Source: a virus. Taken from it: a stretch of DNA of 64,000 bases. The notes below the pieces were generated by a model. The model saw only the letters and a program-made list of their open reading frames with translations, was not told the DNA's origin and did no database searches. Positions within the stretch are counted from its first letter, which is position 1. Each line of letters begins with the position of its first letter. The stretch covers positions 1 through 64,000 of the IMG/VR virus record IMGVR_UViG_3300021963_004241. The stretch is one strand, 5' to 3'. Of this stretch, positions 1 through 64,000 are shown piece after piece. The position numbers and the translations under genes were made by a program.

Positions 1-610
1 TTTCGTAGTCGCAAACTATATCTGGTCGAATAGCTTCGTGTTTCGCCTCACCACTACAACTTAGTTTAGCACTAACACTGAATGTGATCTCTTTGTGATA
101 TTCTGGATGAGGCATCAGCCATTCTAACAAATAATTTGCAAAATCTTCAGTTAATGGCTGAGTTCCATTTGTTTCAAAAGTGATTTCTTTGAGACCTGCC
201 ATTTTAGGATGACGCAGTAAATCCGGATATGCACGTTGCCAACCTAGTAATGGTTCGCCGCCTGTAATTACCAAATGTTCATCTCGCCATTCATTGAACG
301 GTAGAATCTCAGAGATTCTTTCTGCGATGGCGTCGGAAGTAAGCATTGGACTAAGATCCTTAAAACGAGGATCCCAGCTAGCATAACTATCACAACCTGT
401 AGAAACCAATGGAAGTTCTTCATACTTTTTAAAATCCGTAATTCTTTCGGCAATAGCCTCTACTTCTGTACTGAGCTCTCCTTTAGGCATACCAAAGCCA
501 GCACACTTAAAGTTACAACCAAATGTACGTAAGAAAACAGACGGAACACCCATGTACCGTCCTTCGCCTTGCACACTATAAAACAATTCTGCAATTTTTA
601 ACTTACTCAC
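1..610 (-). CDS. queE: 7-carboxy-7-deazaguanine synthase QueE, partial (3' end outside window)
   Basis: A radical SAM enzyme that converts 6-carboxytetrahydropterin to 7-carboxy-7-deazaguanine in the preQ0 pathway. The N-terminus reads KIAELFYSVQGEG, followed by GCNFKCAGFGMP (Cys32, Cys36) and a third cysteine in STGCDSYASW (Cys73). The ITGGEPLL and FETNGT motifs of the family are present. The start is GTG at 610, preceded by AAGGA at good spacing. The gene runs off the left edge. Its first 47 bp are duplicated upstream at 1236-1282 (see the repeat and pseudogene entries). It belongs with folE, the queD genes and the dpdA-like gene in this window. Confidence 0.88.
   Translation of the reverse strand, partial: MSKLKIAELFYSVQGEGRYMGVPSVFLRTFGCNFKCAGFGMPKGELSTEVEAIAERITDFKKYEELPLVSTGCDSYASWDPRFKDLSPMLTSDAIAERISEILPFNEWRDEHLVITGGEPLLGWQRAYPDLLRHPKMAGLKEITFETNGTQPLTEDFANYLLEWLMPHPEYHKEITFSVSAKLSCSGEAKHEAIRPDIVCDYE
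563..609. repeat. Direct repeat copy 1: 5' end of queE
   Basis: This 47 bp stretch is identical to 1236-1282. It encodes the first codons of queE (SKLKIAELFYSVQGE). The two copies flank the 2OG-oxygenase gene, as expected if that gene was inserted at the start of queE. Confidence 0.95.
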
Positions 611-627
611 TACTAATCCTTATCTGT

Positions 628-1203
628 TTAATATCTAACATTGAATGACAAACTTAATCTTGGTTTGACTGCTGGGAGAGTTCTGTGCATTAAATGGCTC
701 ATAAACACAATACATCTTCCAGTGACACTTTCATATTCAACATTACAACAATTCTCTATATTGACTTCGCTATATTCTGGGAAACATGGTTGATGAAAAT
801 ACCACGGAGCTTGAAATATGAAATCTTTGGTTTCTGTTCCGTCTATATAATAGACACCCGAAATCATACTGTCAGGATGATGATGTAAATCTTGATAACC
901 ATTAGTATTATAGTAATTTAACCATGCATCCTTTATCTGTAAATCTTTTGTGACAATTTTGTGAACATCGCAAAAAACTGTTACCGTTTCTACTATTTGT
1001 TTTTTGATAGACTCAAATTCATCAAGGTTAAGTAAATCTTTTGAAGTGTGAACCGTACTAACGCAAGGAGAGTAAAATGGTTTCTCTCCTAACTGATTAA
1101 TTATTTCCATTGCTTTATCTACTACACTATCTTTGTTTTCAATCTGATAGTCTTTATAGATAACATTACTAGGAAATAATTTATCAATGCAAAAGTCTGT
1201 CAT
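628..1203 (-). CDS. Putative 2OG-Fe(II) oxygenase (TIGR02466-like)
   Basis: This looks like an iron- and 2-oxoglutarate-dependent dioxygenase of the short phage type. DLHHHPDSMISGVYYI (residues 106-120) supplies the H-x-D iron ligands (His109, Asp111). The C-terminal segment FMSHLMHRTLP...RLSLSF carries the distal His (about 170-173) and the Arg (about 182) that binds 2-oxoglutarate. At 191 aa it is full length for the family. The substrate is unknown. It sits between two copies of the queE 5' end, so it appears to have been inserted there. Its ATG overlaps the stop of the queE remnant (ATGA), and GAGG lies about 10 nt upstream. Confidence 0.8.
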   Translation of the reverse strand: MTDFCIDKLFPSNVIYKDYQIENKDSVVDKAMEIINQLGEKPFYSPCVSTVHTSKDLLNLDEFESIKKQIVETVTVFCDVHKIVTKDLQIKDAWLNYYNTNGYQDLHHHPDSMISGVYYIDGTETKDFIFQAPWYFHQPCFPEYSEVNIENCCNVEYESVTGRCIVFMSHLMHRTLPAVKPRLSLSFNVRY

Positions 1204-1283
1204 ACAAATAGATCCTCATTGTATTCACAGTGGCTTTCGCCTTGCACACTATAAAACAATTCTGCAATTTTTAACTTACTCAT
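1200..1283 (-). pseudogene. Orphaned 5' fragment of queE (27 codons)
   Basis: An ATG reading frame begins MSKLKIAELFYSVQGE, exactly as queE does, then diverges and stops after 27 codons in a TGA that overlaps the ATG of the oxygenase gene. It is the original queE start, now cut off from its body. The upstream neighbour's stop overlaps this ATG (ATGAGTAA), the tight junction typical of this genome. Translation of the fragment might couple into the oxygenase gene. Confidence 0.85.
1236..1282. repeat. Direct repeat copy 2: 5' end of queE
   Basis: Perfect 47 bp partner of 563-609, 673 bp apart. This copy begins with ATG, whereas the working queE copy begins with GTG. Confidence 0.95.
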
Positions 1284-1479
1284 TCCTTATTATACCTTTA
1301 TTAATAAACGTTGTCAAGTCTTCTTTTGTTAATGTATACGAACCGTCTCCATTGTTAATCCAATAAAGCGAATCACCAACTTTAAAACCAGATTCTTTTA
1401 AAATCTCATCTGTAAGTTCGATATAACAATCACCTGTACTTTTATCTTCTTGAACATCTAATAACCAACTTTTATTCAT
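1276..1479 (-). CDS. Small SpoVT/AbrB-like protein
   Basis: A 67-residue protein. The central stretch GDCYIELTDEILKESGFKVG followed by DSLYW resembles the swapped-hairpin fold of AbrB/MazE proteins (the 'lp-eilk..glk.GD.v.w' pattern), which bind DNA as dimers. That assignment rests on this pattern only. It overlaps the start of the next gene upstream (1476-1479) and its stop overlaps the queE-fragment ATG. Confidence 0.6.
   Translation of the reverse strand: MNKSWLLDVQEDKSTGDCYIELTDEILKESGFKVGDSLYWINNGDGSYTLTKEDLTTFINKGIIRNE
1289..1317 (-). promoter_or_regulatory. Consensus sigma70-type promoter
   Basis: On the minus strand, TTGACA (1317-1312), a 17 bp spacer and TATAAT (1294-1289). Transcription would begin at about 1282, almost on the ATG of the queE fragment. 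It therefore drives the oxygenase and the present queE, and must once have driven queE directly. It lies inside the 3' end of the small AbrB-like gene. Confidence 0.8.
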
Positions 1480-1733
1480 AGATACTCGCTTAAAAATATT
1501 TTACAGAGCAGAGCATCTTCTTCAGTTCGAAAAAGGAATTTCATTTTAGTTTCTGTAGGATGATATGTCCAACGATCACCTGGTAAACCGAATCTTTCTA
1601 CTACGCCTGCACATATTTCGTTCCAGGGAGTACTTGGTTGTTTCCAGGGAACTAATATTTGATTATTATACTGGATCGCCATTGAGATCTGCTTTGCCTG
1701 TTTCGTAAAGTTCTTTACGTTGTTGAAACTCAT
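1476..1733 (-). CDS. Conserved phage-type small protein, unknown function
   Basis: An 85-residue protein with no domain I recognise. It contains PWNEICAGVVERFGLPGDRW and a C-terminal TEEDALLCKIFLSE. The start is uncertain: the ATG at 1733 overlaps the CDGSH-like gene by 68 bp, while an internal ATG at 1682 (MAIQYNNQI) overlaps it by only 17 bp and suits this genome's packing better. Neither start has a clear ribosome-binding site. Confidence 0.6.
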   Translation of the reverse strand: MSFNNVKNFTKQAKQISMAIQYNNQILVPWKQPSTPWNEICAGVVERFGLPGDRWTYHPTETKMKFLFRTEEDALLCKIFLSEYL

Positions 1734-1833
1734 CCTCAGATAACCCGTGCCAACCTATGCACTTACCAGTTGGACTACGACCACACCCACATTTACCAAT
1801 TTCGCTTTCGTTTTGTTCAACTCTCACTTGCAT
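1666..1833 (-). CDS. CDGSH-like iron-sulphur or metal-binding mini-protein
   Basis: A 55-residue ORF starting at ATG 1833. Its core is KCGCGRSPTGKCIGWHGLS (residues 14-32): Cys15, Cys17, Ser20, Cys25 and His29. This is one residue shorter than the CDGSH pattern C-x-C-x2-S-x3-P-x-C-D-G-x-H, which binds a 2Fe-2S cluster with three Cys and one His. I infer a related metal site, not a proven cluster. It lies directly upstream of the 85-residue ORF and overlaps its 5' end. Confidence 0.62.
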   Translation of the reverse strand: MQVRVEQNESEIGKCGCGRSPTGKCIGWHGLSEDEFQQRKELYETGKADLNGDPV

Positions 1834-1835
1834 AA

Positions 1836-2045
1836 TCATTCCTTAAAATATTTTTGTATTACTTCTAACTTATCCATGTATTCAGAAATTTGATCAATTT
1901 CTTTTTCAATGGCATCCATTAAATCAGTATGCTCGTGAATAGCCATAGGATTGTTTAGCATAATGTCTACATTCATTTTATGCTTTAGAATGTGTGCCTC
2001 GAAGTGCTGTGTTAAAACGCCAATAATTTCTTGTCTCATTACCAT
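1836..2045 (-). CDS. Conserved T4-like phage small protein, helical
   Basis: A protein of 67-69 residues, rich in helix-forming and charged residues: GVLTQHFEAHILKHKMNVDI, then a DLMDAIEKEIDQI helix. It looks like the small conserved hypothetical proteins common in cyanophages. The second ATG at 2039 is the better start because AGGA lies 7 nt before it; the first ATG at 2045 has no such spacing. Function unknown. Confidence 0.7.
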   Translation of the reverse strand: MVMRQEIIGVLTQHFEAHILKHKMNVDIMLNNPMAIHEHTDLMDAIEKEIDQISEYMDKLEVIQKYFKE

Positions 2046-2440
2046 TTCCTATAATTGCCCTTTTCAGGAATAACGTGACGAACGCCTCCTGTGGGGTCTT
2101 CCATATCTCCAGTACGTCTCGGGATGAGATGTACGTGAGGCCAACCTACGGTTTGACCTGCTGCTTTACCGTAGTTAAATCCTACATTGAATCCGTCGCA
2201 GTCACCTTCTTCGACCATGCGCATTCCGTCGCGGACAGCACTTTCGAATGCATCCATTAGAACAGCTACAGTGTTATATTTAGGCACGAATAACAAGTGT
2301 CCTTCTGTTACAGGATATTTGTCATAAAATACTTTTACGTGAAAATCTTCTTCTAGAAGATTATCCCAGGGTGCTGTGCTATCTTCGATAAAAGGAGGTT
2401 GCCCCTCCATAATAACTTCTTTTTTCATTTTGACCACCAT
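2039..2440 (-). CDS. HIT-family protein
   Basis: The histidine triad family hydrolyses or transfers nucleotidyl groups (AMP-X bonds). WPHVHLIPRR near the C-terminus gives the H-x-H-x part of the triad motif. The body has the expected HIT pattern: PWDNLLEEDFHVKVFYDKYP, then TEGHLLFVPK. The first motif histidine is replaced by the GQTVGW stretch that precedes PHVH, as in Hint-like phage proteins. Length 133 aa is usual. It overlaps the phosphoribosyltransferase gene by 16 bp, suggesting translational coupling in a nucleotide-metabolism operon. Confidence 0.75.
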   Translation of the reverse strand: MVVKMKKEVIMEGQPPFIEDSTAPWDNLLEEDFHVKVFYDKYPVTEGHLLFVPKYNTVAVLMDAFESAVRDGMRMVEEGDCDGFNVGFNYGKAAGQTVGWPHVHLIPRRTGDMEDPTGGVRHVIPEKGNYRKW

Positions 2441-2979
2441 TCTTCATATGGAAATTCAATCCATAGATCGTTTTCTGCTTTATTGATTTCTTCTCCGGTA
2501 TAGTCCATTTTAATTTCAGACTTACTGGCTAAGTTATCAAACACAACTGCAAATCTTACATTTTTATTCCAGACTGTGTTCCATACACTAGTCTCATTTG
2601 GAAAACAACCCGATTCCCAATCTTGCTTAATCCAGTTAATAGTCGATCCGCTGTCGTTAATATCATCGACTATTAGAATATTTTTTCTAAAACTAATGTC
2701 CCAGCGGCTACGTATTGTTTCTTGTTGATCGAGTGGAACAGCACCGAAGGCATCTTCAGCCATCCACAAATTACTCTCACAGCTTCCGCCGTCTCTAAGA
2801 GATACAGCAAGTGTGTGCATAGGTACACCTAACCAGTGACTAATCATTACAGCTGGCAAAAGTCCACCGCGAGTAATGCCAACAACGTAATCTGGTTTCC
2901 AACTTGAAAATTGAACCTGTCTACAAATGGTGCTGACATGATTTCTAAAATCACTAAACTTTACTATGCGCTTGTTCAT
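2425..2979 (-). CDS. Type I phosphoribosyltransferase (purine salvage-like)
   Basis: The PRPP-binding motif is clear: ILIVDDINDSGSTI at residues 101-114, the same layout as xanthine/hypoxanthine-guanine phosphoribosyltransferases. VVGITRGGLLPA (32-43) is the conserved N-terminal loop. At 184 aa the length fits Gpt-like enzymes. The likely role is to turn a free purine base plus PRPP into a nucleotide; the base cannot be read from the sequence. It sits between the HIT and cupin genes with short overlaps. Confidence 0.78.
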   Translation of the reverse strand: MNKRIVKFSDFRNHVSTICRQVQFSSWKPDYVVGITRGGLLPAVMISHWLGVPMHTLAVSLRDGGSCESNLWMAEDAFGAVPLDQQETIRSRWDISFRKNILIVDDINDSGSTINWIKQDWESGCFPNETSVWNTVWNKNVRFAVVFDNLASKSEIKMDYTGEEINKAENDLWIEFPYEEWWSK

Positions 2980-3391
2980 ATCTCCCTTTCAAATATTGTT
3001 CGTGTTGTATCCATTTTCCGTTAACATCAAATCCCCACTCTCTTTTATGGGGACCTGGCATAAACAATGTCCAGCAAGTAACATTAGGATCTAGTTCAAC
3101 TCTGTGAAAGCTTTCTGCTTTGCAGACTCTGAAATGACCAGGTCCTCTCCAAAAACGACCTTCTGGAGTTGTTTCCCAGTACCCGCCTTTTAAAATTAAT
3201 GTGGCATATGGCCAAGGATGATCGTGGAGATCGTCTGGATCTCCTTTTAAGAATTTGTGTAAAAAGATATTAAATGGAAATTTCTCTCGGTCCTTAAGGA
3301 ATAGATAGTATCTTTCTAGATATGGCTCGTCACTTAGACGATCCATTATGATACGTTTTCTTCCAATTTTTTCAAGCAATTTTAGAAACAT
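2954..3391 (-). CDS. Cupin-fold phage protein
   Basis: A 145-residue protein with DDLHDHPWPYATLILKGGYW (about residues 53-72), a metal-type cupin motif (H-x-H with a following E), and a second cupin strand region around ESFHRVEL. FMPGPHKREWGF near the C-terminus is typical of a family frequent in T4-like marine phages. Activity is unknown; a metal-dependent enzyme or sugar-modifying role is possible. A later in-frame ATG (MDRLSDEPYLERYY) could be the real start. Confidence 0.7.
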   Translation of the reverse strand: MFLKLLEKIGRKRIIMDRLSDEPYLERYYLFLKDREKFPFNIFLHKFLKGDPDDLHDHPWPYATLILKGGYWETTPEGRFWRGPGHFRVCKAESFHRVELDPNVTCWTLFMPGPHKREWGFDVNGKWIQHEQYLKGRYEQAHSKV

Positions 3392-3815
3392 TGAAAACCT
3401 CTTCTTCTAAATATCTTTTTAATTCTTTATCTGTTGGTACAACATTATAGTTCTGTTTAAAAAAGATTTCGTAACTATCAGAACCATACTTTCCAATGCC
3501 GTATAAATCTGTAGCATCGATACCGTCCCAGATTAAAAAATCATTGGTCATTTTTTTAATTCGTTGATATCGAACATTTACCATTCCTAAAGGCCATATT
3601 ACATCCTTGACATCTTCTTCTGATGCACAAGTAAACGAAATATGATCGTACCAACGATTCAAGAAGATAGGTAGAACATATTTGACTGCCTTTCTTCCTG
3701 TCTGATTTAGCATTATTACAGCTACCATGTGTTGCCACATTTTAGCCCTAACATCCTGGGGATGTGCCGGTAGCTGTTGCTGAACCATTAAGTCGTCACG
3801 CAATGGGGTGATCAT
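3372..3815 (-). CDS. HhH-GPD DNA glycosylase, MBD4-like
   Basis: A base-excision glycosylase of the endonuclease III superfamily, closest by eye to the catalytic domain of vertebrate MBD4, which removes T or U mispaired with G. Shared landmarks are VAVIMLNQTGRKA (about 31-43), the PLGMVNVRYQRI segment, and GIGKYGSDSYEIF (106-118). In MBD4 the same GIGKYGNDSY stretch carries the catalytic Asp, here Asp113. At 147 aa it is the bare glycosylase domain with no methyl-CpG reader. It overlaps folE by ATGA and the cupin by 20 bp, placing it in the base-modification operon. Confidence 0.78.
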   Translation of the reverse strand: MITPLRDDLMVQQQLPAHPQDVRAKMWQHMVAVIMLNQTGRKAVKYVLPIFLNRWYDHISFTCASEEDVKDVIWPLGMVNVRYQRIKKMTNDFLIWDGIDATDLYGIGKYGSDSYEIFFKQNYNVVPTDKELKRYLEEEVFNVSKIA

Positions 3816-4651
3816 CGCGGAGCAAACTCCTGTTGCATTTTAATGTTGTCAAAGAATTCTTTCTTTGTGCCAGGATCATCTTTAAATGCACCTTTGAGTA
3901 CAGTAGTCTGTGTAAGACTAGAATGTGCCATAATGCCGCGATTCTCGCAGCATCCGTGAGTGGCTTGTACGTATACTCCTAGATCTTTGGCTCCTGTGGC
4001 CTTTTCGATCTCCCTAGCAATATCATTACAAAGTTCCTCCTGGAGAGTGCCTCTTCTGGCACACCATTGGGCGATGCGTGTGTACTTAGATAAGCCGATA
4101 AGTTTACTAGCGGCAATAATGCCAATATAAGCAACGCCAACAACGGGTTGGTGATGATGACTACACATACTACGTAACTCACTACGAACAACCAACATGC
4201 CTTCATATCTTTCCTCACTATCATTAGGAAACGCTGTAGCGTTTGGGCCAGGTTCATACCGTCCTGCCATAATTTCATTAAAGTACATTTTAGCTAAACG
4301 ACGAGCAGTACCTTGACTGTTAGGATCACTTTCCCGATCAATTAGCAAACGGTCAAGCACTAGTTCAAATGCTTCTGTTGCTTCGTCAATTAACTTTGAC
4401 TTATCTTCTTCTGAGATGTAATCGCTGATGTTATCTCCGGCCCAGAAACGTTTCTTGTCACGTTTCATTTTAGCACGTATCGCATCTGCGAGATATGATT
4501 CTTCATATCCCTTATCACTCATCATTTCGCCGGCTTTTACATAAACCTTTTGTGGCAAGGGTACATACTTGTCCTCAAATGTTTCTTCGACGAATGTTCT
4601 ATCTATTTGTGCAGTAAGCACTGGATCTGGTTTAAATTCTGGTTTTGCCAA
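3812..4651 (-). CDS. folE: GTP cyclohydrolase I
   Basis: First enzyme of the preQ0 (and folate) pathway, converting GTP to 7,8-dihydroneopterin triphosphate. Zinc ligands are visible: Cys163 with the following His residues in MCSHHHQPVVG, and Cys234/Cys235 in THGCCENRG. The IGLSKYTRIAQWCARR and LGVYVQATHGC blocks are diagnostic. At 279 aa it is longer than the bacterial enzyme (about 220) because of an N-terminal extension. The start is TTG at 4651 with GGAG 8 nt upstream. With queD and queE it supplies the 7-deazaguanine precursor. Confidence 0.93.
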   Translation of the reverse strand: MAKPEFKPDPVLTAQIDRTFVEETFEDKYVPLPQKVYVKAGEMMSDKGYEESYLADAIRAKMKRDKKRFWAGDNISDYISEEDKSKLIDEATEAFELVLDRLLIDRESDPNSQGTARRLAKMYFNEIMAGRYEPGPNATAFPNDSEERYEGMLVVRSELRSMCSHHHQPVVGVAYIGIIAASKLIGLSKYTRIAQWCARRGTLQEELCNDIAREIEKATGAKDLGVYVQATHGCCENRGIMAHSSLTQTTVLKGAFKDDPGTKKEFFDNIKMQQEFAPR

Positions 4652-4692
4652 TTATTATTCTCCGATGTTTAGGCAGTGGATTGCCGTTATTA

Positions 4693-5766
4693 TTATTTTA
4701 AATTCTCTAGTAGATTATTACAACTGAAGAAGTTTTCTTTTAGTAAATCTACCTGTTTATTTAGGCTAGGTAAACGAGTTTTGTAATTATCCATGTGTTC
4801 GATAATTTTTCTACATAAGTCCGGACGATATACAGTATATGAATCATAACTCTCAGTCCATTTGCTAGGATACTTGAAAACATCCATAGCCATTTCACTG
4901 TAGCTAAGACGATCTGGGACCATAGGAATAGCATCAACTAATGCGCCCTCGTACCAACTAATGCCAAGTGTTTCTTGTAAGTTAGCACTGAATACCATTT
5001 TAGCTTCGCCTAACAAATTATGATATTCATTCTTTGTTAGTTGTTGCTCTTGGCAAATTACAAATTCGTATTGTGGAAGATGAGTCTTAAGATCGCGGAA
5101 GATCTCGACTTGTTTTTCTGGAGCGAGTCTGTGTGGGAATAGGATGAGATCACGCTTGGGCATGTTCTTATACATTAACAGAGTATCGGCCATATATTCC
5201 ATAGGCCAACCTGTGCGAACAATCTTACCTTTTGCTATATGGGATGCATCTAGCAAATTTCTGTCGAGTCTTAACAATTCAAGACCAAACATATCAATAT
5301 GAAACTCTGTAGCAAAGTAGTTATGATCAATAGCGTAAAAGAAACTTTTCTCGGCGTGTCGAACCCACTTAGCGTCACCAATTAGTCGACCTAAAAAGTC
5401 TTGAGGATCATAACTGCCGGCATGCCATAATGCGTGTATTGTTACAGGAATCTGTAACAGTTCACTCATGTATTTTAAATTTATGATACCAGGGTGCCAA
5501 GCATCAGTAAAGATAAAGTGATCGCCGGGATGAACGGCTCCGTTACAAAATAAACGCCCCATCTGCTCAACTTGGCTAGACTTATATATGTTAGTCCCCC
5601 CAAAATTAAGAAAGGCGCCAGGAGTAGTGGCATTAGGAATATCCGTAGGGCCATCGATAACTTGAACATCGTAACCTCTCTTTCGTAGTAACGCAGGCAA
5701 GTGGATTTTCCACTCGCCTGTGTAACGTGTTTCAACAGCTTCTAGATCAACGAGAAAAATTTTCAT
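4693..5766 (-). CDS. Glycosyltransferase-like protein (GT-B type)
   Basis: A 357-residue protein with the outline of a GT4/GT-B glycosyltransferase. It has an N-terminal Rossmann half starting MKIFLVDLEAVETR, then a C-terminal half with DLILFPHRLAPEKQVEIFRD and ANLQETLGISWYEGALVDAI, which resembles the nucleotide-sugar site (E-x7-E pattern). The family is common in cyanophages. The acceptor could be modified DNA bases or a virion protein; the sequence does not say. Note the TTPGAFLNFGGTNIYK signature in the N-terminal half. Confidence 0.7.
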   Translation of the reverse strand: MKIFLVDLEAVETRYTGEWKIHLPALLRKRGYDVQVIDGPTDIPNATTPGAFLNFGGTNIYKSSQVEQMGRLFCNGAVHPGDHFIFTDAWHPGIINLKYMSELLQIPVTIHALWHAGSYDPQDFLGRLIGDAKWVRHAEKSFFYAIDHNYFATEFHIDMFGLELLRLDRNLLDASHIAKGKIVRTGWPMEYMADTLLMYKNMPKRDLILFPHRLAPEKQVEIFRDLKTHLPQYEFVICQEQQLTKNEYHNLLGEAKMVFSANLQETLGISWYEGALVDAIPMVPDRLSYSEMAMDVFKYPSKWTESYDSYTVYRPDLCRKIIEHMDNYKTRLPSLNKQVDLLKENFFSCNNLLENLK

Positions 5767-5995
5767 TGCGACCGGATCTGTTAAAATCTCTACGAGGTTT
5801 GTTGTACCTCGTATTATGATAAGGACGTTTCGATTGCTGGAACGCCTTATATTGCGGACTGTTATACATGTCCGCTGGGTTAAATGGTAGTAGATTAAAT
5901 CGACAGTAATCTAGATATGCATCCAGATCGTCGAATACTCTAGTGACTTCAGGCTTCATCGTTAGATATTTGTTAAGCCAGGAAGGATTTGCCAT
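5747..5995 (-). CDS. Conserved T4-like phage protein with basic tail
   Basis: An 82-residue protein starting at ATG 5995 (MANPSWLNKYL), chosen over longer frames because AAGGAAAT lies just upstream. The N-terminal half (FDDLDAYLDYCRFNLLPFNP) is conserved in cyanophages. The C-terminal 30 residues are rich in Arg, Lys, Asn and Tyr (SKRPYHNTRYNKPRRDFNRS) and look suited to nucleic-acid binding. Function unknown. Confidence 0.68.
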   Translation of the reverse strand: MANPSWLNKYLTMKPEVTRVFDDLDAYLDYCRFNLLPFNPADMYNSPQYKAFQQSKRPYHNTRYNKPRRDFNRSGRNENFSR

Positions 5996-6011
5996 TTTTA
6001 TTTCCTTTAAG

Positions 6012-6407
6012 TTAGTACTTGATAAATGAACCATTTTCTCCGTCTTCGGAGACCTCAATCCAAACCTCACGGTCTGGATACTTTGCGTGAATCTGAGCAT
6101 ATAAATCGTCGCTCATCATCTCACAACTTTTGTAGTCTAGCGACAATACACCTTCGTTGCTAGAATACAGTTTTTCGAGCCATCGCTTGAATTGTATAAA
6201 TTCCACATCTCTGTCATTGTGGGTGACACTAAGCCATACCCTAAAATGAAAAATATGGCGATGGGGATTAGCCAAAAACGATACATCATATTCATCTCCT
6301 GTTGCTAGGTTAGGATCTGTTGCGGCTGCTGGATATTTGTGGATACCTTCTTTACGGAAGGTAACCCAAATCATTTTGTGTGGTCTAATATCTTGCTTAA
6401 CGATCAC
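6012..6407 (-). CDS. QueD-like / 6-pyruvoyl-tetrahydropterin-synthase-fold phage protein
   Basis: A 131-residue protein of a phage family usually placed with QueD. The KEGIHKYPAA stretch and the His-rich strand NPHRHIFHFRVWLSVTH with NDRDVEFIQFKRW recall the pterin-synthase fold. SCEMMSDDLYAQI is in the position of the conserved (S/T)-x-E helix. It lacks the clean H-x-H...H triad seen in the second QueD at 56236-56802, so it may be a distant paralogue with another job, perhaps in the same pathway. It overlaps the next upstream ORF by ATGA. Confidence 0.5.
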   Translation of the reverse strand: MIVKQDIRPHKMIWVTFRKEGIHKYPAAATDPNLATGDEYDVSFLANPHRHIFHFRVWLSVTHNDRDVEFIQFKRWLEKLYSSNEGVLSLDYKSCEMMSDDLYAQIHAKYPDREVWIEVSEDGENGSFIKY

Positions 6408-6604
6408 TTAACTAATCCTTCGCTTAATTCTTTAATTTGAGAGTCTGTCAAAAAGAATTGATATGTAGAAGTGTTTTCGACTTCTCCGTCTTTAATAGAC
6501 TCTTGAATAAACTCAAGACTATTTAGATCGTTGGGCCTAAGACAACGATTTTTTCTAACGCGAATTTGAAAAGCTTCGCTGCTTTTAACAATAAATTCTG
6601 TCAT
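6404..6604 (-). CDS. Small phage protein, unknown function
   Basis: A 66-residue protein I do not recognise. It has a basic patch (QIRVRKNRCLRPND) followed by an acidic C-terminal helix (TDSQIKELSEGL). It overlaps both neighbours by 4 bp, so it is translated as part of the operon. Confidence 0.6.
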   Translation of the reverse strand: MTEFIVKSSEAFQIRVRKNRCLRPNDLNSLEFIQESIKDGEVENTSTYQFFLTDSQIKELSEGLVK

Positions 6605-6918
6605 TTTAAACCTTCCATTGTGATAATTTTTCCTATTTCTTCGCCTAGGTCTTTATCATCGGTTATAACATAAACACCATTGCTGTGGCGTTCTTTTGAA
6701 ATCTCATAACGATTAACCTCAACAATTGTTCCGCCTGTAGCTTTAACAACTTTAAGATTAAATCCTCGAGATTCAATTGTATTATCTCGATATCCAATTG
6801 CTTGTGCAGTACCCATTTTTACTAATCCTTCTTCAACATAGTTTTCTTTGTTACGTGCTCGATTCCAAGATTCTTGCACTTGGTTATCAAACCATTTAAT
6901 CAATTGCTTTTTAATCAT
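6601..6918 (-). CDS. Conserved phage protein, unknown function
   Basis: A 105-residue protein I do not recognise. A helical N-terminus (IKKQLIKWFDNQVQESWNRA) is followed by a beta-rich part with GFNLKVVKATGGTIVEVNRY. Both ends overlap the neighbours by 4 bp. Confidence 0.6.
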   Translation of the reverse strand: MIKKQLIKWFDNQVQESWNRARNKENYVEEGLVKMGTAQAIGYRDNTIESRGFNLKVVKATGGTIVEVNRYEISKERHSNGVYVITDDKDLGEEIGKIITMEGLK

Positions 6919-7457
6919 TTGATTATTTCATCTTTCAAATAATCGGACCAGGGAGTAAAGTTTTTACGAGTTTTAAGATCGTGCAAACTGTGACTCCATA
7001 CTCCGGGGTTAGTAGATTTAAAATCTCTGTCGTCGATTTTTATCATTGTGTTATAATTCCAAAGTTTGATGTAAGGAATTGGAACTCTTATTTGCGGAAT
7101 AAAATTATCACTGTCATTCAATCCGCCGTCATTAAATTCTTCCACTGCACTAAGTGGAATATCTAAACTACACAAATAATCTTTGTCGAGAAAATATTGA
7201 ATCATTTCTTCCCATTGTTTCCAGTCGTCGTAGTCAACAGGATGAAAACTGTGATTAGCACCAAAGAAAATATGCTTGATATGTTTTGAATGATCTATGT
7301 AAGAATTTTGATCGTTGAGAATACTGTCAATCGCATCAGTAGGTTGAACACCTGTTACAAACAGAGTTCTCATTCCGTATGCGGGAGTATGTTCGACCTC
7401 GTTACCTATAAAGAAGATAACGTCATTTGCTGATCCTGATGCGTAGTTTCGATCCAT
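6915..7457 (-). CDS. Conserved T4-like phage protein, unknown function
   Basis: A 180-residue protein of the type found in cyanophages. It begins MDRNYASGSANDVIFFIGNE and contains HIFFGANHSFHPVDYDDWKQ, with several His and Asp residues but no motif I can assign. The single-base overlap with the upstream ORF at 7457 indicates coupling. Confidence 0.65.
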   Translation of the reverse strand: MDRNYASGSANDVIFFIGNEVEHTPAYGMRTLFVTGVQPTDAIDSILNDQNSYIDHSKHIKHIFFGANHSFHPVDYDDWKQWEEMIQYFLDKDYLCSLDIPLSAVEEFNDGGLNDSDNFIPQIRVPIPYIKLWNYNTMIKIDDRDFKSTNPGVWSHSLHDLKTRKNFTPWSDYLKDEIIK

Positions 7458-7690
7458 TATTCTGCTTGTATAAATATGTTGATAGCTTCTGCCACTGACT
7501 GACCTTGTTCTTCCGTTAGATCTTCTGACAGTTCAGCGAAACCTTTTCCGAACTTTGTTTCTTCAACTAAACCATCCTTGTTGACAACTCCGTCTGCCAT
7601 TAGTAATTTCCAAACCCGATGGAGGTCTTGATAGTCGCCTACTAGAGTTTGTAATTCTGGGTCTGTTAGTTTAAATACGTCTCTTGCCAT
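7457..7690 (-). CDS. Small acidic phage protein, unknown function
   Basis: A 77-residue acidic, helical protein (MARDVFKLTDPELQTLVGDY...LTEEQGQSVAEAINIF). No family recognised. It is the first gene downstream of a strong sigma70-type promoter at 7708-7736, so it likely heads an early transcript. Confidence 0.65.
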   Translation of the reverse strand: MARDVFKLTDPELQTLVGDYQDLHRVWKLLMADGVVNKDGLVEETKFGKGFAELSEDLTEEQGQSVAEAINIFIQAE

Positions 7691-7707
7691 TTTGTTCCCT
7701 TTTAAAA

Positions 7708-7736
7708 ATTATACGATCTTGATACATAAAAATCAA
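7708..7736 (-). promoter_or_regulatory. Sigma70-type promoter overlapping a hairpin
   Basis: Minus-strand TTGATT (7736-7731), a 17 bp spacer and TATAAT (7713-7708). The -35 box and spacer are folded into a 9 bp inverted repeat, GATCTTGAT ... ATCAAGATC (7716-7741). The hairpin follows the end of the DUF465 gene, though no T-run follows it directly. Confidence 0.72.
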
Positions 7737-7741
7737 GATCA
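7716..7741. repeat. 9 bp inverted repeat (hairpin) in an intergenic gap
   Basis: GATCTTGAT and ATCAAGATC are separated by 8 bp. They lie between the DUF465-like gene and the next operon and contain the -35 region of the promoter above. This could be a weak terminator, a repressor-binding site, or both. Confidence 0.7.
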
Positions 7742-7744
7742 ATG

Positions 7745-7954
7745 TTATCGATCATCGTCAAAATCAACAGTCTCGTGATCGTGTTCCCACTGCAATTTCA
7801 CAAGTCTCGCGATTTCATCTTTAAGCAATAGCTTTTGTTTTTTCATATTAGAAAGAGCTTCGTCAGTATAATTTCCTGTTCTTTCTAAATCTGAAATTTG
7901 TTTATCGAGGAGTCGATGTGATTCCTCTAGGTGTTTGATCCTGCCTTCATACAT
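7745..7954 (-). CDS. DUF465 (YdcH)-like small coiled-coil protein
   Basis: A 69-residue helical hairpin. RIKHLEESHRLLDKQISDLE and the second helix MKKQKLLLKDEIARLVKL match the DUF465/YdcH pattern, a small family of two-helix proteins of unclear role. It overlaps the dpdA-like gene by 8 bp. A hairpin lies just downstream. Confidence 0.7.
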   Translation of the reverse strand: MYEGRIKHLEESHRLLDKQISDLERTGNYTDEALSNMKKQKLLLKDEIARLVKLQWEHDHETVDFDDDR

Positions 7955-9488
7955 TCTGAGCCTCCTGTTCTAAAAATTCATGTTCTAGTTCTTCTAAAAC
8001 ATTTTCATCTAGTACCGGCATAGCAGATACTTGACTTACACTTTTATCTAAAACAATTTCATCACTTTCGAACAAGTTGCTGAATGTATTGTTAGCATTG
8101 CCTCCACGCAGACGCATACCCATCATGCTATTAAGCATAGGTTTTGCATCGTCAATCATTTGCATAGGAGTCTCACTAGTAAATAATTCTTCTACAAACT
8201 CGTTAAAGTAAAGAATATTACGTGGAACCCATTCACTTAGTTCGTCACTCTTATCTGAATCTTTAACTTTTCTCCAATGGCGCCAATCCGGACCAAATTT
8301 AGCAGTTTCAATGTCCATTAAGTTATTAGCTCTTTGCACAGCAACAATATGGCAGTATGTGTTATGCGCCATCATTAGAGCATAACCGAAGCTATCCCAA
8401 CTTGTTTTTCCTTCTTTGCCAATCTTGTTTAACATTCCTGGCTTGTACCAGCAGATGTCACCGATTGAAAGTCTGCGTCCGATTTCTGATTCGAACGGGA
8501 AGGGGACATGAAAAGCCTGGCTAATTGCTTTGTTGTCTGGGGCCTTATCCATGATAACGGACCAGCGTTTGTTTGTGTGCTGGGCGTTTGTGTAGACGAG
8601 ACCGTGGGCTGTTGCAATGAAGGGTGATGCGCAGTCAAAAGAAATGGTAAAGTTTTCATTTATATGTTTACGTACCTGTCGTTGAATAGAAGTTAGATAG
8701 CAAGACCAGTCTAATTGGGCAGTACCCAAGAAGTGCATCCAGTTCCTGTCATCTAACAGTTTCTCATCTCTTAAGATGATGAGCCTGCGTAGTGCGACTT
8801 CCATGTCACACATATTCTTTCCACCCATTGCCCAACCTTCTGTAGGCAAGTGCTTAACAGCATTGTACCAGGTCTGTGCTGTATCCCAGTCACTTCCTTG
8901 TAATACATTTAAAAATTTAGTTTGACCTAAGCGATTACGTATAAAGTAATCGTTATTATGCAAAGTTTTATCTAAACAATCTTGAAAACTCTTAAGACCA
9001 GTCTTTGGACTATGGATATGATCGCAAGCCCAGGTTGGCACGTCTAGTAACATTGACCAGTCAGCAGTTAATTCTAACCAGTTAAGGATTTTGTCTCGAG
9101 TAGCATTTGCACTAGGACCTTCAAAGTTTAACCAATCAAATTTAAGAACACCCTTACCAATTTGATACCCGCCCGAGTCTCCGACAATGACTGTGTTGGC
9201 TCGATCTCGATCTTGGATCATTGCATCCATTGTCATTGTTTTTTCGAGATCTAGTTGTGCGTGACCTGCTGAATACAGACCGTATTTGTATGTAAAATAT
9301 CCTTGTTCTGGATTAAGGAAATTCATTCCTTCGATACCGCGATCAAATCCTGCCGGGATACGATCATCGGGAACAAACTTTTCAAATCTTTGTTTACTAA
9401 CATAAGTTGAAAAGAAGCAACTAATTGCTGGTAGATATACAGCATAGTCCTTTTGTAATGGTGATAAATTAACTGGTGGTTTTGTCAT
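7947..9488 (-). CDS. DpdA-like transglycosylase (7-deazaguanine insertion into DNA)
   Basis: A TGT-fold enzyme of 513 aa. Transglycosylase landmarks: DSGGYQIG at 104-111 (the general-base Asp), LLDVPTWA at 147-154, GWAMGG at 218-223, FLGTAQ at 253-258, and SFDCASPF at 283-290, whose Asp285 sits where the TGT nucleophile lies. No CxCxxC zinc motif of bacterial tRNA-TGT is visible, which fits the DpdA side of the superfamily. In phages DpdA swaps guanine in DNA for preQ0 or a derivative. The presence of folE, queD and queE supports that role; a tRNA substrate cannot be excluded. Confidence 0.8.
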   Translation of the reverse strand: MTKPPVNLSPLQKDYAVYLPAISCFFSTYVSKQRFEKFVPDDRIPAGFDRGIEGMNFLNPEQGYFTYKYGLYSAGHAQLDLEKTMTMDAMIQDRDRANTVIVGDSGGYQIGKGVLKFDWLNFEGPSANATRDKILNWLELTADWSMLLDVPTWACDHIHSPKTGLKSFQDCLDKTLHNNDYFIRNRLGQTKFLNVLQGSDWDTAQTWYNAVKHLPTEGWAMGGKNMCDMEVALRRLIILRDEKLLDDRNWMHFLGTAQLDWSCYLTSIQRQVRKHINENFTISFDCASPFIATAHGLVYTNAQHTNKRWSVIMDKAPDNKAISQAFHVPFPFESEIGRRLSIGDICWYKPGMLNKIGKEGKTSWDSFGYALMMAHNTYCHIVAVQRANNLMDIETAKFGPDWRHWRKVKDSDKSDELSEWVPRNILYFNEFVEELFTSETPMQMIDDAKPMLNSMMGMRLRGGNANNTFSNLFESDEIVLDKSVSQVSAMPVLDENVLEELEHEFLEQEAQNV

Positions 9489-9837
9489 TTTCTCTCGCTA
9501 GTATTGCTGTAAGTTCTAATCTTGTTCTTGCCTGTTCTAGTTGTTCTAATGCTATATGAACTGCTTCGTTATTTGTAGCCAACTTATACCATTCTTCTTC
9601 TTGTTTCATACGTTTAATGGCCCAAGAAATAGCCTGTTCTGCATCGCTATTTAGGCCAACATTGGCTGAATTGGCATAAATTTTTGTCCAAGTGTTACCA
9701 TCAAATACTTCCATGTCGGAACCGTTTATTCGTAACATTCCTTGTGAAGGATTGTTGCTGTTATAAGATATGTATGGCAGGGAACTTCCCCCTGCGGCAT
9801 ATACATGTTGGCTAGAGCTATTAATGTTATTGATCAT
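9469..9837 (-). CDS. Conserved phage protein, unknown function
   Basis: A 122-residue protein. The first half contains QGMLRINGSDMEVFDGNTWT, a beta-strand pattern seen in small phage fibre or decoration proteins. The second half is a long helix (QAISWAIKRMKQEEEWYKLA). It overlaps the sliding-clamp stop by ATGA and the dpdA-like gene by 20 bp. Function unknown. Confidence 0.6.
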   Translation of the reverse strand: MINNINSSSQHVYAAGGSSLPYISYNSNNPSQGMLRINGSDMEVFDGNTWTKIYANSANVGLNSDAEQAISWAIKRMKQEEEWYKLATNNEAVHIALEQLEQARTRLELTAILARENDKTTS

Positions 9838-10568
9838 GTGTTTGCTGGAATAATGTATTTGTAATTGGCCATTCCGCTGTCGATAGTAATCTGCAGAGCG
9901 CCTTCATTAGAAATACTTAATTCTAGTTCTTTACCTGCGGCTGCTTTGAAAATACTAGCGATTGCTAATACAGGCCAAGTCCAACCACGATCTAATTTAC
10001 CACTAATACCAGTTTCAAATACAAATTCTCCGCCGTGTGTGCTAACGTCACCGAAGATAAACTTTAAGTTGCCGTTATCAGTCTTGGCCAAGAACGATGG
10101 ATGTTCACTATTTGCACCGACTTGCATATGAAATCTCTGTAACGCTGCCACCGAAGGCTTAACAGTTACATCCCATTTAACACCACGGAATTTAACAGTT
10201 TTCATTTTTTCATTAATAACTTCAGTGTTCATAAAACGATAATCGTTCTTGAAGTCGCCTGCTTTATTTTCGAAATGCAATCCTGTTGGAACAGTTTCAC
10301 CATTACGTTCTGCTGTAATAATACTAATCTGAGCACCGTCTTTATATTCAGGGCACTCTAAGTTATATTTGAGTTTAGACATTTGACTCATTCCAAACAC
10401 GCCGACCATGTCGGGATGTGCTGCTGTAGTCTCTGCCTCCATAATAACCGAACGATTTTCGGCCATTGCGTTAAGTGTGGTCTTCTCTTCTGTTCCGGTA
10501 ATTTTGACCATGTCTAATAGTCCGGTATCGTGTGTATGTGCTACGATATCTTTTAAGATGTCTTTCAT
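9834..10568 (-). CDS. Sliding clamp DNA polymerase accessory protein (gp45-like)
   Basis: A trimeric ring that tethers the polymerase to DNA and, in T4-like phages, also activates late transcription. At 244 aa it is close to T4 gp45 (228). The C-terminal ANYKYIIPA strand and the two-fold repeat of beta/alpha segments are typical. It lies just downstream of DNA polymerase and has its own promoter at 10592-10620. The polymerase C-terminus carries a matching clamp-binding tail. Confidence 0.82.
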   Translation of the reverse strand: MKDILKDIVAHTHDTGLLDMVKITGTEEKTTLNAMAENRSVIMEAETTAAHPDMVGVFGMSQMSKLKYNLECPEYKDGAQISIITAERNGETVPTGLHFENKAGDFKNDYRFMNTEVINEKMKTVKFRGVKWDVTVKPSVAALQRFHMQVGANSEHPSFLAKTDNGNLKFIFGDVSTHGGEFVFETGISGKLDRGWTWPVLAIASIFKAAAGKELELSISNEGALQITIDSGMANYKYIIPANT

Positions 10569-10591
10569 TAGGATTCTCCAGTAATAATGTG

Positions 10592-10620
10592 ATTATATTT
10601 AGATCGTTGTAAAAAAACAA
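10592..10620 (-). promoter_or_regulatory. Sigma70-type promoter for the sliding clamp operon
   Basis: Minus-strand TTGTTT (10620-10615), a 17 bp spacer and TATAAT (10597-10592), 24 nt before the clamp ATG, with GGAG as ribosome-binding site. Confidence 0.68.
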
Positions 10621-10625
10621 TGATA

Positions 10626-13298
10626 TTATTCACCAAAATCAAACAATTTGTTAAATGTGTTATCGTTTCGAGTAGAACTAATATCCCATTCTAGTACGCC
10701 GATCAAGTTTGATAACTTTTCATCGATGACGGTAGTTTCCATTTCTCCATCATCAAATGGAAGTTCTTTAAACCAACGAGGCAATCTTAGCTCGTCGACC
10801 GGATAAGCGACGGAGGTATACCCCATTGGATTATCCTTGAGTTTGCAAACAATAACTTTGGCTCCGTCAGTAATGCCCATTGAGTATTTGTCATCGAACA
10901 TACGTTTGAGTGTATTCCAATTAATGCTTGCACGAACGTGACCAGGCATATTTGCCTTGCCTTGTTTCTTTTCTTTAGACTGATATTCTGTAATGTTGTT
11001 AGCTCGTTTGGGTGAACCTTTCTCCCAACCTGGCCTTAGTTTGAATTCTTGTCTAAATTCTGCTATGTATTCGAGGATCTCATCTCGTTCAACCCCGTTA
11101 AGTACTTTGGTTAATACTTCGCTCAAGAAGTCCTGTATAACCACAGGAGTATCTGATCTCTTAAGATCCAACCCCATAGCTTTGATTTTTCCCGGCTTGC
11201 CATCAACATCCGATCGTTTGCCTTCTTTATCGTAATAAAGAACAGCGTAACGTTTCTTAGTAATAAACAAACCTTTTGACGCAACAATTTCACGACCTGC
11301 CTTAATGACTTCGCCGCGAGTTTTAGGACAATGGAATGCGTCTTGCATAAACTTAATGAACGTATCGTTTACTTCTGATCCGATTTGATCATAAAGCTGT
11401 ACAACAGTTTCTTTAGTCCAGGGTAGTTTTCCTGATTCAATATCTTTCTTTAATATAGGATATGCTGAGAAGTAACAACTATCTGTATCACCGTAAATGA
11501 TTGCCTTACCAACGTGATTGAACTCGCCAGTAATGAATTCATTTACTTTACCAGCCATATGTTTAGCAATAGCTCTTCCGGTAAGGGTGGTGGATTGTCC
11601 AATACGATTATCAAAGAACCTACAACCAGGGTTAAGAATAGCACCGTATAGACTGTTAAGGTTAATCTTCTTAACCAATTGTCGCTTATCCCAATATTCT
11701 TCTTCAATGGGGTTTTCTGCATCTTTAGCTGCCTTTAATTTTGCCTGCATTTCTTTACGTTCGGCATACCAACGTTTTAATAATCCGGGTACAACCCCTT
11801 CATTCTCATAACTGAATATAGTTCCGTTGGCACTTAATGTCCAAGGTTGATTACTATCAAAGATTAAGTCGTATATTTGAGCTGCGCTCAACGAATCGCT
11901 ACCGCCATTTTCCCAATCGATAGTAATTTCTCTACCAATTTCTTTATTCATTACAGCACTATATTCTAAACTACCAAATAATCCTTCCCAGGCAGCGGCA
12001 AATGATTTCCCTTTAGCCATTTCGCCTTCGATATATGACTTGGTAGCTTCTGGACGTAGTTGGCCTACGATCGTTTCTGGCCCCATGTTCAATGCACGAA
12101 TCGCACTAGGATACAGTGAGTTAATATCTAGTGAGCCAATCCATTCGTGGATACCTTTTTTAGGATAAGCTACATATGCACCTGCGGCCTGTGTAGATTC
12201 TCCGTCATCACGTTTTGGACGATTAGGAACAATCATTCCTCTACGATGTGCTTCATTGATAATAGCTTGTTCAGTAACAGCCACGGCACCCATAGTAGTC
12301 TGTAGCAATACTGTATTTTCGTGTGCTAGTTTGTTAGCTAGATCTAAGAATTTTAATTTATCATCTAGTTTAGCCAACAGCATTGTATCTTGTCTGTTGT
12401 ATTCTATAAATCTACGAAAATCTTCATTATATAACTGATCCAACGTGCCTTCAAACTGTGTCTTACGCTCACCTAGTTCATACTCTGCAATGGCATCTAG
12501 TCGATATGTGTGACGTTCTTCATATGTGTACTTTCGATATAGTTCCAACGAGTCCAAGTGTACACGGCCAATGAAGTCAAAAGTAACAGCCTGCCTACCA
12601 AATTTTTCAAATTCTCTCTTTTTCGGAAATTGATCCCATAGGCAAAATCTACGTGTGTCCTCTTTTGATAACACTTTAGTAACTCGATTAACAGTATATG
12701 GAATATCAAAGCCTTCTGAGTTCCAACCACTTATTACATCTACATCTTCTATAAGATTTAAAAATGTATCTAACAGATCTGCTTCAGTTTCGAATAGATA
12801 TGTATTAGCAAAACCTTTAACAGATTCTTGCGCCTGCACCATCGAAATAGACTTTGGCGGAATTGCTAATGTAATAAGACTATCCAGCCATTGCAAATAC
12901 AGTGTAATAGCAGTGATTGGCATAAATGGATCATCTGGTGATGCATATCCCCTCTCTGGATCAAAGTCTACTTCAATGTCAAAGAAGCAAACATTTAATT
13001 TGGGTTCTTCTGAATTTAGATAGTTCTCTTCGAGGCATCTAAAAATAGGATTGACATCGGATTCGAATAGCTTTCTGCCATCGTGTGTTCGTAATTCTTT
13101 ATGGAAGTCTTTTAGATTTTTACAAGTTACCCTTGATAGTGGGTCCCCGTAAATTGATTTGTATTTTCCTCTAGAATCTATGTAATAAAACAGATGTCTA
13201 GCAGGATGATCTTTGTATTGTCTTTGACCTTTACCATCTCTTTCTACAACATGGATGGTATCTTGATCGCGGTCATAGAACGCATCAACGTAACTCAT
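10626..13298 (-). CDS. Family B DNA polymerase (gp43-like)
   Basis: The replicative polymerase with proofreading. Exonuclease motifs: FFDIEVDFD (Asp107, Glu109), SGWNSEGFDIP (190-200) and EYNRQDTMLL (299-308). Polymerase motifs: A SLDINSLYPS (389-398), B KKINLNSLYGA (543-553), C YGDTDS (602-607), then KKRYAVLYYD. The C-terminus NTFNKLFDFGE resembles the clamp-binding tail of T4 gp43. At 890 aa it is full length. It is preceded by a 75 nt leader with GGAG. Confidence 0.96.
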   Translation of the reverse strand: MSYVDAFYDRDQDTIHVVERDGKGQRQYKDHPARHLFYYIDSRGKYKSIYGDPLSRVTCKNLKDFHKELRTHDGRKLFESDVNPIFRCLEENYLNSEEPKLNVCFFDIEVDFDPERGYASPDDPFMPITAITLYLQWLDSLITLAIPPKSISMVQAQESVKGFANTYLFETEADLLDTFLNLIEDVDVISGWNSEGFDIPYTVNRVTKVLSKEDTRRFCLWDQFPKKREFEKFGRQAVTFDFIGRVHLDSLELYRKYTYEERHTYRLDAIAEYELGERKTQFEGTLDQLYNEDFRRFIEYNRQDTMLLAKLDDKLKFLDLANKLAHENTVLLQTTMGAVAVTEQAIINEAHRRGMIVPNRPKRDDGESTQAAGAYVAYPKKGIHEWIGSLDINSLYPSAIRALNMGPETIVGQLRPEATKSYIEGEMAKGKSFAAAWEGLFGSLEYSAVMNKEIGREITIDWENGGSDSLSAAQIYDLIFDSNQPWTLSANGTIFSYENEGVVPGLLKRWYAERKEMQAKLKAAKDAENPIEEEYWDKRQLVKKINLNSLYGAILNPGCRFFDNRIGQSTTLTGRAIAKHMAGKVNEFITGEFNHVGKAIIYGDTDSCYFSAYPILKKDIESGKLPWTKETVVQLYDQIGSEVNDTFIKFMQDAFHCPKTRGEVIKAGREIVASKGLFITKKRYAVLYYDKEGKRSDVDGKPGKIKAMGLDLKRSDTPVVIQDFLSEVLTKVLNGVERDEILEYIAEFRQEFKLRPGWEKGSPKRANNITEYQSKEKKQGKANMPGHVRASINWNTLKRMFDDKYSMGITDGAKVIVCKLKDNPMGYTSVAYPVDELRLPRWFKELPFDDGEMETTVIDEKLSNLIGVLEWDISSTRNDNTFNKLFDFGE

Positions 13299-13373
13299 TT
13301 ATTCTCCTATGCAATTTATGGCTTGCAAATACCTAACGTGCGGTTTGTGGCCACGCCTACCTTTACTCTTTAT

Positions 13374-13667
13374 TTAACTAATTAGCATTCTCACCAGCCC
13401 AACACTATCAATGGTGGTGAGCAGGATATAGTTAGCCAGCATGCCAAAGGATTTACGAGTCCAAGCAGCCCAAGCATACATAGCACAACCAGTGATCCAA
13501 ACAGGATATAGAGCAAGGAGTGGAGGATTGGGAACCGTAAGCGCCATTGTGATGCTACATCCAATTGAGACAGCCCAAGCAAGCAGCTCAATAATAAAAC
13601 GTATACGGTTAGATGCCCAATCATCCTTTATCCACTCTATAGTTGGACGAAAAATATCATTTATCAT
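13374..13667 (-). CDS. Conserved phage membrane protein
   Basis: A 97-residue protein with about three hydrophobic segments: FIIELLAWAVSIGCSITMAL (24-43), LLALYPVWITGCAMYAWAAW (49-68) and GMLANYILLTTIDSVGLVRM. It belongs to a family frequent in cyanophages between the DNA polymerase and dsbA; its shape recalls PnuC-like membrane proteins. Function unknown. Confidence 0.7.
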   Translation of the reverse strand: MINDIFRPTIEWIKDDWASNRIRFIIELLAWAVSIGCSITMALTVPNPPLLALYPVWITGCAMYAWAAWTRKSFGMLANYILLTTIDSVGLVRMLIS

Positions 13668-13934
13668 TTATTCCTTTTCTGGAAGATTCTTTGTAACACC
13701 GAGAATCATTTCGATTTCATCCCACTCTTGTTCGTGTTCTTTCCAGTTATCTTTATGGGCAATTTTGATAGCTTTATTGATCCAGCTAGGTTTGATTTGA
13801 AGTTCTTCTGCAACTGCTTTAACAGTCTCTTTAAGACCTTCTTGTAGGTCTTCAACTTCTCTTAGTACGTTAGATCCTTCGTTAATAAGACGCTCTAGTT
13901 TGGCTTTTTCTTCTGGTCCGTACATTTTAGACAT
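13668..13934 (-). CDS. DsbA-like double-stranded DNA-binding protein
   Basis: An 88-residue protein from ATG 13934 (MSKMYGPEEK), with AAGGAG just upstream. It resembles T4 DsbA, which binds DNA near late promoters: a coiled-coil helix (KLERLINEGSNVLREVEDLQ), then AEELQIKPSWINKAIKIAHK. Longer frames start upstream of the promoter at 13959-13987 and are unlikely. It probably acts in late transcription or DNA organisation. Confidence 0.75.
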   Translation of the reverse strand: MSKMYGPEEKAKLERLINEGSNVLREVEDLQEGLKETVKAVAEELQIKPSWINKAIKIAHKDNWKEHEQEWDEIEMILGVTKNLPEKE

Positions 13935-13958
13935 ATAATAATTCTCCTTATAGAGGTT

Positions 13959-13987
13959 ATTATATAGCAAATAAAAAAGCCAGTCAA
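13959..13987 (-). promoter_or_regulatory. Sigma70-type promoter for dsbA, nested in a terminator
   Basis: Minus-strand TTGACT (13987-13982), a 17 bp spacer and TATAAT (13964-13959). The -35 box lies in the loop and 3' arm of the terminator hairpin at 13972-14003, so the end of the upstream late operon and the start of the dsbA transcript share the same bases. Confidence 0.8.
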
Positions 13988-14003
13988 CTAAGGACTGGCT
14001 TTT
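13972..14003 (-). terminator. Rho-independent terminator after the 14022-14906 gene
   Basis: A 10 bp stem AAAGCCAGTC / GACTGGCTTT (14002-13993 with 13985-13976), loop of 7, followed on the minus strand by TTTATTTG. Confidence 0.85.
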
Positions 14004-14021
14004 GTTTACCAAATGTAATAA

Positions 14022-14906
14022 TTACTTTTGATTTTCTGATAGTACATCATACAATTGGAATTCTCCGCCGTATGACTCATATACTCTAGCTGCATATGCA
14101 TCTGCACGGATACCAGAACCAACTTTATTTGATGCTACTCGTTGTGCCCAATTCCAAAGTGCTGAGTCAACTGGATCGATCTGTTGCTGGCCGCCACTTT
14201 CTTTTACAATCTTTAGGCATTCGACAAAAGATAGTTTTGGTTGAACTGACTCAGCAACAACTCTCTTAGGAGTTTTTACAGATTCAGTTTTCTTACCACC
14301 GGCTTTTTTCTTCTTGCCGCCCATTTCGTCTTTGCCTAAACGACCTGCGATAACATCACCGCGTGTGACCTTATCATATGGCTTGGCATTATTGGCTAAG
14401 TTACCGTCGCCTTTACCTTCTTCCATTTTTTCGTCTTTCTTCTTAGCCATTGTTTTCTTATCTTCTTTCTTTTTAGCTTCGACCATTGCATTAAACTTTT
14501 GTTTGAATTCAGAACTTTCTTCGTCTTCAATTAATGCATCTACATCTACTTCTGTGCTTTCTGCTTTCTTCTTAGCGATCTTAGTTGCAGTAGCATACAT
14601 TACTGATTTGCCTTTGTCACCATAACGCTTTTCAAAGCCTTCTTTGTCTTTCTTCATGCTCTTAACAACTTCTTCCTTTTTCTTCTTTTCGGGAGTTGTT
14701 AATTTTTTCTCAACGACGGGTTGTCTGTCACTAATTCTGCGTCCTTCTTCAAGGACGTTAGACACACCAGCTAACACTCTCATTTGAGCGTCTTCGCTAA
14801 GTGCTACACGTTGTACAGGTTTTGCCTCTGTGGCTTTACCTTGCGGATTGAACACATTTGTTGGTTCAATTTCTTTAAGTTTCGATACTAGTTTGTGAAA
14901 GTCCAT
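14022..14906 (-). CDS. Lys/Glu-rich phage virion-type protein (possible head core protein)
   Basis: A 294-residue, very charged protein (long Lys/Glu tracts from about 70 to 210). It contains KSVMYATATKIAKKKAE, a motif that recurs in T4-like marine phages in putative prohead-core or internal proteins, and a folded C-terminus DPVDSALWNWAQRVA...YESYGGEFQLYDVL. The N-terminus MDFHKLVSKLKEIE ends in an L-x-E type site like that cut by T4 gp21. Scaffold or internal protein is my inference. It is last in the late operon, before a terminator. Confidence 0.6.
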   Translation of the reverse strand: MDFHKLVSKLKEIEPTNVFNPQGKATEAKPVQRVALSEDAQMRVLAGVSNVLEEGRRISDRQPVVEKKLTTPEKKKKEEVVKSMKKDKEGFEKRYGDKGKSVMYATATKIAKKKAESTEVDVDALIEDEESSEFKQKFNAMVEAKKKEDKKTMAKKKDEKMEEGKGDGNLANNAKPYDKVTRGDVIAGRLGKDEMGGKKKKAGGKKTESVKTPKRVVAESVQPKLSFVECLKIVKESGGQQQIDPVDSALWNWAQRVASNKVGSGIRADAYAARVYESYGGEFQLYDVLSENQK

Positions 14907-14918
14907 TGGCTTCTCCGT

Positions 14919-15287
14919 TTATTTCTTTCTACCTGCACAGTGCGCACGTTGGCTAAATCCTTTAGGATTGTTGCAGTTAATTGATTTTTTATACTTCTCG
15001 CTCCATTTTTCTTGTAGCTGAGTTTGTACTTTTTCTAATCTTGCTTCCTCAAAGCTTCTTGGTCCGCGATTGATCGCTTCACCTTTGGCTTTTTCATATT
15101 CTGTATACTGCACGACATTATTCAAATGATCGGCAGCAATAGTAATCTTTTCTTGTACCCAACCCATTAATTCTTCATTCTCGTCGATCATTTTCAAAAG
15201 TTTCACAGCATTTTTAGCGATGCTTAAAAGATCGCTTTTTGCCATTCTTCCTTCATGATCGTCTTTATGTTGAATTTCGAGGTCCAT
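14919..15287 (-). CDS. Conserved phage virion-associated protein
   Basis: A 122-residue protein. The helical block MAKSDLLSIAKNAVKLLKMI through WVQEKITIAADHLNNVVQYT and the C-terminal CNNPKGFSQRAHCAGRKK are recurrent modules in cyanophage and pelagiphage late proteins. Two starts are possible: ATG 15287, 4 nt after a late-type motif with no ribosome-binding site, or ATG 15245 (MAKSDLL) with GAAGGA upstream. Function unknown. Confidence 0.65.
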   Translation of the reverse strand: MDLEIQHKDDHEGRMAKSDLLSIAKNAVKLLKMIDENEELMGWVQEKITIAADHLNNVVQYTEYEKAKGEAINRGPRSFEEARLEKVQTQLQEKWSEKYKKSINCNNPKGFSQRAHCAGRKK

Positions 15288-15291
15288 ATCG

Positions 15292-15299
15292 TATTTATC
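15292..15299 (-). promoter_or_regulatory. Late-type promoter motif GATAAATA
   Basis: Minus-strand GATAAATA, 4 nt before the ATG at 15287. It matches the T4/cyanophage late -10 element (TATAAATA or NATAAATA). The spacing would give a leaderless transcript. Confidence 0.55.
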
Positions 15300-15558
15300 T
15301 CTTGACAGCGGCGCCTTGACCGAACAAACTAGTGCCTTGATCTAGTGCGTTTTTAGCTGTGCCGTCTTTGTTTTTAGGTTGTACAACTTTAGGCTGCGGA
15401 GGTGCTTTGGTTCCCGACTTACCACCCCAAGGACTACCGATATAGCTCTTTTTACCACGTGCTTTCCCGGGGCTGATATGCGGGTTCGGGACAGTTGCAA
15501 TATTGCCCGAACTTGTGCTTCCTGCGGTAGCTGATTCAACGATATCTTTAATTCTCAT
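15295..15558 (-). CDS. Small late protein with capsid-targeting-like N-terminus
   Basis: An 87-residue basic, Gly/Pro/Lys-rich protein. It starts MRIKDIVES, with IVE|S a good fit to the (I/L)-x-E site cut by T4-type prohead protease. The rest (PNPHISPGKARGKKSYIGSP) looks unstructured and DNA-binding. I infer an internal head protein. No enzyme motif is seen. Confidence 0.65.
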   Translation of the reverse strand: MRIKDIVESATAGSTSSGNIATVPNPHISPGKARGKKSYIGSPWGGKSGTKAPPQPKVVQPKNKDGTAKNALDQGTSLFGQGAAVKR

Positions 15559-15564
15559 AGTTTA

Positions 15565-16353
15565 TTATTTACCGTATTTTGAAAGATACTGGTAAAGTCC
15601 TTTTTTGACTCTGTTCCAGGCTGTTTCTTTGCTGTATTTTAAGAATCGCCCATAATATTCTATAGCTGCGTACAGAGCATTTAAGTTAGGTACTTGTACA
15701 ATCTTTCCGCCTATTGTTGCATAATCTTGGCGCTGTGCTTGTCTAAGAATATTGTCTAGATTTCCTAGACTATCCTTTCCAAATTTATTATAGATGTCGT
15801 TAGCAATTTGGCTAATCCAAGCATCTTTTTCCATGTTATCTAATGTGTAAAGATAATATTGATCTCTTTTAGTTAGCGCCTTAGGTGGAGTCTTTTTCCA
15901 AACACTAGTTTCTAGATCAAATACATCCTGATCATTTTTTGATTTTTTTATCTGTTGTGTGCGCTGACTAGCATGATTGAGCTCGTGAATTAATAGGGAA
16001 CTTAATCTGTCTATAAAGTTATTTGAAGTTTTTTCATCTGTAGGTGCGTGTGCTACATTAACTTCTACTGTGATTAAGTGTTTAATGGGATCGCCTGATA
16101 TTTCGTGTTCTGCTTCTAATGCAGAATATTGACTGTCCGGTCTATCTAACAATTTAGGTTTAATTGTTAGAGGTCTGCTGAGTGTAGCTTCTCTCCATTT
16201 AGTTAATTCTTCGCTCTTATTAAGATTTTTAAAAAACTTACCGTACCAATCTAGATCATTATTATACGAACCTATATTGGAAACAGCCTTAGCTATCCAG
16301 GGTCTTACCCAGGATGTTTCCATGCGTTCGATAATAAATTCACCGGCTCTCAT
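15565..16353 (-). CDS. Putative zinc metallopeptidase with capsid-targeting-like N-terminus
   Basis: A 262-residue protein starting MRAGEFIIERM. The motif SLLIHELNHASQ (about 127-138) is an H-E-x-x-H zincin signature; a downstream Glu in DNMEKDAW could be the third ligand. The N-terminus is shared with several neighbours and resembles the T4 capsid-targeting sequence, so the protease may be packaged in the head and delivered with DNA. Substrate unknown. It overlaps the next gene upstream by 4 bp. Confidence 0.68.
   Translation of the reverse strand: MRAGEFIIERMETSWVRPWIAKAVSNIGSYNNDLDWYGKFFKNLNKSEELTKWREATLSRPLTIKPKLLDRPDSQYSALEAEHEISGDPIKHLITVEVNVAHAPTDEKTSNNFIDRLSSLLIHELNHASQRTQQIKKSKNDQDVFDLETSVWKKTPPKALTKRDQYYLYTLDNMEKDAWISQIANDIYNKFGKDSLGNLDNILRQAQRQDYATIGGKIVQVPNLNALYAAIEYYGRFLKYSKETAWNRVKKGLYQYLSKYGK
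15566..15573 (-). promoter_or_regulatory. Late-type promoter motif GGTAAATA
   Basis: Minus-strand GGTAAATA within the last codons of the 15565-16353 gene, 7 nt before the ATG at 15558. No ribosome-binding site lies in between. Confidence 0.4.
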
Positions 16354-17264
16354 TTACTACGACCGCCTTTCATGTTGGCACACCAGTGATACATTTTAGC
16401 TTTTTCGCCTGAAGCGTTTTTTGCACGTTTACGTAGATCAGTCACAGAGCCCGAACAACTAGCACCTGCACGTTTTACTCGTCCTGGGCGACTTTTACCT
16501 TTTACTTTACCGTCTGCAAAATTCTCATTAGTCATTCCGAGGTTTGCCGATGACCAGGTTGTTCTTAAAATTTTACCTTGATATCTAATTTCAATATTGC
16601 ATCTTCCTAATTGATTTTTTTCACATATACCTATTATTAATTCAGATGCTTGATTTAACTGCGACTTAACATCGCCTTTAAATTTGCCTGTAAGATCAAG
16701 TTCTTTAAATTCGCCTTCTATTGATATACGTGCGATCATTCTATCTGGATCTGATTTATCCTGCGCTTGAGCAGCACTTCCTAATGCTGCTCCTGCAGCC
16801 GCAGCACCTCCGAATTTTAAGAAATCTCTTCTGCTTATAGCTTCATCAAATTCAACAGCCTGCATTTTTAAATACTGAGGATATTTTTTATTAAATGTCC
16901 TCATCATTTCTCCAGCTTTCTCGTGAGCTTCATTTTCTGTAGGACTTCCAGTTTTCCAACTGTTTTTGCCTAATCTACCTTCTAAGTCTTGTTTATAGTG
17001 AACTAGTTCGTGTGCTAATGTTCTAATGATATCGTTTGGATTTCGTTCTTCGATGTCTAACTCTATAGATTTGTATTCGTCACTATGATGATAGCAACCG
17101 AATGTTGGTTGATCGTGTTTGCTGACTACATCCTTTGAAAATTTTATTTCTGGAATACTAGGTAACTTGAGGAAAGATACGGCGAGTGGCATAAAATCTT
17201 CAATAGCATCTTCTAGAGTAAATTTATTTTCTGCATTTTCTATTATGAATTCTTTTGCTCTCAT
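16350..17264 (-). CDS. Putative zinc metallopeptidase with capsid-targeting-like N-terminus and internal Tat-like motif
   Basis: A 304-residue, three-part protein. It starts MRAKEFIIENAEN (FIIE|N). Residues about 75-125 hold a zincin: TLAHELVHYKQDLEGRL (H-E-x-x-H), then NEAHEKAG. Next comes ISRRDFLKFGGAAAAGAALG (about 143-162), a textbook twin-arginine consensus followed by a hydrophobic Ala/Gly segment ending AQAQ. The C-terminus SCSGSVTDLRKRAKNASGEK plus MYHWCANMKGG is a module found in many T4-like phage late proteins. An internal Tat motif is odd; it could act only after cleavage or be a membrane segment. Confidence 0.7.
   Translation of the reverse strand: MRAKEFIIENAENKFTLEDAIEDFMPLAVSFLKLPSIPEIKFSKDVVSKHDQPTFGCYHHSDEYKSIELDIEERNPNDIIRTLAHELVHYKQDLEGRLGKNSWKTGSPTENEAHEKAGEMMRTFNKKYPQYLKMQAVEFDEAISRRDFLKFGGAAAAGAALGSAAQAQDKSDPDRMIARISIEGEFKELDLTGKFKGDVKSQLNQASELIIGICEKNQLGRCNIEIRYQGKILRTTWSSANLGMTNENFADGKVKGKSRPGRVKRAGASCSGSVTDLRKRAKNASGEKAKMYHWCANMKGGRSK
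17247..17264. repeat. Capsid-targeting coding repeat, copy A
   Basis: 18 bp encoding MRAKEF on the minus strand; one mismatch to the copies at 17529-17546 and 19131-19148. Confidence 0.8.
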
Positions 17265-17267
17265 GGC

Positions 17268-17546
17268 TTAGTTGTCCTTATCTATTTCTAGATAGCCGTC
17301 TCTTATGTCTTGTAGTCCGTCTTTTAAGATAGCCCAAAAATAGTCACCGCCCGAATAACGTTGACTATAGTATTCATACATATATTCGAAGCCTGGATAA
17401 TCGTCAAATGTTCTAGTGATATTACTATCACCGTCCATGTTATCGATGTATGAAAGAAGTTCGTCGGCATCGTCAGCAGATAGCCCCCAATTATTATCTT
17501 TGGTAAACTCTTCTTCTTCCTCTATGACGAATTCTTTAGCTCTCAT
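17268..17546 (-). CDS. Acidic late protein with capsid-targeting-like N-terminus
   Basis: A 92-residue, strongly acidic protein beginning [19 protein letters not shown] is a possible prohead-protease site. The remainder (LSADDADELLSYIDNMDGDS, then aromatic EYMYEYYSQRYSGGDYFW) has no known motif. I infer an internal head protein; an acidic DNA-mimic role is conceivable but unproven. Confidence 0.65.
   Translation of the reverse strand: MRAKEFVIEEEEEFTKDNNWGLSADDADELLSYIDNMDGDSNITRTFDDYPGFEYMYEYYSQRYSGGDYFWAILKDGLQDIRDGYLEIDKDN
17529..17546. repeat. Capsid-targeting coding repeat, copy B
   Basis: 18 bp identical to 19131-19148. Between these two copies lie the mini-ORF, ErpA and PhyH genes, which lack the targeting sequence. 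Confidence 0.85.
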
Positions 17547-17632
17547 TAATGTTGTCCGTAAGGGTTCAAAGGACGATCTTCTTCGTCTTGCTGTTCTGGA
17601 TAAACAGGATATTGATCTTTATTTTCGTTCAT
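17546..17632 (-). CDS. 28-residue mini-protein
   Basis: ATG 17632 overlaps the ErpA stop (ATGA), and its TAA overlaps the next ATG (TAATG). The peptide is hydrophilic, acidic and proline-rich ([20 protein letters not shown]...). The exact fit between two coupled genes supports translation; function unknown. Confidence 0.5.
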
Positions 17633-17955
17633 ACTGAAAAGCTACTCCCACATCCACAAGTTGTTTGAGCATTTGGATTTTTAATTACAAATTGAGATCC
17701 TGAAAGATCTTCTTTATAATCAATCTCTGCACCTGCTAGGTACTGCATGCTCATAGAATCGACTACTACTTTCCAATTATCGTCTAACTGTATTTCGAAG
17801 TCATCGTCATTCTTTATTTCGTCAAATGTAAATCCGTAATTAAATCCCGAACATCCCCCGCCTTGTACAAATGTTCTTAACATAAGGGCTTTGTTATTTT
17901 CTTCTAATAACAAATCTATAACTTTATTTTTTGCAGAATCGGATATAGTAATCAT
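17629..17955 (-). CDS. A-type iron-sulphur carrier, ErpA-like
   Basis: A 108-residue A-type carrier that accepts Fe-S clusters from IscU and passes them to apo-proteins. The three cluster cysteines are present: Cys35 in GGGCSGFNY and Cys100, Cys102 in TTCGCGSSF. The ending [16 protein letters not shown] is nearer ErpA than IscA. It overlaps the PhyH gene and the mini-ORF by 4 bp each. A second A-type carrier and an IscU lie at 52.9-53.6 kb. Confidence 0.88.
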
Positions 17956-18779
17956 GATGTTTTTTCTTTAAGTCCTAGTCCCGGTAATTCGAAGCCGCTA
18001 TTTTTAATAAGTTCTACAAAATTATTAGATTGCCAATCAACTGAATTGTTCCAGATTTTTAAATCTTCGTTCCAATTTCCTGTAGGATCTTGTTCGTGTA
18101 ACAAATAATTATGTTCGTCGATTCCAGAAATCATAATGGTTGATTCAGGTGATACTTGATATGCTAGATCAGTATCAGTGGCTACAAAACAGAAAGAATA
18201 ACCATCTCTGAATATATTAGATTGATTTTCGTCTGATCCATGCAACATATATGGATGATGCATTAAAAACTGTCCAGGTGTAGTTTCAACGTAATCCACA
18301 GCATCGTCTGCGTTTTGTTTGTCAAAGATTATTTTATCGTTAACTGTTTTATACTTGTGTGAATCTCTTACATATTTTAAACAGCCCATTTCTTTAGTCG
18401 AGCCGGATAAAGTAATCCATACGGTCAATGCGCGAGTTTGATCTTTAAAATTCCAGTAGATGCCATCTCTGTGATAAGGAACTTGTTTCTTATTTCTTGG
18501 ATCTTTATTCCATACGTATGAATCATAACAAGAAAAATTCGGTCCTATGATTTTCTTTACATATTCTATAAGTGTGGGATGCTTTGAAAGTTTATTAATA
18601 AATGGAAATAAGAAGTTTGCTTTTCTTCGATAGTCTGAGTTCATCCAATCTATTTCTTGGATATGCCTATCTCTTTCAGAGATAAAATAATCAAGCTCAT
18701 CTGCCTCTAGAAAATTTACAGGACCGTAATACCCTTGTTGATCAAATACTTCTTTAATATTTTCAGATTGGAACAACAT
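17952..18779 (-). CDS. PhyH-family Fe(II)/2OG dioxygenase
   Basis: A 275-residue phytanoyl-CoA-dioxygenase-like protein. [11 protein letters not shown] (100-110) gives the H-x-D iron ligands (His103, Asp105). [19 protein letters not shown] gives the distal His180 and Arg191 for 2-oxoglutarate. Substrate unknown; small-molecule, sugar or nucleobase targets are all possible. It is joined by ATGA to the ErpA gene, and the pair sits inside the capsid-targeting gene run. Confidence 0.78.
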
Positions 18780-19148
18780 TTAAACTCCGTACTTGTTACG
18801 TTTTACATTAGCAAGTGGACTTGTCTTATTAATAATTTTATCGGGTAATTCTTCAGATCCCTTTCCAGTCCCGGTATCGAATTTAATACCCATTCTTTTA
18901 GCAGCAGCTTGTCTTATTTCTCGATCCCCGTCGGTGTAATCCACCATGGCAAAGTCGCTGCCGATAGGACCCTCGTCATATATATCGGATACATCTGGTG
19001 ACGGTGCCAATGCAACACCGAATCGATAGGCAAGGTACGGATGATTGTTGTTGTCTAGATCTCCAGAAGCTGTAAGATTCGGCATACTTTGTCTAGTACT
19101 TTTGCGTAACGGTTTCTTATTTTCGTTGATGAATTCTTTAGCTCTCAT
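18780..19148 (-). CDS. Late protein with capsid-targeting-like N-terminus
   Basis: A 122-residue protein starting MRAKEFINENKKP after AGGAGG. The block RKSTRQSMPNLTASGDLDNN with HPYLAYRFGVALAPSP is a recurring module in T4-like marine phage late proteins; I know no activity for it. Likely an internal or virion protein. Confidence 0.68.
   Translation of the reverse strand: MRAKEFINENKKPLRKSTRQSMPNLTASGDLDNNNHPYLAYRFGVALAPSPDVSDIYDEGPIGSDFAMVDYTDGDREIRQAAAKRMGIKFDTGTGKGSEELPDKIINKTSPLANVKRNKYGV
19131..19148. repeat. Capsid-targeting coding repeat, copy C
   Basis: 18 bp identical to 17529-17546, at the start of the 18780-19148 gene. Confidence 0.85.
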
Positions 19149-19455
19149 TTTTTCCTCCTACTGGTTTTTCTCCTGTTAGGTAAGGTAAACTAAACCAAAG
19201 TTGAAACCATTCTGGAGTGCCTGGCTTGATATTATTTTCTTTTTCTAATCTTTGCTTTTCCATTCCTGTTACGGAAACATTGCTGCCTTGATTTAACTGA
19301 GACTTGTATTCTGTTAATCTCGCTTGAGCGCCTAAGCCCCCAAGGTATTGCATTCTTTTTATTTCGTGAATGGGATCGTTAGGAGCAAGATAGCAATCGT
19401 CTGAGCTATCTTGATTGACAGAATTTTCAGATGTAATTTTATATTGTTTAATCAC
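19138..19455 (-). CDS. Conserved phage late protein, unknown function
   Basis: A 105-residue protein starting with GTG at 19455. It carries LAPNDPIHEIKRMQYLGGLG, a conserved block in T4-like marine phages, then KPGTPEWFQLWFSLPYLTGE. It overlaps both neighbours. No enzymatic motif is seen. Confidence 0.62.
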   Translation of the reverse strand: MIKQYKITSENSVNQDSSDDCYLAPNDPIHEIKRMQYLGGLGAQARLTEYKSQLNQGSNVSVTGMEKQRLEKENNIKPGTPEWFQLWFSLPYLTGEKPVGGKNES

Positions 19456-20362
19456 GATCTATCTCCATTCCGCCATGTAATTCATCTTGTATTTCATCCC
19501 AGGTTTCACCATAGCGATCTTTAAATTCTGCAACTATTTCGTTTATAATTTCGTCGAGATCTTCGGGATATAGATAATCTGATATTGAATAACCGGCATT
19601 AGTATCAGTTCTATCGGCTAAGATACGATTTTCACCGGTGTTGATATTTACTTGGAAATCTATCCAACCAGTTGGTCGTTCATCGTCGCCTTCGATTTCA
19701 ACATCTTCGCCGTAGAGTATGACTCCTTCGTCGGTATTTTCGATTCCATACCATCCCGAAGCACCTGGTATTTTAATTTCTTCTGCTGACTTAGCATCCT
19801 CAGTTACATCTTGTTGGACAAACTGCACATTTAGTTTGGCACTTTTCCATAATGGATTTTTAGGGTCCATTCTCTGTTGTAGTAGCCATATAGCAGATAC
19901 CCTGTGGGCACCATCTTCAAACTTACCGTTTAATACTATTGCTGGTGGTAACTTCGCTAAACTGTCTGGGTGATCCTTTAAGTAGGTAGCATATTCAATG
20001 ACCTTTTTTGTAACACCCCAACTGTAGTCTTTAGCGTCCCAATCATCAACTACATTATTATAATAAGGCACACCCGGTACAGATGATATAATATCTTTTA
20101 CAGTCATTTGGCGAGTTTGTATTTTAGCATCGGAGCCAAACTGTTTTGGAGCACCCGAACTCGGTCCTGGTTGAGGAACGCCTTCTGCAATCTTATCTGT
20201 AGCACAGGTTTCTTTTTCTACAGAAAACTCTTTTTCTGGAAACTTTGCTTTGAGGTGTTTAAGCATCGTAATAGCTTCCCAGCTGTCTTGATATTGAGCT
20301 GCCGGTTTACCATTTACGAACAAAATAAATTTAGAGCTTTCTTTTAATTCTTTTACTCTCAT
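19448..20362 (-). CDS. Late protein with capsid-targeting-like N-terminus and ParB-like motif
   Basis: A 304-residue protein from ATG 20362 (MRVKELKESSKF; LKE|S site). Longer frames extend into the upstream gene and lack this start. Residues about 160-185 (LPPAIVLNGKFEDGAHRVSA) match the ParB/sulfiredoxin-type strand with the D-G-x-H-R motif, used for nucleotide binding. The C-terminus is acidic. A packaged nucleotide-dependent enzyme is my inference. Confidence 0.62.
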   Translation of the reverse strand: MRVKELKESSKFILFVNGKPAAQYQDSWEAITMLKHLKAKFPEKEFSVEKETCATDKIAEGVPQPGPSSGAPKQFGSDAKIQTRQMTVKDIISSVPGVPYYNNVVDDWDAKDYSWGVTKKVIEYATYLKDHPDSLAKLPPAIVLNGKFEDGAHRVSAIWLLQQRMDPKNPLWKSAKLNVQFVQQDVTEDAKSAEEIKIPGASGWYGIENTDEGVILYGEDVEIEGDDERPTGWIDFQVNINTGENRILADRTDTNAGYSISDYLYPEDLDEIINEIVAEFKDRYGETWDEIQDELHGGMEIDRD

Positions 20363-20363
20363 T

Positions 20364-20990
20364 TTATTTTCTTGATTGTTTAGGGCCTTGTCTGGTTTTC
20401 CATTTTTTATCAGTGGAGCAATAATAACGGCCGTAACCTTCTGCAACATCCATTTCTTGTTTTTTATGTTTAACGTCGCCTTGCTTGGCAGCTTTCTTTT
20501 TGTCTTTATGTGCGCCGGCACCACTAGTCTTTTGATTCTTAGCAACAAAATTTCTAGGCTTTAATGCTTTTTTGGGATCTACAGATTCTCGCTTCCACTT
20601 ATGTTCGTCCATTTCGTATTGTAGTTCAAGGACTTGATTATCTAGATCTCTTAATAGATACTTGAAAGGTTCATCAATTCCGTAGACAGCCGATTCTAGA
20701 GCATTCATAGCTTCTTCAGCATCTGATATAGCAGATTCGATTTCGCTTTTATAACCTTTATCTTCGAAATCAATTTTTTCTGCCAACTGTCTAATCCTTA
20801 CAATGATATTAGAAACAGTGTCATCATATTTTATTTCGGTGGTGATTTTTTGAGCTTCTCGGGCAAGACTTTCTACAACATCTTTTTGTTGTTCAGCGAC
20901 AGCGATTAATTTTTTAAGTTCGTCAACGGGGCGTGGATAATTATCATCTGCCTCTTCTTTTACTTTATGTATAAATTCATTCAATCTCAT
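20364..20990 (-). CDS. Helical late protein with capsid-targeting-like N-terminus
   Basis: A 208-residue protein from ATG 20990 (MRLNEFIHKVKEE). The middle is predicted long helices (coiled coil, about 20-145). The end EGYGRYYCSTDKKWKTRQGP is a short module shared by many T4-like phage late proteins. Virion-internal role inferred. Confidence 0.62.
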   Translation of the reverse strand: MRLNEFIHKVKEEADDNYPRPVDELKKLIAVAEQQKDVVESLAREAQKITTEIKYDDTVSNIIVRIRQLAEKIDFEDKGYKSEIESAISDAEEAMNALESAVYGIDEPFKYLLRDLDNQVLELQYEMDEHKWKRESVDPKKALKPRNFVAKNQKTSGAGAHKDKKKAAKQGDVKHKKQEMDVAEGYGRYYCSTDKKWKTRQGPKQSRK

Positions 20991-21339
20991 TGTCGTAGTC
21001 GCCTTTATGTATATGCTTTGATTGCTCCTCTGCAAATCTTTCAGCTAATTTTTTTATTTCGTCTTCGTTAAATATTTCATCTTTATGATCCATTAGATCG
21101 AATTCTCTGCAATATGCTTCTGCACATTTCTGCAAAGGAACTATATAGTGTGTAAAAGATTCTGGATGATCCGGAGCAACCAGATGGTGCTTTAGGGCAG
21201 GGAAGATATGATTGCTCAGCATCTTATCGTTGTTATCTATCCAGAATTTTAAATCGTTCACATAATCGACATCTTTGTCAAATTTTTTATCTTTGACATC
21301 GTCAACACCGGGCACGGAAAACAATTCCATTAATTTCAT
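20977..21339 (-). CDS. Late phage protein, unknown function
   Basis: A 120-residue protein starting MKLMELFSVPGVDD, a weaker version of the shared N-terminus. The rest is a conserved-looking helical domain (LKFWIDNNDKMLSNHIFPAL...PLQKCAEAYCREFDL). It overlaps the downstream gene by 14 bp, and its ATG overlaps the upstream stop. Confidence 0.6.
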   Translation of the reverse strand: MKLMELFSVPGVDDVKDKKFDKDVDYVNDLKFWIDNNDKMLSNHIFPALKHHLVAPDHPESFTHYIVPLQKCAEAYCREFDLMDHKDEIFNEDEIKKLAERFAEEQSKHIHKGDYDNEIE

Positions 21340-22298
21340 TACCAGCTCCTACAAGACCAGTAACGTGCTTTCCAACGTGGACCTGGATTCTTACAATTGT
21401 GTCTTGCACGGAATGATTTTCTACGTGCAGGATTTGATTTTTTAATACGCATCTTCTTATCGCCAAAGTTTACTTTGACGATATTGCCATTTGGTTTGCG
21501 CACATATACTTTTGATTTCTTGACATCCCCTGCCATTTTCTTACCTAAGGGGACTTCTCTACCTTGATATTTTGCTTCGTCGACATCTAGATCTTCTGGC
21601 AATTTACCTTTTGGTCCGGTGATTTTTTCGTCTTGATCTGGATTATTCCCAGCAGTATGCCATCCACCTTTGGTTGTTTGGCCCTTGGCCATTTGCTTAT
21701 ACTTTTCGGGGTTAGCAGTCGGTGTTGCTTTTTTACTGCGACTTGCTAGTTCATCACTACTACGATCTTTTGCACTTTTATCTTTTTCTTTATGGAAGTA
21801 GAAATATTCTCCTAATTGATCTTCCCCTATCTTTTTGCAAGAGCCTTTTTCGCCGCGAGCTTTTCCTGGTACTTTTCTATGACCCTTCCAGCATTTATCG
21901 TAAATTTTACTATTACCGTGTTGTTCTCCCTCGACTATTTCGCCTTCGTCGAAAGTAAACCCGCTATCTTCGAGGAATCTTAAACTAGCATCATCTAGTT
22001 CAATAACGATTCCGTCTTCTAAGAAATCAACGATCTCTGTTCCGATTTCAAAATCTTCTGAAATGCTGATGCCAAATGCATCGCCCATTTCGAATACACC
22101 AGCAGCTTTAGCTTCTTTTTCAAGATCTGCTCTGCGCTGATCGATAGCTTTGGTAATATCGGGTTCTTTTGAAGCAGCAGGATCGTTTTCTAGGTCGTCC
22201 AGTGCTTGGCTTTTTGCTTGATAGTCACCCTTGGGATCCTTTGGATTCAGGGCAGTTTCATTGACGATAGCGTCTAATTTTGATAATAGGTCTCTCAT
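21339..22298 (-). CDS. Late virion-type protein with C-terminal basic Cys module
   Basis: A 319-residue protein. The N-terminus MRDLLSKLDAIVNETAL has an IVNE|T site. The middle holds CWKGHRKVPGKARGEKGSCK, and the C-terminus GDKKMRIKKSNPARRKSFRA with HNCKNPGPRWKARYWSC, both modules seen in head-associated proteins of T4-like marine phages. The basic tail suggests DNA or capsid contact. Prohead core or internal protein is my inference. A late motif lies 25 nt upstream. Confidence 0.65.
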   Translation of the reverse strand: MRDLLSKLDAIVNETALNPKDPKGDYQAKSQALDDLENDPAASKEPDITKAIDQRRADLEKEAKAAGVFEMGDAFGISISEDFEIGTEIVDFLEDGIVIELDDASLRFLEDSGFTFDEGEIVEGEQHGNSKIYDKCWKGHRKVPGKARGEKGSCKKIGEDQLGEYFYFHKEKDKSAKDRSSDELASRSKKATPTANPEKYKQMAKGQTTKGGWHTAGNNPDQDEKITGPKGKLPEDLDVDEAKYQGREVPLGKKMAGDVKKSKVYVRKPNGNIVKVNFGDKKMRIKKSNPARRKSFRARHNCKNPGPRWKARYWSCRSW

Positions 22299-22322
22299 AG
22301 TATCTTCCAGAAGATGATACTA

Positions 22323-22330
22323 TATTTATC
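22323..22330 (-). promoter_or_regulatory. Late-type promoter motif GATAAATA
   Basis: Minus-strand GATAAATA, with 24 nt between it and the ATG at 22298; a normal late-promoter distance for the capsid-targeting gene run. Confidence 0.68.
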
Positions 22331-22342
22331 TAGTTTGAATTA

Positions 22343-22711
22343 TCAGTGATTGAATCTAATTTCGCGTATAGTGCCCTCTTGCAGTATGTAACCTGCACGT
22401 ATCCATACAAAATTTCCAGTGAAATTTCTATATGCTGCGGATACTAATGGAGTACTATCGAGTGCAGTAAGATCAACTGGGTTTGAGTCATATGTAACAT
22501 CGAACCAATCGTCTTCTGTGGGACTAAGTGCCAGGGTTGCCTGTATCTTTACAGCACCTTTAAAGTTATCGAATAGGAATACAACGGTATGTTTACCGTC
22601 ACCTAGGTTATAATAACCGTCGCCCTTCTGTTTTTCTGTATAGGTATACTTGGAAAAATCAGCTGATTTTGTAGATGTTTGGGCTAATAATACTGTACTT
22701 TGACTTGGCAT
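22343..22711 (-). CDS. Conserved phage structural-type protein
   Basis: A 122-residue beta-rich protein (MPSQSTVLLAQTSTKSADFS...NFVWIRAGYILQEGTIREIR) of a type common in T4-like marine phages, probably a small virion protein. No catalytic motif. A GATAAATA late motif lies 6 nt before its ATG. Confidence 0.62.
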   Translation of the reverse strand: MPSQSTVLLAQTSTKSADFSKYTYTEKQKGDGYYNLGDGKHTVVFLFDNFKGAVKIQATLALSPTEDDWFDVTYDSNPVDLTALDSTPLVSAAYRNFTGNFVWIRAGYILQEGTIREIRFNH

Positions 22712-22716
22712 AGTAA

Positions 22717-23397
22717 TTATTTATCTGCTTTTACATATTCATAAACCTGGCCCAAAACTTCTGAGTTCCTGAGGTTTAACATCAGCAGAGTATCCTTATC
22801 TTCGACATACATATAGCGTCGATCCCAGTTCCAATCAGTTTCAATAAACCACTTTTTAACACTATTGGAAATTAAAACGTGTTCCGATTGTGTGTCTAAC
22901 CAGTTTAAATAATTCTTTTTATTCGGAATATCGTGGGCTAGTTTATGTGGCTTCAAATATACTTTGTAACGATATTTGTCATGTGGTAGTTTTTTACAGA
23001 CTATTTTCTTTTCCTGATCCAATACACTCAGCGAGTCTAATTTTGGTTCAGATAGTCTCGTAATTAATGTAGAAAAGTTACTTCTAGCTGATTCGTAGAA
23101 GTCTCTGCTGTTTGTATATAGATCTATGCTGTATCTTTCAATCCTGGTAGAATATAAGCTGTGATCAAACGACTGCAAAAATCGACTCAAATTAAGTATA
23201 GAATCTCTATTATGCCAACTTTCTTTGAATATTCTATTCCAGAATGCATTTGAATCTAGAGGTTCTTCGCCTAGGCAGAATTTTTCTACATCCTCGTGGC
23301 TTCTGGCACGGAAAATGGTTACACCGGGTAACGTTAATGTCACCTTGTATAACCATTTGTTGTAAAATTTACGTTTTGTCTCTTTGGGCTTAATCAT
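22717..23397 (-). CDS. Phage protein, unknown function
   Basis: A 226-residue basic, aromatic-rich protein. It starts MIKPKETKRKFYNKWLYKVT and ends with IETDWNWDRRYMYVEDKDTL and LNLRNSEVLGQVYEYV. I do not recognise the family. Its start overlaps the clpA stop by 8 bp, so it is co-translated with the chaperone genes. Confidence 0.6.
   Translation of the reverse strand: MIKPKETKRKFYNKWLYKVTLTLPGVTIFRARSHEDVEKFCLGEEPLDSNAFWNRIFKESWHNRDSILNLSRFLQSFDHSLYSTRIERYSIDLYTNSRDFYESARSNFSTLITRLSEPKLDSLSVLDQEKKIVCKKLPHDKYRYKVYLKPHKLAHDIPNKKNYLNWLDTQSEHVLISNSVKKWFIETDWNWDRRYMYVEDKDTLLMLNLRNSEVLGQVYEYVKADK
22718..22725 (-). promoter_or_regulatory. Late-type promoter motif GATAAATA
   Basis: Minus-strand GATAAATA formed by the last codons of the 22717-23397 gene, 6 nt before the ATG at 22711. 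Confidence 0.5.
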
Positions 23398-25696
23398 TTA
23401 TCGATGTTGTGCTAACAGATAAGGTATCGGCATCGGGACCTTTAATCATTTTTCTTTTATTTTCTAAAATCTCAAAAATGATCTTATTATCTTTAATATC
23501 GATGACTACCTTTCCGCCTTGTTGTAAATCGCCGAACAATATCTTTCTACTCAATGGAGATTTGATTTCGTTATCAATTAACCTCGATAACGGTCTTGCA
23601 CCCATCTTACTATCATAACCGTGTTTAGCTAGATAGTCAACTGCTTCGTTTGTGGGAGCAAGTTCAATATTTTTCTCTTTAAGTTGTGTTCCGAGATCTT
23701 TAATAAACTTAACAACAATACTCTTGACAGTTTCTGATGAAAGTTTGCTAAATTTGATAATAGCATCTAGACGATTTCTGAATTCAGGAGCAAAGAATTT
23801 CTTAGCAGCTTTGTCATCTTCGCCAGTTTTATCTAAAGTTCCAAAACCGATAGTGTTCTTCTCATTATCAGAAGCACCCAAGTTACTGGTCATAATCAAA
23901 ATAGTATTTCGTCCGTCTGCTTGTTTACCATTTGAACCAGTAACAAACCCATTGTCCATAAACTGTAACAGAATATTACTAACATCTGGATGAGCTTTTT
24001 CAATTTCATCCAACAATAGGATACAATTAGGATTTTCTTGTAGCTTAGTAATCAGTTGACCGGCATTGTCTTCATACCCGACATAGCCCGGAGGAGCACC
24101 GATTAGTCTTGCTACTGAATGTTTCTCCTGATATTCGCTCATGTCAAATCGGATTAACGGCATTGACATCTTATCGCTAAGTTGTTTAGCAGTTTCTGTC
24201 TTACCAGTACCAGTAGGTCCTAGGAACAAGAAGCATCCGATAGGTTTGTTAGGACTTTTCATTCCTGCTTGTGCAATAAAAATCTTATCTAACAGATTAT
24301 CTACAGCATTGTCCTGACCGTACACTACTGCTTTCATGTTCTTTTCGAGATTAGAAAGATTTTTGCTTTCTTTTTGTGCTACAGTTTCAAGAGGCATATT
24401 AGTCATTTTGCTGAGTTCAAACATTACCTGTTCTACATCAACAATATTAATAACGTCTACGCCTTCGTCCTCATCTTTAAGTTTGTATCGAGCACACGCA
24501 CAGTCTAAAATATCAATAGCCTTATCTGGTAACTTCTTGTCGCTCATGTATTTGATTGACAGCTTTACAGATTGATCGATTGCAGCATCTGTAATTTTTA
24601 CATTATGATGCTTTTCATAATATTTCTTAATACCTTTGAGAATCTTAACAGTAGTTTCTGCTGAAGGTTCATCAATAGTAACACGTTGGAAACGACGCAT
24701 TAATGCACGATCACTTTCGAAGTGTTTGCGATATTCTTCCCAGGTAGTTGATGCAATTAACTTAATAACACCTTTAGTTAAGATAGGCTTGAGCATATTG
24801 GCCATGTCGTTACTACTGTTATTAGCAGCACCGGCACCCTGCATCATGTGAGCTTCATCAATAAACAGAATGATCTTGCCTTTGCGTTCTAGCGCAGACA
24901 ACACTGCCTTGATACGCTCTTCGAAATCTCCTCGATATTTACTGCCTGCAAGCAAGGCACTGATATCCAGTGTGTAAACCTGGTGGTCTTGAATAAACTT
25001 AGGAACTTTCTTTTCGAAGATCTTACGGGCGATACCTTCTGCAATAGCAGTCTTACCTACACCCGGATCACCAACCATTAGGACGTTGCTCTTATTGCGT
25101 CTAGCAAGCACCAGTTGGATCTTTTCGATTTCTTCTTCTCGTCCGATAACTGGATCAATCTTTTTCTGTTTTGCAGCCAAGCTAAGATTGGTGCAATACA
25201 TATTGATTACTTTTTCGATTTGATTAGGATTAGTCAATTGATGTTCTTGTTCTTCTTCTGAATCTACATTATTATGGTAGAATTTTACAAACTTGTCTTT
25301 GATAACACCGCCCTTGGTAAGGAAGTAGAAACCAAAACTATTTTTCTCGCTTAAAATACTTATAATAACATCCGCAGGTTCCATGGTTTGTCGCCCGCTA
25401 AACAGTACCTGCGTAAAGCATCTATTTAAAACACGTTCTACAGAATTAGTTTTACGGGGCTTATAATTTTCGTCGTCAACTACTAGTTCGTTAAGATTAG
25501 TCTTAACGAAACTAGAAATGTTTTCTTTGATAAAATTAGTATCTGCCCCGAACCTTTCCAATAGATCGGATGTAGGCTGATCCATCATGATACTATAGAC
25601 TAGATGTTCTATAGTAATGTATTGATGTTTGTTTTCTTTAGCGATAGTAATAGCTCGCTCGAAGATTTCTTGTAATGTATTGCTAGGTTCGATCAT
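23390..25696 (-). CDS. clpA: ClpA-like AAA+ unfoldase
   Basis: A 768-residue, two-ring AAA+ unfoldase that feeds proteins to ClpP. It has a Clp N-domain (1-150, with HQYITIEHLVYSIM), D1 with GDPGVGKT (209-216) and IILFIDEAH (275-283), and D2 with GPTGTGKT (493-500) and ILLLDEIEKAH (559-569). There is no long ClpB middle coiled coil, so it is ClpA type. KNTIGFGT (613-620) occupies the place of the IGL/IGF loop that docks on ClpP. The start at 25696 overlaps the deformylase stop (ATGA). No phage clpP is in the window; host ClpP is the likely partner. Confidence 0.92.
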   Translation of the reverse strand: MIEPSNTLQEIFERAITIAKENKHQYITIEHLVYSIMMDQPTSDLLERFGADTNFIKENISSFVKTNLNELVVDDENYKPRKTNSVERVLNRCFTQVLFSGRQTMEPADVIISILSEKNSFGFYFLTKGGVIKDKFVKFYHNNVDSEEEQEHQLTNPNQIEKVINMYCTNLSLAAKQKKIDPVIGREEEIEKIQLVLARRNKSNVLMVGDPGVGKTAIAEGIARKIFEKKVPKFIQDHQVYTLDISALLAGSKYRGDFEERIKAVLSALERKGKIILFIDEAHMMQGAGAANNSSNDMANMLKPILTKGVIKLIASTTWEEYRKHFESDRALMRRFQRVTIDEPSAETTVKILKGIKKYYEKHHNVKITDAAIDQSVKLSIKYMSDKKLPDKAIDILDCACARYKLKDEDEGVDVINIVDVEQVMFELSKMTNMPLETVAQKESKNLSNLEKNMKAVVYGQDNAVDNLLDKIFIAQAGMKSPNKPIGCFLFLGPTGTGKTETAKQLSDKMSMPLIRFDMSEYQEKHSVARLIGAPPGYVGYEDNAGQLITKLQENPNCILLLDEIEKAHPDVSNILLQFMDNGFVTGSNGKQADGRNTILIMTSNLGASDNEKNTIGFGTLDKTGEDDKAAKKFFAPEFRNRLDAIIKFSKLSSETVKSIVVKFIKDLGTQLKEKNIELAPTNEAVDYLAKHGYDSKMGARPLSRLIDNEIKSPLSRKILFGDLQQGGKVVIDIKDNKIIFEILENKRKMIKGPDADTLSVSTTSIND

Positions 25697-26193
25697 TTGT
25701 TGGCGGTCTTCCTTAGTTTCTTCATAGCTAATTGTAACTTCATCTGACTGACTCTGTCTACGAAACATACACCATTAAGGTGATCGTATTCGTGCTGGAA
25801 ACACTTGCTAAGATATCCGTCTATCTTTATTTCTCTTGTAATACCCTTCGAATCTGCATATTCTGCTACAATCCATTTAGGTCGTTTAACCATAAGCCAT
25901 AGTCCGGGATAACTTAGGCATCCTTCTTGATCTATAACTAATTCAGTGCTTGCTTCTATGATTTTAGGATTAAAAATCGCAAAAGATTTAGGGAATCCGG
26001 GTATGTTATCGCTGCCCATTACAAAGACAGATTTTGTTAAGCCTACTTGATTGGCAGCAAGTCCTATTCCTTTGTTAGCTAACATAAAGGAAATAAGATC
26101 TTTTTCTAATTTTTCGGCATCGCCGTCTTGAGAAAAGTCCCAAGGAGTGCTAACCTCAGCGAGGCTATCGTGCGGGCCTAATTTATATTCCAT
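25693..26193 (-). CDS. def: Peptide deformylase
   Basis: A metalloenzyme that removes the formyl group from nascent proteins. All three motifs are intact: GIGLAANQVG (42-51), EGCLSYP (90-96, Cys92 ligand) and QHEYDH (133-138, two His ligands and the catalytic Glu). At 166 aa it is a complete catalytic domain. It is coupled to clpA (4 bp overlap) and to dnaJ (11 bp overlap), forming a protein-processing operon. Phage deformylases are known in cyanophages. Confidence 0.93.
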   Translation of the reverse strand: MEYKLGPHDSLAEVSTPWDFSQDGDAEKLEKDLISFMLANKGIGLAANQVGLTKSVFVMGSDNIPGFPKSFAIFNPKIIEASTELVIDQEGCLSYPGLWLMVKRPKWIVAEYADSKGITREIKIDGYLSKCFQHEYDHLNGVCFVDRVSQMKLQLAMKKLRKTANK

Positions 26194-27046
26194 TTCTTAT
26201 TTGTTCTACTAGATCTTTTTGCTTAGGTGTTAAGCTTCTTGGAACAGAGACTTTAACTCTAATGAAAAGATTTCCTCTTTGACCGGTTCTTATGTTAGGT
26301 AATCCTTCACCAGAACAGCTAAGAACAGTATCTGGTTGTGTGCCAGCAGGTATACCTATAGTTAATTCTTTACCTTCGGGGGTAGTAATCTGTATACCAG
26401 TGCCCATAATAGCATCCCACACGGGTAATTTATATTCGCATACTAGATTATCGCCTTCTCTGGTATAGAACTCATCTCTTTTAATTCTAATATTAACTAT
26501 AAGATCGCCCGGAGGAATACCTGCTATTGAGGTATCTCCCATTCCTGTATATTTGATCTGTTGACCGTCGTCGACTCCTGCAGGAATATTAATATTAATT
26601 AATTTCTTCTGTCCGCCGGATATAGTAAGTTCTGCTTCAAGATCCTTACCTTTTATTACGTCAACTAGTGTAAGCTCTACAGTTATAGCAACATTTGAAT
26701 TTTTTCTTCGTTGATGTTGCTGTTGACCGCCAAAGCCAAAGTGTGTAAAAATGTCATTGAACGGGTGACCAAAACCAAAGGGACTGTTTCCTGTATGGAA
26801 ATGAAATTCCTGGAATCCAGGACCACCGCCCCCGCCTTGATTTTGTTTAAGCGGATCGATACCCATGTCGACCATTTGCTTTTTCTGTGGATCGCTTAAT
26901 ATTTCGTAAGCTTCATTAATTTTTTTAAATTGCTTTTCGTCACCACCTCGGTCAGGGTGATGCTGCATCGCTGCTTTGCGAAATGCTTTTTTAATTTCTT
27001 CGGAGCTTGCTCCTCTTTGTAAACCTAATACGCTGTAATAGTCCAT
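26183..27046 (-). CDS. DnaJ/CbpA-type co-chaperone
   Basis: A 287-residue type II J-protein. The J-domain (MDYYSVLGLQ..., HHPDRGGDE) has the HPD motif that stimulates DnaK ATPase. A Gly/Phe-rich linker (about 70-115) and two beta-barrel substrate domains follow, with no zinc finger, as in CbpA. It starts at ATG 27046 behind a perfect sigma70-type promoter. It leads the dnaJ-def-clpA operon and would work with host DnaK. Confidence 0.92.
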   Translation of the reverse strand: MDYYSVLGLQRGASSEEIKKAFRKAAMQHHPDRGGDEKQFKKINEAYEILSDPQKKQMVDMGIDPLKQNQGGGGGPGFQEFHFHTGNSPFGFGHPFNDIFTHFGFGGQQQHQRRKNSNVAITVELTLVDVIKGKDLEAELTISGGQKKLININIPAGVDDGQQIKYTGMGDTSIAGIPPGDLIVNIRIKRDEFYTREGDNLVCEYKLPVWDAIMGTGIQITTPEGKELTIGIPAGTQPDTVLSCSGEGLPNIRTGQRGNLFIRVKVSVPRSLTPKQKDLVEQIRNGI

Positions 27047-27053
27047 AGTTCCT

Positions 27054-27082
27054 ATTATACAAAAACAAAAGGACTGTGTCAA
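27054..27082 (-). promoter_or_regulatory. Perfect sigma70-type promoter nested in a terminator
   Basis: Minus-strand TTGACA (27082-27077), a 17 bp spacer and TATAAT (27059-27054), just before dnaJ. The TTGACA is formed by the loop and 3' arm of the terminator hairpin at 27061-27093. Confidence 0.85.
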
Positions 27083-27093
27083 ACAGTCCTTTT
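27061..27093 (-). terminator. Rho-independent terminator after the lysis/secreted-protein operon
   Basis: An 11 bp stem AAAAGGACTGT / ACAGTCCTTTT, loop of 5, then TTTTGTTTTTG on the minus strand. It ends transcription that has passed through the 27117-27338 gene. Confidence 0.85.
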
Positions 27094-27116
27094 ATTTACT
27101 ACTTTTCTAAGCCTGA

Positions 27117-27338
27117 TTATTTTTTCTTGGCATCTTCAAGCTTTGTGCCTTCGTGCTTCTTGTGTTTCTTTACTTCTTTGCATTCTTGCTTTGGCTTCTT
27201 AGTCTTTGGATCAATTACAGGCTTGCCGTCTTTGCCCTGTACATCAACGCATACTTTGGTTGTTTCTGCGGCATCTGCTGCATACACGGGATACGATAGT
27301 GCCAAAGCCAACCCTGCTACAAAAATTATATGTTTCAT
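27117..27338 (-). CDS. Small secreted Lys-rich protein
   Basis: A 73-residue protein with a clear Sec signal peptide (MKHIIFVAGLALALSYPVYA, cleavage after AYA or at ADA). The mature part has two cysteines (VCVDVQGKDG..., KQECKEVKKHKKHEG) and a very basic tail. It should be exported to the periplasm. The function is not known. It is the last gene of the lysis operon, coupled by ATGA to the 42-residue membrane protein. Confidence 0.7.
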   Translation of the reverse strand: MKHIIFVAGLALALSYPVYAADAAETTKVCVDVQGKDGKPVIDPKTKKPKQECKEVKKHKKHEGTKLEDAKKK

Positions 27339-27463
27339 TTGACTTCTCCTGATTTTTTAAACATAGCCAATACTCTGGCCTGTATTGTTTTTGCAAACTC
27401 CGGTTGCGGAAAATTCCATCCGACAAATGCTCCTAATGCTAGCCAAAATAATGTTTCTAACAT
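27335..27463 (-). CDS. 42-residue membrane mini-protein
   Basis: ATG 27463 follows a strong AAGGAG. The sequence begins MLETLFWLALGAFVGWNFPQ, one transmembrane segment, then a basic amphipathic end (KTIQARVLAMFKKSG). Similar mini-proteins occur near cyanophage lysis genes. It could be an extra holin or antiholin; this is an inference from position. Confidence 0.68.
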   Translation of the reverse strand: MLETLFWLALGAFVGWNFPQPEFAKTIQARVLAMFKKSGEVK

Positions 27464-27474
27464 ATTTTATCTCC

Positions 27475-28002
27475 TTATAGTTCTGGTTGTGCTGGTTGTA
27501 CAGGCATTGGTTTGCCTGTGCTACTCATCGCTGGTGCTGCTGGAGTACTTGGGGCTCCGAAACTTGCCGGCGTACTAGGTGTGCTTCCAAAGCCGCCTCC
27601 GCCAAAGCTACCTGAGGAGCTTGATGCTCCAAATCCACTTGGCGCAGCCGGTGCCGGGAAACTGCTTGGTGCTGCTGGAGGTACGCCAAAGCTTGCTGTT
27701 GGTGCTGGTTGTGCTCCGCCATTATTTGCTCCATTTAATTTTTCTTGTGTACGACCAAATGCCGCGATACCTAAAACGGCACCCATTGCGATGTGGAATA
27801 AACCAGCACCTTGTAAGGTTAGTGGATTCCATTGTGTAATTGGTGTATGAGTTACAGTTTGTAACAAACTCCATAAGATTGGAAATACTACCATGTCCAT
27901 TGTACAGACTAGCATATACATCCAGCCCATCATTGGACGCCACTTACTGTTCATCCAATCTTCTTTTTTCTTTTCGCTTTCGCTTTTAACATCTTCGCTC
28001 AT
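27475..28002 (-). CDS. Holin-like protein (phage 3TM holin type)
   Basis: A 175-residue protein. The N-terminal half matches the 3TM holin pattern: SKWRPMMGWMYMLVCTMDMV with a first membrane segment (24-48), then TLQGAGLFHIAMGAVLGIAA (62-81) and FGRTQEKL. The C-terminal 85 residues are a Pro/Ala/Gly/Ser low-complexity tail that is unusually long. It would set lysis timing by opening the inner membrane. SD is AGGAG. Confidence 0.72.
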   Translation of the reverse strand: MSEDVKSESEKKKEDWMNSKWRPMMGWMYMLVCTMDMVVFPILWSLLQTVTHTPITQWNPLTLQGAGLFHIAMGAVLGIAAFGRTQEKLNGANNGGAQPAPTASFGVPPAAPSSFPAPAAPSGFGASSSSGSFGGGGFGSTPSTPASFGAPSTPAAPAMSSTGKPMPVQPAQPEL

Positions 28003-28020
28003 AACCGCTCCTAAAATAAT

Positions 28021-28080
28021 TTACTTCTTGGGATGTTTCCCGCCACAAATTGGGCATCCTTCGTCGTTATTTAAAACCAT
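28021..28080 (-). CDS. Possible 19-residue zinc-ribbon-like micro-ORF
   Basis: ATG 28080 lies inside the end of the DUF4337-like gene, and the frame encodes MVLNNDEGCPICGGKHPKK, with a C-x-x-C pair plus Gly-Gly. It fills the gap before the holin gene. It may be real or chance. Confidence 0.3.
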   Translation of the reverse strand: MVLNNDEGCPICGGKHPKK

Positions 28081-28634
28081 AAGAATAATCCGTTTGCTGA
28101 TAATACCAACCCAACTCCTGCTACTCCGAAACTTGCCCAGAACATCGGCATACTTACTGCAAGAATACTTGCTGATAACACAACGATTGCTAGTTGATAT
28201 GCTGTTGAAGCATAACCGATCCAAGGACTAGATTTTTTGGCTAGCTCACGATCGGCCTCCATCTTACGTGCATTTACAGCAATTTCTTTCTTGTCGCTGT
28301 CCATGCGTTCTGCTTCTGCTTTAAATTCTGCTTTTAGTTTAGGATCGCTTGTTGTCTTTGATGCGATTTCATAACTAACTAAACGATTGTTCTTTGCTTG
28401 ATACTGTGCCCAAGCATTGTTAGCACCTAATGTATTGTTTAATACTGTGCTGGATAGCTTACCACCATACCAGCTGTTTACTGCTAAGAATAGTGCAAAC
28501 ACAGAAATAACCATTCCTGCTTTGTCTTTAATCTTTGCTTCACGCTCACTACGGCTACCTACTGGTGCTTTTGGCGCATCGGGATCTTTAGGTTCTTTGT
28601 TAATTAACTTTAGAACTGAATCTACTACACTCAT
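28071..28634 (-). CDS. DUF4337-like membrane protein
   Basis: A 187-residue protein with a first membrane helix (AGMVISVFALFLAVNSW, 39-55), the LNNTLGANNAWAQYQAKNNR block typical of DUF4337, a charged coiled coil (about 95-130), and a C-terminal membrane hairpin (144-187). Function is unknown. It sits between the spanin and holin genes, so a part in lysis or membrane change is plausible. Confidence 0.72.
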   Translation of the reverse strand: MSVVDSVLKLINKEPKDPDAPKAPVGSRSEREAKIKDKAGMVISVFALFLAVNSWYGGKLSSTVLNNTLGANNAWAQYQAKNNRLVSYEIASKTTSDPKLKAEFKAEAERMDSDKKEIAVNARKMEADRELAKKSSPWIGYASTAYQLAIVVLSASILAVSMPMFWASFGVAGVGLVLSANGLFLWF

Positions 28635-28655
28635 CTAACGCTCCTTTATATGCTA

Positions 28656-28922
28656 TTATTTAATTGAATCGTAAATTTTTTTGTTTTCTTGGTACCACTC
28701 TTGCCAAGCTTCTACTTTGACTTTACAGCCGTGATATTTGCTGTAATTTCTAATAACCACTTCTGCTGTGGTACTTAATTGCTTTGTATCTTTTGGAATT
28801 TTTTCTAAATCTGGGCAAGCTTCCAATAATTCTGCAGGAACTTCTGGAAACTTTGGAACCACTGGAGCAGTAGTAGAACAACCGATTAAAAATGCACTAA
28901 GGAACAATGCTAGGTATTTCAT
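28656..28922 (-). CDS. Outer-membrane lipoprotein, o-spanin-like (Rz1-like)
   Basis: An 88-residue protein with a lipoprotein signal (ALFLSAFLIGC, lipid on Cys15). The mature part is Pro-rich (APVVPKFPEVPAEL), then CPDLEKIPKDTKQLSTTAEV and a helical end. The position next to a membrane-anchored coiled-coil protein and the endolysin fits the outer spanin, which fuses outer and inner membranes in the last lysis step. A Gram-negative host is implied. Confidence 0.7.
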   Translation of the reverse strand: MKYLALFLSAFLIGCSTTAPVVPKFPEVPAELLEACPDLEKIPKDTKQLSTTAEVVIRNYSKYHGCKVKVEAWQEWYQENKKIYDSIK

Positions 28923-29386
28923 TTAGCACCTCCCTTGGTAGGATCATCCGCAGCGTTGTTTAGTGCGTCAACGACCCTTGGATCTACTTCGCATTTAGCA
29001 TCGACTTCTTTTGCTATTTCTTTTATACGGTCAACGTATACTGTTTCTTTTTCTTTGATCACTTTAGTTTTGTAAACTATTTTTTCTTTGATCACTTCGT
29101 TAACCTGTTGGCTTTTTTGCTCTGCTACTTTTAGTTGTTCTTCTAACTGCCTTACTTTATCTCGCCAGCTCATTTCAACACCATAGCCACCAAACAAATA
29201 AGTGCCAAACAGCAGAACTACAATACCAATCAATTCTGCAGGCAATTTGTATCGCCCCATTAAAGGAATCCACTGAACTAGTTTACTGGCTGTGTATAAA
29301 CCAAACCCAATAAACATTAGGATGTACGTAACCCAGATAAAAATGCTATCTGGAATTAAACTAAGCATCCACTGGAATTGCCACAT
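28919..29386 (-). CDS. Inner-membrane coiled-coil protein, i-spanin-like (Rz-like)
   Basis: A 155-residue protein with two membrane segments (about 16-36 and 50-70), followed by a coiled coil (WRDKVRQLEEQLKVAEQKSQ..., 73-130) and a short polar end. It overlaps the lipoprotein gene by ATGA. A classical Rz has one membrane anchor; the second is unusual. Inner spanin is inferred from the pairing. Confidence 0.62.
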   Translation of the reverse strand: MWQFQWMLSLIPDSIFIWVTYILMFIGFGLYTASKLVQWIPLMGRYKLPAELIGIVVLLFGTYLFGGYGVEMSWRDKVRQLEEQLKVAEQKSQQVNEVIKEKIVYKTKVIKEKETVYVDRIKEIAKEVDAKCEVDPRVVDALNNAADDPTKGGAK

Positions 29387-29388
29387 TT

Positions 29389-30018
29389 TTAATGAGCTCC
29401 GAATACGTGAAGTGCGTGTTCGTAGTGTTTGATTCTATCTTCTAGGCCGATATATCCACCGTTGATTTTTCTAGTCATTGTTTTAATATCACCGGCATCT
29501 GCTTCTTTGTTAAGATTATTTTGTTCCCAGAAGAAACAAGCACTTTGTACAGCACCTTCGAATGTTTGCAAATATTCAGAACATTCTTCTAAATCGATTC
29601 CTAAAGATCCCGCAAAGAATGTATAATTGTTTTTACCAGTTAACTGAATTAATCCACGTCCACAGAAACGCCAACCGTCTCCACTTTCTTCAGGACCGTT
29701 TCCCATTCGATTTGCGTAAACTCTATTGGCAATTTTTTCAGGCTTATTTGCATAGGAAGCAGCAGTCCCAGCATCTGGAAAATACTTAGGAAATACTCTT
29801 TGTAAACTAGCTGCCTTATAGTTTAAGTTTTCTTTTAAGAATTTAAATCCGCCGCTTTCGTGTGCGCATTGTGCTAGGAAAGCTGCAACTCTATGTGGAG
29901 TATCGATTCCATACTCTGGAAGAATTTCGTTTAATGCATCATACCAGTGATCCAGATACGGATTTCCTGGAATAAGTTGTGCTAACTGACTTTTTGTAAA
30001 TTCAAATGTAAAGCTCAT
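29389..30018 (-). CDS. Endolysin, glycoside hydrolase family 19 (chitinase-like)
   Basis: A 209-residue muramidase-type lysin. AQCAHESGGFKFL (49-61) carries the catalytic Glu54. YANRMGNGPEESGDGWRF and CGRGLIQLTGKNNY (about 102-132) are the GH19 active-site blocks. There is no signal peptide, so release depends on the holin. It cleaves peptidoglycan at the end of infection. It overlaps the upstream gene by 1 bp. Confidence 0.9.
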   Translation of the reverse strand: MSFTFEFTKSQLAQLIPGNPYLDHWYDALNEILPEYGIDTPHRVAAFLAQCAHESGGFKFLKENLNYKAASLQRVFPKYFPDAGTAASYANKPEKIANRVYANRMGNGPEESGDGWRFCGRGLIQLTGKNNYTFFAGSLGIDLEECSEYLQTFEGAVQSACFFWEQNNLNKEADAGDIKTMTRKINGGYIGLEDRIKHYEHALHVFGAH

Positions 30019-30782
30019 TATAGTATCCTTTCAATTACCAATGATTGGTTTTTATTTGTTAGATGGAATTTATTTCCTATCTTGGTAATACCATAGTCAC
30101 CTAAAACTTTAGTAAGCCAGAATACTTCGCTCATGCTCCCGGTGTCTACTTGTATTCGATCTTCTGTGTTTTCTAAAATATTTTTATCGGCAGTATCGTG
30201 TATTTTGAATTTTAATTGTTGATTAAATGGTTTTTTAATTGTTATGATGTTATCATTTAATTCCAAATCATCCATTAGAGTTTTACTGAAAAAACTCTTG
30301 ATTTCGTTTGTTTTGACACGCAAAATATGTTGAGCATATTTTTGCCTATCATCAGGAACTACAGATAATGTTTCTTCTGATAAAGACATTTCATCACTGT
30401 TCTGATAATATTTAAATTTCCATTCTTTTATGCCTGTGAGCCTTTGTACTCCGCTGATAATTTCTTGTATATAATTTTTAAGATCTGGACGTCTCGGCAA
30501 CTCAACAAAAACGGTATACTCACCTTTTTCGTTTTCCCCAGAACTAACATCGGCATCCAGGACATACTCATAGCCTTTTTCGATAAATTCCATCATGTCT
30601 CTTGCTGGATTTCTATCTTTAACATTGAAGCTGATCACGCAGACATCTTCATCTTCCCCCATTTTTGATCTGTAGGTATCGATGTTGAAAATTGAATCTA
30701 CTAGATTTTCTAAATCTAAAGATCTCAAACCTTCTGAAAGTAATTTATTGTGCTGGTTGCTGTTCTGCTTCTGGTTGTTCAT
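30018..30782 (-). CDS. Conserved T4-like phage protein, unknown function
   Basis: A 254-residue protein with alternating beta and helix content. Blocks include EDEDVCVISFNVKDRNPARD, VFVELPRRPDLKNYIQEI and a C-terminal GDYGITKIGNKFHLTNKNQS. No family assigned, though it looks like a conserved marine T4-like protein. It overlaps the 30745-31293 gene by 38 bp. Confidence 0.6.
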   Translation of the reverse strand: MNNQKQNSNQHNKLLSEGLRSLDLENLVDSIFNIDTYRSKMGEDEDVCVISFNVKDRNPARDMMEFIEKGYEYVLDADVSSGENEKGEYTVFVELPRRPDLKNYIQEIISGVQRLTGIKEWKFKYYQNSDEMSLSEETLSVVPDDRQKYAQHILRVKTNEIKSFFSKTLMDDLELNDNIITIKKPFNQQLKFKIHDTADKNILENTEDRIQVDTGSMSEVFWLTKVLGDYGITKIGNKFHLTNKNQSLVIERIL

Positions 30783-31293
30783 TTGAAATATCCTGTACTT
30801 GTGCCTCTACTGCATCTTGTTGCATGTTGACTACTGATCGTTGATCTAGCATGTCTTTGACTTTATTCTTGTCTAATGCGTGATAACCTTTGTCGATATC
30901 GTGCATTAATTTTTTAGGCATTTCGATATTAACCAGCCAGACTGGATGATGATCTATCTTTCCCTTTCTAGTGCCAGGGCGGATATCATCGGGAGTTTCG
31001 ATTTTTCTTACTCTTGAAACTTCTGTTTCTTGATATGTAACATTGCAGCCGTAATCTGTAAGTCTGATCGCTGCTCTAGGATCGGGCATCTTTTTTAAAG
31101 GCCACATTAATGTGCATTTAACCCAATATCTAGATTCTTCAGGACCTTTTACAACTTCGCCATCGATCCAGTTTTCAAAGACGTAGCAATCTAGCTCGTC
31201 TATAACACGCTCGAAGTCTTTGAGTAATTTTAGGCTGTTATTTGACCCGTATATATTTTCTACGTTTCTAATGACGTCTTTGATATCTAGCAT
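30745..31293 (-). CDS. Conserved T4-like phage protein, unknown function
   Basis: A 182-residue protein starting MLDIKDVIRNVENIYGSNNS, with VIDELDCYVFENWIDGEVVK, TLMWPLKKMPDPRAAIRLTD and DIRPGTRKGKIDHHPVWLV. It resembles a conserved cyanophage and pelagiphage protein near structural genes. The C-terminus is Gln/Glu-rich. A late motif (GATAAATA) and AGGAG precede it, so late expression is likely. Confidence 0.65.
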   Translation of the reverse strand: MLDIKDVIRNVENIYGSNNSLKLLKDFERVIDELDCYVFENWIDGEVVKGPEESRYWVKCTLMWPLKKMPDPRAAIRLTDYGCNVTYQETEVSRVRKIETPDDIRPGTRKGKIDHHPVWLVNIEMPKKLMHDIDKGYHALDKNKVKDMLDQRSVVNMQQDAVEAQVQDISNEQPEAEQQPAQ

Positions 31294-31308
31294 AGTATTC
31301 TCCTAATG

Positions 31309-31316
31309 TATTTATC
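31309..31316 (-). promoter_or_regulatory. Late-type promoter motif GATAAATA
   Basis: Minus-strand GATAAATA 15 nt before ATG 31293, with AGGAG between; start of the operon running down to the lysis genes. Confidence 0.7.
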
Positions 31317-31323
31317 GAATCAA

Positions 31324-31353
31324 AAAAGTTATAATAACTTATAATTTTTTCAA
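31324..31353. promoter_or_regulatory. AT-rich palindrome in the divergent phoH control region
   Basis: AAAAAAGTTATAATAACTTA followed by TAATTTTTT, with a 15 bp palindrome AAGTTATAATAACTT and two TATAAT boxes on the plus strand. It lies between divergent genes (31293 minus, phoH plus). I see no good -35 box, so a regulated or protein-assisted promoter is possible. Confidence 0.5.
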
Positions 31354-31381
31354 TTTGGGTTTAAATACTGTTGTGTTCGGA

Positions 31382-31408
31382 CACGGACACAGCGGCTAAA
31401 GGTCCGTG
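31382..31408 (+). other. Leader hairpin before phoH
   Basis: CACGGAC and GTCCGTG can pair (7 bp) across a 13 nt loop in the phoH leader, about 28 nt before the TTG start. Confidence 0.4.
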
Positions 31409-31435
31409 CCTAACACATTGATAGGAGGCTATCCT

Positions 31436-32167
31436 TTGAGGAAACAAAGAAAATCCGCAAGAAATCTGGTAGAAAAACCAGTTGATAACGTAGTACAAAT
31501 AAATAAATTCCTTCCAAAAAAGAAAACTAGGGTGCTTATATATCCTAAGAATCTTAATCAAGAAAACTATCTTTTAAAACTTCAAGAAGCTCAAAAACAC
31601 ATAGTTTTTGCTATAGGCCCAGCGGGCACTGGTAAAACTATGCTGGCCTGCCAGTGGGCTGTTAAGATGTTTCAGGATGGGGAAATTGAAAAGATTGTGG
31701 TAACAAGACCTGCTGTTTCGGTAGATGAGCAGCACGGATTCTTGCCAGGAACTCTACAACAAAAAATGGAGCCCTGGACTCGCCCTATTTTTGATGTTTT
31801 TGAGGAATATTATTATGCCAGAGAAATCGAGGAAATGGTCAGAGAGGGGGTGATAGAGATCAGTCCACTGGCATACATGAGGGGACGCACATTCAAGAGA
31901 AGCTTTATTATTGCTGATGAGATGCAGAACGCAACTCCGAGCCAAATGAAAATGCTACTGACTAGATTAGGGGAGGGGTCTAGGATGGTAGTAACAGGAG
32001 ATCTAAATCAAGCAGATAGACCTAGCAATAACGGTCTATTAGAGTTCTTAAATCTATATAAGGAATTTAAAAATCACAAATACGTAGACATCTGTCAGTT
32101 TGATCTGAGAGATGTAGAAAGACACGAAGCTGTGAAGGAGATATTAAAGATTTACAAAGATTCTTGA
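31436..32167 (+). CDS. phoH: PhoH-like ATPase
   Basis: A 243-residue P-loop NTPase of the PhoH family, an RNA helicase-like or RNase-associated ATPase common in marine phages; its phage role is unsettled. Walker A GPAGTGKT (61-68), Walker B FIIADEMQNAT (157-167) and VTGDLNQADRP complete the fold. The start is TTG 31436, chosen because AGGAGG lies 7 nt before it; a GTG at 31406 is in frame but lacks such a site. It is one of only three plus-strand genes here. Confidence 0.92.
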   Translation: MRKQRKSARNLVEKPVDNVVQINKFLPKKKTRVLIYPKNLNQENYLLKLQEAQKHIVFAIGPAGTGKTMLACQWAVKMFQDGEIEKIVVTRPAVSVDEQHGFLPGTLQQKMEPWTRPIFDVFEEYYYAREIEEMVREGVIEISPLAYMRGRTFKRSFIIADEMQNATPSQMKMLLTRLGEGSRMVVTGDLNQADRPSNNGLLEFLNLYKEFKNHKYVDICQFDLRDVERHEAVKEILKIYKDS

Positions 32168-32400
32168 GGTAAGTGGGGGGTAAGTTTATCCCCCAATAAC
32201 CTTTTATAAAACTCTAGCATATCATCAAAGTTAGCATCAGGATTAAGACCGTTTTTAATTACAGTCTTTTCCTTGAAGTCTAGTATTACTTTGGCAGTCT
32301 GTATATGCTTAGATTTTAAACTATTTTTAAATTCAGTTATTTCGTCCCACTTGCCAGTTGGCTTTTTGTAGTAGGTGACGATCATGTATCTTTCACTCAT
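32152..32400 (-). CDS. Conserved phage protein, unknown function
   Basis: An 82-residue protein (MSERYMIVTYYKKPTGKWDE, then AKVILDFKEKTVIK) of a type found in T4-like marine phages. It converges on phoH and overlaps its end by 16 bp. It overlaps the dCMP deaminase stop by 8 bp. Function unknown. Confidence 0.65.
   Translation of the reverse strand: MSERYMIVTYYKKPTGKWDEITEFKNSLKSKHIQTAKVILDFKEKTVIKNGLNPDANFDDMLEFYKRLLGDKLTPHLPQESL
32167..32207 (+). terminator. Probable terminator for phoH inside the convergent gene
   Basis: AGGTAAGTGGGGG pairs with CCCCCAATAACCT (two mismatches in 13), loop of 10, followed by TTTTATAAA. It lies within the coding end of the convergent minus-strand gene. Confidence 0.5.
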
Positions 32401-32914
32401 TTATTTTCTTAACCTCTACTCCTGATTTCGTAAGGAAATCGATGCCTGCATTATCTCGATAATCCTCAGCGTAAAATACGCGGCGAATGCCAGACTGAAA
32501 GATAAGTTTAGCGCATTCCATGCAAGGGCTATGAGTGACGAACATGTCAGCACCGAGGCCAGAATTATTAGACTTAGCCAACTTAGCGATCGCGTTTGAT
32601 TCTGCATGTAATACCTCCGGTTTAGTTTTGAGAGCATATCGTCTCCATATATTAGAATCTTTTGGAAGTTGCTGTTCACAATAGGGCCAGCGTTCTTCTA
32701 TTTCATCAGGATTTAACCAGCCGCCGGCATCGCTAGACATATAGTCTTTATCTTCGCAGTTGTTATCCCATCCCGCGGGCATACCGTTGTAGCCATAACT
32801 GATCACCGTATCGTCTTTAACAACAACAGCACCTACGTTTAATCTTACAGCGTGACTTAACTGAGCTGCTCTTTTAGCCCAATCCATGTAAAGACTTACA
32901 AACTTTTCTTTCAT
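32393..32914 (-). CDS. dCMP deaminase
   Basis: Makes dUMP from dCMP for thymidylate synthesis, in line with the ThyX at the right end. Zinc site: LHAESNAI (His103, Glu105 proton shuttle) and SPCMECAK (Cys131, Cys134). The N-terminal NVGAVVVKDDTVISYGYNGM is typical. At 173 aa it has the T4-like long insert between the motifs. It overlaps the clamp-loader gene by ATGA. Confidence 0.93.
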   Translation of the reverse strand: MKEKFVSLYMDWAKRAAQLSHAVRLNVGAVVVKDDTVISYGYNGMPAGWDNNCEDKDYMSSDAGGWLNPDEIEERWPYCEQQLPKDSNIWRRYALKTKPEVLHAESNAIAKLAKSNNSGLGADMFVTHSPCMECAKLIFQSGIRRVFYAEDYRDNAGIDFLTKSGVEVKKINE

Positions 32915-33828
32915 TGCATCCTTGAAAGTTTTACCATTGTAGCTGAAAGATTGATTTCGGGATCTACAACAAAGTAGTGATCTACCAATCCTTGTTTAAT
33001 TATTAGGATAGCAGAATCTTGTTTGTATTCGTCTCCGAAGATGCTAACGTTATCATACAGCCAACGATACACATCTACCATTTCTTCTGCACGTAGTTTC
33101 CCGCACAGCATCTTTCTTGCTTCGAGGATTTTTCCTGCCTTAAACAACTCAACCATTTCAAACTTCCACTCTAGTTCGCCAGCATCTGCTTTGTTAGGCT
33201 CAACTAATTGCCCGTCTGCGATATTCTGTTGTACGAAGTTAATACATTTCCTTAAATCTGGATAAGTTGCTGATACATATTCGTCTAACGTTTCGAGATT
33301 GAACTCAACTTCTTCTGTGACAAGGATAGTAGCAACTCTAGCTGTAAACTCTGTTTTATCAATCTTTGTGAAGTTAAAGGTTTGACAGCGACTGTGGATA
33401 GCGTCCATAATCATCCAGGGTTTATTACAGGTTAAAATGAATCTAGCAGTTTCGTGATATTCTTCCATTACGCCGCGAAGTGCTCCTTGTGCGTTGTGTG
33501 AAAGATAATCAGCCTCGTCAAGTAAAACCACCTTGAAAGGACCAAACGGAATCATCTGCACAAAGTTAGTGATCTTGTCACGAACGTCTTCAACAGAGTT
33601 AGTACGACTTGCGTTAATTTCTAAAACATCATAGTCTTCAATGCCAATCTCATTGATCAGCATCTTAGCCATTGTAGTCTTACCAATGCCAGGACTACCT
33701 GATAGTAGTAGATGAGGAATACTTTTGTCTTTGACCCAGGTTTCTACTTGTTTTCTTTGACCTTCGTCACGCCATACGTATTCTTCTAATTTTTTAGGAC
33801 GATATTTTTCAACCCATAGTGTTTTCAT
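32911..33828 (-). CDS. Clamp loader large subunit (gp44-like)
   Basis: An AAA+ ATPase that opens and loads the sliding clamp. Walker A GSPGIGKT (44-51), Walker B VVLLDEADYL (100-109) and the arginine-finger motif HSRCQT (145-150). At 305 aa it is full length. The small subunit gp62 is not seen nearby. Its start overlaps the upstream ORF by 20 bp. Confidence 0.92.
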   Translation of the reverse strand: MKTLWVEKYRPKKLEEYVWRDEGQRKQVETWVKDKSIPHLLLSGSPGIGKTTMAKMLINEIGIEDYDVLEINASRTNSVEDVRDKITNFVQMIPFGPFKVVLLDEADYLSHNAQGALRGVMEEYHETARFILTCNKPWMIMDAIHSRCQTFNFTKIDKTEFTARVATILVTEEVEFNLETLDEYVSATYPDLRKCINFVQQNIADGQLVEPNKADAGELEWKFEMVELFKAGKILEARKMLCGKLRAEEMVDVYRWLYDNVSIFGDEYKQDSAILIIKQGLVDHYFVVDPEINLSATMVKLSRMQ

Positions 33829-33991
33829 TTTTATTTGCCTGTTCTCTATGATAATTTGTTGCTATGACATGGAGGTCATCGGCACAACGTCTAAGGTTGT
33901 CGCTTATTTCGATTCGTCCACATTCCTGTTCTATCTGGCTAGCGATATGATGTAGTTCTATTACTAGCTCAGATAATCTTGCATTTTTCAT
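33809..33991 (-). CDS. Small helical phage protein, unknown function
   Basis: A 60-residue protein with a single long helical pattern (LSELVIELHHIASQIEQECG...). It overlaps the clamp loader by 20 bp and the zinc-ribbon gene by 1 bp. No family recognised. Confidence 0.55.
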   Translation of the reverse strand: MKNARLSELVIELHHIASQIEQECGRIEISDNLRRCADDLHVIATNYHREQANKNENTMG

Positions 33992-34194
33992 TATAGTTTT
34001 TCTCCGCAGCTAGGACATTCATAATCGACGAGATCTTCATCTAATAATCCTTCGTCGGTGGTGCCGATCCAACCGCAAGATCCGCATTCTATTTTAGTCT
34101 CTTCTGTTTTCTTGCTAAAAATATTATCCCAATTATTATCGAAGGTTTCTTGATCGACACTAAACGGGCGAGGCCTTGATCCCTTACCGCTCAT
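33991..34194 (-). CDS. Zinc-ribbon phage protein
   Basis: A 67-residue protein. The N-terminus MSGKGSRPRPFSVDQETFDN is a known conserved phage signature. The C-terminal half has C-x2-C (ECGSCGW) and C-x2-C (YECPSCGEKL), a four-Cys zinc ribbon. Nucleic-acid or protein binding is likely. Confidence 0.75.
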   Translation of the reverse strand: MSGKGSRPRPFSVDQETFDNNWDNIFSKKTEETKIECGSCGWIGTTDEGLLDEDLVDYECPSCGEKL

Positions 34195-34624
34195 TTTTTA
34201 ATCCTTTATTAACTTCGGCAGCGATAACACGCTGGCGTAGTTCACTGGTCGAGAAGTTGTGTTCGCGTTTGTTAAAATAAAACTCGATGCCTCGTTCGAT
34301 GCATTCCCGGCGACCTGTAAAATCTTCGTTTTCGTATTCTTGTCCTAGTATTCTAACATTAATAGGATAAGAAAGTAAAATGTTGACGAGATCTTGTTCA
34401 GTTTCATAAACAAGGATTTCGTCTACGTATTTGCAGGCTTTTAGTTGTTCGTATCTTTCAAATATACTTTGAACTGGTTTATTTTTAATCCCAGGGCGGT
34501 CGATAGTAGGATCTGTTTGAAGACCTACGATCAAATAGTCGCATTTAGTCTTTGCTTCTTTAAGCATCATTATATGACCTGCGTGAAACAGATCAAACGT
34601 TGAACAAGTAAAACCTATTTTCAT
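34184..34624 (-). CDS. Cytidylyltransferase (TagD-like)
   Basis: A 146-residue nucleotidyltransferase of the glycerol-3-phosphate cytidylyltransferase type. DLFHAGHIMML holds the H-x-G-H active site and NFSTSELRQR is the second signature. It makes CDP-activated alcohols or related donors. It overlaps the sugar-nucleotide dehydrogenase gene by 4 bp, suggesting a pathway for glycan or surface modification. Confidence 0.82.
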   Translation of the reverse strand: MKIGFTCSTFDLFHAGHIMMLKEAKTKCDYLIVGLQTDPTIDRPGIKNKPVQSIFERYEQLKACKYVDEILVYETEQDLVNILLSYPINVRILGQEYENEDFTGRRECIERGIEFYFNKREHNFSTSELRQRVIAAEVNKGLKNER

Positions 34625-35406
34625 TTTCTTCTATGTTTTTTATTAATTGATTCAACTCGATCTAACAATTCAAAGTCTGCATTTAGATCGATTGCTTCCA
34701 TTATTATAGCAGCAACATCTTTAGGAAAGCAAGCACCTCCCCAACCGTATTGACCGTCATTACCCGGAACCTGCATGTGTGTATAACCGATGCGGTCGTC
34801 CCAAATTGCCAATTCAGTTAATTTACTAAATTCGATTCCTTCTGCATCTGCTAGGTTTTTAAAATCATTCATAAAAGTTACTTTGGTAGCAAGGTAACTA
34901 TTCATCATGTATTTGTACAAGGCCGCAGTTTTGATGTCAGTTATTAAAAACTTTTGATGCACTAACGGAACACCGTGATGTATAATATCTCTAGCCTTTT
35001 CGCACCAATCCTTATTTCCGCCTAATACAAAGTAGTTGGCATTTTGATAGTCAGCTACATTATTGACTGCTGTTAAAAATTCTGGACAATGTACTATGTT
35101 AGGATACTCTTTTTGTAATCTCTCGTAAACGCTTGGAGTAGCAGTTGTTTTGCAAATGATTGGGATTGGTTTGTCAATAATAGCAAACAGTAATTCTTTT
35201 AAAGTTTGTTCTAACAAAGAAGAATCGCAATGGCCGTCATCTGTTGAAGGGCTAGGGACACAAACAAACACAGCATCGAGATCTACAAATTTTTCATAGC
35301 CGGCGCTGTTTTCTAACTTAGGATCGCGTATAAGAATATCGTCGTAACGATGTGCCCAAGCAATAGCTTGGCCGACAAAACCGAAACCTATAATACCAAT
35401 ACGCAT
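34621..35406 (-). CDS. UDP-glucose/GDP-mannose dehydrogenase-like protein, short form
   Basis: An NAD-dependent sugar-nucleotide 6-dehydrogenase. IGFGFVG (6-12) is the NAD fold. The catalytic Cys226 lies in GGACFPKDV, and the central helix YKYMMNSYLATKVTFMND is conserved. At 261 aa it lacks the C-terminal nucleotide-sugar domain of the usual enzymes (about 400 aa or more), a reduction seen in other phages. It may act on a different substrate. Confidence 0.82.
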   Translation of the reverse strand: MRIGIIGFGFVGQAIAWAHRYDDILIRDPKLENSAGYEKFVDLDAVFVCVPSPSTDDGHCDSSLLEQTLKELLFAIIDKPIPIICKTTATPSVYERLQKEYPNIVHCPEFLTAVNNVADYQNANYFVLGGNKDWCEKARDIIHHGVPLVHQKFLITDIKTAALYKYMMNSYLATKVTFMNDFKNLADAEGIEFSKLTELAIWDDRIGYTHMQVPGNDGQYGWGGACFPKDVAAIIMEAIDLNADFELLDRVESINKKHRRK

Positions 35407-35415
35407 CTGATCCTT

Positions 35416-35655
35416 TCAGGATTTAAGTATTTTAATTATACGTTTCTTTTCTTGTTCTGTCAACCAGTCTTGCTCTATGCTTCCAAAATCTGGGGCATCG
35501 TTAAGGGATTTATCTATTATCTCTTTGATAATATAGAGATCTTTTTTCAATTCAAAAGCTGTAAACCCATCATTGTAAGGACTAGAACATTCTCTGGAAA
35601 TAGAATGTATCTGGTTTACAATATCGCTTACGTCCCAGCTTTTCTTGAAACCCAT
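35416..35655 (-). CDS. Small phage protein, unknown function
   Basis: A 79-residue helical protein (SWDVSDIVNQIHSISRECSS..., EQDWLTEQEKKRIIKILKS). It looks like small conserved T4-like proteins. No motif assigned. Confidence 0.6.
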   Translation of the reverse strand: MGFKKSWDVSDIVNQIHSISRECSSPYNDGFTAFELKKDLYIIKEIIDKSLNDAPDFGSIEQDWLTEQEKKRIIKILKS

Positions 35656-35656
35656 T

Positions 35657-36016
35657 TTATTTTTTTAAGAATGGTACTAGATTAGGCGCAGTCCAACCGA
35701 GAGGTTTTAAAACTTTACCATCTTCACGTTTACGAACTTTGCCAGTTTCGCTATCTATTTTGGCAAAGTTAGATCGCATAACTTCCTTCCAAGCTCCCTC
35801 TGCGTCAAATCCTGCAGAATGAATAGCACCGATAGTTACTACTAAAATATCAATAAGGGCATCTAATTCTGCTTCCATGTCGTGAGCTTCTTGCAATTCA
35901 CGGAACTCTTCTTCGATTAACTTCTTATACATTGCGTATTGAGGATCATTCATCGCATCAACTGATTGATCACACGCCCGCATGAACTTTTCTTGATCCC
36001 GAAACGGATTCGTCAT
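35657..36016 (-). CDS. mazG: MazG-like NTP pyrophosphohydrolase
   Basis: A 119-residue all-alpha NTP pyrophosphatase. EEEFRELQEAHDMEAELDAL then IDILVVTIGA gives the E-x-x-E and E-x-x-D metal-binding helices. DSETGKVRKREDGKVLKP is the typical phage tail of the family. It may remove unwanted dNTPs or alarmone-type nucleotides. It overlaps the GroES-like gene by ATGA. Confidence 0.83.
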   Translation of the reverse strand: MTNPFRDQEKFMRACDQSVDAMNDPQYAMYKKLIEEEFRELQEAHDMEAELDALIDILVVTIGAIHSAGFDAEGAWKEVMRSNFAKIDSETGKVRKREDGKVLKPLGWTAPNLVPFLKK

Positions 36017-36405
36017 TTGTTCTCCAATCGATATGCTTCGTTTACACTAGGGGCAGTAACAGCATCGCCGATGCTAACACCACTTGGTTTTTCTTTAGAC
36101 CACATTAGAATACAGTTATTGTCCACCATTCTAATAGTAATAGGCTCTAGATCATCATTTTCTGAGTACTCAATTCCTCGAGTCCATCGTCCGTGTTCTA
36201 CTAAGATCCAGTCGCCGACTGTAAATTCTTCATTGTGCTCTGGACCTACAGCGTACACTTGACCCCAGCGAGGATAGATTCCTCGATCTTTACCGTCGTC
36301 ACCTAAAATAACGATTCCGCCGCTTGATCTTTGCTCGCCAAAATGCATATTGTAGACAATAACCTTATCTCTCAAAGGTGTTAATTTGCCTTTTACTGTT
36401 GCCAT
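36013..36405 (-). CDS. GroES-like co-chaperonin (gp31-like)
   Basis: A 130-residue GroES fold. LTPLRDKVIVYNM is the first strand and the mobile-loop region is GEQRSSGGIVILGDDGKDRG, the loop that contacts GroEL. DWILVEHGRWTRGI and DNNCILMWSK close the barrel. Phage versions replace host GroES for capsid protein folding. The end PSVNEAYRLENK is a phage-specific tail. Confidence 0.83.
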   Translation of the reverse strand: MATVKGKLTPLRDKVIVYNMHFGEQRSSGGIVILGDDGKDRGIYPRWGQVYAVGPEHNEEFTVGDWILVEHGRWTRGIEYSENDDLEPITIRMVDNNCILMWSKEKPSGVSIGDAVTAPSVNEAYRLENK

Positions 36406-36406
36406 T

Positions 36407-36634
36407 TTAACCTTTCTTTCTATCTGCTAATTCTTCTGTAACTGCTCTTGGATTATTAGCATAATAGTCTGCTAGGATTTGTTCTCTAGTTCGAACAATT
36501 TCGCCACCTGGACCTAGTTCGTCTCCTCTAGCGTTGACCTTCATGTTTCCTACAGCAGGAGTTAGTTCGTGACGTAGAGACAGCTTCTCCATGTCAATTT
36601 CTTTACCTTGCATACTTGTATATGTTGTTCCCAT
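36407..36634 (-). CDS. Conserved T4-like phage protein
   Basis: A 75-residue protein. MGTTYTSMQGKEIDMEKLSL and GNMKVNARGDELGPGGEIVR are strongly conserved blocks in T4-like marine phages, usually near gp31 or baseplate genes. Function not known. SD AAAGGAG precedes the ATG. Confidence 0.72.
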   Translation of the reverse strand: MGTTYTSMQGKEIDMEKLSLRHELTPAVGNMKVNARGDELGPGGEIVRTREQILADYYANNPRAVTEELADRKKG

Positions 36635-36635
36635 T

Positions 36636-37115
36636 TTATTCTCCTTTAAAGAATTCTCCTATGGGGAGATTGTATTTAATACTGTCGATCTTATGGACCC
36701 CGATCAAATAGAGTACGTAACTGGCTACACTACTGCCGCGTCCTACACCCCAAACGATATTATTGGCTCTTAACGTATCTACAACAAATTTCATAGTTTT
36801 AAGAACAGGAATCATATCGTATTTTTTGAAGAGCTTTAATTCTTCTCCTACACGAAATACTTTGTTTTCATGCTCAGGATCTACTTGTTTCCAAATCCAG
36901 TCTTCAATATCTAACTCTTGGTATTCCTGAGGAATGAACCAATCTGTTTTATTCACTGTAGTTGGAGGTATTGGATAATGCAGATGTTCTTGATGTATTC
37001 GATCTATATATTGCGTCAAATCGTCAGAACAAATGCAGTTTTCTAAAATTTCTGGTCCAAATTTTAGAACACCTGCAATAAGATCTTCAGTTGAGTTTTC
37101 TGTTTTAATCGACAT
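36636..37115 (-). CDS. DnaE-like fragment (DNA polymerase III alpha remnant family)
   Basis: A 159-residue protein. Its C-terminal third (NIVWGVGRGSSVASYVLYLI then GVHKIDSIKYNLPIGEFF) matches the region of bacterial DnaE just before the catalytic aspartates (G-x-G-R-G-S...). The catalytic Asp residues themselves are absent because the protein ends there. It cannot be a polymerase, but the block is well kept, so it has been reused. It overlaps the next gene upstream by 11 bp. Confidence 0.68.
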   Translation of the reverse strand: MSIKTENSTEDLIAGVLKFGPEILENCICSDDLTQYIDRIHQEHLHYPIPPTTVNKTDWFIPQEYQELDIEDWIWKQVDPEHENKVFRVGEELKLFKKYDMIPVLKTMKFVVDTLRANNIVWGVGRGSSVASYVLYLIGVHKIDSIKYNLPIGEFFKGE

Positions 37116-37335
37116 TGATCAGTTGATCCAAATCTCTATCATCTTGTTTTAATATTTTCGTTCTGTATCGTTGACTTAATTCGTCTCTATACATATTAAC
37201 AAAAGTAGCGATTTGTGTCAATAGCTGATGATTGCCTAAACGTTGGGCCATGAAGTATTTTTTTGATAATTCCTGTAACTTAGATTCTAATTCTGAATCT
37301 GATAGTGTGGAAAGATCTACTTCTAAGGCATTCAT
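37105..37335 (-). CDS. Conserved small phage protein
   Basis: A 76-residue helical protein from ATG 37335 (MNALEVDLSTL), which overlaps the upstream stop by one base. KKYFMAQRLGNHQLLTQIAT then FVNMYRDEL is a conserved block in T4-like marine phages. Function unknown. Confidence 0.65.
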   Translation of the reverse strand: MNALEVDLSTLSDSELESKLQELSKKYFMAQRLGNHQLLTQIATFVNMYRDELSQRYRTKILKQDDRDLDQLINVD

Positions 37336-37889
37336 TAGACAAATTGACCTAGGTAATTTAAGAAAATAACACCCGAACTGTGTCTCCAAACTTCTACAAA
37401 GTAAGGATTAGTGGAAGAATTTATCACAAATGGGCTTGGGAAACTGGCTGGCTTTTTAATTACAGTACCACCCGATGCTAAAAATGTTAAAGTTCGATTT
37501 TGATCGTTGCCGTATAATTCTAGTGTAACTTTTCCTAGATTATCTGTTGGGAAGTTTAAAAAATCGACAGTAACATCTGCGGTAAATCCGTAGATTTGAT
37601 ATTCACCGTTGAGGAAATCTATAGTTGTTGCTACCTGATTAGCTAAACCACCGCTGTGTTTTTTCTTTTTATTGGCTTTAAGTACTCCGCCGGAGATTAC
37701 AGTATTAGCAAACTCGTTAGTAGCGTTCAATTTTGCCGTGTTAGCCTGGAGAGCGGTAATTTCTGTATAAGCATCACCTAAGCTGGTTTTGATAATATTG
37801 AAATTATCTCTAAATTCTTGCGTGTCGTTGTCTTGTCCCGCCAATGGAAAATTTTCATTGATCGTTGTATATTTTATATTACTGGCCAT
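37335..37889 (-). CDS. Tail fibre/baseplate-associated structural protein
   Basis: A 184-residue protein. TINENFPLAGQDNDTQEFRD then NFNIIKTSLGDAYTEI is the N-terminal signature of cyanophage tail structural proteins. The rest is beta-rich. It heads the fibre block and has a late motif upstream. Confidence 0.75.
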   Translation of the reverse strand: MASNIKYTTINENFPLAGQDNDTQEFRDNFNIIKTSLGDAYTEITALQANTAKLNATNEFANTVISGGVLKANKKKKHSGGLANQVATTIDFLNGEYQIYGFTADVTVDFLNFPTDNLGKVTLELYGNDQNRTLTFLASGGTVIKKPASFPSPFVINSSTNPYFVEVWRHSSGVIFLNYLGQFV

Positions 37890-37908
37890 TTATGTCTCCG
37901 AGATTCTT

Positions 37909-37916
37909 TATTTATT
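37909..37916 (-). promoter_or_regulatory. Late-type promoter motif AATAAATA
   Basis: Minus-strand AATAAATA, 19 nt before ATG 37889, with GGAG in between. Confidence 0.6.
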
Positions 37917-40584
37917 AAGGTGTTACTAGCCCATTCGTTGGGAATGGAAGATATTGTTCTTCGTCTTTTCCGTTTATGAAATCTATGGAATATCTGTCGA
38001 TTTCAAAATTAAGCAGTTTAAAACTGAAATTTAAATTCCAAAATGAACTACTGATATCCGGAATTTGATTAACTCCGGCTTTTATTGCAGTGTAATAAAA
38101 TCCTTTATACAGAACAGAGTCACCAGTTTGATAGGTTACTGAACTTAACCATGTGCCTCTAGATGCATAATCAGTCCTTAATTTAATTTTTGAAATTATT
38201 TTGTCAGCTTCTCCGGGTTTGGTATAACATAATACCAAGCATTTTACGTATCCTGGTTCGACAAATACTGTTTTATCTTCATCTGACTGAATACTTCTCA
38301 TCCATAATGGAAGAAAAGTGCTATTAGTTTCCCCTACATTCTTAATTCGAGATCTCATGTTTCTGAAAGAATTTGGAAATACACGCCGAGTGTCAGAGTC
38401 AGAAACTTTATAATTCCAGTCAACATAATTGCTTTGATTTCCACTGTCAACTGTAATGTTGTTTTGACTTACCTGTACTGGGCTGTTAATATAATCTGGT
38501 AATTCTACAACAGAGGAAATGCTTATTTTATCTTTTTCTAATTCGTCTATGACATCAATGAACACAACTTCGTATTCAACTTCTTGTGTAACTGGATTTT
38601 TTCCTACAGCTTTTCTAAGAGTACCGAATCTTAATTTTTTTCTAGAATGATTTCTACTTATAGCCTGGATGAATTGTTCTGCACTTACACTCTCGATGCC
38701 AGCATACATTAATACTTTAAGATCTGTTTGCACTCCAAATGCAGGATCACCTATACGATATAATTGCTTAGAATCAAAGATAGTTGAGTCGGTAATAAAA
38801 TCATACCATTTGTCTCTTCTATCTCTTGTTTGAAATGCTCTTGCATATATATTGCTGAAAAGTGTAGTGTCTCCATCAACTACTGATATCTTAAAAGTTT
38901 TGTCGCGAGATGAAAAATTTAAAGCATCTTTTGCAGTGATTGTAAAACTAAAAGATTTATCGAAACTAGTTATACCGTTGTCGAAAACAATATTATAAGC
39001 AGCTGAGCTAGGGTCGCTATCGTAAAATCTTGTAATACCTGCACGAGTTACTGAACCTATCTTGTTTACTTTTCCAATTATATTTCCATTGCTGAGTAAT
39101 GATAGTCCTGGTGGTAATTCACCGCTAGTTAAAGTATATGTTACAGTTCCACCGTATGCAGAGCTAGTTGCTAAAACTGAGAACATTGAATCCTGCTGAG
39201 GTCTAATAGTTCCTAGATCGCTATTGGTAATCCAGGTTATTCCGCTTTCTACTTCACCAATAGTATCAACAGTAAAGGTTCTAATAGTAGTTACAGCACC
39301 GATGTTCCAGTATGACACATTGCTAGGTAACTGATTTTTATGAGGTGTAAGGCAGAGATATATTGCTTCACCGATGCCTTCTCTAATAGCACTATCTTCG
39401 TATACCAACGGATCTATATATTTTACGATATCTCCTACCGCATAGGTTGTATCGGGATTCCAGCTGCCCACTGTTTTATATTCTGTAGCGTAAGTTTTTT
39501 CTCCAAAACTTACAGCTCTTATGGTGAATTTATATCTCTTGGTAATTTTAGGTTGGTAAGGAACCTTTCCTACTAGTTCCCCAGTTAATGTATCTAATTG
39601 TAAACCAGGGGGCAGTTCGCTATCAGTACCGTCTGGATTCTTAGTTTCTAAAAAATATCCTATGGTAAGATTTAACGAAGGAGGATTGTAAACATCTATG
39701 TACAGTGTTACGTAGTTATTGGCTCTTACTTTTCCTAAGTAAGTAGGAGTTACCCAAAACGGAGTTCTTATATTATTATTATCAGCTTTAAAAACTGTAG
39801 AAGATACTTCTATAACTGAGTTGTCCGCTCTTAAGAATTCTTCATCGATTACATATATTTTGAAGCTTCTATTTTCAGTCGAGACCCCATCGGTGACTGT
39901 TACAACAAAACTATAAAATCTGCTGATACTTTTAGGAAGTTTAGCAGGCTCTGCATAATCAAAAGTATCGTTGTCAAATGTAAATGTATCAAAACCTACA
40001 CTGGATCTTGGACCAATATCAAATGGTGCTAGATCAAATACGGTTGTATCGTAATTTCCTGTTGCCTGATTAAACTGCAATCTAGGTAAAGATTTAGTAA
40101 ACCCTTGTATCCGTCCGTCGGTGGATAATGTTAGTCCCGGAGGCAATTCTCCGCCATTGTTAGGTATATAAAATTTTAAACTGTCTCCGGCTATTAAGTC
40201 TGGATCTGTAGCCTCTAATTGAAAATCTACATAAGAATCATCTAATACAAAATAAGCATCGTTGCTTCCGACTGGTAAAAATCCAGCAGGTGTAATCCAT
40301 CTAGGGGCATCCGGTCCTTCGATTATTAAACTAAATGTTCGATCGTTTTTCTCTGATGCATTTGCAGCTCGAACAACGAATCTATATTGTTTAGTATTTT
40401 TAACTTCGACCGTCGTACCTTTGATGACTCCATTTTCTAATCTGAGACCTATCGGAAGATTACCTGCTATAACTGAGTAGGTAAGAGGTCCAGAATCACT
40501 AGATGCTTGTAATGGAAGATTGAAAGAAGATCGTTCTTCAAATGTTCCTAAAGTTCCACTAGGAGTAACCCAGGTTATAGACAT
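37915..40584 (-). CDS. Large tail protein with Ig-like (He_PIG/cadherin-like) domains
   Basis: An 889-residue protein made of repeated Ig-like domains. Each has a 'W-(I/V)-T-P ... G-x-L-P-x-G-L-x-L ... G-x-I-x-G' pattern, for example AGNLPIGLRLENGVIKGTTV, GELPPGLTLSTDGRIQGF and SGELPPGLSLLSNGNIIGKV, four to five copies. Such proteins are common at the tail tip or fibre of marine T4-like phages and likely contact the host surface. The C-terminal 250 residues are unlike the repeats. Confidence 0.8.
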   Translation of the reverse strand: MSITWVTPSGTLGTFEERSSFNLPLQASSDSGPLTYSVIAGNLPIGLRLENGVIKGTTVEVKNTKQYRFVVRAANASEKNDRTFSLIIEGPDAPRWITPAGFLPVGSNDAYFVLDDSYVDFQLEATDPDLIAGDSLKFYIPNNGGELPPGLTLSTDGRIQGFTKSLPRLQFNQATGNYDTTVFDLAPFDIGPRSSVGFDTFTFDNDTFDYAEPAKLPKSISRFYSFVVTVTDGVSTENRSFKIYVIDEEFLRADNSVIEVSSTVFKADNNNIRTPFWVTPTYLGKVRANNYVTLYIDVYNPPSLNLTIGYFLETKNPDGTDSELPPGLQLDTLTGELVGKVPYQPKITKRYKFTIRAVSFGEKTYATEYKTVGSWNPDTTYAVGDIVKYIDPLVYEDSAIREGIGEAIYLCLTPHKNQLPSNVSYWNIGAVTTIRTFTVDTIGEVESGITWITNSDLGTIRPQQDSMFSVLATSSAYGGTVTYTLTSGELPPGLSLLSNGNIIGKVNKIGSVTRAGITRFYDSDPSSAAYNIVFDNGITSFDKSFSFTITAKDALNFSSRDKTFKISVVDGDTTLFSNIYARAFQTRDRRDKWYDFITDSTIFDSKQLYRIGDPAFGVQTDLKVLMYAGIESVSAEQFIQAISRNHSRKKLRFGTLRKAVGKNPVTQEVEYEVVFIDVIDELEKDKISISSVVELPDYINSPVQVSQNNITVDSGNQSNYVDWNYKVSDSDTRRVFPNSFRNMRSRIKNVGETNSTFLPLWMRSIQSDEDKTVFVEPGYVKCLVLCYTKPGEADKIISKIKLRTDYASRGTWLSSVTYQTGDSVLYKGFYYTAIKAGVNQIPDISSSFWNLNFSFKLLNFEIDRYSIDFINGKDEEQYLPFPTNGLVTP

Positions 40585-40589
40585 TGGTA

Positions 40590-41654
40590 TTACCTAAATA
40601 GATCGTATTGGAGATTCACTGCGGTAACAGTCGATGCATTAATTAAATTGGTAGTCGAAAGTCTTAGCTCCCAAGTATTTCCAGAGATGAAGTTCAATGA
40701 TGCAGCGCCGATAATTGTAACTCCTGTGTTATTCGGAAAGTCATCTAATAATGCGCTAACTCTTCCTTGACCTCCGAAGAAATTCCCCATTAGTCTAAAT
40801 GTTTGTGTTCCTTGAGAATTGGTCACATTGAATATAGCGTGAAATCCTTTATCAGTGGCAGCGTTGAAAGTAACTACTGTAAATGTTTCGATTGTCGCAC
40901 TGGCAACTTGTGTATAGGTTATATAATTGATTTGATGACGTTGACCAAAAGCGTTTGTAGCTGGATCGAAAGCGTAGGTAATACCATCGTTATCAATCCT
41001 TGTAGTAACTGGAGCAAACTCAATACCTACAACTACGTTATTTTGAATTCTAGTTTTTCCTAGTACAACGTAGCCAGTTCCACTGGCGGAAATTTCAATA
41101 TTAGAATTGGAATCTAAAGTTCTAATATTGTTATTCGCTATTGATATATTTTCTAAATATACGCCTTCGGCATACACATCTCTCCATTTTAGATTCGATG
41201 CTCCGAGGTCTCGAGTCTTTGTTGTGCTAGGTTTAATTCCACCGTTAACTGTTAATGTACCGGTAGTCTCAACTGCATTAACATATACAGTAGACCAATA
41301 CTTAGATGATGCACCTAAAGTCAAAGAGTTTGATGTGTTAGGAACTATATTAGAATTAACCTCGCCTCCGAACACGATATTATCAGCATCAGTATCACCT
41401 AATGTGATATTTCCTGTAGCGGTAATAGTTCCATTGATGTTAATATTACCAGTTCCAGTAATGTCGTAATTGTTTAAATTAATATTTGAACCTAAGTTAC
41501 CCCCAATGGATCCTGCTACAACAGGTATTCCACCAGATGTACTGCCGTTACCTATGTATAATTTTACTTCTGTAGTGTCAAATACTAGCTCTCCAGATGC
41601 TGGTACAACAGCGGTTCTTTGAGCGGTAGTTCCTCTTCTAATTTTTAATGCCAT
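40590..41654 (-). CDS. Tail fibre protein
   Basis: A 354-residue protein. MALKIRRGTTAQRTAVVPAS then GELVFDTTEVKLYIGNGSTS is the typical phage fibre N-terminal adaptor (major tropism determinant-like). Repeated LGASSKYWSTVYVNAVETTG and LGASNLKWRDVYAEGVYLEN form trimerising fibre segments. SD GGAG. Confidence 0.85.
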   Translation of the reverse strand: MALKIRRGTTAQRTAVVPASGELVFDTTEVKLYIGNGSTSGGIPVVAGSIGGNLGSNINLNNYDITGTGNININGTITATGNITLGDTDADNIVFGGEVNSNIVPNTSNSLTLGASSKYWSTVYVNAVETTGTLTVNGGIKPSTTKTRDLGASNLKWRDVYAEGVYLENISIANNNIRTLDSNSNIEISASGTGYVVLGKTRIQNNVVVGIEFAPVTTRIDNDGITYAFDPATNAFGQRHQINYITYTQVASATIETFTVVTFNAATDKGFHAIFNVTNSQGTQTFRLMGNFFGGQGRVSALLDDFPNNTGVTIIGAASLNFISGNTWELRLSTTNLINASTVTAVNLQYDLFR

Positions 41655-41665
41655 TTTTTTCTCCG

Positions 41666-42232
41666 TTATAGTGTTCCAGCATCATATTCAAATGCAGCAG
41701 GACTGTCAAAAGTTCCAAAGTCTATCTCTACAGCCTGCGCCAAAAATGATAGTGTATCGGTCGGGACAGTTCCGATTGATCCAAAGTCTATGGATCCTAA
41801 AATATTTTCTAAGTTTCTAGATGTGTCAACCGTTACAACGGTTCCATTTGCAGTTACATCTATGTTAGGACCACCTTGTATGGTGATCTGATCTGTTCCT
41901 GTAATAGCATTAGCAGTTACAGAACCGGATTCAGTTGTAATAGATCTAAATCCGTCATATTGTGTTGTTCTTATTCTTACAGTGTCGGCATTCCCAACTT
42001 CTTCTATGATTATCCTGCCTTCACCTATCAATTTTTTAAATTCTAAATTGCTGCCAGTTTTCTGTTTAAATACACCTACTCCGGTTCCGCCCGTAGGAAC
42101 ATTTGAAGCAGTGACAGTTAACTGACTATTTAATTCTGTAAAATTAGCATTTACCTTTTGAAAAGCGGTGCGAAGGTCATCGCCCAGTCCGTCGTTGACT
42201 ACATTTCCTATGTTTATTGTTTGTATGGCCAT
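41666..42232 (-). CDS. Tail fibre-like protein with shared N-terminal module
   Basis: A 188-residue protein. TINIGNVVNDGLGDDLRTAF then QKVNANFTEL is the module also seen in the next two upstream genes. The rest is beta-rich with GGTGVGVFKQKTGSNLEFKK. Probably a short fibre or adaptor. Confidence 0.78.
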   Translation of the reverse strand: MAIQTINIGNVVNDGLGDDLRTAFQKVNANFTELNSQLTVTASNVPTGGTGVGVFKQKTGSNLEFKKLIGEGRIIIEEVGNADTVRIRTTQYDGFRSITTESGSVTANAITGTDQITIQGGPNIDVTANGTVVTVDTSRNLENILGSIDFGSIGTVPTDTLSFLAQAVEIDFGTFDSPAAFEYDAGTL

Positions 42233-42250
42233 AATGCGCTCTCTTTAGTA

Positions 42251-42258
42251 TATTTACC
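42251..42258 (-). promoter_or_regulatory. Late-type promoter motif GGTAAATA
   Basis: Minus-strand GGTAAATA, 18 nt before the ATG at 42232. Confidence 0.5.
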
Positions 42259-42259
42259 G

Positions 42260-43678
42260 TTACCAAGTGTCGCCGGACCAAGCAACACGCTTCCAAATGT
42301 TGTTTACACCGTTGTAGTTTGCTGTACAGTAATAGATATACGAACTGTTAAATGCTACAGATCCAATATAATCGCCACTGGATCCGATGCTAGTAGCAGG
42401 CACAGCAGCCATTATCCTTACCCGTTGATCGGTTATCACGATTGATTGGCCATTTGCTAGATTACCATCGCCAATCTGTATTTGGCTTTGCCCGACATGG
42501 CCAAGATAGTTGGCGTTCACTGTGCCAAACTCGCCAACATGTCCAGTAGCAATAATATCACCCGGGGCTGTTAAAGTGCCATTTTCATTGAATGTCCAGT
42601 TGTTATTAGTAGTTCCTGAATCGCTTCTAATGACGACGTGTCTCTCAGCGGCTAGGATCGCATCATTAACACCGTCTATTTCAAGACCTGCGGATGAACT
42701 TGGAGATGCTAGTAGTCCGATAAAATCGCCTAAACCATATATTCGAGCGTCAGTTCCAAGGGTTATTGCGCCGGGCACTGTTAATATACCACCGTTATCA
42801 AACAGCCATTCGTAAGGTCCAGAACCGGTTCTGATTACCACTTCGCCGTCGTTTCCCGAGCCACCTGTGCCTGCTTGGATGTAAATGCTACCGCCGTCGA
42901 CAGCACCTGTACCTGATTTAAGAGTAACTGTTCCGCTACTGGCGCCAGCTAATAGAGAATCCATACTACCAAACGTAGCCTGTACTTCAGCCGAACTTAG
43001 GTACGATCCTTGAGCAGATTCTAGTTCTCCATTATTTTTAAATCGCCATTCCCCATTAGTTCCGTCTGTGGCCGCTAGAACAACACCTCCAGACAAACTG
43101 GAAAGTAATAGGTCATTGCCGTTTTGTTGGATTCTAGTTTTTTCTACATTGTTAAGGTACATTGATAGTCTAGTTGTACCTTCTTGGTTGAGCACTATCT
43201 TATCTGTTCCATTTACTAATCTGTCTCCGGTTGGTATAGTTGGCTTGCCTGTGACATTGGCCCAAGCTACAGATCCTGCTGTTACACCAGAACCTCCAAC
43301 AGTTAGTTGTCCAGATTGATTAACTGCTATAGCAGTATTACCTAGATAGATAGTTGAGTTACTGACATACAAACTACGCCAAGGTTTAGCACTACTTCCT
43401 AGGTCTCCGCCGTTGGCTACGCTGGGTAATAGGTCTCCGCCTACAGTCAAGTTGCTGGTTACAGTTGTGGCTTGATCAATAACAATAGCACTACTATCTG
43501 TGGTACTTATAGTGCTGCCAGTAAATTCAAAAGCAGCAATATTCAAACCACCACTATTTAATCCAAGAGCGGTATAAAGTTCTGAAAAATTATCATTAAC
43601 TTTACCGAAAGCAGCTCTTAGGCTATCACCTTTTCTATCGTTGGCTGTTTGACCTATATTAATTGTTTTCTTTGTCAT
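42260..43678 (-). CDS. Tail fibre protein
   Basis: A 472-residue protein. The N-terminal module TINIGQTANDRKGDSLRAAF, KVNDNFSELY is followed by fibre repeats of the type DLGSSAKPWRSLYVSNSTIY and GEWRFKNNGELE, WLFDNGGILTVPG and WTFNENGTLTAPG (three copies of a W-x-F-x2-x-G-x-L unit). The C-terminus ends NGVNNIWKRVAWSGDTW. It overlaps the giant fibre stop by one base. Confidence 0.82.
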   Translation of the reverse strand: MTKKTINIGQTANDRKGDSLRAAFGKVNDNFSELYTALGLNSGGLNIAAFEFTGSTISTTDSSAIVIDQATTVTSNLTVGGDLLPSVANGGDLGSSAKPWRSLYVSNSTIYLGNTAIAVNQSGQLTVGGSGVTAGSVAWANVTGKPTIPTGDRLVNGTDKIVLNQEGTTRLSMYLNNVEKTRIQQNGNDLLLSSLSGGVVLAATDGTNGEWRFKNNGELESAQGSYLSSAEVQATFGSMDSLLAGASSGTVTLKSGTGAVDGGSIYIQAGTGGSGNDGEVVIRTGSGPYEWLFDNGGILTVPGAITLGTDARIYGLGDFIGLLASPSSSAGLEIDGVNDAILAAERHVVIRSDSGTTNNNWTFNENGTLTAPGDIIATGHVGEFGTVNANYLGHVGQSQIQIGDGNLANGQSIVITDQRVRIMAAVPATSIGSSGDYIGSVAFNSSYIYYCTANYNGVNNIWKRVAWSGDTW

Positions 43679-46600
43679 TATGCTCTTCCTACCGCTATTT
43701 GAATAGTACCGATATGATCCGAATCATAGTCTTCTATCGCCTTACCTATTAGTGTTCCAACAGCAACAGTTCCGGATGCTGCAATAGCCACTCCCGGTAT
43801 ACCTGAAGTTACCATTAGGTCTCCTTTTCTTATCTTACCTACAACCTTGCAGGGAACTCGACCGACCAACGCTACACAAGACTTGTTTCCTTGACAATCT
43901 TTGTTCATAATGTAAGCAGGATCAGTAGATACTACTCCAGCTATCCTATGATCATTTTTTACATTTGAAGTTGTTACTTCTTTATCACCACCAAACACTA
44001 AAACAGTACCGGCTTCATAATCTCTATCTGCTTCGTAATATTCTGCTAAGTCAGCATACGTAGCTTCTAATCGACCATCAACTGACCATCGACCTTTAAT
44101 ACTACCAGTGTCAGTATTATTCGCACCGGCCTCTATAGCCTGTACTCTTATTACTCCGCCAGTAGAACCATTTAAATTAGTAAAATCATGTCTAGAATTT
44201 GCATACAATGTTCGATCGTTATTCGAACCGCTGCTAGAACTTCCTAATGCAATGTATGGCGCACTTAACAATACCCCACTACGTCCGCTGATTTTAGTCA
44301 CATAACCATTGACAGCAGTTTCAAATGACAGTGCAGTGTAATCTGATGATCCGTCGTAAACCTGGAATCCACTTCTACCTATAACAAATCGACCTGCAAA
44401 GTCACCGTTGGTATTTCTTGCTACAAGAGTTGATCCAGTGATGCTAGTTGATGCAGAATCAATAACTTCGTAATCTGTATCTAATACACTACCGCTAGTC
44501 TGCTTTTGCCTTAAGAAACCGTTAGTTGAGTATTGACCTTTCTTGACAGCATTACCCTGATCAACTACAGTAGCAAATGTAACCGCACTAGGTACAGAAG
44601 CTCCACCGGATGCATTACCTACTACAGTTTTATCTGCAATAGATTGGATGCTACCTAATGTAATACCTCCACCTTTTAGAGTCACATAACCATTTACAAC
44701 TGTAAATGAACTTTGATCAAATACGCTTAATCCTCTTTCAGCAATAACGGTTCCGTTAACAGTACTGTTGGCTATAGTTGTTGGTACAGTAAATGATACA
44801 GCAGTTGATGACGGAGCAGGACTACCTAGCACTGTCCAGGTTCCGTTATATCCCGAAGGAGTCATTCCGGATACTGTTATCCTGTTACCGGCTGCAAATG
44901 GAATCGGATTTCCTGTTATTGCTGCAAAGGTTATCGTTGCTGTGGTGCTTGCACAACTAGCACCAGTTACAGTCATTCCACCATTGGCTAAACCTGATCC
45001 AGCTGTAGATGATGTTGTTGACACACTGTTAGTTAATGCCAGCTTAGTTTGATCGATAGCCGCACTAGAATTAACATCTGCATTTATAATAACGCCAGAA
45101 TTGATTTGAGCATTTAAAGTTCTTGTAGCTCTAACAGTTCCGAATGCTGTACCAGCTGTCAGTGTAGTTGTTACTGTAAATGTAGTCTGTAAGTTGTTAC
45201 TGGTTACTACAGTCCAAGTTCCATTATACCCGTCTGGAGTTACACCTGCTACAGTAATTGATTGACCGGTAGTGAACGGGGCAGATCCAGTATTACTATA
45301 ACCTAAGGTTGCAGTATTGGAAGCCCAGGTAGCACTAGTTAATGTAATTGGACTTGATGCTGCATTTAAAGTTACAGTCATGTCACCAGTCATAACAGCG
45401 TTAGTAAATTGATGTTCGGCTGTTACACTTTCGCTAGCATCTGCTACGTTGGTTCCGGTGAATACCAACAGATTACTTACACCAGGATTTAAACCAACCC
45501 AATCTTTGTTATGAGGAATACTTAACCATTGTCTTGTAACAGCATTTGATGCCGATGTCGGATTCAATAAATTAATAATCCTTCCATTGGTTCCCATGTC
45601 AAGGTTGCTCAACATAGGTAAGCCGCCGTTTCTAGACATGTATCCAGGACCAATTAAATTGGCTACGTTGGCACCAGTTCGATCTTGTCCTAATCTTCTG
45701 TCGATATAGGTTTGTGTAGCAAGGTCGGTTGTTACACTGTTATTTGAAACACTGCTAAATCCAGCATCAGAACTGAAGTTAGTGATCTGTTCACCTTGTG
45801 CTAATTGGATCGATGAAATGTTAGTTAAACTGATCTTGGCACTTAATTGTGCTTCACCAGTTGATTGATTTACACCAAAAAGTTTACCAACTTTGAAGTT
45901 ACCTTCCTGGTCGATAGTTGTATAGAACACACGGCCCTTGCCAACTTCTTTTGCTTCATTTGCAGGAATCTTTTCATTTGCAGGAACACCAAAGATATTA
46001 TTTGGATAGTTAGTGTCTGCATAAGATCCTGTGCCAATATCAAGAACGTCGTGTGCTGTGGCACGTACTGTAGAAATCTTGATAGTGATGCTAGCAGGAT
46101 GGCTTTGTTTTACGTTTGCAGTTATATAATCAGTAACAGCAGTCTGTGTTGTTGATCTTTGTGTTTGAGTTGTAACAAAGTCAGTGGTCAACGCACTAGT
46201 TACCCAACTTGTATCTGGACGATAAGTTACTTGTGCAGTTATAGTTAAGCCGGTACCGTTAGTGAAACTGGCTAATGTTGCACCACCGATAGTTGCTGCT
46301 AATGTAAATGTATTGGAAGCAGGAGTGCTAGACACATAATAGATAGTACCAGAAGTTAGTCCGTTGGCAGTAGAGTTTGGTATAACAGTATCGCCCGCTG
46401 ATAGATTGTGTGTAGCACTTGTAGTAAATGTATTATTGGTAGCAATAGTTGTAATGGTTACTCTAGTAGTATAACCATTTGTTACTGTATCGGATATAGT
46501 TGTTATTCTTGAAGTAACGAAATTCGAGGCCGCTAAAGTACCGGCTGTTCCACTTTGATCTTGTGTTAGATTGTTATTGGTAGATTTTGTTACTAGAGTT

Positions 46601-49600
46601 GCTTGTGCAATCTGTCCAAGTATTGTGCTCAATCTAGACAATGTATTAACAGTTGGAGTTAATTGATATGCTGGTTCTACAAACAATCCGTAGGTATAAT
46701 ATGATCTCGCTACTACCTGTGTTTGGGTGTTGCCGCCATAGGTCAAATCGTATCTAATAGCATCTAAAATATAACCAACATCTCTCTGACAAGTTAGATA
46801 ATCATAAGTGAAGCCGGGAGTAAATCCGTTTAGGCTTCCAGCCTTTTGAACTTCAATCCAACGATATATTTCTTCTACGATAAACTGTCTATTAGATTCG
46901 ATTAATCTGCGAGCATTAAAGAATCCTACGGTAAATGCATTATTAGTTCCGCCTGTAGGATCTGTTAATGTATAAACAGGGTAGAAATTAATAGCTGTGG
47001 TACTTAAATTGCTACTTAGATTTTTGCTAAGAACAACACTAGTTCCGTTGATTAGCTGTACAAATGTTGCACTCGGAATACCGGTAGCCACTGCTAATTG
47101 TCCAACTTGTATTCCAGTTGCGTTGGCTACAGTAATATTCGGTGTACCACTAGTACCGGTAGCTGTGGTAGTTGCTGCTGCGGAGTTAGAAGCAGCAATA
47201 GATGCCAGTGCTGTAGTAGGACCGTTGCTAAGAATGCTGATCAGATTGTTTAGATTAGCGATTACTCTAAGATCAAACGTACTGTCAGATGCCTGAGATA
47301 CTAGCAAATCTCTAGTTTTAGTGAATGCTAAGATAGTAGCAGTCTTTTGTGCTGTGCTAACAACATTAGTAGAAGTTAAATTTCTATAATATGATAATGC
47401 AGACTTGATAGTTGCTAGGTTGCTATTGAACATAGCATCAAATCCAACAGCATCGATTACATATCCTACGTCACGTTGGCAAGTTGATACATTATAAGTA
47501 AAGCCGTCTCCTGGTCCTACTAGTAGAGAGTAAGAGTTTACTAGACCGCTCAAACTGGCAGTTAGTGCTGTGTCAATATTGATTCTACCAGTAGACACAC
47601 CAGTGACCGCCGGGCTTTCATATGACAACACTCTATAATTTTGACCGGCATAACCGAATACGTATTGACCTGTATTCAGTTTAGCAATAGTTGTAGTATC
47701 TGTTAGTGCAGTAATACTAATTTGTTTACTGCCAACTGCACCGTGATATGTTCTACCAACCAATTGTTGATCAGTTGACACTGTCAGCGCCATGTATGTG
47801 TAACTATCTCTTAGATTGGCAACTGCTTCACCAGTGCCCCCAGATCTTACATAACCACCTGTGGTATAGTTAATAACTGAGTATACATTTAATGGATCAT
47901 CGTCGTTGAATAGTAACGCTGTTGAATTCTTCTGTGTAGTGATATCGTCAACATCAGTTAAGAATAGTTTCTTACTCTGTCTAATAGTAACTGACTGCGA
48001 GTTAGGAACCGATGCATAAAGTCCTGTAGTACCATCTGCTCTGGTAGTGGATGCCAATACAAGTTTAATTACTCCAGTTGGTAATCCTGAAGTATTAATA
48101 CTATTGATAGTATAAGTTAATATTCTCGGCATCAATCTTACTACAGGTGTTATGGTACCGCCGCTGACATAAGTTGTCACTGTTGCGTTAGCATAAGAAA
48201 TACTACCCGGAGTTGAAGCTGTAATAACTACGACACCGTTGTATCCTGCCGGACTAATTCCTGAAATTGTAACAGTAGATCCTACTAGGAATGGAGTTAC
48301 GTATGGTCCTGCTATTGTAGCGGTACCTGTCGGAGTTCCTATGACATTACATAGAACTTCAACATAAGTGGTAGTACAGGCAGTAACTTGCCAATAGTCA
48401 TTGTATCCTGTATAGACAGTAAATCCGCTGATTCTGATCTGATCGCCCACTGCATATGGCGCAGAACCTTGTGCGCTGGCAAATGTAAATCTAGCCGTAG
48501 TTCCGTTAGCAAAAGTAAATGTAGAACTGGCTAAAGAAGTTAGTGTAGTTGATGCCTGGACAGGATTAAATGTAACAGTCGCTGTTCCGCCTCCATTGCC
48601 ACTAGCACCGGTTATACTGATAGGTGTTAACGAGTAAGTTCCAGTGGCAGCACTAGTATCGAGATTAAGAGTGATAGTACCACCGGAAGTATCAACACTG
48701 TCAACTACAAATAAATTTTTACTACTGTTGTAATTTAATAAACCAGATAATGTTCCGCCGGCGTATGGAAGTCCGGATACCTGTACATAATCTTGGCTAG
48801 CAAAGTAACCTGCCGCTATTGATCCTACTGCTAACTGTGTCTTAGCACCTTTAGTTACGGCTGTAAAACTAACTCCAGTCTGTGCGTTAGAATTCTTAAA
48901 GTGCGCTATTTCGATCTGGCTGTCAGTTAATGGAATATAGGTATAATTGTTAATGTAAAGCTCAACACCGTTTTGAGCGTTAGAATATTGTCCTACATTA
49001 TAAATTGTTGCAGATTGGCTGAAAGGATATCTTGTTCTTACGGCATCTGGAATTTCTTTTGGATCGCTGCCCTCTGCTCTTAACGCATACACACCGTTGG
49101 CGCTTGATCCACCAACTGAACGGATCTGTCCACCGTTTAATGCATAATAAGCATTGTAGCAGTAGTAAGTGAACATACCAACTGCTTCACTGATACCGCC
49201 ATTGGTAGTAAACAGACCGTAACCCATGTCGTTAAGTTGCGTCCAGTCGTTACTTAAAATACTTCTATTACCAGCTGTAATCAGTTCAAACAGTTCAGCA
49301 ACGGTTCCACCGGTTCCGGATGCTGTTTCACCGCTGATAAAACTTACAGTGCTAGTAGTACAATCTGTTACAGTCCATACACCGTTATATCCTGTAGCAG
49401 TAGTACCAAATCCTGTTACTGTAATTTGATTACCAACAGTAAACGGTGCAGTTCCTCTGGTTGCGAATGTAATGGTTGCCACACTTCCTGTTCCGGCAAC
49501 TGTACAAGGTGTGATCAAACCAGCTAATGCATTGGTGTAAGGGGTTGATGAATCTAACACTAGAGTAGCACTAGATCCAGTTGGATTGTAAACAAAGTTA

Positions 49601-52581
49601 CGTAGATAGTTTACTTTGTAGTTGACTCCCTGTACTGTAAAGATACAAGGTAACTGTGGTCTTCTAAATAGTTGATCTACTTCAAGAGTAAAATTGTCAG
49701 TCTTTGATTTAATTCTAAATCTTTGATTACCAGTGTATCCGTCTACAAAGATACCTCCACGGAATGATTGTTTGTTGATACTAGCAGAGAATATAGATCC
49801 TTGCTGTGAATACGGAGACTTAGTAAGTATTTGTCCTTCGGGGTCAAGTACCTGCGCCATTCCACCGTGACCTTGTACAGTAATCTGCCTTAAAATATTA
49901 GCATCATTTAATAAGAATACATCCATTTCTGAATTATTCTTAGGGAAGTTTACTTGGCTAGGTTGATCTAGCATCTGAGAAATAACATTGACTAGTGTAG
50001 ATAATGTTGTTCTGGAGCTAGGAATATTTTGACTAGGGTTACCTGGCTCAGCAGTTAGCGCAAAGTTGATGACCTGAACAGCATCTGGGTCTGTGTTTAA
50101 TCTTGTATGAGGTGTGTTTGTAACGACCTTGTCAGCCAGTGTACCTAAGTGTGCTACAGCAGCAAGAGTTAATGGTTTCTGACTTCCCGATCCAACCGGA
50201 GTTAATCCTGCGTCGACAGAACCAGTTAATCCAATGGCTATAAGTCCACTGGTACTTTGATAATATTTTAATGCAGATTCAACAGATCTGGTATAGCTGC
50301 CATAGATTAAATCGTAGGCCAACGCATCGACCATTAACCCCACGTCTCTTTCGCATAGTGTTTGATTATATGGAACTAGTCCCGGTAATGTGTTTACATA
50401 AGCTACTACTTCTTTTTGTAAGAATAATCTGTTCAAACTTAATAGAGTTGAAGCGTTATAGTTCTTACCGATATTGTTAATAATAGGCCAGATTGGTCTA
50501 GAGTTATCTCTTAGATAATGATAACCGTATTCAAGAACAGTTCGCAAATACCAATTTCCCGCCGTAGCAGTTGTTGTACTGGTTAACTCATCATAAACCT
50601 GTACAGTAAATTGTGTTGAAGAAACGATGCTTCTAACAATACCTTCGCCTCGATTCATTCCAAATACTTTACCTAACCAGTTAACATTGGCACTAGCAGT
50701 ACCAATAGTTACGGTGATAAGACCGTTTATTCCGCTAGGTGTTGCTGTAGTATTAAGAGCATCAGCATAGTTAGGACCGCTCAAGCCTGTTACTCTGAGA
50801 TTATCGATTACAGGATCTCTTCTGAAGTAAATCTGGGTATACGGACTGGTACTGATTCCTGGTTTAGGTCTAATTAAAGTTCTACGGAATTCTTCACCAA
50901 TTAAAGATATATTTGGTGGAATACGCAAAGGTAAGTTTTCTTCAAATACACCAGACTCCATCTGGATGGTAATTTGCTTATTCTTTACAAGTTCGCCATA
51001 GAGTAATTCTTCACCGTTAATAAATTCACCCTGCAAGATACCTACATCAAACATTTCGTTATTACCGCTACCTGCAGGATAACCATTTGCTGGTGTATCT
51101 AGAGATGCACTATGGCTTAATATTTCTGCTACAGCGCCAGAAGTTGCTCCTTTGATACCTAACCCTTCTCTGATGTCTTGAGATCTTGGATCAACGCTCT
51201 TTGAAAAATCTGTTTTGATTCCGTTAGTGAATATAAAAAGTCTAGGCAATCTTACTGTAACTGTTGGGATAGCTGTATATCCAGTTCCGCCAGCTAATAA
51301 AGAGACCGTTGTAACAACCCCGTCAGTAACGTTGGCCACTGCGCTAGCTCCACTACCAGTTCCGGAAATCGTAACACTGACTGGTCCGTACCCAGTGCCC
51401 CCATCGAAGATACTTAATTCTGTTACTTTATATGTTAGATTAAATGTTGCACCGGCACCAATTGCTGTTAGTTGAGACCCTGGTGCAGAAGTTACTGTAG
51501 TTGATACATTAGTAGTTCCAGGTAAACTGCTATAGTTTCCAGAACTTAGTCTTTGATAAGTTAGGATAGCACCATTTGATGTGTTAATAGACAACACTCT
51601 ATAAGATGCTTGTGCAGAATATGAACCGCCCTGGATGGTTAGCACGTCGCCGACACGATAACCAGTTCCTGTATTATTTAGAGCTTCAACTTCAACAGTC
51701 ATTCTAGCTCTAATGTCTGCGCCCGAACCGCTGTTAGGAGCAGTTTCGATTTTAGTTAATGTACAAGCCAAACCGTCGTTATAGGTTAATTTTTTAGCAT
51801 ATACACTAAGTTCGTATAATGATTCAGTTATGACTCTTTCGGCTTCTTTAACTGCTCTTTCAAGAGTCCTAAATGCGTATGCCGGAGATCTTCCCTTTCT
51901 ACTATCGGGAATATCTGTTCGATTATCGTTTCCTCCTAGATTCACATATAAAGAAGTTGTGCTGGCAAAACTAGAAGCATCAACATACGACTTAGTAGCA
52001 GCGATTAGGCCGCCATAATTATCATCGTCTTCTGCCCTAGGGGATCTTGACAGAACCAAAGGTCCAGTCATAGTTCCAAACGCTCTGTTGGTTATACCTG
52101 TAGCAGGATCTATAGCACTAACACCAGCTATACTTAATTTAGAATCTACATATGATTTTTTAGCAGCATCGTCCGCTGCCACAGGATCTGCAAGATTTTT
52201 AATTCTTCGTGCTATTCCGTCCGAAGTAGCGTTAAGATCGCCGCCCAATGCTGGACTTTTATCATTTACTATGCTCTGATTTAATGCTGTAAATGTAACT
52301 GTTCCGGCTGTTTCGTCGTGTGTGATAGTTAATCCTGTTGCGGCAACTAATCGACGGAATTCCATTCCTGTCTGATTATTGTTAACTACTAGGATTTTTT
52401 GTTGTTGATTGAGATACGATCCAGGAACGTCGTCGAGTCCTGTAAATCTTAGTCGTTCCCCTAATCCTAAAGAGCTGTAAAGCTCTTGGAAATTATCGTT
52501 TACTTTCTTAAACGAGTCGCGAATACTATCGCCTGTGCCGTCATTATCGGTTAAACCAACATCAATTATTTTTCTTGCCAT
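43678..52581 (-). CDS. Giant tail fibre / adhesin-like protein (about 2967 aa)
   Basis: The largest gene here. The N-terminal adaptor (IDVGLTDNDGTGDSIRDSFK, KVNDNFQELYSSLG) is shared with the two downstream fibres. The body contains three CQRDVG-type repeats (for example TCQRDVGYILDAIRYDLTYG), five Ig-like units with a GYNG core, and helical or beta-helix stretches. The C-terminus (YADLAEYYEADRDYEAGTVL through GKAIEDYDSDHIGTIQIAVG) resembles the Peptidase_G2/fibre maturation domain common in cyanophages. It likely binds the host. The start is ATG 52581; a TTG at 52587 is also in frame. Confidence 0.85.
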   Translation of the reverse strand: MARKIIDVGLTDNDGTGDSIRDSFKKVNDNFQELYSSLGLGERLRFTGLDDVPGSYLNQQQKILVVNNNQTGMEFRRLVAATGLTITHDETAGTVTFTALNQSIVNDKSPALGGDLNATSDGIARRIKNLADPVAADDAAKKSYVDSKLSIAGVSAIDPATGITNRAFGTMTGPLVLSRSPRAEDDDNYGGLIAATKSYVDASSFASTTSLYVNLGGNDNRTDIPDSRKGRSPAYAFRTLERAVKEAERVITESLYELSVYAKKLTYNDGLACTLTKIETAPNSGSGADIRARMTVEVEALNNTGTGYRVGDVLTIQGGSYSAQASYRVLSINTSNGAILTYQRLSSGNYSSLPGTTNVSTTVTSAPGSQLTAIGAGATFNLTYKVTELSIFDGGTGYGPVSVTISGTGSGASAVANVTDGVVTTVSLLAGGTGYTAIPTVTVRLPRLFIFTNGIKTDFSKSVDPRSQDIREGLGIKGATSGAVAEILSHSASLDTPANGYPAGSGNNEMFDVGILQGEFINGEELLYGELVKNKQITIQMESGVFEENLPLRIPPNISLIGEEFRRTLIRPKPGISTSPYTQIYFRRDPVIDNLRVTGLSGPNYADALNTTATPSGINGLITVTIGTASANVNWLGKVFGMNRGEGIVRSIVSSTQFTVQVYDELTSTTTATAGNWYLRTVLEYGYHYLRDNSRPIWPIINNIGKNYNASTLLSLNRLFLQKEVVAYVNTLPGLVPYNQTLCERDVGLMVDALAYDLIYGSYTRSVESALKYYQSTSGLIAIGLTGSVDAGLTPVGSGSQKPLTLAAVAHLGTLADKVVTNTPHTRLNTDPDAVQVINFALTAEPGNPSQNIPSSRTTLSTLVNVISQMLDQPSQVNFPKNNSEMDVFLLNDANILRQITVQGHGGMAQVLDPEGQILTKSPYSQQGSIFSASINKQSFRGGIFVDGYTGNQRFRIKSKTDNFTLEVDQLFRRPQLPCIFTVQGVNYKVNYLRNFVYNPTGSSATLVLDSSTPYTNALAGLITPCTVAGTGSVATITFATRGTAPFTVGNQITVTGFGTTATGYNGVWTVTDCTTSTVSFISGETASGTGGTVAELFELITAGNRSILSNDWTQLNDMGYGLFTTNGGISEAVGMFTYYCYNAYYALNGGQIRSVGGSSANGVYALRAEGSDPKEIPDAVRTRYPFSQSATIYNVGQYSNAQNGVELYINNYTYIPLTDSQIEIAHFKNSNAQTGVSFTAVTKGAKTQLAVGSIAAGYFASQDYVQVSGLPYAGGTLSGLLNYNSSKNLFVVDSVDTSGGTITLNLDTSAATGTYSLTPISITGASGNGGGTATVTFNPVQASTTLTSLASSTFTFANGTTARFTFASAQGSAPYAVGDQIRISGFTVYTGYNDYWQVTACTTTYVEVLCNVIGTPTGTATIAGPYVTPFLVGSTVTISGISPAGYNGVVVITASTPGSISYANATVTTYVSGGTITPVVRLMPRILTYTINSINTSGLPTGVIKLVLASTTRADGTTGLYASVPNSQSVTIRQSKKLFLTDVDDITTQKNSTALLFNDDDPLNVYSVINYTTGGYVRSGGTGEAVANLRDSYTYMALTVSTDQQLVGRTYHGAVGSKQISITALTDTTTIAKLNTGQYVFGYAGQNYRVLSYESPAVTGVSTGRINIDTALTASLSGLVNSYSLLVGPGDGFTYNVSTCQRDVGYVIDAVGFDAMFNSNLATIKSALSYYRNLTSTNVVSTAQKTATILAFTKTRDLLVSQASDSTFDLRVIANLNNLISILSNGPTTALASIAASNSAAATTTATGTSGTPNITVANATGIQVGQLAVATGIPSATFVQLINGTSVVLSKNLSSNLSTTAINFYPVYTLTDPTGGTNNAFTVGFFNARRLIESNRQFIVEEIYRWIEVQKAGSLNGFTPGFTYDYLTCQRDVGYILDAIRYDLTYGGNTQTQVVARSYYTYGLFVEPAYQLTPTVNTLSRLSTILGQIAQATLVTKSTNNNLTQDQSGTAGTLAASNFVTSRITTISDTVTNGYTTRVTITTIATNNTFTTSATHNLSAGDTVIPNSTANGLTSGTIYYVSSTPASNTFTLAATIGGATLASFTNGTGLTITAQVTYRPDTSWVTSALTTDFVTTQTQRSTTQTAVTDYITANVKQSHPASITIKISTVRATAHDVLDIGTGSYADTNYPNNIFGVPANEKIPANEAKEVGKGRVFYTTIDQEGNFKVGKLFGVNQSTGEAQLSAKISLTNISSIQLAQGEQITNFSSDAGFSSVSNNSVTTDLATQTYIDRRLGQDRTGANVANLIGPGYMSRNGGLPMLSNLDMGTNGRIINLLNPTSASNAVTRQWLSIPHNKDWVGLNPGVSNLLVFTGTNVADASESVTAEHQFTNAVMTGDMTVTLNAASSPITLTSATWASNTATLGYSNTGSAPFTTGQSITVAGVTPDGYNGTWTVVTSNNLQTTFTVTTTLTAGTAFGTVRATRTLNAQINSGVIINADVNSSAAIDQTKLALTNSVSTTSSTAGSGLANGGMTVTGASCASTTATITFAAITGNPIPFAAGNRITVSGMTPSGYNGTWTVLGSPAPSSTAVSFTVPTTIANSTVNGTVIAERGLSVFDQSSFTVVNGYVTLKGGGITLGSIQSIADKTVVGNASGGASVPSAVTFATVVDQGNAVKKGQYSTNGFLRQKQTSGSVLDTDYEVIDSASTSITGSTLVARNTNGDFAGRFVIGRSGFQVYDGSSDYTALSFETAVNGYVTKISGRSGVLLSAPYIALGSSSSGSNNDRTLYANSRHDFTNLNGSTGGVIRVQAIEAGANNTDTGSIKGRWSVDGRLEATYADLAEYYEADRDYEAGTVLVFGGDKEVTTSNVKNDHRIAGVVSTDPAYIMNKDCQGNKSCVALVGRVPCKVVGKIRKGDLMVTSGIPGVAIAASGTVAVGTLIGKAIEDYDSDHIGTIQIAVGRA
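44830..49445. repeat. Five Ig-like coding repeats in the giant fibre
   Basis: Units around 44838-44905, 45211-45280, 48231-48295, 48391-48460 and 49370-49445 encode the pattern (P-F)-x2-G-x2-I-x-(V/I)-(A/S/T)-G-(F/M/V)-x-P-x-G-Y-N-x-x-W/V, e.g. SGMTPSGYNGTWTV. They have diverged at DNA level. Confidence 0.75.
46771..50360. repeat. Three CQRDVG coding repeats in the giant fibre
   Basis: Copies near 46771-46805, 47461-47495 and 50330-50360 encode LCERDVGLMVDALAYDL, TCQRDVGYVIDAVGFDA and TCQRDVGYILDAIRYDL, each followed by a helical YY-containing segment. This unit is a hallmark of cyanophage-type fibres. Confidence 0.8.
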
Positions 52582-52612
52582 GTTCAATACCCTGGAAAAA
52601 TGGTTACTTCAA

Positions 52613-52620
52613 TATTTAGC
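52613..52620 (-). promoter_or_regulatory. Late-type promoter motif GCTAAATA
   Basis: Minus-strand GCTAAATA about 31 nt before ATG 52581 of the giant fibre gene. Confidence 0.5.
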
Positions 52621-52652
52621 CCAAAGTTTGATAAGCCTAATGTAAATATTAG

Positions 52653-52940
52653 ATGTTCTTAGATATTGAGACAGTCGTTTCGGAATATAAACGACCAAGC
52701 AAATTAGGCAATGAGCACACCTACACGCGAACTAAAACTGTCGCAGTGTTTAGGTGTGATAATTGTAATGAAATCTTTAAAAGAGATCTAAAGAAGATTG
52801 ATCGCAAACGATTAAGCAACAACTACTTTCACGTGTGCTCAAACTGCGATGCCAAGAGATTTGCCCAAAGAAAAGGTGTAGAGCAAAAGAATATATGGAA
52901 TTTGCCGGCTAGCAGCAATTTACCTGTGGGAAAATATTAG
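52653..52940 (+). CDS. Zinc-finger phage protein
   Basis: A 95-residue plus-strand protein with two C-x2-C pairs: FRCDNCNEIFKRDL and VCSNCDAKRFAQR. The N-terminus MFLDIETVVSEYKRPSKLGN is conserved in T4-like marine phages. Likely DNA or RNA binding. No ribosome-binding site is visible before the ATG. It converges on iscA with a 4 bp overlap. Confidence 0.72.
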   Translation: MFLDIETVVSEYKRPSKLGNEHTYTRTKTVAVFRCDNCNEIFKRDLKKIDRKRLSNNYFHVCSNCDAKRFAQRKGVEQKNIWNLPASSNLPVGKY

Positions 52941-53257
52941 ATCCTAAAAGATTCTCCACACCCGCATCGATCTTTTTCTAAAGGATTTATAAAGTCGAAC
53001 CCTTCGTTTAGCCCGTTACGTTTCCAATCCATTGTTAGTCCTTCTAAAAACGTAAGACTTTTTGGATCTACGAATACGTGTACTCCGTAGCTCACAAAGC
53101 TAATATCTTCTAATCTAACGGAATCTACGTATTCTAAAGCGTAGGCATACCCGCTGCAACCGGTAGTTTTAACTCCGATTCGGATACCTAATCCTTTGCC
53201 TCTGCGTTCTATTTGTTGTTTTACTTTATCGGCTGCTAACTCAGTCAGTGATATCAT
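52937..53257 (-). CDS. iscA: A-type iron-sulphur carrier, IscA-like
   Basis: A 106-residue IscA fold. Cys34 in TTGCSGYAY and Cys98, Cys100 in DRCGCGESF are the cluster ligands. MISLTELAADKVKQQIERRG is the typical N-terminus. It overlaps iscU by 17 bp in an iscU-iscA order, as in bacterial isc operons. It takes clusters from the scaffold to client proteins. Confidence 0.92.
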   Translation of the reverse strand: MISLTELAADKVKQQIERRGKGLGIRIGVKTTGCSGYAYALEYVDSVRLEDISFVSYGVHVFVDPKSLTFLEGLTMDWKRNGLNEGFDFINPLEKDRCGCGESFRI

Positions 53258-53627
53258 GTTTCTTTTTGTAGTCTTCTATGGCTGCTTTAATTGCGTCTTC
53301 TGCTAGGATAGAACAATGTATTTTAACCGGAGGGAGCGCAAGCTCTTCTGCAATCTGACTATTCTTAATCTGTGTTGCTTGGTCAAGCGTTTTGCCCTTA
53401 ACCCATTCAGTGACCAATGAACTGCTCGCAATAGCACTTCCGCAACCATAAGTTTTAAACTTAGCATCTTCGATAATTCCTTGATTATTAACTTTGATTT
53501 GCAATTTCATTACATCACCACAGGCAGGTGCACCGACCATTCCTGTGCCAATAGTATCATCTATTTCGAACTTGCCCACATTTCGTGGATTTTCATAATG
53601 ATCAATTACTTTTTCAGAATATGCCAT
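53241..53627 (-). CDS. iscU: Iron-sulphur cluster scaffold IscU
   Basis: A 128-residue scaffold on which Fe-S clusters are built. All functional residues are kept: Cys36 and Asp38 (PACGD), Cys62 (TYGCGSA), His104 and Cys105 (KIHCS), and the HscA-binding LPPVK (98-102). The N-terminus YSEKVIDHYENPRNVGKF is canonical. It needs a cysteine desulphurase, absent here, so host IscS is implied. It lies 2 bp from the SOD gene. Confidence 0.95.
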   Translation of the reverse strand: MAYSEKVIDHYENPRNVGKFEIDDTIGTGMVGAPACGDVMKLQIKVNNQGIIEDAKFKTYGCGSAIASSSLVTEWVKGKTLDQATQIKNSQIAEELALPPVKIHCSILAEDAIKAAIEDYKKKHDITD

Positions 53628-53628
53628 A

Positions 53629-54183
53629 TTAAACTCCTAGTCTAGTATTAACAACATCCCAATCGATTATTCTCCAAATATTTGATAGGTATTTGGCCTT
53701 ATCTTGTTGATAATCTAATGCCCAGGCGTGTTCCCAAGCATCTATCAACAGAGCAATCTTCATCGTGTTTTTGTATTCGTGATTGTGTATGGTATGCAAG
53801 TCTCCAGCGGTGTCCATGTAGATCCAATTTGATCCTTGTGCTGCCATAAACTCTTTTTCAAATGCTTTTTTAAATTCTTCAAAGCTTCCATATTTTTCTT
53901 CGATTAAATCCTTGCTTGCACCAATAGCTTTATTTGCAGCTCTTGGGGGAGTTAGATTATTGAAAAATAAATTATGAAGGACAGCACCTCCGTAGTTAAA
54001 ATCCGGGTCGCCTTCACCTTTATTATATCTCTCTGAATACTTAGAAGCAAGCCCATCGTAATGGTATTTTATAGTTGCTTCGCTCATAACGGGATCAAGC
54101 TCATCTTTTTTAAATTTGAGCTTATCTTGTTTTAATTCTCGTTGATCTTTAGATTCTGTTAAACTTTTAATAAAATGTAGCAT
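53629..54183 (-). CDS. Fe/Mn superoxide dismutase, with N-terminal extension
   Basis: A 184-residue SOD. The four metal ligands are present: His41 (IKYHYDG), His70 (AVLHNLFF), Asp148 and His152 (DAWEHAWALDY). It removes superoxide. The segment between the first two His is about 18 residues shorter than in bacterial SOD. The first 22 residues (MLHFIKSLTESKDQREL...) precede the normal start and contain LTE|S, a fit to the prohead-protease site, so the enzyme might be packaged. This last point is speculative. Confidence 0.85.
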   Translation of the reverse strand: MLHFIKSLTESKDQRELKQDKLKFKKDELDPVMSEATIKYHYDGLASKYSERYNKGEGDPDFNYGGAVLHNLFFNNLTPPRAANKAIGASKDLIEEKYGSFEEFKKAFEKEFMAAQGSNWIYMDTAGDLHTIHNHEYKNTMKIALLIDAWEHAWALDYQQDKAKYLSNIWRIIDWDVVNTRLGV

Positions 54184-54188
54184 ACCTA

Positions 54189-54206
54189 TATTTACCGCGC
54201 TAAATA
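54189..54206. promoter_or_regulatory. Back-to-back late-type motifs
   Basis: Minus-strand GGTAAATA (54196-54189), 5 nt before the SOD ATG, and plus-strand GCTAAATA (54199-54206), 21 nt before the 54228 ATG. Together they form an imperfect palindrome between divergent genes. Confidence 0.55.
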
Positions 54207-54227
54207 TTCCACAAGGAGATTTATAAA

Positions 54228-54515
54228 ATGCTTGGATTACTCAAAAAACTTTTTGGCGGTAAAACTGAAGAGGCACCAAAAGCAGAAGCCCCATACAAGG
54301 TTGAAGCACCTACTACTGTAGCAGAACAAGCTACTGAGGCAATGGTAGCATCTACAGCACCAGCTGCTTGGCCATTCCCAGATGCACAAAAGCCTGCGGA
54401 ACCCGTAGCAGAAGCTGCACCTAAAAAGAAAAAAGCGCCAGCAAAAAAGGCTGCTCCAAAAACTAAAGCAGCCCCTGCTGAGAAAAAACCACGTACTAAG
54501 AAATCAAAGTCCTAA
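54228..54515 (+). CDS. Histone H1-like Lys/Ala/Pro-rich basic protein
   Basis: A 95-residue plus-strand protein after AAGGAG. MLGLLKKLFGGK is an amphipathic start. The middle is Ala/Pro/Glu-rich; the end (PKKKKAPAKKAAPKTKAAPA) resembles the tail of histone H1 or HctB-like proteins that coat DNA. Probably disordered and DNA-binding. It overlaps the uvdE stop by 12 bp. Confidence 0.65.
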   Translation: MLGLLKKLFGGKTEEAPKAEAPYKVEAPTTVAEQATEAMVASTAPAAWPFPDAQKPAEPVAEAAPKKKKAPAKKAAPKTKAAPAEKKPRTKKSKS

Positions 54516-55529
54516 GCTTTTGGCTTCTTCGTAAAGTGCAAAGCTGGCTAAATTCTTAGCCTTGCTTTCGCACATAATGTCGTGTGTTTCTCTAAAGCTC
54601 AGAGCCCATCTGTTAACTGCTGTATTCCAGTAGAAGTCAGAATGAGCTCTGAGTTTTGCTTTCTTGTAACCATTTTCTAGAAGAACGGGATAGTCGGGCA
54701 TTGTATTTGAGCAATGTCCATTGAGAATATCTTCACGGCTAACGGAATAGTGACACACAGGACGAACACCACGCCAGCTATCAATGACTTTCTGCACTCG
54801 GGCATCTGTTGGTACAATATACTCACCTTCACGACACCAGTGATGATGTATATCGAGCACGATAGGTACAACATCAGAAATAGTAAGACAGTCATCTAAC
54901 CCCCAAGCGTTTTCTTCGTTTTCAATAGTAATAGTATTACGTGCTTCGGGTGTTAGGCGAGCCAACGCAGCACGTATTCCATCGGGGCCTCGTCGACCCG
55001 CGATATGAACGTTGATTTTAAAGTCTTGAAACGTTTGACCAAACCCCATCCAGCGAGCCATGTCCACATGGTATTCAAACTCCTCAATTGATCGATTTAC
55101 AATATCATCGTTATCAGATGCAAGCACAGTAAACTGGCCAGGGTGAAAAGACAACCGAACATTATTCGAACGAGCCACATCTCCGATTTGTCCAAATCCT
55201 CTTTCGCAATAGTTTCTAGTATCGGGAAGCCGCCAAAACCAGCTCCAAGTAGGCTCAGTGTAGACAGGAAGTATATCGCTGCTGAGTCGTACCATTCTAA
55301 GATTTTCATCGAGCCCTCCTACACGCTCTACAAGTTTACGAGTTGCTTCGATGTTTTGGACCATTAGATCCCACAGCTTTTGTTCAGCAACTGCCTTGTC
55401 TTGTCTATTTAACCAGGCCACTGTAGTAGCACCAGTGTTGTAGATCTTACACTCATCTTTGGGTTTAATACCGTCCACTTGATCAGGGCGGTCGATCCAT
55501 TTGCAGGCAAAGCCGATACGTTTAGTCAT
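54504..55529 (-). CDS. uvsE: UV damage endonuclease (UvdE/UvsE)
   Basis: A 341-residue TIM-barrel nuclease that nicks DNA next to UV photoproducts. Conserved blocks: VRLSSDILPVYTEP, RLSFHPGQFTVLAS (metal His), ITIENEENAWGLDD (Glu), VVPIVLDIHHHWC (Asp, His) and the ending HSDFYWNTAVNRW. Known from cyanophages. It has its own promoter at 55536-55564, which suits early repair. Confidence 0.93.
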   Translation of the reverse strand: MTKRIGFACKWIDRPDQVDGIKPKDECKIYNTGATTVAWLNRQDKAVAEQKLWDLMVQNIEATRKLVERVGGLDENLRMVRLSSDILPVYTEPTWSWFWRLPDTRNYCERGFGQIGDVARSNNVRLSFHPGQFTVLASDNDDIVNRSIEEFEYHVDMARWMGFGQTFQDFKINVHIAGRRGPDGIRAALARLTPEARNTITIENEENAWGLDDCLTISDVVPIVLDIHHHWCREGEYIVPTDARVQKVIDSWRGVRPVCHYSVSREDILNGHCSNTMPDYPVLLENGYKKAKLRAHSDFYWNTAVNRWALSFRETHDIMCESKAKNLASFALYEEAKSLGL

Positions 55530-55535
55530 ATAAGC

Positions 55536-55564
55536 AGTATAACGTCATTAACGCCAGTTGTCAA
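55536..55564 (-). promoter_or_regulatory. Sigma70-type promoter for uvsE
   Basis: Minus-strand TTGACA (55564-55559), a 17 bp spacer and TATACT (55541-55536), just before the uvsE ATG (about 6 nt). The -35 box lies in the last codons of the upstream gene. Confidence 0.75.
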
Positions 55565-56270
55565 CAATAACAGGATCTTCAACATCGTGTGGATTTGGAG
55601 TTCCGTGGAATGCCAATATACAAGTACCTTTTGGAACTATAGGATCGATTACTTGTTTAAAGAAGAACTGACCTCCTCTTCTTTCTAACTCGGATTGATT
55701 TCTAATTTCCCATTTATAACTGCGTATCCATTCTGCTGGAAAAAATTTAATCTCGTCTCTGTATAAAGACCAGATGTATTCCTGGTCTCCGGCAAATCTA
55801 CTGCATATATTAGGATCTTGTTCTATTGTAGTCCATATCCTAGAGTAGTTGTCTCCTCGCCATTTTAACACAGCACTGCCTAACTTAGGTGCTCGGTATC
55901 CGAATACTCTTCCGACATCTTCTAATCCTACAAATTTGTCAGGTTCAAAAGAAAAAAAGTGATCGATGTTTTTTACAATAACCATGTCAAGGTCTATAAA
56001 GAAGTTGGTATCTTTAGAATCGAAATGACCTTTTTTAAAAATATACGGTTTCCACCACCATCCTCGATAGTTTCCGGCAGGCAGCATTCTTATATCTATA
56101 TCAGGATTTAACCCTGCCGCATTATCTGTAAAGCAGATAAAATTATAGGGCAAGGTTAAATTTCTAGATATCATGTTGAATAGTTTGTTAACATACTCGG
56201 GGCCGTATTTGTCCCCGTGTTTCAAACAGACAATATTAACCTTCGTAGGTTGCGCTGTTTCCTGCATGCT
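55548..56270 (-). CDS. Glycosyltransferase-like protein with DxD motif
   Basis: A 240-residue protein from ATG 56270 (MQETAQPTKVNIV); a longer frame to 56333 runs deeper into queD. VNIVCLKHGDKYGPEYVNKL, then FFIDLDMVIVKNIDHFF gives the D-x-D nucleotide-sugar motif, as in GT-A (GT8-like) enzymes. GTCILAFHGTPNPHD near the C-terminus is a frequent end of these phage proteins. The acceptor is unknown. It overlaps queD by 35 bp. Confidence 0.68.
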   Translation of the reverse strand, partial: SMQETAQPTKVNIVCLKHGDKYGPEYVNKLFNMISRNLTLPYNFICFTDNAAGLNPDIDIRMLPAGNYRGWWWKPYIFKKGHFDSKDTNFFIDLDMVIVKNIDHFFSFEPDKFVGLEDVGRVFGYRAPKLGSAVLKWRGDNYSRIWTTIEQDPNICSRFAGDQEYIWSLYRDEIKFFPAEWIRSYKWEIRNQSELERRGGQFFFKQVIDPIVPKGTCILAFHGTPNPHDVEDPVIVDNWR

Positions 56271-56802
56271 CGAATACTTTTGCAGAACGAAGTTTAACAC
56301 CTGAGCCAGTTGGATAACGTGCTTCAAAGACACGCCCGTCTGGATGGGTCCATCCTCGTCCTTCTTGATATGCTGCTAGTATTTCAGACATTGTTTGATA
56401 TGCTAGTTCAGCAAACTTTTCGCAACCGACCGCATCTACAATTCTAAGATCGCAAAGTGCTCTGCGTTCGTGGGGTTTAACAGCTTCTAAAGATCCTGTT
56501 CCAGATATAGGAGGATCACCGAGGTTACTCATTTGCCTGAAAAAGTTTAGATGAGGATCATCTTTAGCAACTACTAGAGTATGATCGAATTGCCATTCGC
56601 TCCATTCTTTGAATGCTTTGAGACCTCCAAAGTCCATAACCCAATTACGATCGTCTAATGTTTCAGATTCGAAAACGAGTTCGATACCGATTGAGTAACC
56701 GTGAATTAATGAGCAGTGTGAGTGTGTAGAACGCCATTGGCGGAAGCAACAACTAAGTCCTCTGTCGTTGCCATAAGTTTTTGTAGAAAGATATTTTGCC
56801 AT
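56236..56802 (-). CDS. queD: 6-carboxytetrahydropterin synthase QueD
   Basis: A 188-residue T-fold enzyme that makes 6-carboxy-5,6,7,8-tetrahydropterin for preQ0. Zinc and catalytic residues: RSTHSHC (His27, His29), LIHGYS (His34), Cys18/Cys19 in GLSCCFRQW, and FDHTL (Asp73, His74). The start at ATG 56802 (MAKYLSTKTYG) has AAGGAG 9 nt upstream. This is a clearer QueD than the protein at 6012-6407, so the genome holds two family members. It lies 50 kb from the other pathway genes. Confidence 0.87.
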   Translation of the reverse strand: MAKYLSTKTYGNDRGLSCCFRQWRSTHSHCSLIHGYSIGIELVFESETLDDRNWVMDFGGLKAFKEWSEWQFDHTLVVAKDDPHLNFFRQMSNLGDPPISGTGSLEAVKPHERRALCDLRIVDAVGCEKFAELAYQTMSEILAAYQEGRGWTHPDGRVFEARYPTGSGVKLRSAKVFEHAGNSATYEG

Positions 56803-56888
56803 CTCTAGTCTCCTTGTAAAAGTAGCAAGTTTGATGACATGCAGAGTATTTAAAGTGGGATGAACGCCTAAGACCACTAACCAGTAGT

Positions 56889-57494
56889 TTACAGAGTTGC
56901 ATTGAAAATGTCAATGTCTTTAACAACAACATTCTCCAAATCCCATTGCCTTGGTAACTGCCAATTGGACTTGTTGTAAACTACGAAGTATTTATCAGGA
57001 AAACTTTCGAAGACCTTTGAGATCTGATAGACCCAATAGCTGTGGTCAATAGCGTGACTATCTGATTTAGAATAGTTTTGAGTTCCTTTATATACGTTAT
57101 TGACTTTGCCGTCGATGCCGTATAAATCAAATCCGATCATTTCAACAGTACTGGGATAATCCAATGCTGCCAACAGTGCAGCATATGGTCCACTACCCCA
57201 GTGCCAGGGGTCGTCTTCTCTGTTTGTTCCAGCATACGGCAAGTTGGGAACTACTCTAACCTGTGGGAATTGTTTGTAGTTGTTTATCCAATCTGTCCTG
57301 GTATAAATTTTAGATATTTTTTTAAGACTGACTAGTGCTTCGTCAACCATTCGAGAGTCAACACAGATCAAATGATCTACATAATGATCTCTAAAAATAG
57401 CATTGCACCCGTATTTGGTACAATGTATTAAATCTAGATTTATATTTTTTCTGCTTTCACCGTTACCAATGACGAGAGTTTTGTCTGATAGCAT
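56889..57494 (-). CDS. DUF115/MAF-like phage protein
   Basis: A 201-residue protein. LVIGNGESRKNINLDLIHCT, then KYGCNAIFRDHYVDHLICVD has the pattern of the DUF115/motility-associated-factor fold, related to sialic-acid-type glycosyltransferases and MptE. PWHWGSGPYAALLAALDYPS and EMIGFDLYG follow. A sugar-transfer role is likely but unproven. A TTTAAATA motif sits 5 nt before its ATG. Confidence 0.65.
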   Translation of the reverse strand: MLSDKTLVIGNGESRKNINLDLIHCTKYGCNAIFRDHYVDHLICVDSRMVDEALVSLKKISKIYTRTDWINNYKQFPQVRVVPNLPYAGTNREDDPWHWGSGPYAALLAALDYPSTVEMIGFDLYGIDGKVNNVYKGTQNYSKSDSHAIDHSYWVYQISKVFESFPDKYFVVYNKSNWQLPRQWDLENVVVKDIDIFNATL

Positions 57495-57499
57495 TACGC

Positions 57500-57507
57500 T
57501 ATTTAAA
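57500..57507 (-). promoter_or_regulatory. Possible late-type motif TTTAAATA
   Basis: Minus-strand TTTAAATA, 5 nt before ATG 57494, in a short gap between the fibre paralogue and the DUF115-like gene. Confidence 0.35.
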
Positions 57508-57514
57508 AAGATTT

Positions 57515-58384
57515 TTAATTGTGATTAAAAATTTGACCGAAAGGTAACCATTGTCCTGGGCGACCTGCTTGCACACAAACCCATCCAACACATTTACCTA
57601 GATTAGGTTCAGTGTTCCACAATATATCACCTTGTGTAAAGCTGCCGTCGCTTGGAGGTTCAGTTCCGCTTAGGTGTAGGTTATTATTAAATTTAATAGA
57701 ACCACCTACATGCAATTGGACTCTAGGATCTACAGAATTGACATTTACACCCAATGTACCATTTATAGACACTTTAGTTGGACCGAAGTTTTTATTTCCA
57801 AGGTCAATGTCTCCGTTAGCCTTAACGGTAATTCTGGATGTACTGTCCGTAACGATATCGAAATCATCAGAAGCAAAGGTTCCTATTTGTGCCCTAAACT
57901 CTTCAGAAGTACCAATAATAATCTCAACACCGTGTTCAGCTACGCTAATGGCAGCATTTGGACTATCTGTTCCGATGCCCAATCTATCCGAAGCAGCATC
58001 ATAATATAAGTACTCGTTTATGATTAGATTGCCATCTACTATTAAACTTTTTAATCTTCCTACTTCTCTTAGGCTGCTAGAGCTAACACTAGGACCTAGA
58101 GAAGATTCTGACAATACAGGAACACCACCTACGCTGTAGATTTTATCTTTGGCGATATCGATGTTTTCTGTAGTAAACAACTTATCAGAATTACCAGATA
58201 GGATCAGCTGTTTAGTGATTCCTTTACCAGACCAAATCAATCCTTTGCCAACAAGATTTCCGTCTTTGCCTGCTTTAAATTCTACAAATGGCACATTCAC
58301 AAGACTTACATCTTGTGTTCTTTCTTCTAATAATTCTTTCAGTGCAGAAGTTATTGTTTCTAAATTTTTATCTAACGAGCTCAT
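57515..58384 (-). CDS. Fibre-like structural protein, paralogue 1
   Basis: A 289-residue protein. It shares a body with the next gene: KGLIWSGKGITKQLILSGNS, LGPSVSSSSLREVGRLKSLI, DRLGIGTDSPNAAISVAEHG and an end GDILWNTEPNLGKCVGWVCV. These are fibre or tail-tip type repeats. It overlaps its paralogue's stop by ATGA. It was probably formed by duplication. Confidence 0.75.
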   Translation of the reverse strand: MSSLDKNLETITSALKELLEERTQDVSLVNVPFVEFKAGKDGNLVGKGLIWSGKGITKQLILSGNSDKLFTTENIDIAKDKIYSVGGVPVLSESSLGPSVSSSSLREVGRLKSLIVDGNLIINEYLYYDAASDRLGIGTDSPNAAISVAEHGVEIIIGTSEEFRAQIGTFASDDFDIVTDSTSRITVKANGDIDLGNKNFGPTKVSINGTLGVNVNSVDPRVQLHVGGSIKFNNNLHLSGTEPPSDGSFTQGDILWNTEPNLGKCVGWVCVQAGRPGQWLPFGQIFNHN

Positions 58385-59511
58385 AAATTAACTATTGCTC
58401 CAAATGGTGACCAGGTTCCTGGACTACCTGATTGTGTGCATACCCAACCAACATAACCTCCTACGTGAGGATAGTTGTTCCAAACAATATCTCCTTGATC
58501 GTAGTCACCGGATGTTGGAGAATTGTTTCCGTATTCGTGTCTATGACCGTGGAACTTGATAGGACCGGCAACATGAAGATCTACGTCCGGATCTGGGACA
58601 TTCACCCTAACAGCTAGTTTGCCGTGTATTCCTACTTGTATAGGAGGCATTTTGTTATTGCCTAGAGTGATGTTGCCGTTTGCGGCTATAGAAATTCTAG
58701 TAGTGTTATCAGTAACAATATCAAATGCTTGCCCGGCAAAGGTACCGACCATTCCTTTAGTATTGTTGATAGTGCCTAGCATCACTTCGATACCATCTTC
58801 GGCTACACTGATTGCTGCGTTAGGAGCATCAACACCTAATCCTAGTCTGTTGGTAATAGAATCAAAAAATAGATATTCTGCTATTTCAACGTCGCCATCT
58901 ACTTTTAATTCTCTCAGTCTGCCTAATTCTTTTAGATTACTTTTAGTTACAGAAGGTCCAAGTGTGTTTGAAGAAAGCACACCAATACCGCCAATGGAAA
59001 ATGATTTTTCTGCTGCTAGATCAAAATGTTCTGTACTAAACAGCCTATCAGGATTTCCTGACATTACCAATTGCTTAGTAATTCCCCAACCAGTCCAAAG
59101 CAACCCTTTTCCGTATGGGCTGTCACCTTTGATCGCTTTAAATTCTAATGGAGATGTCTTTTCTAATTTGAGATCAGCTTTGATTTCTCCAACCTCCAAT
59201 ACTGCTGCTTTTATCGTTCCCGTTACAGTGAGATCGCCTTCTGTAGTCACGGGACCTTGCAGTACTGAAGTGGTTATTTTGTTTGTTACTATGCCGTCGT
59301 CGTTAACTTGTAAAACTAGATCTTTAGCACTATCTTTGATTCCTGTGCTGGCAAAATTTACGATTTTCCCGCCAGAGATATGATCACCGGTAAGCCCTCT
59401 TTTCGGCATAGCTAATACCAGTTGTGTTGGATCTAGAGCGGCTTTATCTGCTATGTTATTGAGATGTTTTCCGAGATCTTGAAGGATAGAATCAATAGTT
59501 TGTTTGGTCAT
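58381..59511 (-). CDS. Fibre-like structural protein, paralogue 2
   Basis: A 376-residue protein from ATG 59511 (MTKQTIDSIL). It has an extra N-terminal domain of about 90 residues (PTQLVLAMPKRGLTGDHISG, then GPVTTEGDLTVTGTIKAAVL) relative to paralogue 1, and the same body (KGLLWTGWGITKQLVMSGNP, LGLGVDAPNAAISVAEDGIE, GDIVWNNYPHVGGYVGWVCT). A GATAAATA late motif precedes it by 7 nt. Confidence 0.77.
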   Translation of the reverse strand: MTKQTIDSILQDLGKHLNNIADKAALDPTQLVLAMPKRGLTGDHISGGKIVNFASTGIKDSAKDLVLQVNDDGIVTNKITTSVLQGPVTTEGDLTVTGTIKAAVLEVGEIKADLKLEKTSPLEFKAIKGDSPYGKGLLWTGWGITKQLVMSGNPDRLFSTEHFDLAAEKSFSIGGIGVLSSNTLGPSVTKSNLKELGRLRELKVDGDVEIAEYLFFDSITNRLGLGVDAPNAAISVAEDGIEVMLGTINNTKGMVGTFAGQAFDIVTDNTTRISIAANGNITLGNNKMPPIQVGIHGKLAVRVNVPDPDVDLHVAGPIKFHGHRHEYGNNSPTSGDYDQGDIVWNNYPHVGGYVGWVCTQSGSPGTWSPFGAIVNL

Positions 59512-59518
59512 AGTACTG

Positions 59519-59526
59519 TATTTATC
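59519..59526 (-). promoter_or_regulatory. Late-type promoter motif GATAAATA
   Basis: Minus-strand GATAAATA, 7 nt before ATG 59511, immediately after the terminator at 59533-59556; no ribosome-binding site lies in between. Confidence 0.62.
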
Positions 59527-59532
59527 AGCCAA

Positions 59533-59556
59533 TAAAAAAGCGGGCCGGAGCCCGCT
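59533..59556 (-). terminator. Rho-independent terminator after the 59578-60747 gene
   Basis: A GC-rich stem AGCGGGC / GCCCGCT with a 4 nt loop, followed by TTTTT on the minus strand. It is followed at once by the late motif for the fibre pair. Confidence 0.9.
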
Positions 59557-59577
59557 GGTTACTGAGTAATTACTTTG

Positions 59578-60747
59578 TTATTGTATTTTTAACAGCACAG
59601 TTTCTTCGTTAATACGACCATTCATTTTAGTATCAACAGCATTGATATCTTCAAGGAATTTTCGTAGTGCTACTTTACCAGCAGATTTAAACTCTTTGAG
59701 TTTCTCTTCAGGCTTACGCAGGGTCTTTTGAACGCTGAGATTTTCGCTAAATCCTGTGATGCTGGTTCCTTTAATACCCAATTCCATGTATTCATTGGCA
59801 ACATATTTGCCTAATTTGCGTGTTTTAGTATTGTAAACCCACAGCTCTTTAGAACCAATAATGTCAGCAGGATTAATCGATACTAGTTTCAGCGGCTCAA
59901 AAGTTTTAGCATATTTCACTTTAGCTACAAGTTTATCTTTGCTCACGGTCTTTTTGGCACGTGGCTTGCGATTAACTTTAGCTTCCTGCATCAGCATATT
60001 GCAGGCACTAAGAATTTCGTTATAGAAAGAGACGATCTTCTTAACATCTGCTTTGCTAAGGTGTCTATAAGCTTCTTTAAGCTGCTCGCACTTGCCTTCT
60101 TGTAGTTCGACATACTCGTCGTGTTGACGTTGATAAAAGTCACGAATAATTCGAGCGTGTGCAGCCTTGGCGTCTTTGCCTTTAAGGAGATTAAGAACTT
60201 TAAATGCTTTTGGATCGAAGGTTGCAGGATCTTCAGCAAACAGCTCTAGGGCATCTTCAATTTCTTCTGCCATTTTATAGCTGGCTTCTCTTACACGTTC
60301 CTGGATACTGATCTGCGGAACAGCTGATACTGGTTCTGCAGTTTCTTCATCTTCAGCATCATCGCGACCTTCATTAATGACATTCTGGATAGCATTACGT
60401 AACCAGGTATCAGTATTACGACCCTCATTGAAATCAGGACGAAGGTCGGGCATTCCTTTAAGAAGATTGGCTGCTACGGCACCCATTGTAAGTCCACAAC
60501 GATTATCTTTAGTTTTCTTAAAAGCAGAAATCTGATCTTTAGTATAACCGTTACGACCCATCCAATCAATAACTTTTGGTTTTAATTCTTTACCGCTTTT
60601 TTCAAGACGATACCATTCCATTGATCGGCGGAAGTGTTTAGAGAATTCGTCAGCTGACCAGGTTTCGTGACCATCCCACTTTGGGCTGAGATCACGTCCT
60701 TTGTTTTCACGAACAGCGATAGACAACTTCTTTGTTTTGGTTACCAA
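59578..60747 (-). CDS. Conserved T4-like phage protein, unknown function
   Basis: A 389-residue protein starting with TTG at 60747, 6 nt after AGGAG. N-terminal WDGHETWSADEFSKHFRRSM and IDWMGRNGYTKDQISAFKKT are conserved blocks in cyanophages. The middle is acidic and helical; the C-terminal half (SINPADIIGSKELWVYNTKT, RKLGKYV) is basic and beta-rich. No catalytic motif is recognised. It is a single-gene transcript with its own promoter and terminator. Confidence 0.7.
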   Translation of the reverse strand: MVTKTKKLSIAVRENKGRDLSPKWDGHETWSADEFSKHFRRSMEWYRLEKSGKELKPKVIDWMGRNGYTKDQISAFKKTKDNRCGLTMGAVAANLLKGMPDLRPDFNEGRNTDTWLRNAIQNVINEGRDDAEDEETAEPVSAVPQISIQERVREASYKMAEEIEDALELFAEDPATFDPKAFKVLNLLKGKDAKAAHARIIRDFYQRQHDEYVELQEGKCEQLKEAYRHLSKADVKKIVSFYNEILSACNMLMQEAKVNRKPRAKKTVSKDKLVAKVKYAKTFEPLKLVSINPADIIGSKELWVYNTKTRKLGKYVANEYMELGIKGTSITGFSENLSVQKTLRKPEEKLKEFKSAGKVALRKFLEDINAVDTKMNGRINEETVLLKIQ

Positions 60748-60785
60748 TTTAGGCTCCTGTTGTTAAGTTAAACAAAATAATACTT

Positions 60786-60814
60786 AGTGTAACTTCGAAA
60801 AAACATTCTGTCAA
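60786..60814 (-). promoter_or_regulatory. Sigma70-type promoter
   Basis: Minus-strand TTGACA (60814-60809), a 17 bp spacer and TACACT (60791-60786), before the TTG start at 60747. The -35 box includes the stop codon of the upstream gene. Confidence 0.65.
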
Positions 60815-61005
60815 TCAAGTACGAATCTCTGGAATTCTTCCAAATCACCATCTTCGGTTTCGCGATAGATCACTGTTTCTGTAAAGCCTTCGTCTAATGT
60901 TCTTTCGGCTAGTTCCATCGCTTCTTTTTGACTTTTAGTTGTTTCGATTAACTGTTCGTGTCCTGCCTCGTCAACGGCCCAGACCTCATAGAGTTCCCAG
61001 GTCAT
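60811..61005 (-). CDS. Small acidic phage protein, unknown function
   Basis: A 64-residue protein (MTWELYEVWAVDEAGHEQLI, KSQKEAMELAERTLDEGFTE) with a beta-alpha-beta look. It resembles small conserved T4-like proteins. No function assigned. Confidence 0.62.
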   Translation of the reverse strand: MTWELYEVWAVDEAGHEQLIETTKSQKEAMELAERTLDEGFTETVIYRETEDGDLEEFQRFVLD

Positions 61006-61028
61006 TTTATCTCACTTATCTCCTTGAA

Positions 61029-61625
61029 TTAAACAAATTTTTTCCAATCTCCATCGGGCGCCACTGCCCAACCAAGACGTTGGAGATCATTCCGGATCTC
61101 GTCGGTTATACAGCCTTCCGGCACGTATCTGTCAACAACAGCCTTTCTGGCTAATTGTTCTTCGGTAAATTCTTCGTTTTCTTTAGCAGGTGAATAGATT
61201 CCGATATCCCTTATACCTGAACAGTACCAATCTATGTAATCACCTTTTTGTTGCATGTCGGCAACGATGCCTCCGGCATAACGCCAAGAGGCGCTCCAAA
61301 AATCTTTCTCTGGATCTTGCCTAAGAATCGGAACGACTTCCATTTTGATAAAGTCATTATTGCACATTGCCGCATATAAGTTTTGGGCATAGGCATCATC
61401 AGCACGAGCTTTTTCCAGGATCCAATCGGTGGTTAGGAGATCGTATTCCATGTTGTCGATTCTGCTTTGGGGATCTTCAAATTTACGATCGTGATCGTCG
61501 AGGACCTTTTCAAAATAATCTAGGTATGCTTCGCTGGGAGGTTCACCTTTTTCCTCCATTCTTTTAACATACCCTTCTTTTTGAAAGGAGTGCCGCTGTG
61601 GGCTCTTAGACACAGTCTTGTTCAT
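61029..61625 (-). CDS. Conserved T4-like phage protein, unknown function
   Basis: A 198-residue protein. The conserved part begins at MEEKGEPPSEAYLDYFEKVL (ATG 61562), which may be the true start; the longer form overlaps the upstream gene by 20 bp. RIDNMEYDLLTTDWILEKAR, AQNLYAAMCNNDF and WSASWRYAGGIVADM are blocks common in cyanophages. The C-terminal 50 residues are a separate small domain. Confidence 0.7.
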   Translation of the reverse strand: MNKTVSKSPQRHSFQKEGYVKRMEEKGEPPSEAYLDYFEKVLDDHDRKFEDPQSRIDNMEYDLLTTDWILEKARADDAYAQNLYAAMCNNDFIKMEVVPILRQDPEKDFWSASWRYAGGIVADMQQKGDYIDWYCSGIRDIGIYSPAKENEEFTEEQLARKAVVDRYVPEGCITDEIRNDLQRLGWAVAPDGDWKKFV

Positions 61626-61995
61626 TTGCTTCTTTTACAGCTTGTATATTTTCTTTTTTAGAAAGTCTTTTATTACGGAATTCTTTAACATCTTTAATAG
61701 ATGATTTTAAAGTTTCTGCATAGTTCAATGCAGTCTGTTCGGACATAGTAAGAACTGTTTCCTGTTGTAGATAACCTTTAGTAAGTAAAGTCCAAATCTG
61801 TTTAAATCGATTCATTGACCACCAAGGACTTTTTACAGTTGAATAGATCGTTACAGTAACACCTACATCTTCAGCCTCTATCCAAAGATCGTGAGTATGC
61901 CAATCTGCACCACAGTCACAGACTACGTGATACATTTTTGAATCACCCCATTCGTTCTTTTTAAGAATACCTTCCGCAGGTGTTTGTAATTTCAT
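61606..61995 (-). CDS. Conserved T4-like phage protein, unknown function
   Basis: A 129-residue protein. MKLQTPAEGILKKNEWGDSK then MYHVVCDCGADWHTHDLWIE is a well-kept block with a C-x-C and His residues that may bind metal. Widespread in marine T4-like phages. Function not known. Confidence 0.72.
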   Translation of the reverse strand: MKLQTPAEGILKKNEWGDSKMYHVVCDCGADWHTHDLWIEAEDVGVTVTIYSTVKSPWWSMNRFKQIWTLLTKGYLQQETVLTMSEQTALNYAETLKSSIKDVKEFRNKRLSKKENIQAVKEANEQDCV

Positions 61996-62267
61996 TGCAG
62001 TTTCCTATTCCGTGGCATACCCATGGATTCTAATTCGTTTAATTCTTCTTCGTCAAAAAAATGTTCAGCTAACTGTGCAAGAATTTCAGGGGGGAGATCA
62101 TCCGGATCAACCATCCTACCAGAAGATTTAATTTCTTCGTGTGTTTTTCCTTCGAACATTTTTTGAATATCTTTAACAAGCTCGTTGAGTTCTTCTTGGG
62201 TTCCCTCGAAGTGATCGAAGCAACCGGGTGCAAATACAACCTTGGTTTCTTTCTTTTCATCAGTCAT
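61992..62267 (-). CDS. Conserved acidic phage protein
   Basis: A 91-residue protein. FAPGCFDHFEGTQEELNELV then KDIQKMFEGKTHEEIKSSGR and DDLPPEILAQL form a conserved cyanophage block. Acidic and helical. Function unknown. It overlaps both neighbours by 4 bp. Confidence 0.7.
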   Translation of the reverse strand: MTDEKKETKVVFAPGCFDHFEGTQEELNELVKDIQKMFEGKTHEEIKSSGRMVDPDDLPPEILAQLAEHFFDEEELNELESMGMPRNRKLQ

Positions 62268-62434
62268 TGTAATGCTTTCTTAAATTGGTGTTTAAGCCAA
62301 TACTTGTGTTTGGCCCAATACTCTTTTATTTTATATGGGGATTCGCCATATGTCAAATGTTCTTCGGAGTTTTCTATCCAAAGTTGATAAACCCACGCCC
62401 GGAATCTACTAGGAGTTTTTGGAGTTAAGTCCAT
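62264..62434 (-). CDS. 56-residue conserved phage mini-protein
   Basis: ATG 62434 to TGA 62264. RFRAWVYQLWIENSEEHLTY and GESPYKIKEYWAKHKYWLKH are rich in Trp and Tyr and resemble a conserved small cyanophage protein. It overlaps the next ATG by 4 bp and the upstream gene by 10 bp, which supports it. Confidence 0.75.
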   Translation of the reverse strand: MDLTPKTPSRFRAWVYQLWIENSEEHLTYGESPYKIKEYWAKHKYWLKHQFKKALQ

Positions 62435-63234
62435 AACGATTCGCGAATTTTAATAAGACGGATCATCATTTCTTCATCTTCTTTATTGTATGCTTCTTCA
62501 AGCTCTCTGGTTTTATTAAGGGCAGTATTACACATTTCTGCCATTTCGGGAGTTTTATCTTCCATATCTAAAAGATGATAACCTTTTTCGCGGCGAAGAT
62601 TACAGTAAGCAGTCCAACCGCTAGCGTCGTGAACATCTGGACGATTTGGATAAATTTCTTTCCACCAGGTATAGAGCTCTAAGATTTCTTTAGCAGCTTT
62701 GGCTTGATATGTAGGTTCTTCCTGTTCGCCTTCTTGGATGAACTCTTTGTTAGTTAGAGTCTTTGCCCAATTTAGATAAGCAATGCCAGCTTCTGGACAC
62801 CGCCAGTTTCGATACCAACGACGCCACCAGGGATAGCTGTGCTTTTTACGGGCTTCTTCGTCCCATACACAGTGATGCCACGCCTGTTCTATCTCGACGA
62901 AATCCACAAGCTCGTTAAAAAGACAGGGAAGAAAACGATTTCCCACATCACGCCATTCGCCAGGCTTAATGTCCCTAGGATGGGCAGTAAGAGCATGAGT
63001 ACGGGTAATCCAACGATTGTTAATATAGTAGCGAACATCATTAATCCTATCAGGAATGAACATCCAAACGTCTTGGATGTAGTCGAGACCTTCTTCAGCT
63101 AACCACCAACGGAAAGGATATCTGGCTTTGGCAGCTTTCTCCCACTCAGCCCATTCTTTTCCGGTGCCACACTTTAGTTTTGTGGTCCCGCGGATCCAGT
63201 CTGCAAATTTTGAACAAGTCCAGTAATTTCTCAT
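62425..63234 (-). CDS. Conserved T4-like phage protein, unknown function
   Basis: A 269-residue Trp-rich protein. RNYWTCSKFADWIRGTTKLK, ARYPFRWWLAEEGLDYIQDV and WHHCVWDEEARKKHSYPWWR are blocks common in T4-like marine phages. No catalytic motif known. It has a perfect sigma70-type promoter, so it starts an early operon that runs down to 60811. Confidence 0.72.
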   Translation of the reverse strand: MRNYWTCSKFADWIRGTTKLKCGTGKEWAEWEKAAKARYPFRWWLAEEGLDYIQDVWMFIPDRINDVRYYINNRWITRTHALTAHPRDIKPGEWRDVGNRFLPCLFNELVDFVEIEQAWHHCVWDEEARKKHSYPWWRRWYRNWRCPEAGIAYLNWAKTLTNKEFIQEGEQEEPTYQAKAAKEILELYTWWKEIYPNRPDVHDASGWTAYCNLRREKGYHLLDMEDKTPEMAEMCNTALNKTRELEEAYNKEDEEMMIRLIKIRESLWT

Positions 63235-63243
63235 AGTAAAGTA

Positions 63244-63272
63244 ATTATAAGATATTTTTTAAAACCTGTCAA
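63244..63272 (-). promoter_or_regulatory. Perfect sigma70-type promoter
   Basis: Minus-strand TTGACA (63272-63267), a 17 bp spacer and TATAAT (63249-63244), 9 nt before ATG 63234. Confidence 0.85.
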
Positions 63273-63289
63273 TACTTATGAATTTTGAT

Positions 63290-63673
63290 TCAAAATTTTC
63301 TTTGATATCCGGCTAGATTAAGCATTACAGAATATTGTTCGTAGGCTTTTTGTACAGCAGGATTGGTATTACGATAGTGTGCTTCTTCTCTTTCTTTGTC
63401 CATTAAAGTTTGGAACATATCGACCTCACCCTGACTGTGCCGTTGCCATCTAAAGAATCTGCGCTCCATTTCTATAAGAGTGCGTAGTCTACCTTCTGGT
63501 ATTTCTAAAGTAATGACTTTTTCAGTTTCGTATTCTACAATGTCATTTCGGATGATGTCAGCACGTTCTGGTTCTGTAAAGAATCTGGGAGGGTGATATC
63601 GTGCCCTGCGTTTTTGGTCGTTCAGGACACGAACCTCGTAATTTTGACAGAAATCTTTTAATTCTTCAGTCAT
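63290..63673 (-). CDS. Phage protein next to thyX, unknown function
   Basis: A 127-residue basic helical protein (NDQKRRARYHPPRFFTEPER, GRLRTLIEMERRFFRWQRHS). Overlap with thyX by 8 bp suggests co-translation. I do not recognise the family. Confidence 0.6.
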   Translation of the reverse strand: MTEELKDFCQNYEVRVLNDQKRRARYHPPRFFTEPERADIIRNDIVEYETEKVITLEIPEGRLRTLIEMERRFFRWQRHSQGEVDMFQTLMDKEREEAHYRNTNPAVQKAYEQYSVMLNLAGYQRKF

Positions 63674-64000
63674 TGCTGATTAAACTCTCGCTCATAGGAA
63701 ATATAGCAGCGATAGCTTTGGCGCAGGCAAGAGCAACTAATTGATGCTCTTTTTGTGTACCGTTTCCAGAACGCAGTTCAATAAAATGAACCCAACTACG
63801 TAAGGTACCATTCATGTATAGACGACTCACAGTTAATCCCTCTGGCAGCACCGCACGGGCTTGTTCTTTAGCTATGCCCTTAGATATAGCCCATTCGTAT
63901 GTTTCCTTGGCGACTCTGATGAGTTCGAGTTGTCTATCTCTCCATTCATCTTGTATGATTGCATGGCCAAGTGTGCCGTCCAGAGGGACACTGTTCTGTC
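63666..64000 (-). CDS. thyX: Flavin-dependent thymidylate synthase ThyX, partial (5' end outside window)
   Basis: Only the C-terminal about 110 residues are in view. EWAISKGIAKEQARAVLPEG, then LTVSRLYMNGTLRSWVHFIE and LRSGNGTQKEHQ are diagnostic of ThyX, which makes dTMP from dUMP with FAD and methylene-THF. The N-terminal RHR motif lies beyond the right edge. It pairs with the dCMP deaminase at 32.4 kb. Confidence 0.93.
   Translation of the reverse strand, partial: QNSVPLDGTLGHAIIQDEWRDRQLELIRVAKETYEWAISKGIAKEQARAVLPEGLTVSRLYMNGTLRSWVHFIELRSGNGTQKEHQLVALACAKAIAAIFPMSESLISND

Follow-up and report, generated by a model that had tools for sequence, protein, structure and literature searches.

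A mid-protein Tat-like segment behind a proposed prohead-protease site in a mosaic protein of an uncultured phage

The window, a 64,000-nucleotide stretch of viral DNA (positions 1 to 64,000 of the IMG/VR record IMGVR_UViG_3300021963_004241), encodes a 304-aa protein that, as read from its sequence, is a mosaic of a short N-terminal tag, a zincin-like domain, a Tat module in mid-protein and a C-terminal module (Table 1). We consider it probable that this protein is a T4-type head-cargo polyprotein in which the head protease uncovers the export signals, so that export would take place in the next host. Given that the mid-protein arrangement recurs in dozens of uncultured phages, phages may deliver proteins that are exported by the new host. 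Chances appear even that this reflects a widespread two-step route, in which head-packed, injected proteins would carry internal, silent signals uncovered by the prohead protease, and the newly infected cell would export them via Tat or Sec to the envelope before or while the first phage genes are expressed.

Table 1. The 304-aa gene, its proposed modules and sites, and tagged neighbouring genes (positions in the window; a slash marks a proposed cut)
Feature	Position	Strand	Basis
304-aa gene: tag, zincin, Tat module and C-terminal module	16350..17264	-	ORF reading, Pfam, PHROG
N-terminal tag MRAKEFIIE, residues 1-9; capsid-targeting-like, ends in hydrophobic-x-Glu	17238..17264	-	common to neighbouring genes; compare T4 IPI
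Zincin-like metallopeptidase domain, residues about 17-127	16884..17216	-	PHROG matches; folded in model
HELVH zinc-binding motif, residues 85-89	16998..17012	-	kept in relatives
Proposed prohead-protease site 1, F-D-E/A, residues 139-141	16842..16850	-	hydrophobic-x-Glu before RR in relatives
Tat signal AISRRDFLKFGGAAAAGAALGSAAQA, residues 142-167; signal peptidase predicted to cut behind AQA	16764..16841	-	Pfam PF10518
Proposed exported domain, residues 168-246; predicted bbabb fold	16527..16763	-	23-ORF family, all behind a signal
Proposed protease site 2, T-N-E/N, residues 245-247	16524..16532	-	62 proteins with an equivalent junction
C-terminal module NFADG...YHWCANMKGGRSK, residues 248-304; elsewhere a stand-alone gene	16353..16523	-	relatives
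Next gene, 4-base overlap; tag MRAGEFIIE, second zincin-like protein (HELNH)	15565..16353	-	ORF, Pfam
Preceding gene; tag MRAKEFVIE and a domain that in L011 occurs fused within a polyprotein with a Sec signal	17268..17546	-	
Tagged 87-aa gene, MRIKDIVE/SATAGSTSSGNIATV, beginning MRIKDIVESATAGSTSSGNIATV	15295..15558	-	

Read from its N-terminus, the open reading frame gives MRAKEFIIE, HELVH, VEFDEA, SRRDFLK (residues 144-150), an Ala/Gly run to AQAQ and ENFADG...YHWCANMKGGRSK, confirming the order of elements described in the initial annotation; between HELVH and the C-terminal module the sequence includes VEFDEAISRRDFLKFGGAAAAGAALGSAAQAQ. In a profile search the zincin half matched PHROG 16532, 10499 and 87 ('metallo-protease', E 2e-4), and Pfam gave a weak metallopeptidase similarity N-terminal to the Tat segment. 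Besides HELVH, a downstream E-N-x-A, which would provide the acidic ligand of a zincin, is conserved in relatives of this putative metallopeptidase. In the predicted structure, the zincin and a second domain are connected by the Tat segment (residues 133-170), a linker modelled with low confidence, and another linker spans residues 240-270. Relatives and predicted structure together show several modules in one chain. The C-terminal module, which the initial annotation had counted as part of the Tat-bearing half, is indeed present but forms a distinct module behind a Glu junction of its own; in many viral contigs it constitutes an independent gene (MRASEFVIENFADG..., 66 aa).

Residues 143-162 match the Pfam family TAT_signal (PF10518) at 30 bits (cut-off 22.7; E 4e-7). 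SRRDFLK agrees with the S/T-R-R-x-F-L-K motif of Tat signal peptides, and it is followed by a weakly hydrophobic core and an AxA signal-peptidase site (FGGAAAAGAALGSAAQA/Q). In the primary product the segment lies at residues 142-167 rather than at the N-terminus; as it would become N-terminal only after the inferred cut, we regard it as Tat-like and not yet as a Tat signal peptide. The term 'perfect', originally applied to the twin-arginine motif, is fair for the Tat motif itself but not for the proposed cleavage site FDE/A, which is not a strict L/I-x-E. Conservation of the RR pair had been named beforehand as a check, and the pair is kept in relatives retaining the segment. Furthermore, the combination of RR, a hydrophobic core and AxA was met again in proteins of unrelated context. 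The closest of these is a cytidyltransferase-like protein (L081), inside which the window's Tat module sits with 59% identity in a homology search. A chance match was ruled out by the Pfam score together with this recurrence. A TAT_signal profile search of the whole 111-kb record gave no match besides that in the 304-aa gene.

Comparison with the close relative L001 revealed the gain or loss of a complete module. The zincin of L001 is 76% identical to that of the window and its C-terminal module is the same, and the Tat module is absent exactly. L001 joins the zincin directly to the C-terminal module (YLKSQAVEFNENFADG, junction VEFNENFADG); in the window the Tat module is placed between flanks matching those of L001 (YLKMQAVEFDEAISRR...GMTNENFADG). 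The DNA identity of the two is 74% before the insertion and 79% after it.

A search for the same architecture in other phages, as the initial annotation had called for, found the mid-protein Tat arrangement in many of them. Similar Tat segments, always directly after a Glu site, are present in L018, L009 and L012, and the same Tat segment plus domain appears in further contexts, each time right behind a hydrophobic-x-Glu (hxE) site (ELEE/DLSRR, SLEE/ITRR and VLEE/MDRR). In L123 the tag leads directly into the Tat segment (MRIHEIINE/DISRRGFLKG). In 33 records selected regardless of Glu, the TAT_signal profile gave five matches, all of them internal and all behind a Glu site. We also used a DNA pattern encoding RRxFL[KR]GxGAA, with no requirement for Glu, to scan viral contigs, and counted hxE where the Glu lay 3-5 residues before RR. 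The resulting 60 non-redundant viral sites have a median of 135 residues upstream of RR and hxE in 51 cases, versus a median of 15 residues and hxE in 3 of the 70 Tat signals that the same pattern picked from cellular genomes (Fisher p 5e-23, which overstates the difference since the viral sites are related and not independent). Counted by cargo family, hxE precedes the twin Arg in 29 of 36, and the upstream neighbours fall into 52 families. Five internal viral RR sites are without a Glu site. RR is present in 64/64 cassette-like sequences among the loci examined, a count partly biased by how the loci were found. A scan for the lysine variant returned four stretches, none a Glu-preceded cassette, and is a weak control because most cassettes have CGN as their first Arg codon.

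One to three copies of the cassette were detected by profile search in 16 of 23 records. Many of the viral sites have codons in common, CGT-AGA occurring in 48 of 76, and they look like a single cassette that is spreading. The sequence QGVAEGS(L)xE, which itself holds two hxE sites, recurs between modules in L081, L086 and L093-L112 and looks like a recombination linker. Six other loci (L316, L317, L161, L142, L164 and L166) have an internal RR or KRR plus a hydrophobic stretch with no Glu site or clear AxA; some of these stretches follow GGRxGFxxG repeats, and they may span the membrane as parts of ejection proteins from another phage type. Among cultured phages, no match was found to the Tat module, the C-terminal module or the tag-plus-Tat protein L123, and the L095 protein had cyanophage matches only via an unrelated downstream module.

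The Glu junctions themselves have the appearance of protease sites. At 62 different junctions upstream of the NFADG module, P1 is Glu in all 62 and P3 is hydrophobic (V, I, M, L, Y or F) in 53, and P2 and P4 are variable. The P1 Glu may belong to the module itself; it is the constrained P3 between the free P2 and P4 that makes these junctions look like a protease site. In T4, gp21 cuts after L/I-x-E, and the capsid-targeting sequence has a role in head proteins (PMC9026906). As read from NC_000866, T4 IPI begins MKTFKEF and has ITE/A, which MRAKEFIIE resembles as a short N-terminal tag ending at a Glu site with a putative role in targeting. Within the 304-aa protein, FIIE after the tag fits L/I-x-E and both FDE/A and TNE/N are off-consensus; the sites of relatives come closer. 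A gp21-family protease was found in 10 of 24 carrier records searched and gp23 in the same 10, among 11 searched for gp23; the carrier gp23 N-termini contain ..YLxE/SATAG or a close variant at the expected place. Both gp21 and gp23 are absent from the gene's own 111-kb record, probably because this record is a fragment. The frequency of hxE before the twin Arg in viral relative to cellular sites (51/60 versus 3/70) points to the prohead protease as the likely cutter.

From these comparisons we infer how the protein may be packaged, cleaved, ejected and exported, and what its final role may be. Initially, the N-terminal tag would take the protein into the prohead core, like the capsid-targeting sequence of T4 internal proteins. 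As long as the chain is intact, the Tat signal lies within it and is presumably silent, so that the protein would remain in the producing cell and enter the head. The prohead protease would then cut behind hxE at the module borders, namely after the tag, at FDE/A and at TNE/N, releasing the zincin, the Tat-bearing small domain and the C-terminal module, and the Tat signal would thereby become N-terminal. Upon infection, the pieces would accompany the DNA into the new host, whose Tat machinery would move the folded domain of ~8 kDa to the membrane or periplasm. Finally, the exported domain would act early, perhaps in envelope modification or in the exclusion of competing phages.

The candidate exported domain (residues 168-246) is predicted to fold as bbabb with a pLDDT of 82. 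Its family comprises 23 ORFs among the loci examined, and all 23 copies stand behind a signal, which is Tat in 15 and Sec-like in 8; the latter comprises hxE, GWKSK and AAGAALAAANLLGSPAQA. Taken alone, the Sec-like segments show a weaker enrichment, with hxE in 10/21 against a background of 20%. The best viral fold match of the domain is A0A6J5T2Q7 (E 2.7e-4, TM 0.72), an uncultured Caudovirales protein to which UniProt assigns a Tat signal by name, through automatic annotation only. Fold search against the PDB gave no significant match (best E 0.022), and no Pfam family was found for the window's copy; a weak profile match to a PDB periplasmic protein (E 0.002) was given no weight. Kinship of the L009 and L012 domain with the window's domain was not supported by comparison. 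In L090 and L091, a different signal-borne domain is present without any signal.

Several other domains travel behind such signals. A TonB C-terminal domain is the cargo behind an internal Tat signal in L121, L104 and L163, and the TonB_2 matches of the three proteins have E values of 7e-18, 3e-19 and 1e-18. TonB serves some phages for entry, which makes this cargo suggestive of a possible block on TonB-dependent entry of rival phages. Peptidase_M48 and LysM plus SLT (transglycosylase) were also found as cargo, and most cargo tested had no Pfam match. Judged by their domain assignments, the TonB C-terminus, the M48 peptidase and LysM plus transglycosylase are cargo of a periplasm- or envelope-acting type.

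A membrane-spanning helix used for ejection, of the conduit or DNA-entry anchor type, in which RR would be an incidental positive charge, is a rather unlikely explanation of the Tat segment. The segment is hydrophobic and in the structural model lies in a flexible linker, and L316, L317 and L161 offer internal RR or KRR stretches with neither Glu site nor AxA; however, the window's segment is short and Ala/Gly rich, and the full SRRxFLK is kept. The signal-peptidase-like AxA ends, the replacement of the segment by a Sec-type signal before the same domain and the periplasmic type of several domains behind it (TonB_2, LysM plus SLT) render a membrane segment for injection, as also considered in the initial annotation, less favoured. 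Quite unlikely is export in the producing cell, either of the uncut protein or of an internally cut or translated fragment, with no role as head cargo. Translation from Met134, ~10 residues before RR, would yield an ordinary Tat precursor, and L130, L133 and L150 carry a Tat signal at the very N-terminus. Against this, no Shine-Dalgarno-like sequence is evident by eye before Met134, an in-frame ATG within 30 aa is lacking at 23 of the 60 viral sites (19 of these 23 have hxE), and in their tags and Glu junctions the proteins look like T4 head cargo. An internal start at Met134 was therefore rejected as a general cause, given the missing Shine-Dalgarno-like sequence and the many relatives without a nearby ATG.

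We judge it very unlikely that the Tat stretch merely travels along passively, as a linker cassette prone to recombination and with no role in export. Shared codons and the recurring QGVAEGSLEE linker do suggest recombinational spread, and the signal-free L090 and L091 fit such a cassette, but the invariant RR (subject to the bias noted above), the swap with Sec-like signals and the 23/23 association with one domain family speak against it. Least likely of all is cutting by the zincin half instead of the prohead protease. HELVH does lie in the same chain, and zincin auto-processing has been proposed for polyvalent proteins (PMC5512222), but hxE junctions occur in many proteins that have no zincin, and no zincin of this type is known to us to cut specifically at Glu.

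The preferred reading, head cargo with signals unmasked by the prohead protease, likens these proteins to T4 IPI, IPII, IPIII and Alt in their N-terminal tag, Glu-specific junctions and small folded cargo, and T4-type head genes occur in the carriers. Unlike the T4 internal proteins, they have several modules and multiple Glu junctions, some with Tat or Sec-like signals; no comparable export-signal arrangement was found described for T4. The polyvalent proteins of phages and conjugative elements are similarly mosaic and multidomain, with zincin domains and proposed delivery with DNA, but their processing is assigned to zincins and not to the prohead protease (PMC5512222); a term search of that study found no mention of signal peptides or periplasm (Iyer et al. 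2017, PMC5512222). The giant-phage head proteins phiKZ gp175 and SPN3US gp245 are likewise ejected and have one or more sites at which gp21-related proteases cut behind x-x-Glu; the difference is that this cut removes a propeptide without exposing an export signal (PMC10052503). A search of the open-access literature turned up no account of export signals in substrates of a prohead protease, and the novelty of export signals in head cargo is provisional. T4-type injected head proteins are known to act in the cytoplasm. If the proposed reading is true, the capsid protease would time the activation of host export signals, virion proteins would reach the periplasm early, and a possible route would exist to block rival phages or remodel the envelope early. 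A large number of unnamed proteins from uncultured phages would also gain a functional class, and hxE followed by a signal would be a sequence rule for finding injected, envelope-acting effectors.

For two forms of the T4-type late promoter, the window holds fewer matches than expected by chance, an uninformative result. After its tag, the 87-aa gene product is nearly identical to the stretch behind the proposed major-capsid-protein cleavage site in the carriers L187-L197. The tagged genes form a cluster at about 14000..22300 (-); basic C-terminal modules that contain Cys, such as NCNNPKGFSQRAHCAGRKK, YGRYYCSTDKKWKTRQGPKQ and CKNPGPRWKARYWSCRSW, are shared among them and recur in other mosaic phage proteins. 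The minus strand of the window also carries Fe-S assembly genes at 17629..17955, 52937..53257, 53241..53627 and 53629..54183, the first confirmed by Pfam Fe-S_biosyn and the last three assigned by eye; the set consists of two A-type-carrier-like proteins and one IscU/NifU-like protein, adjoining a superoxide-dismutase-like protein.
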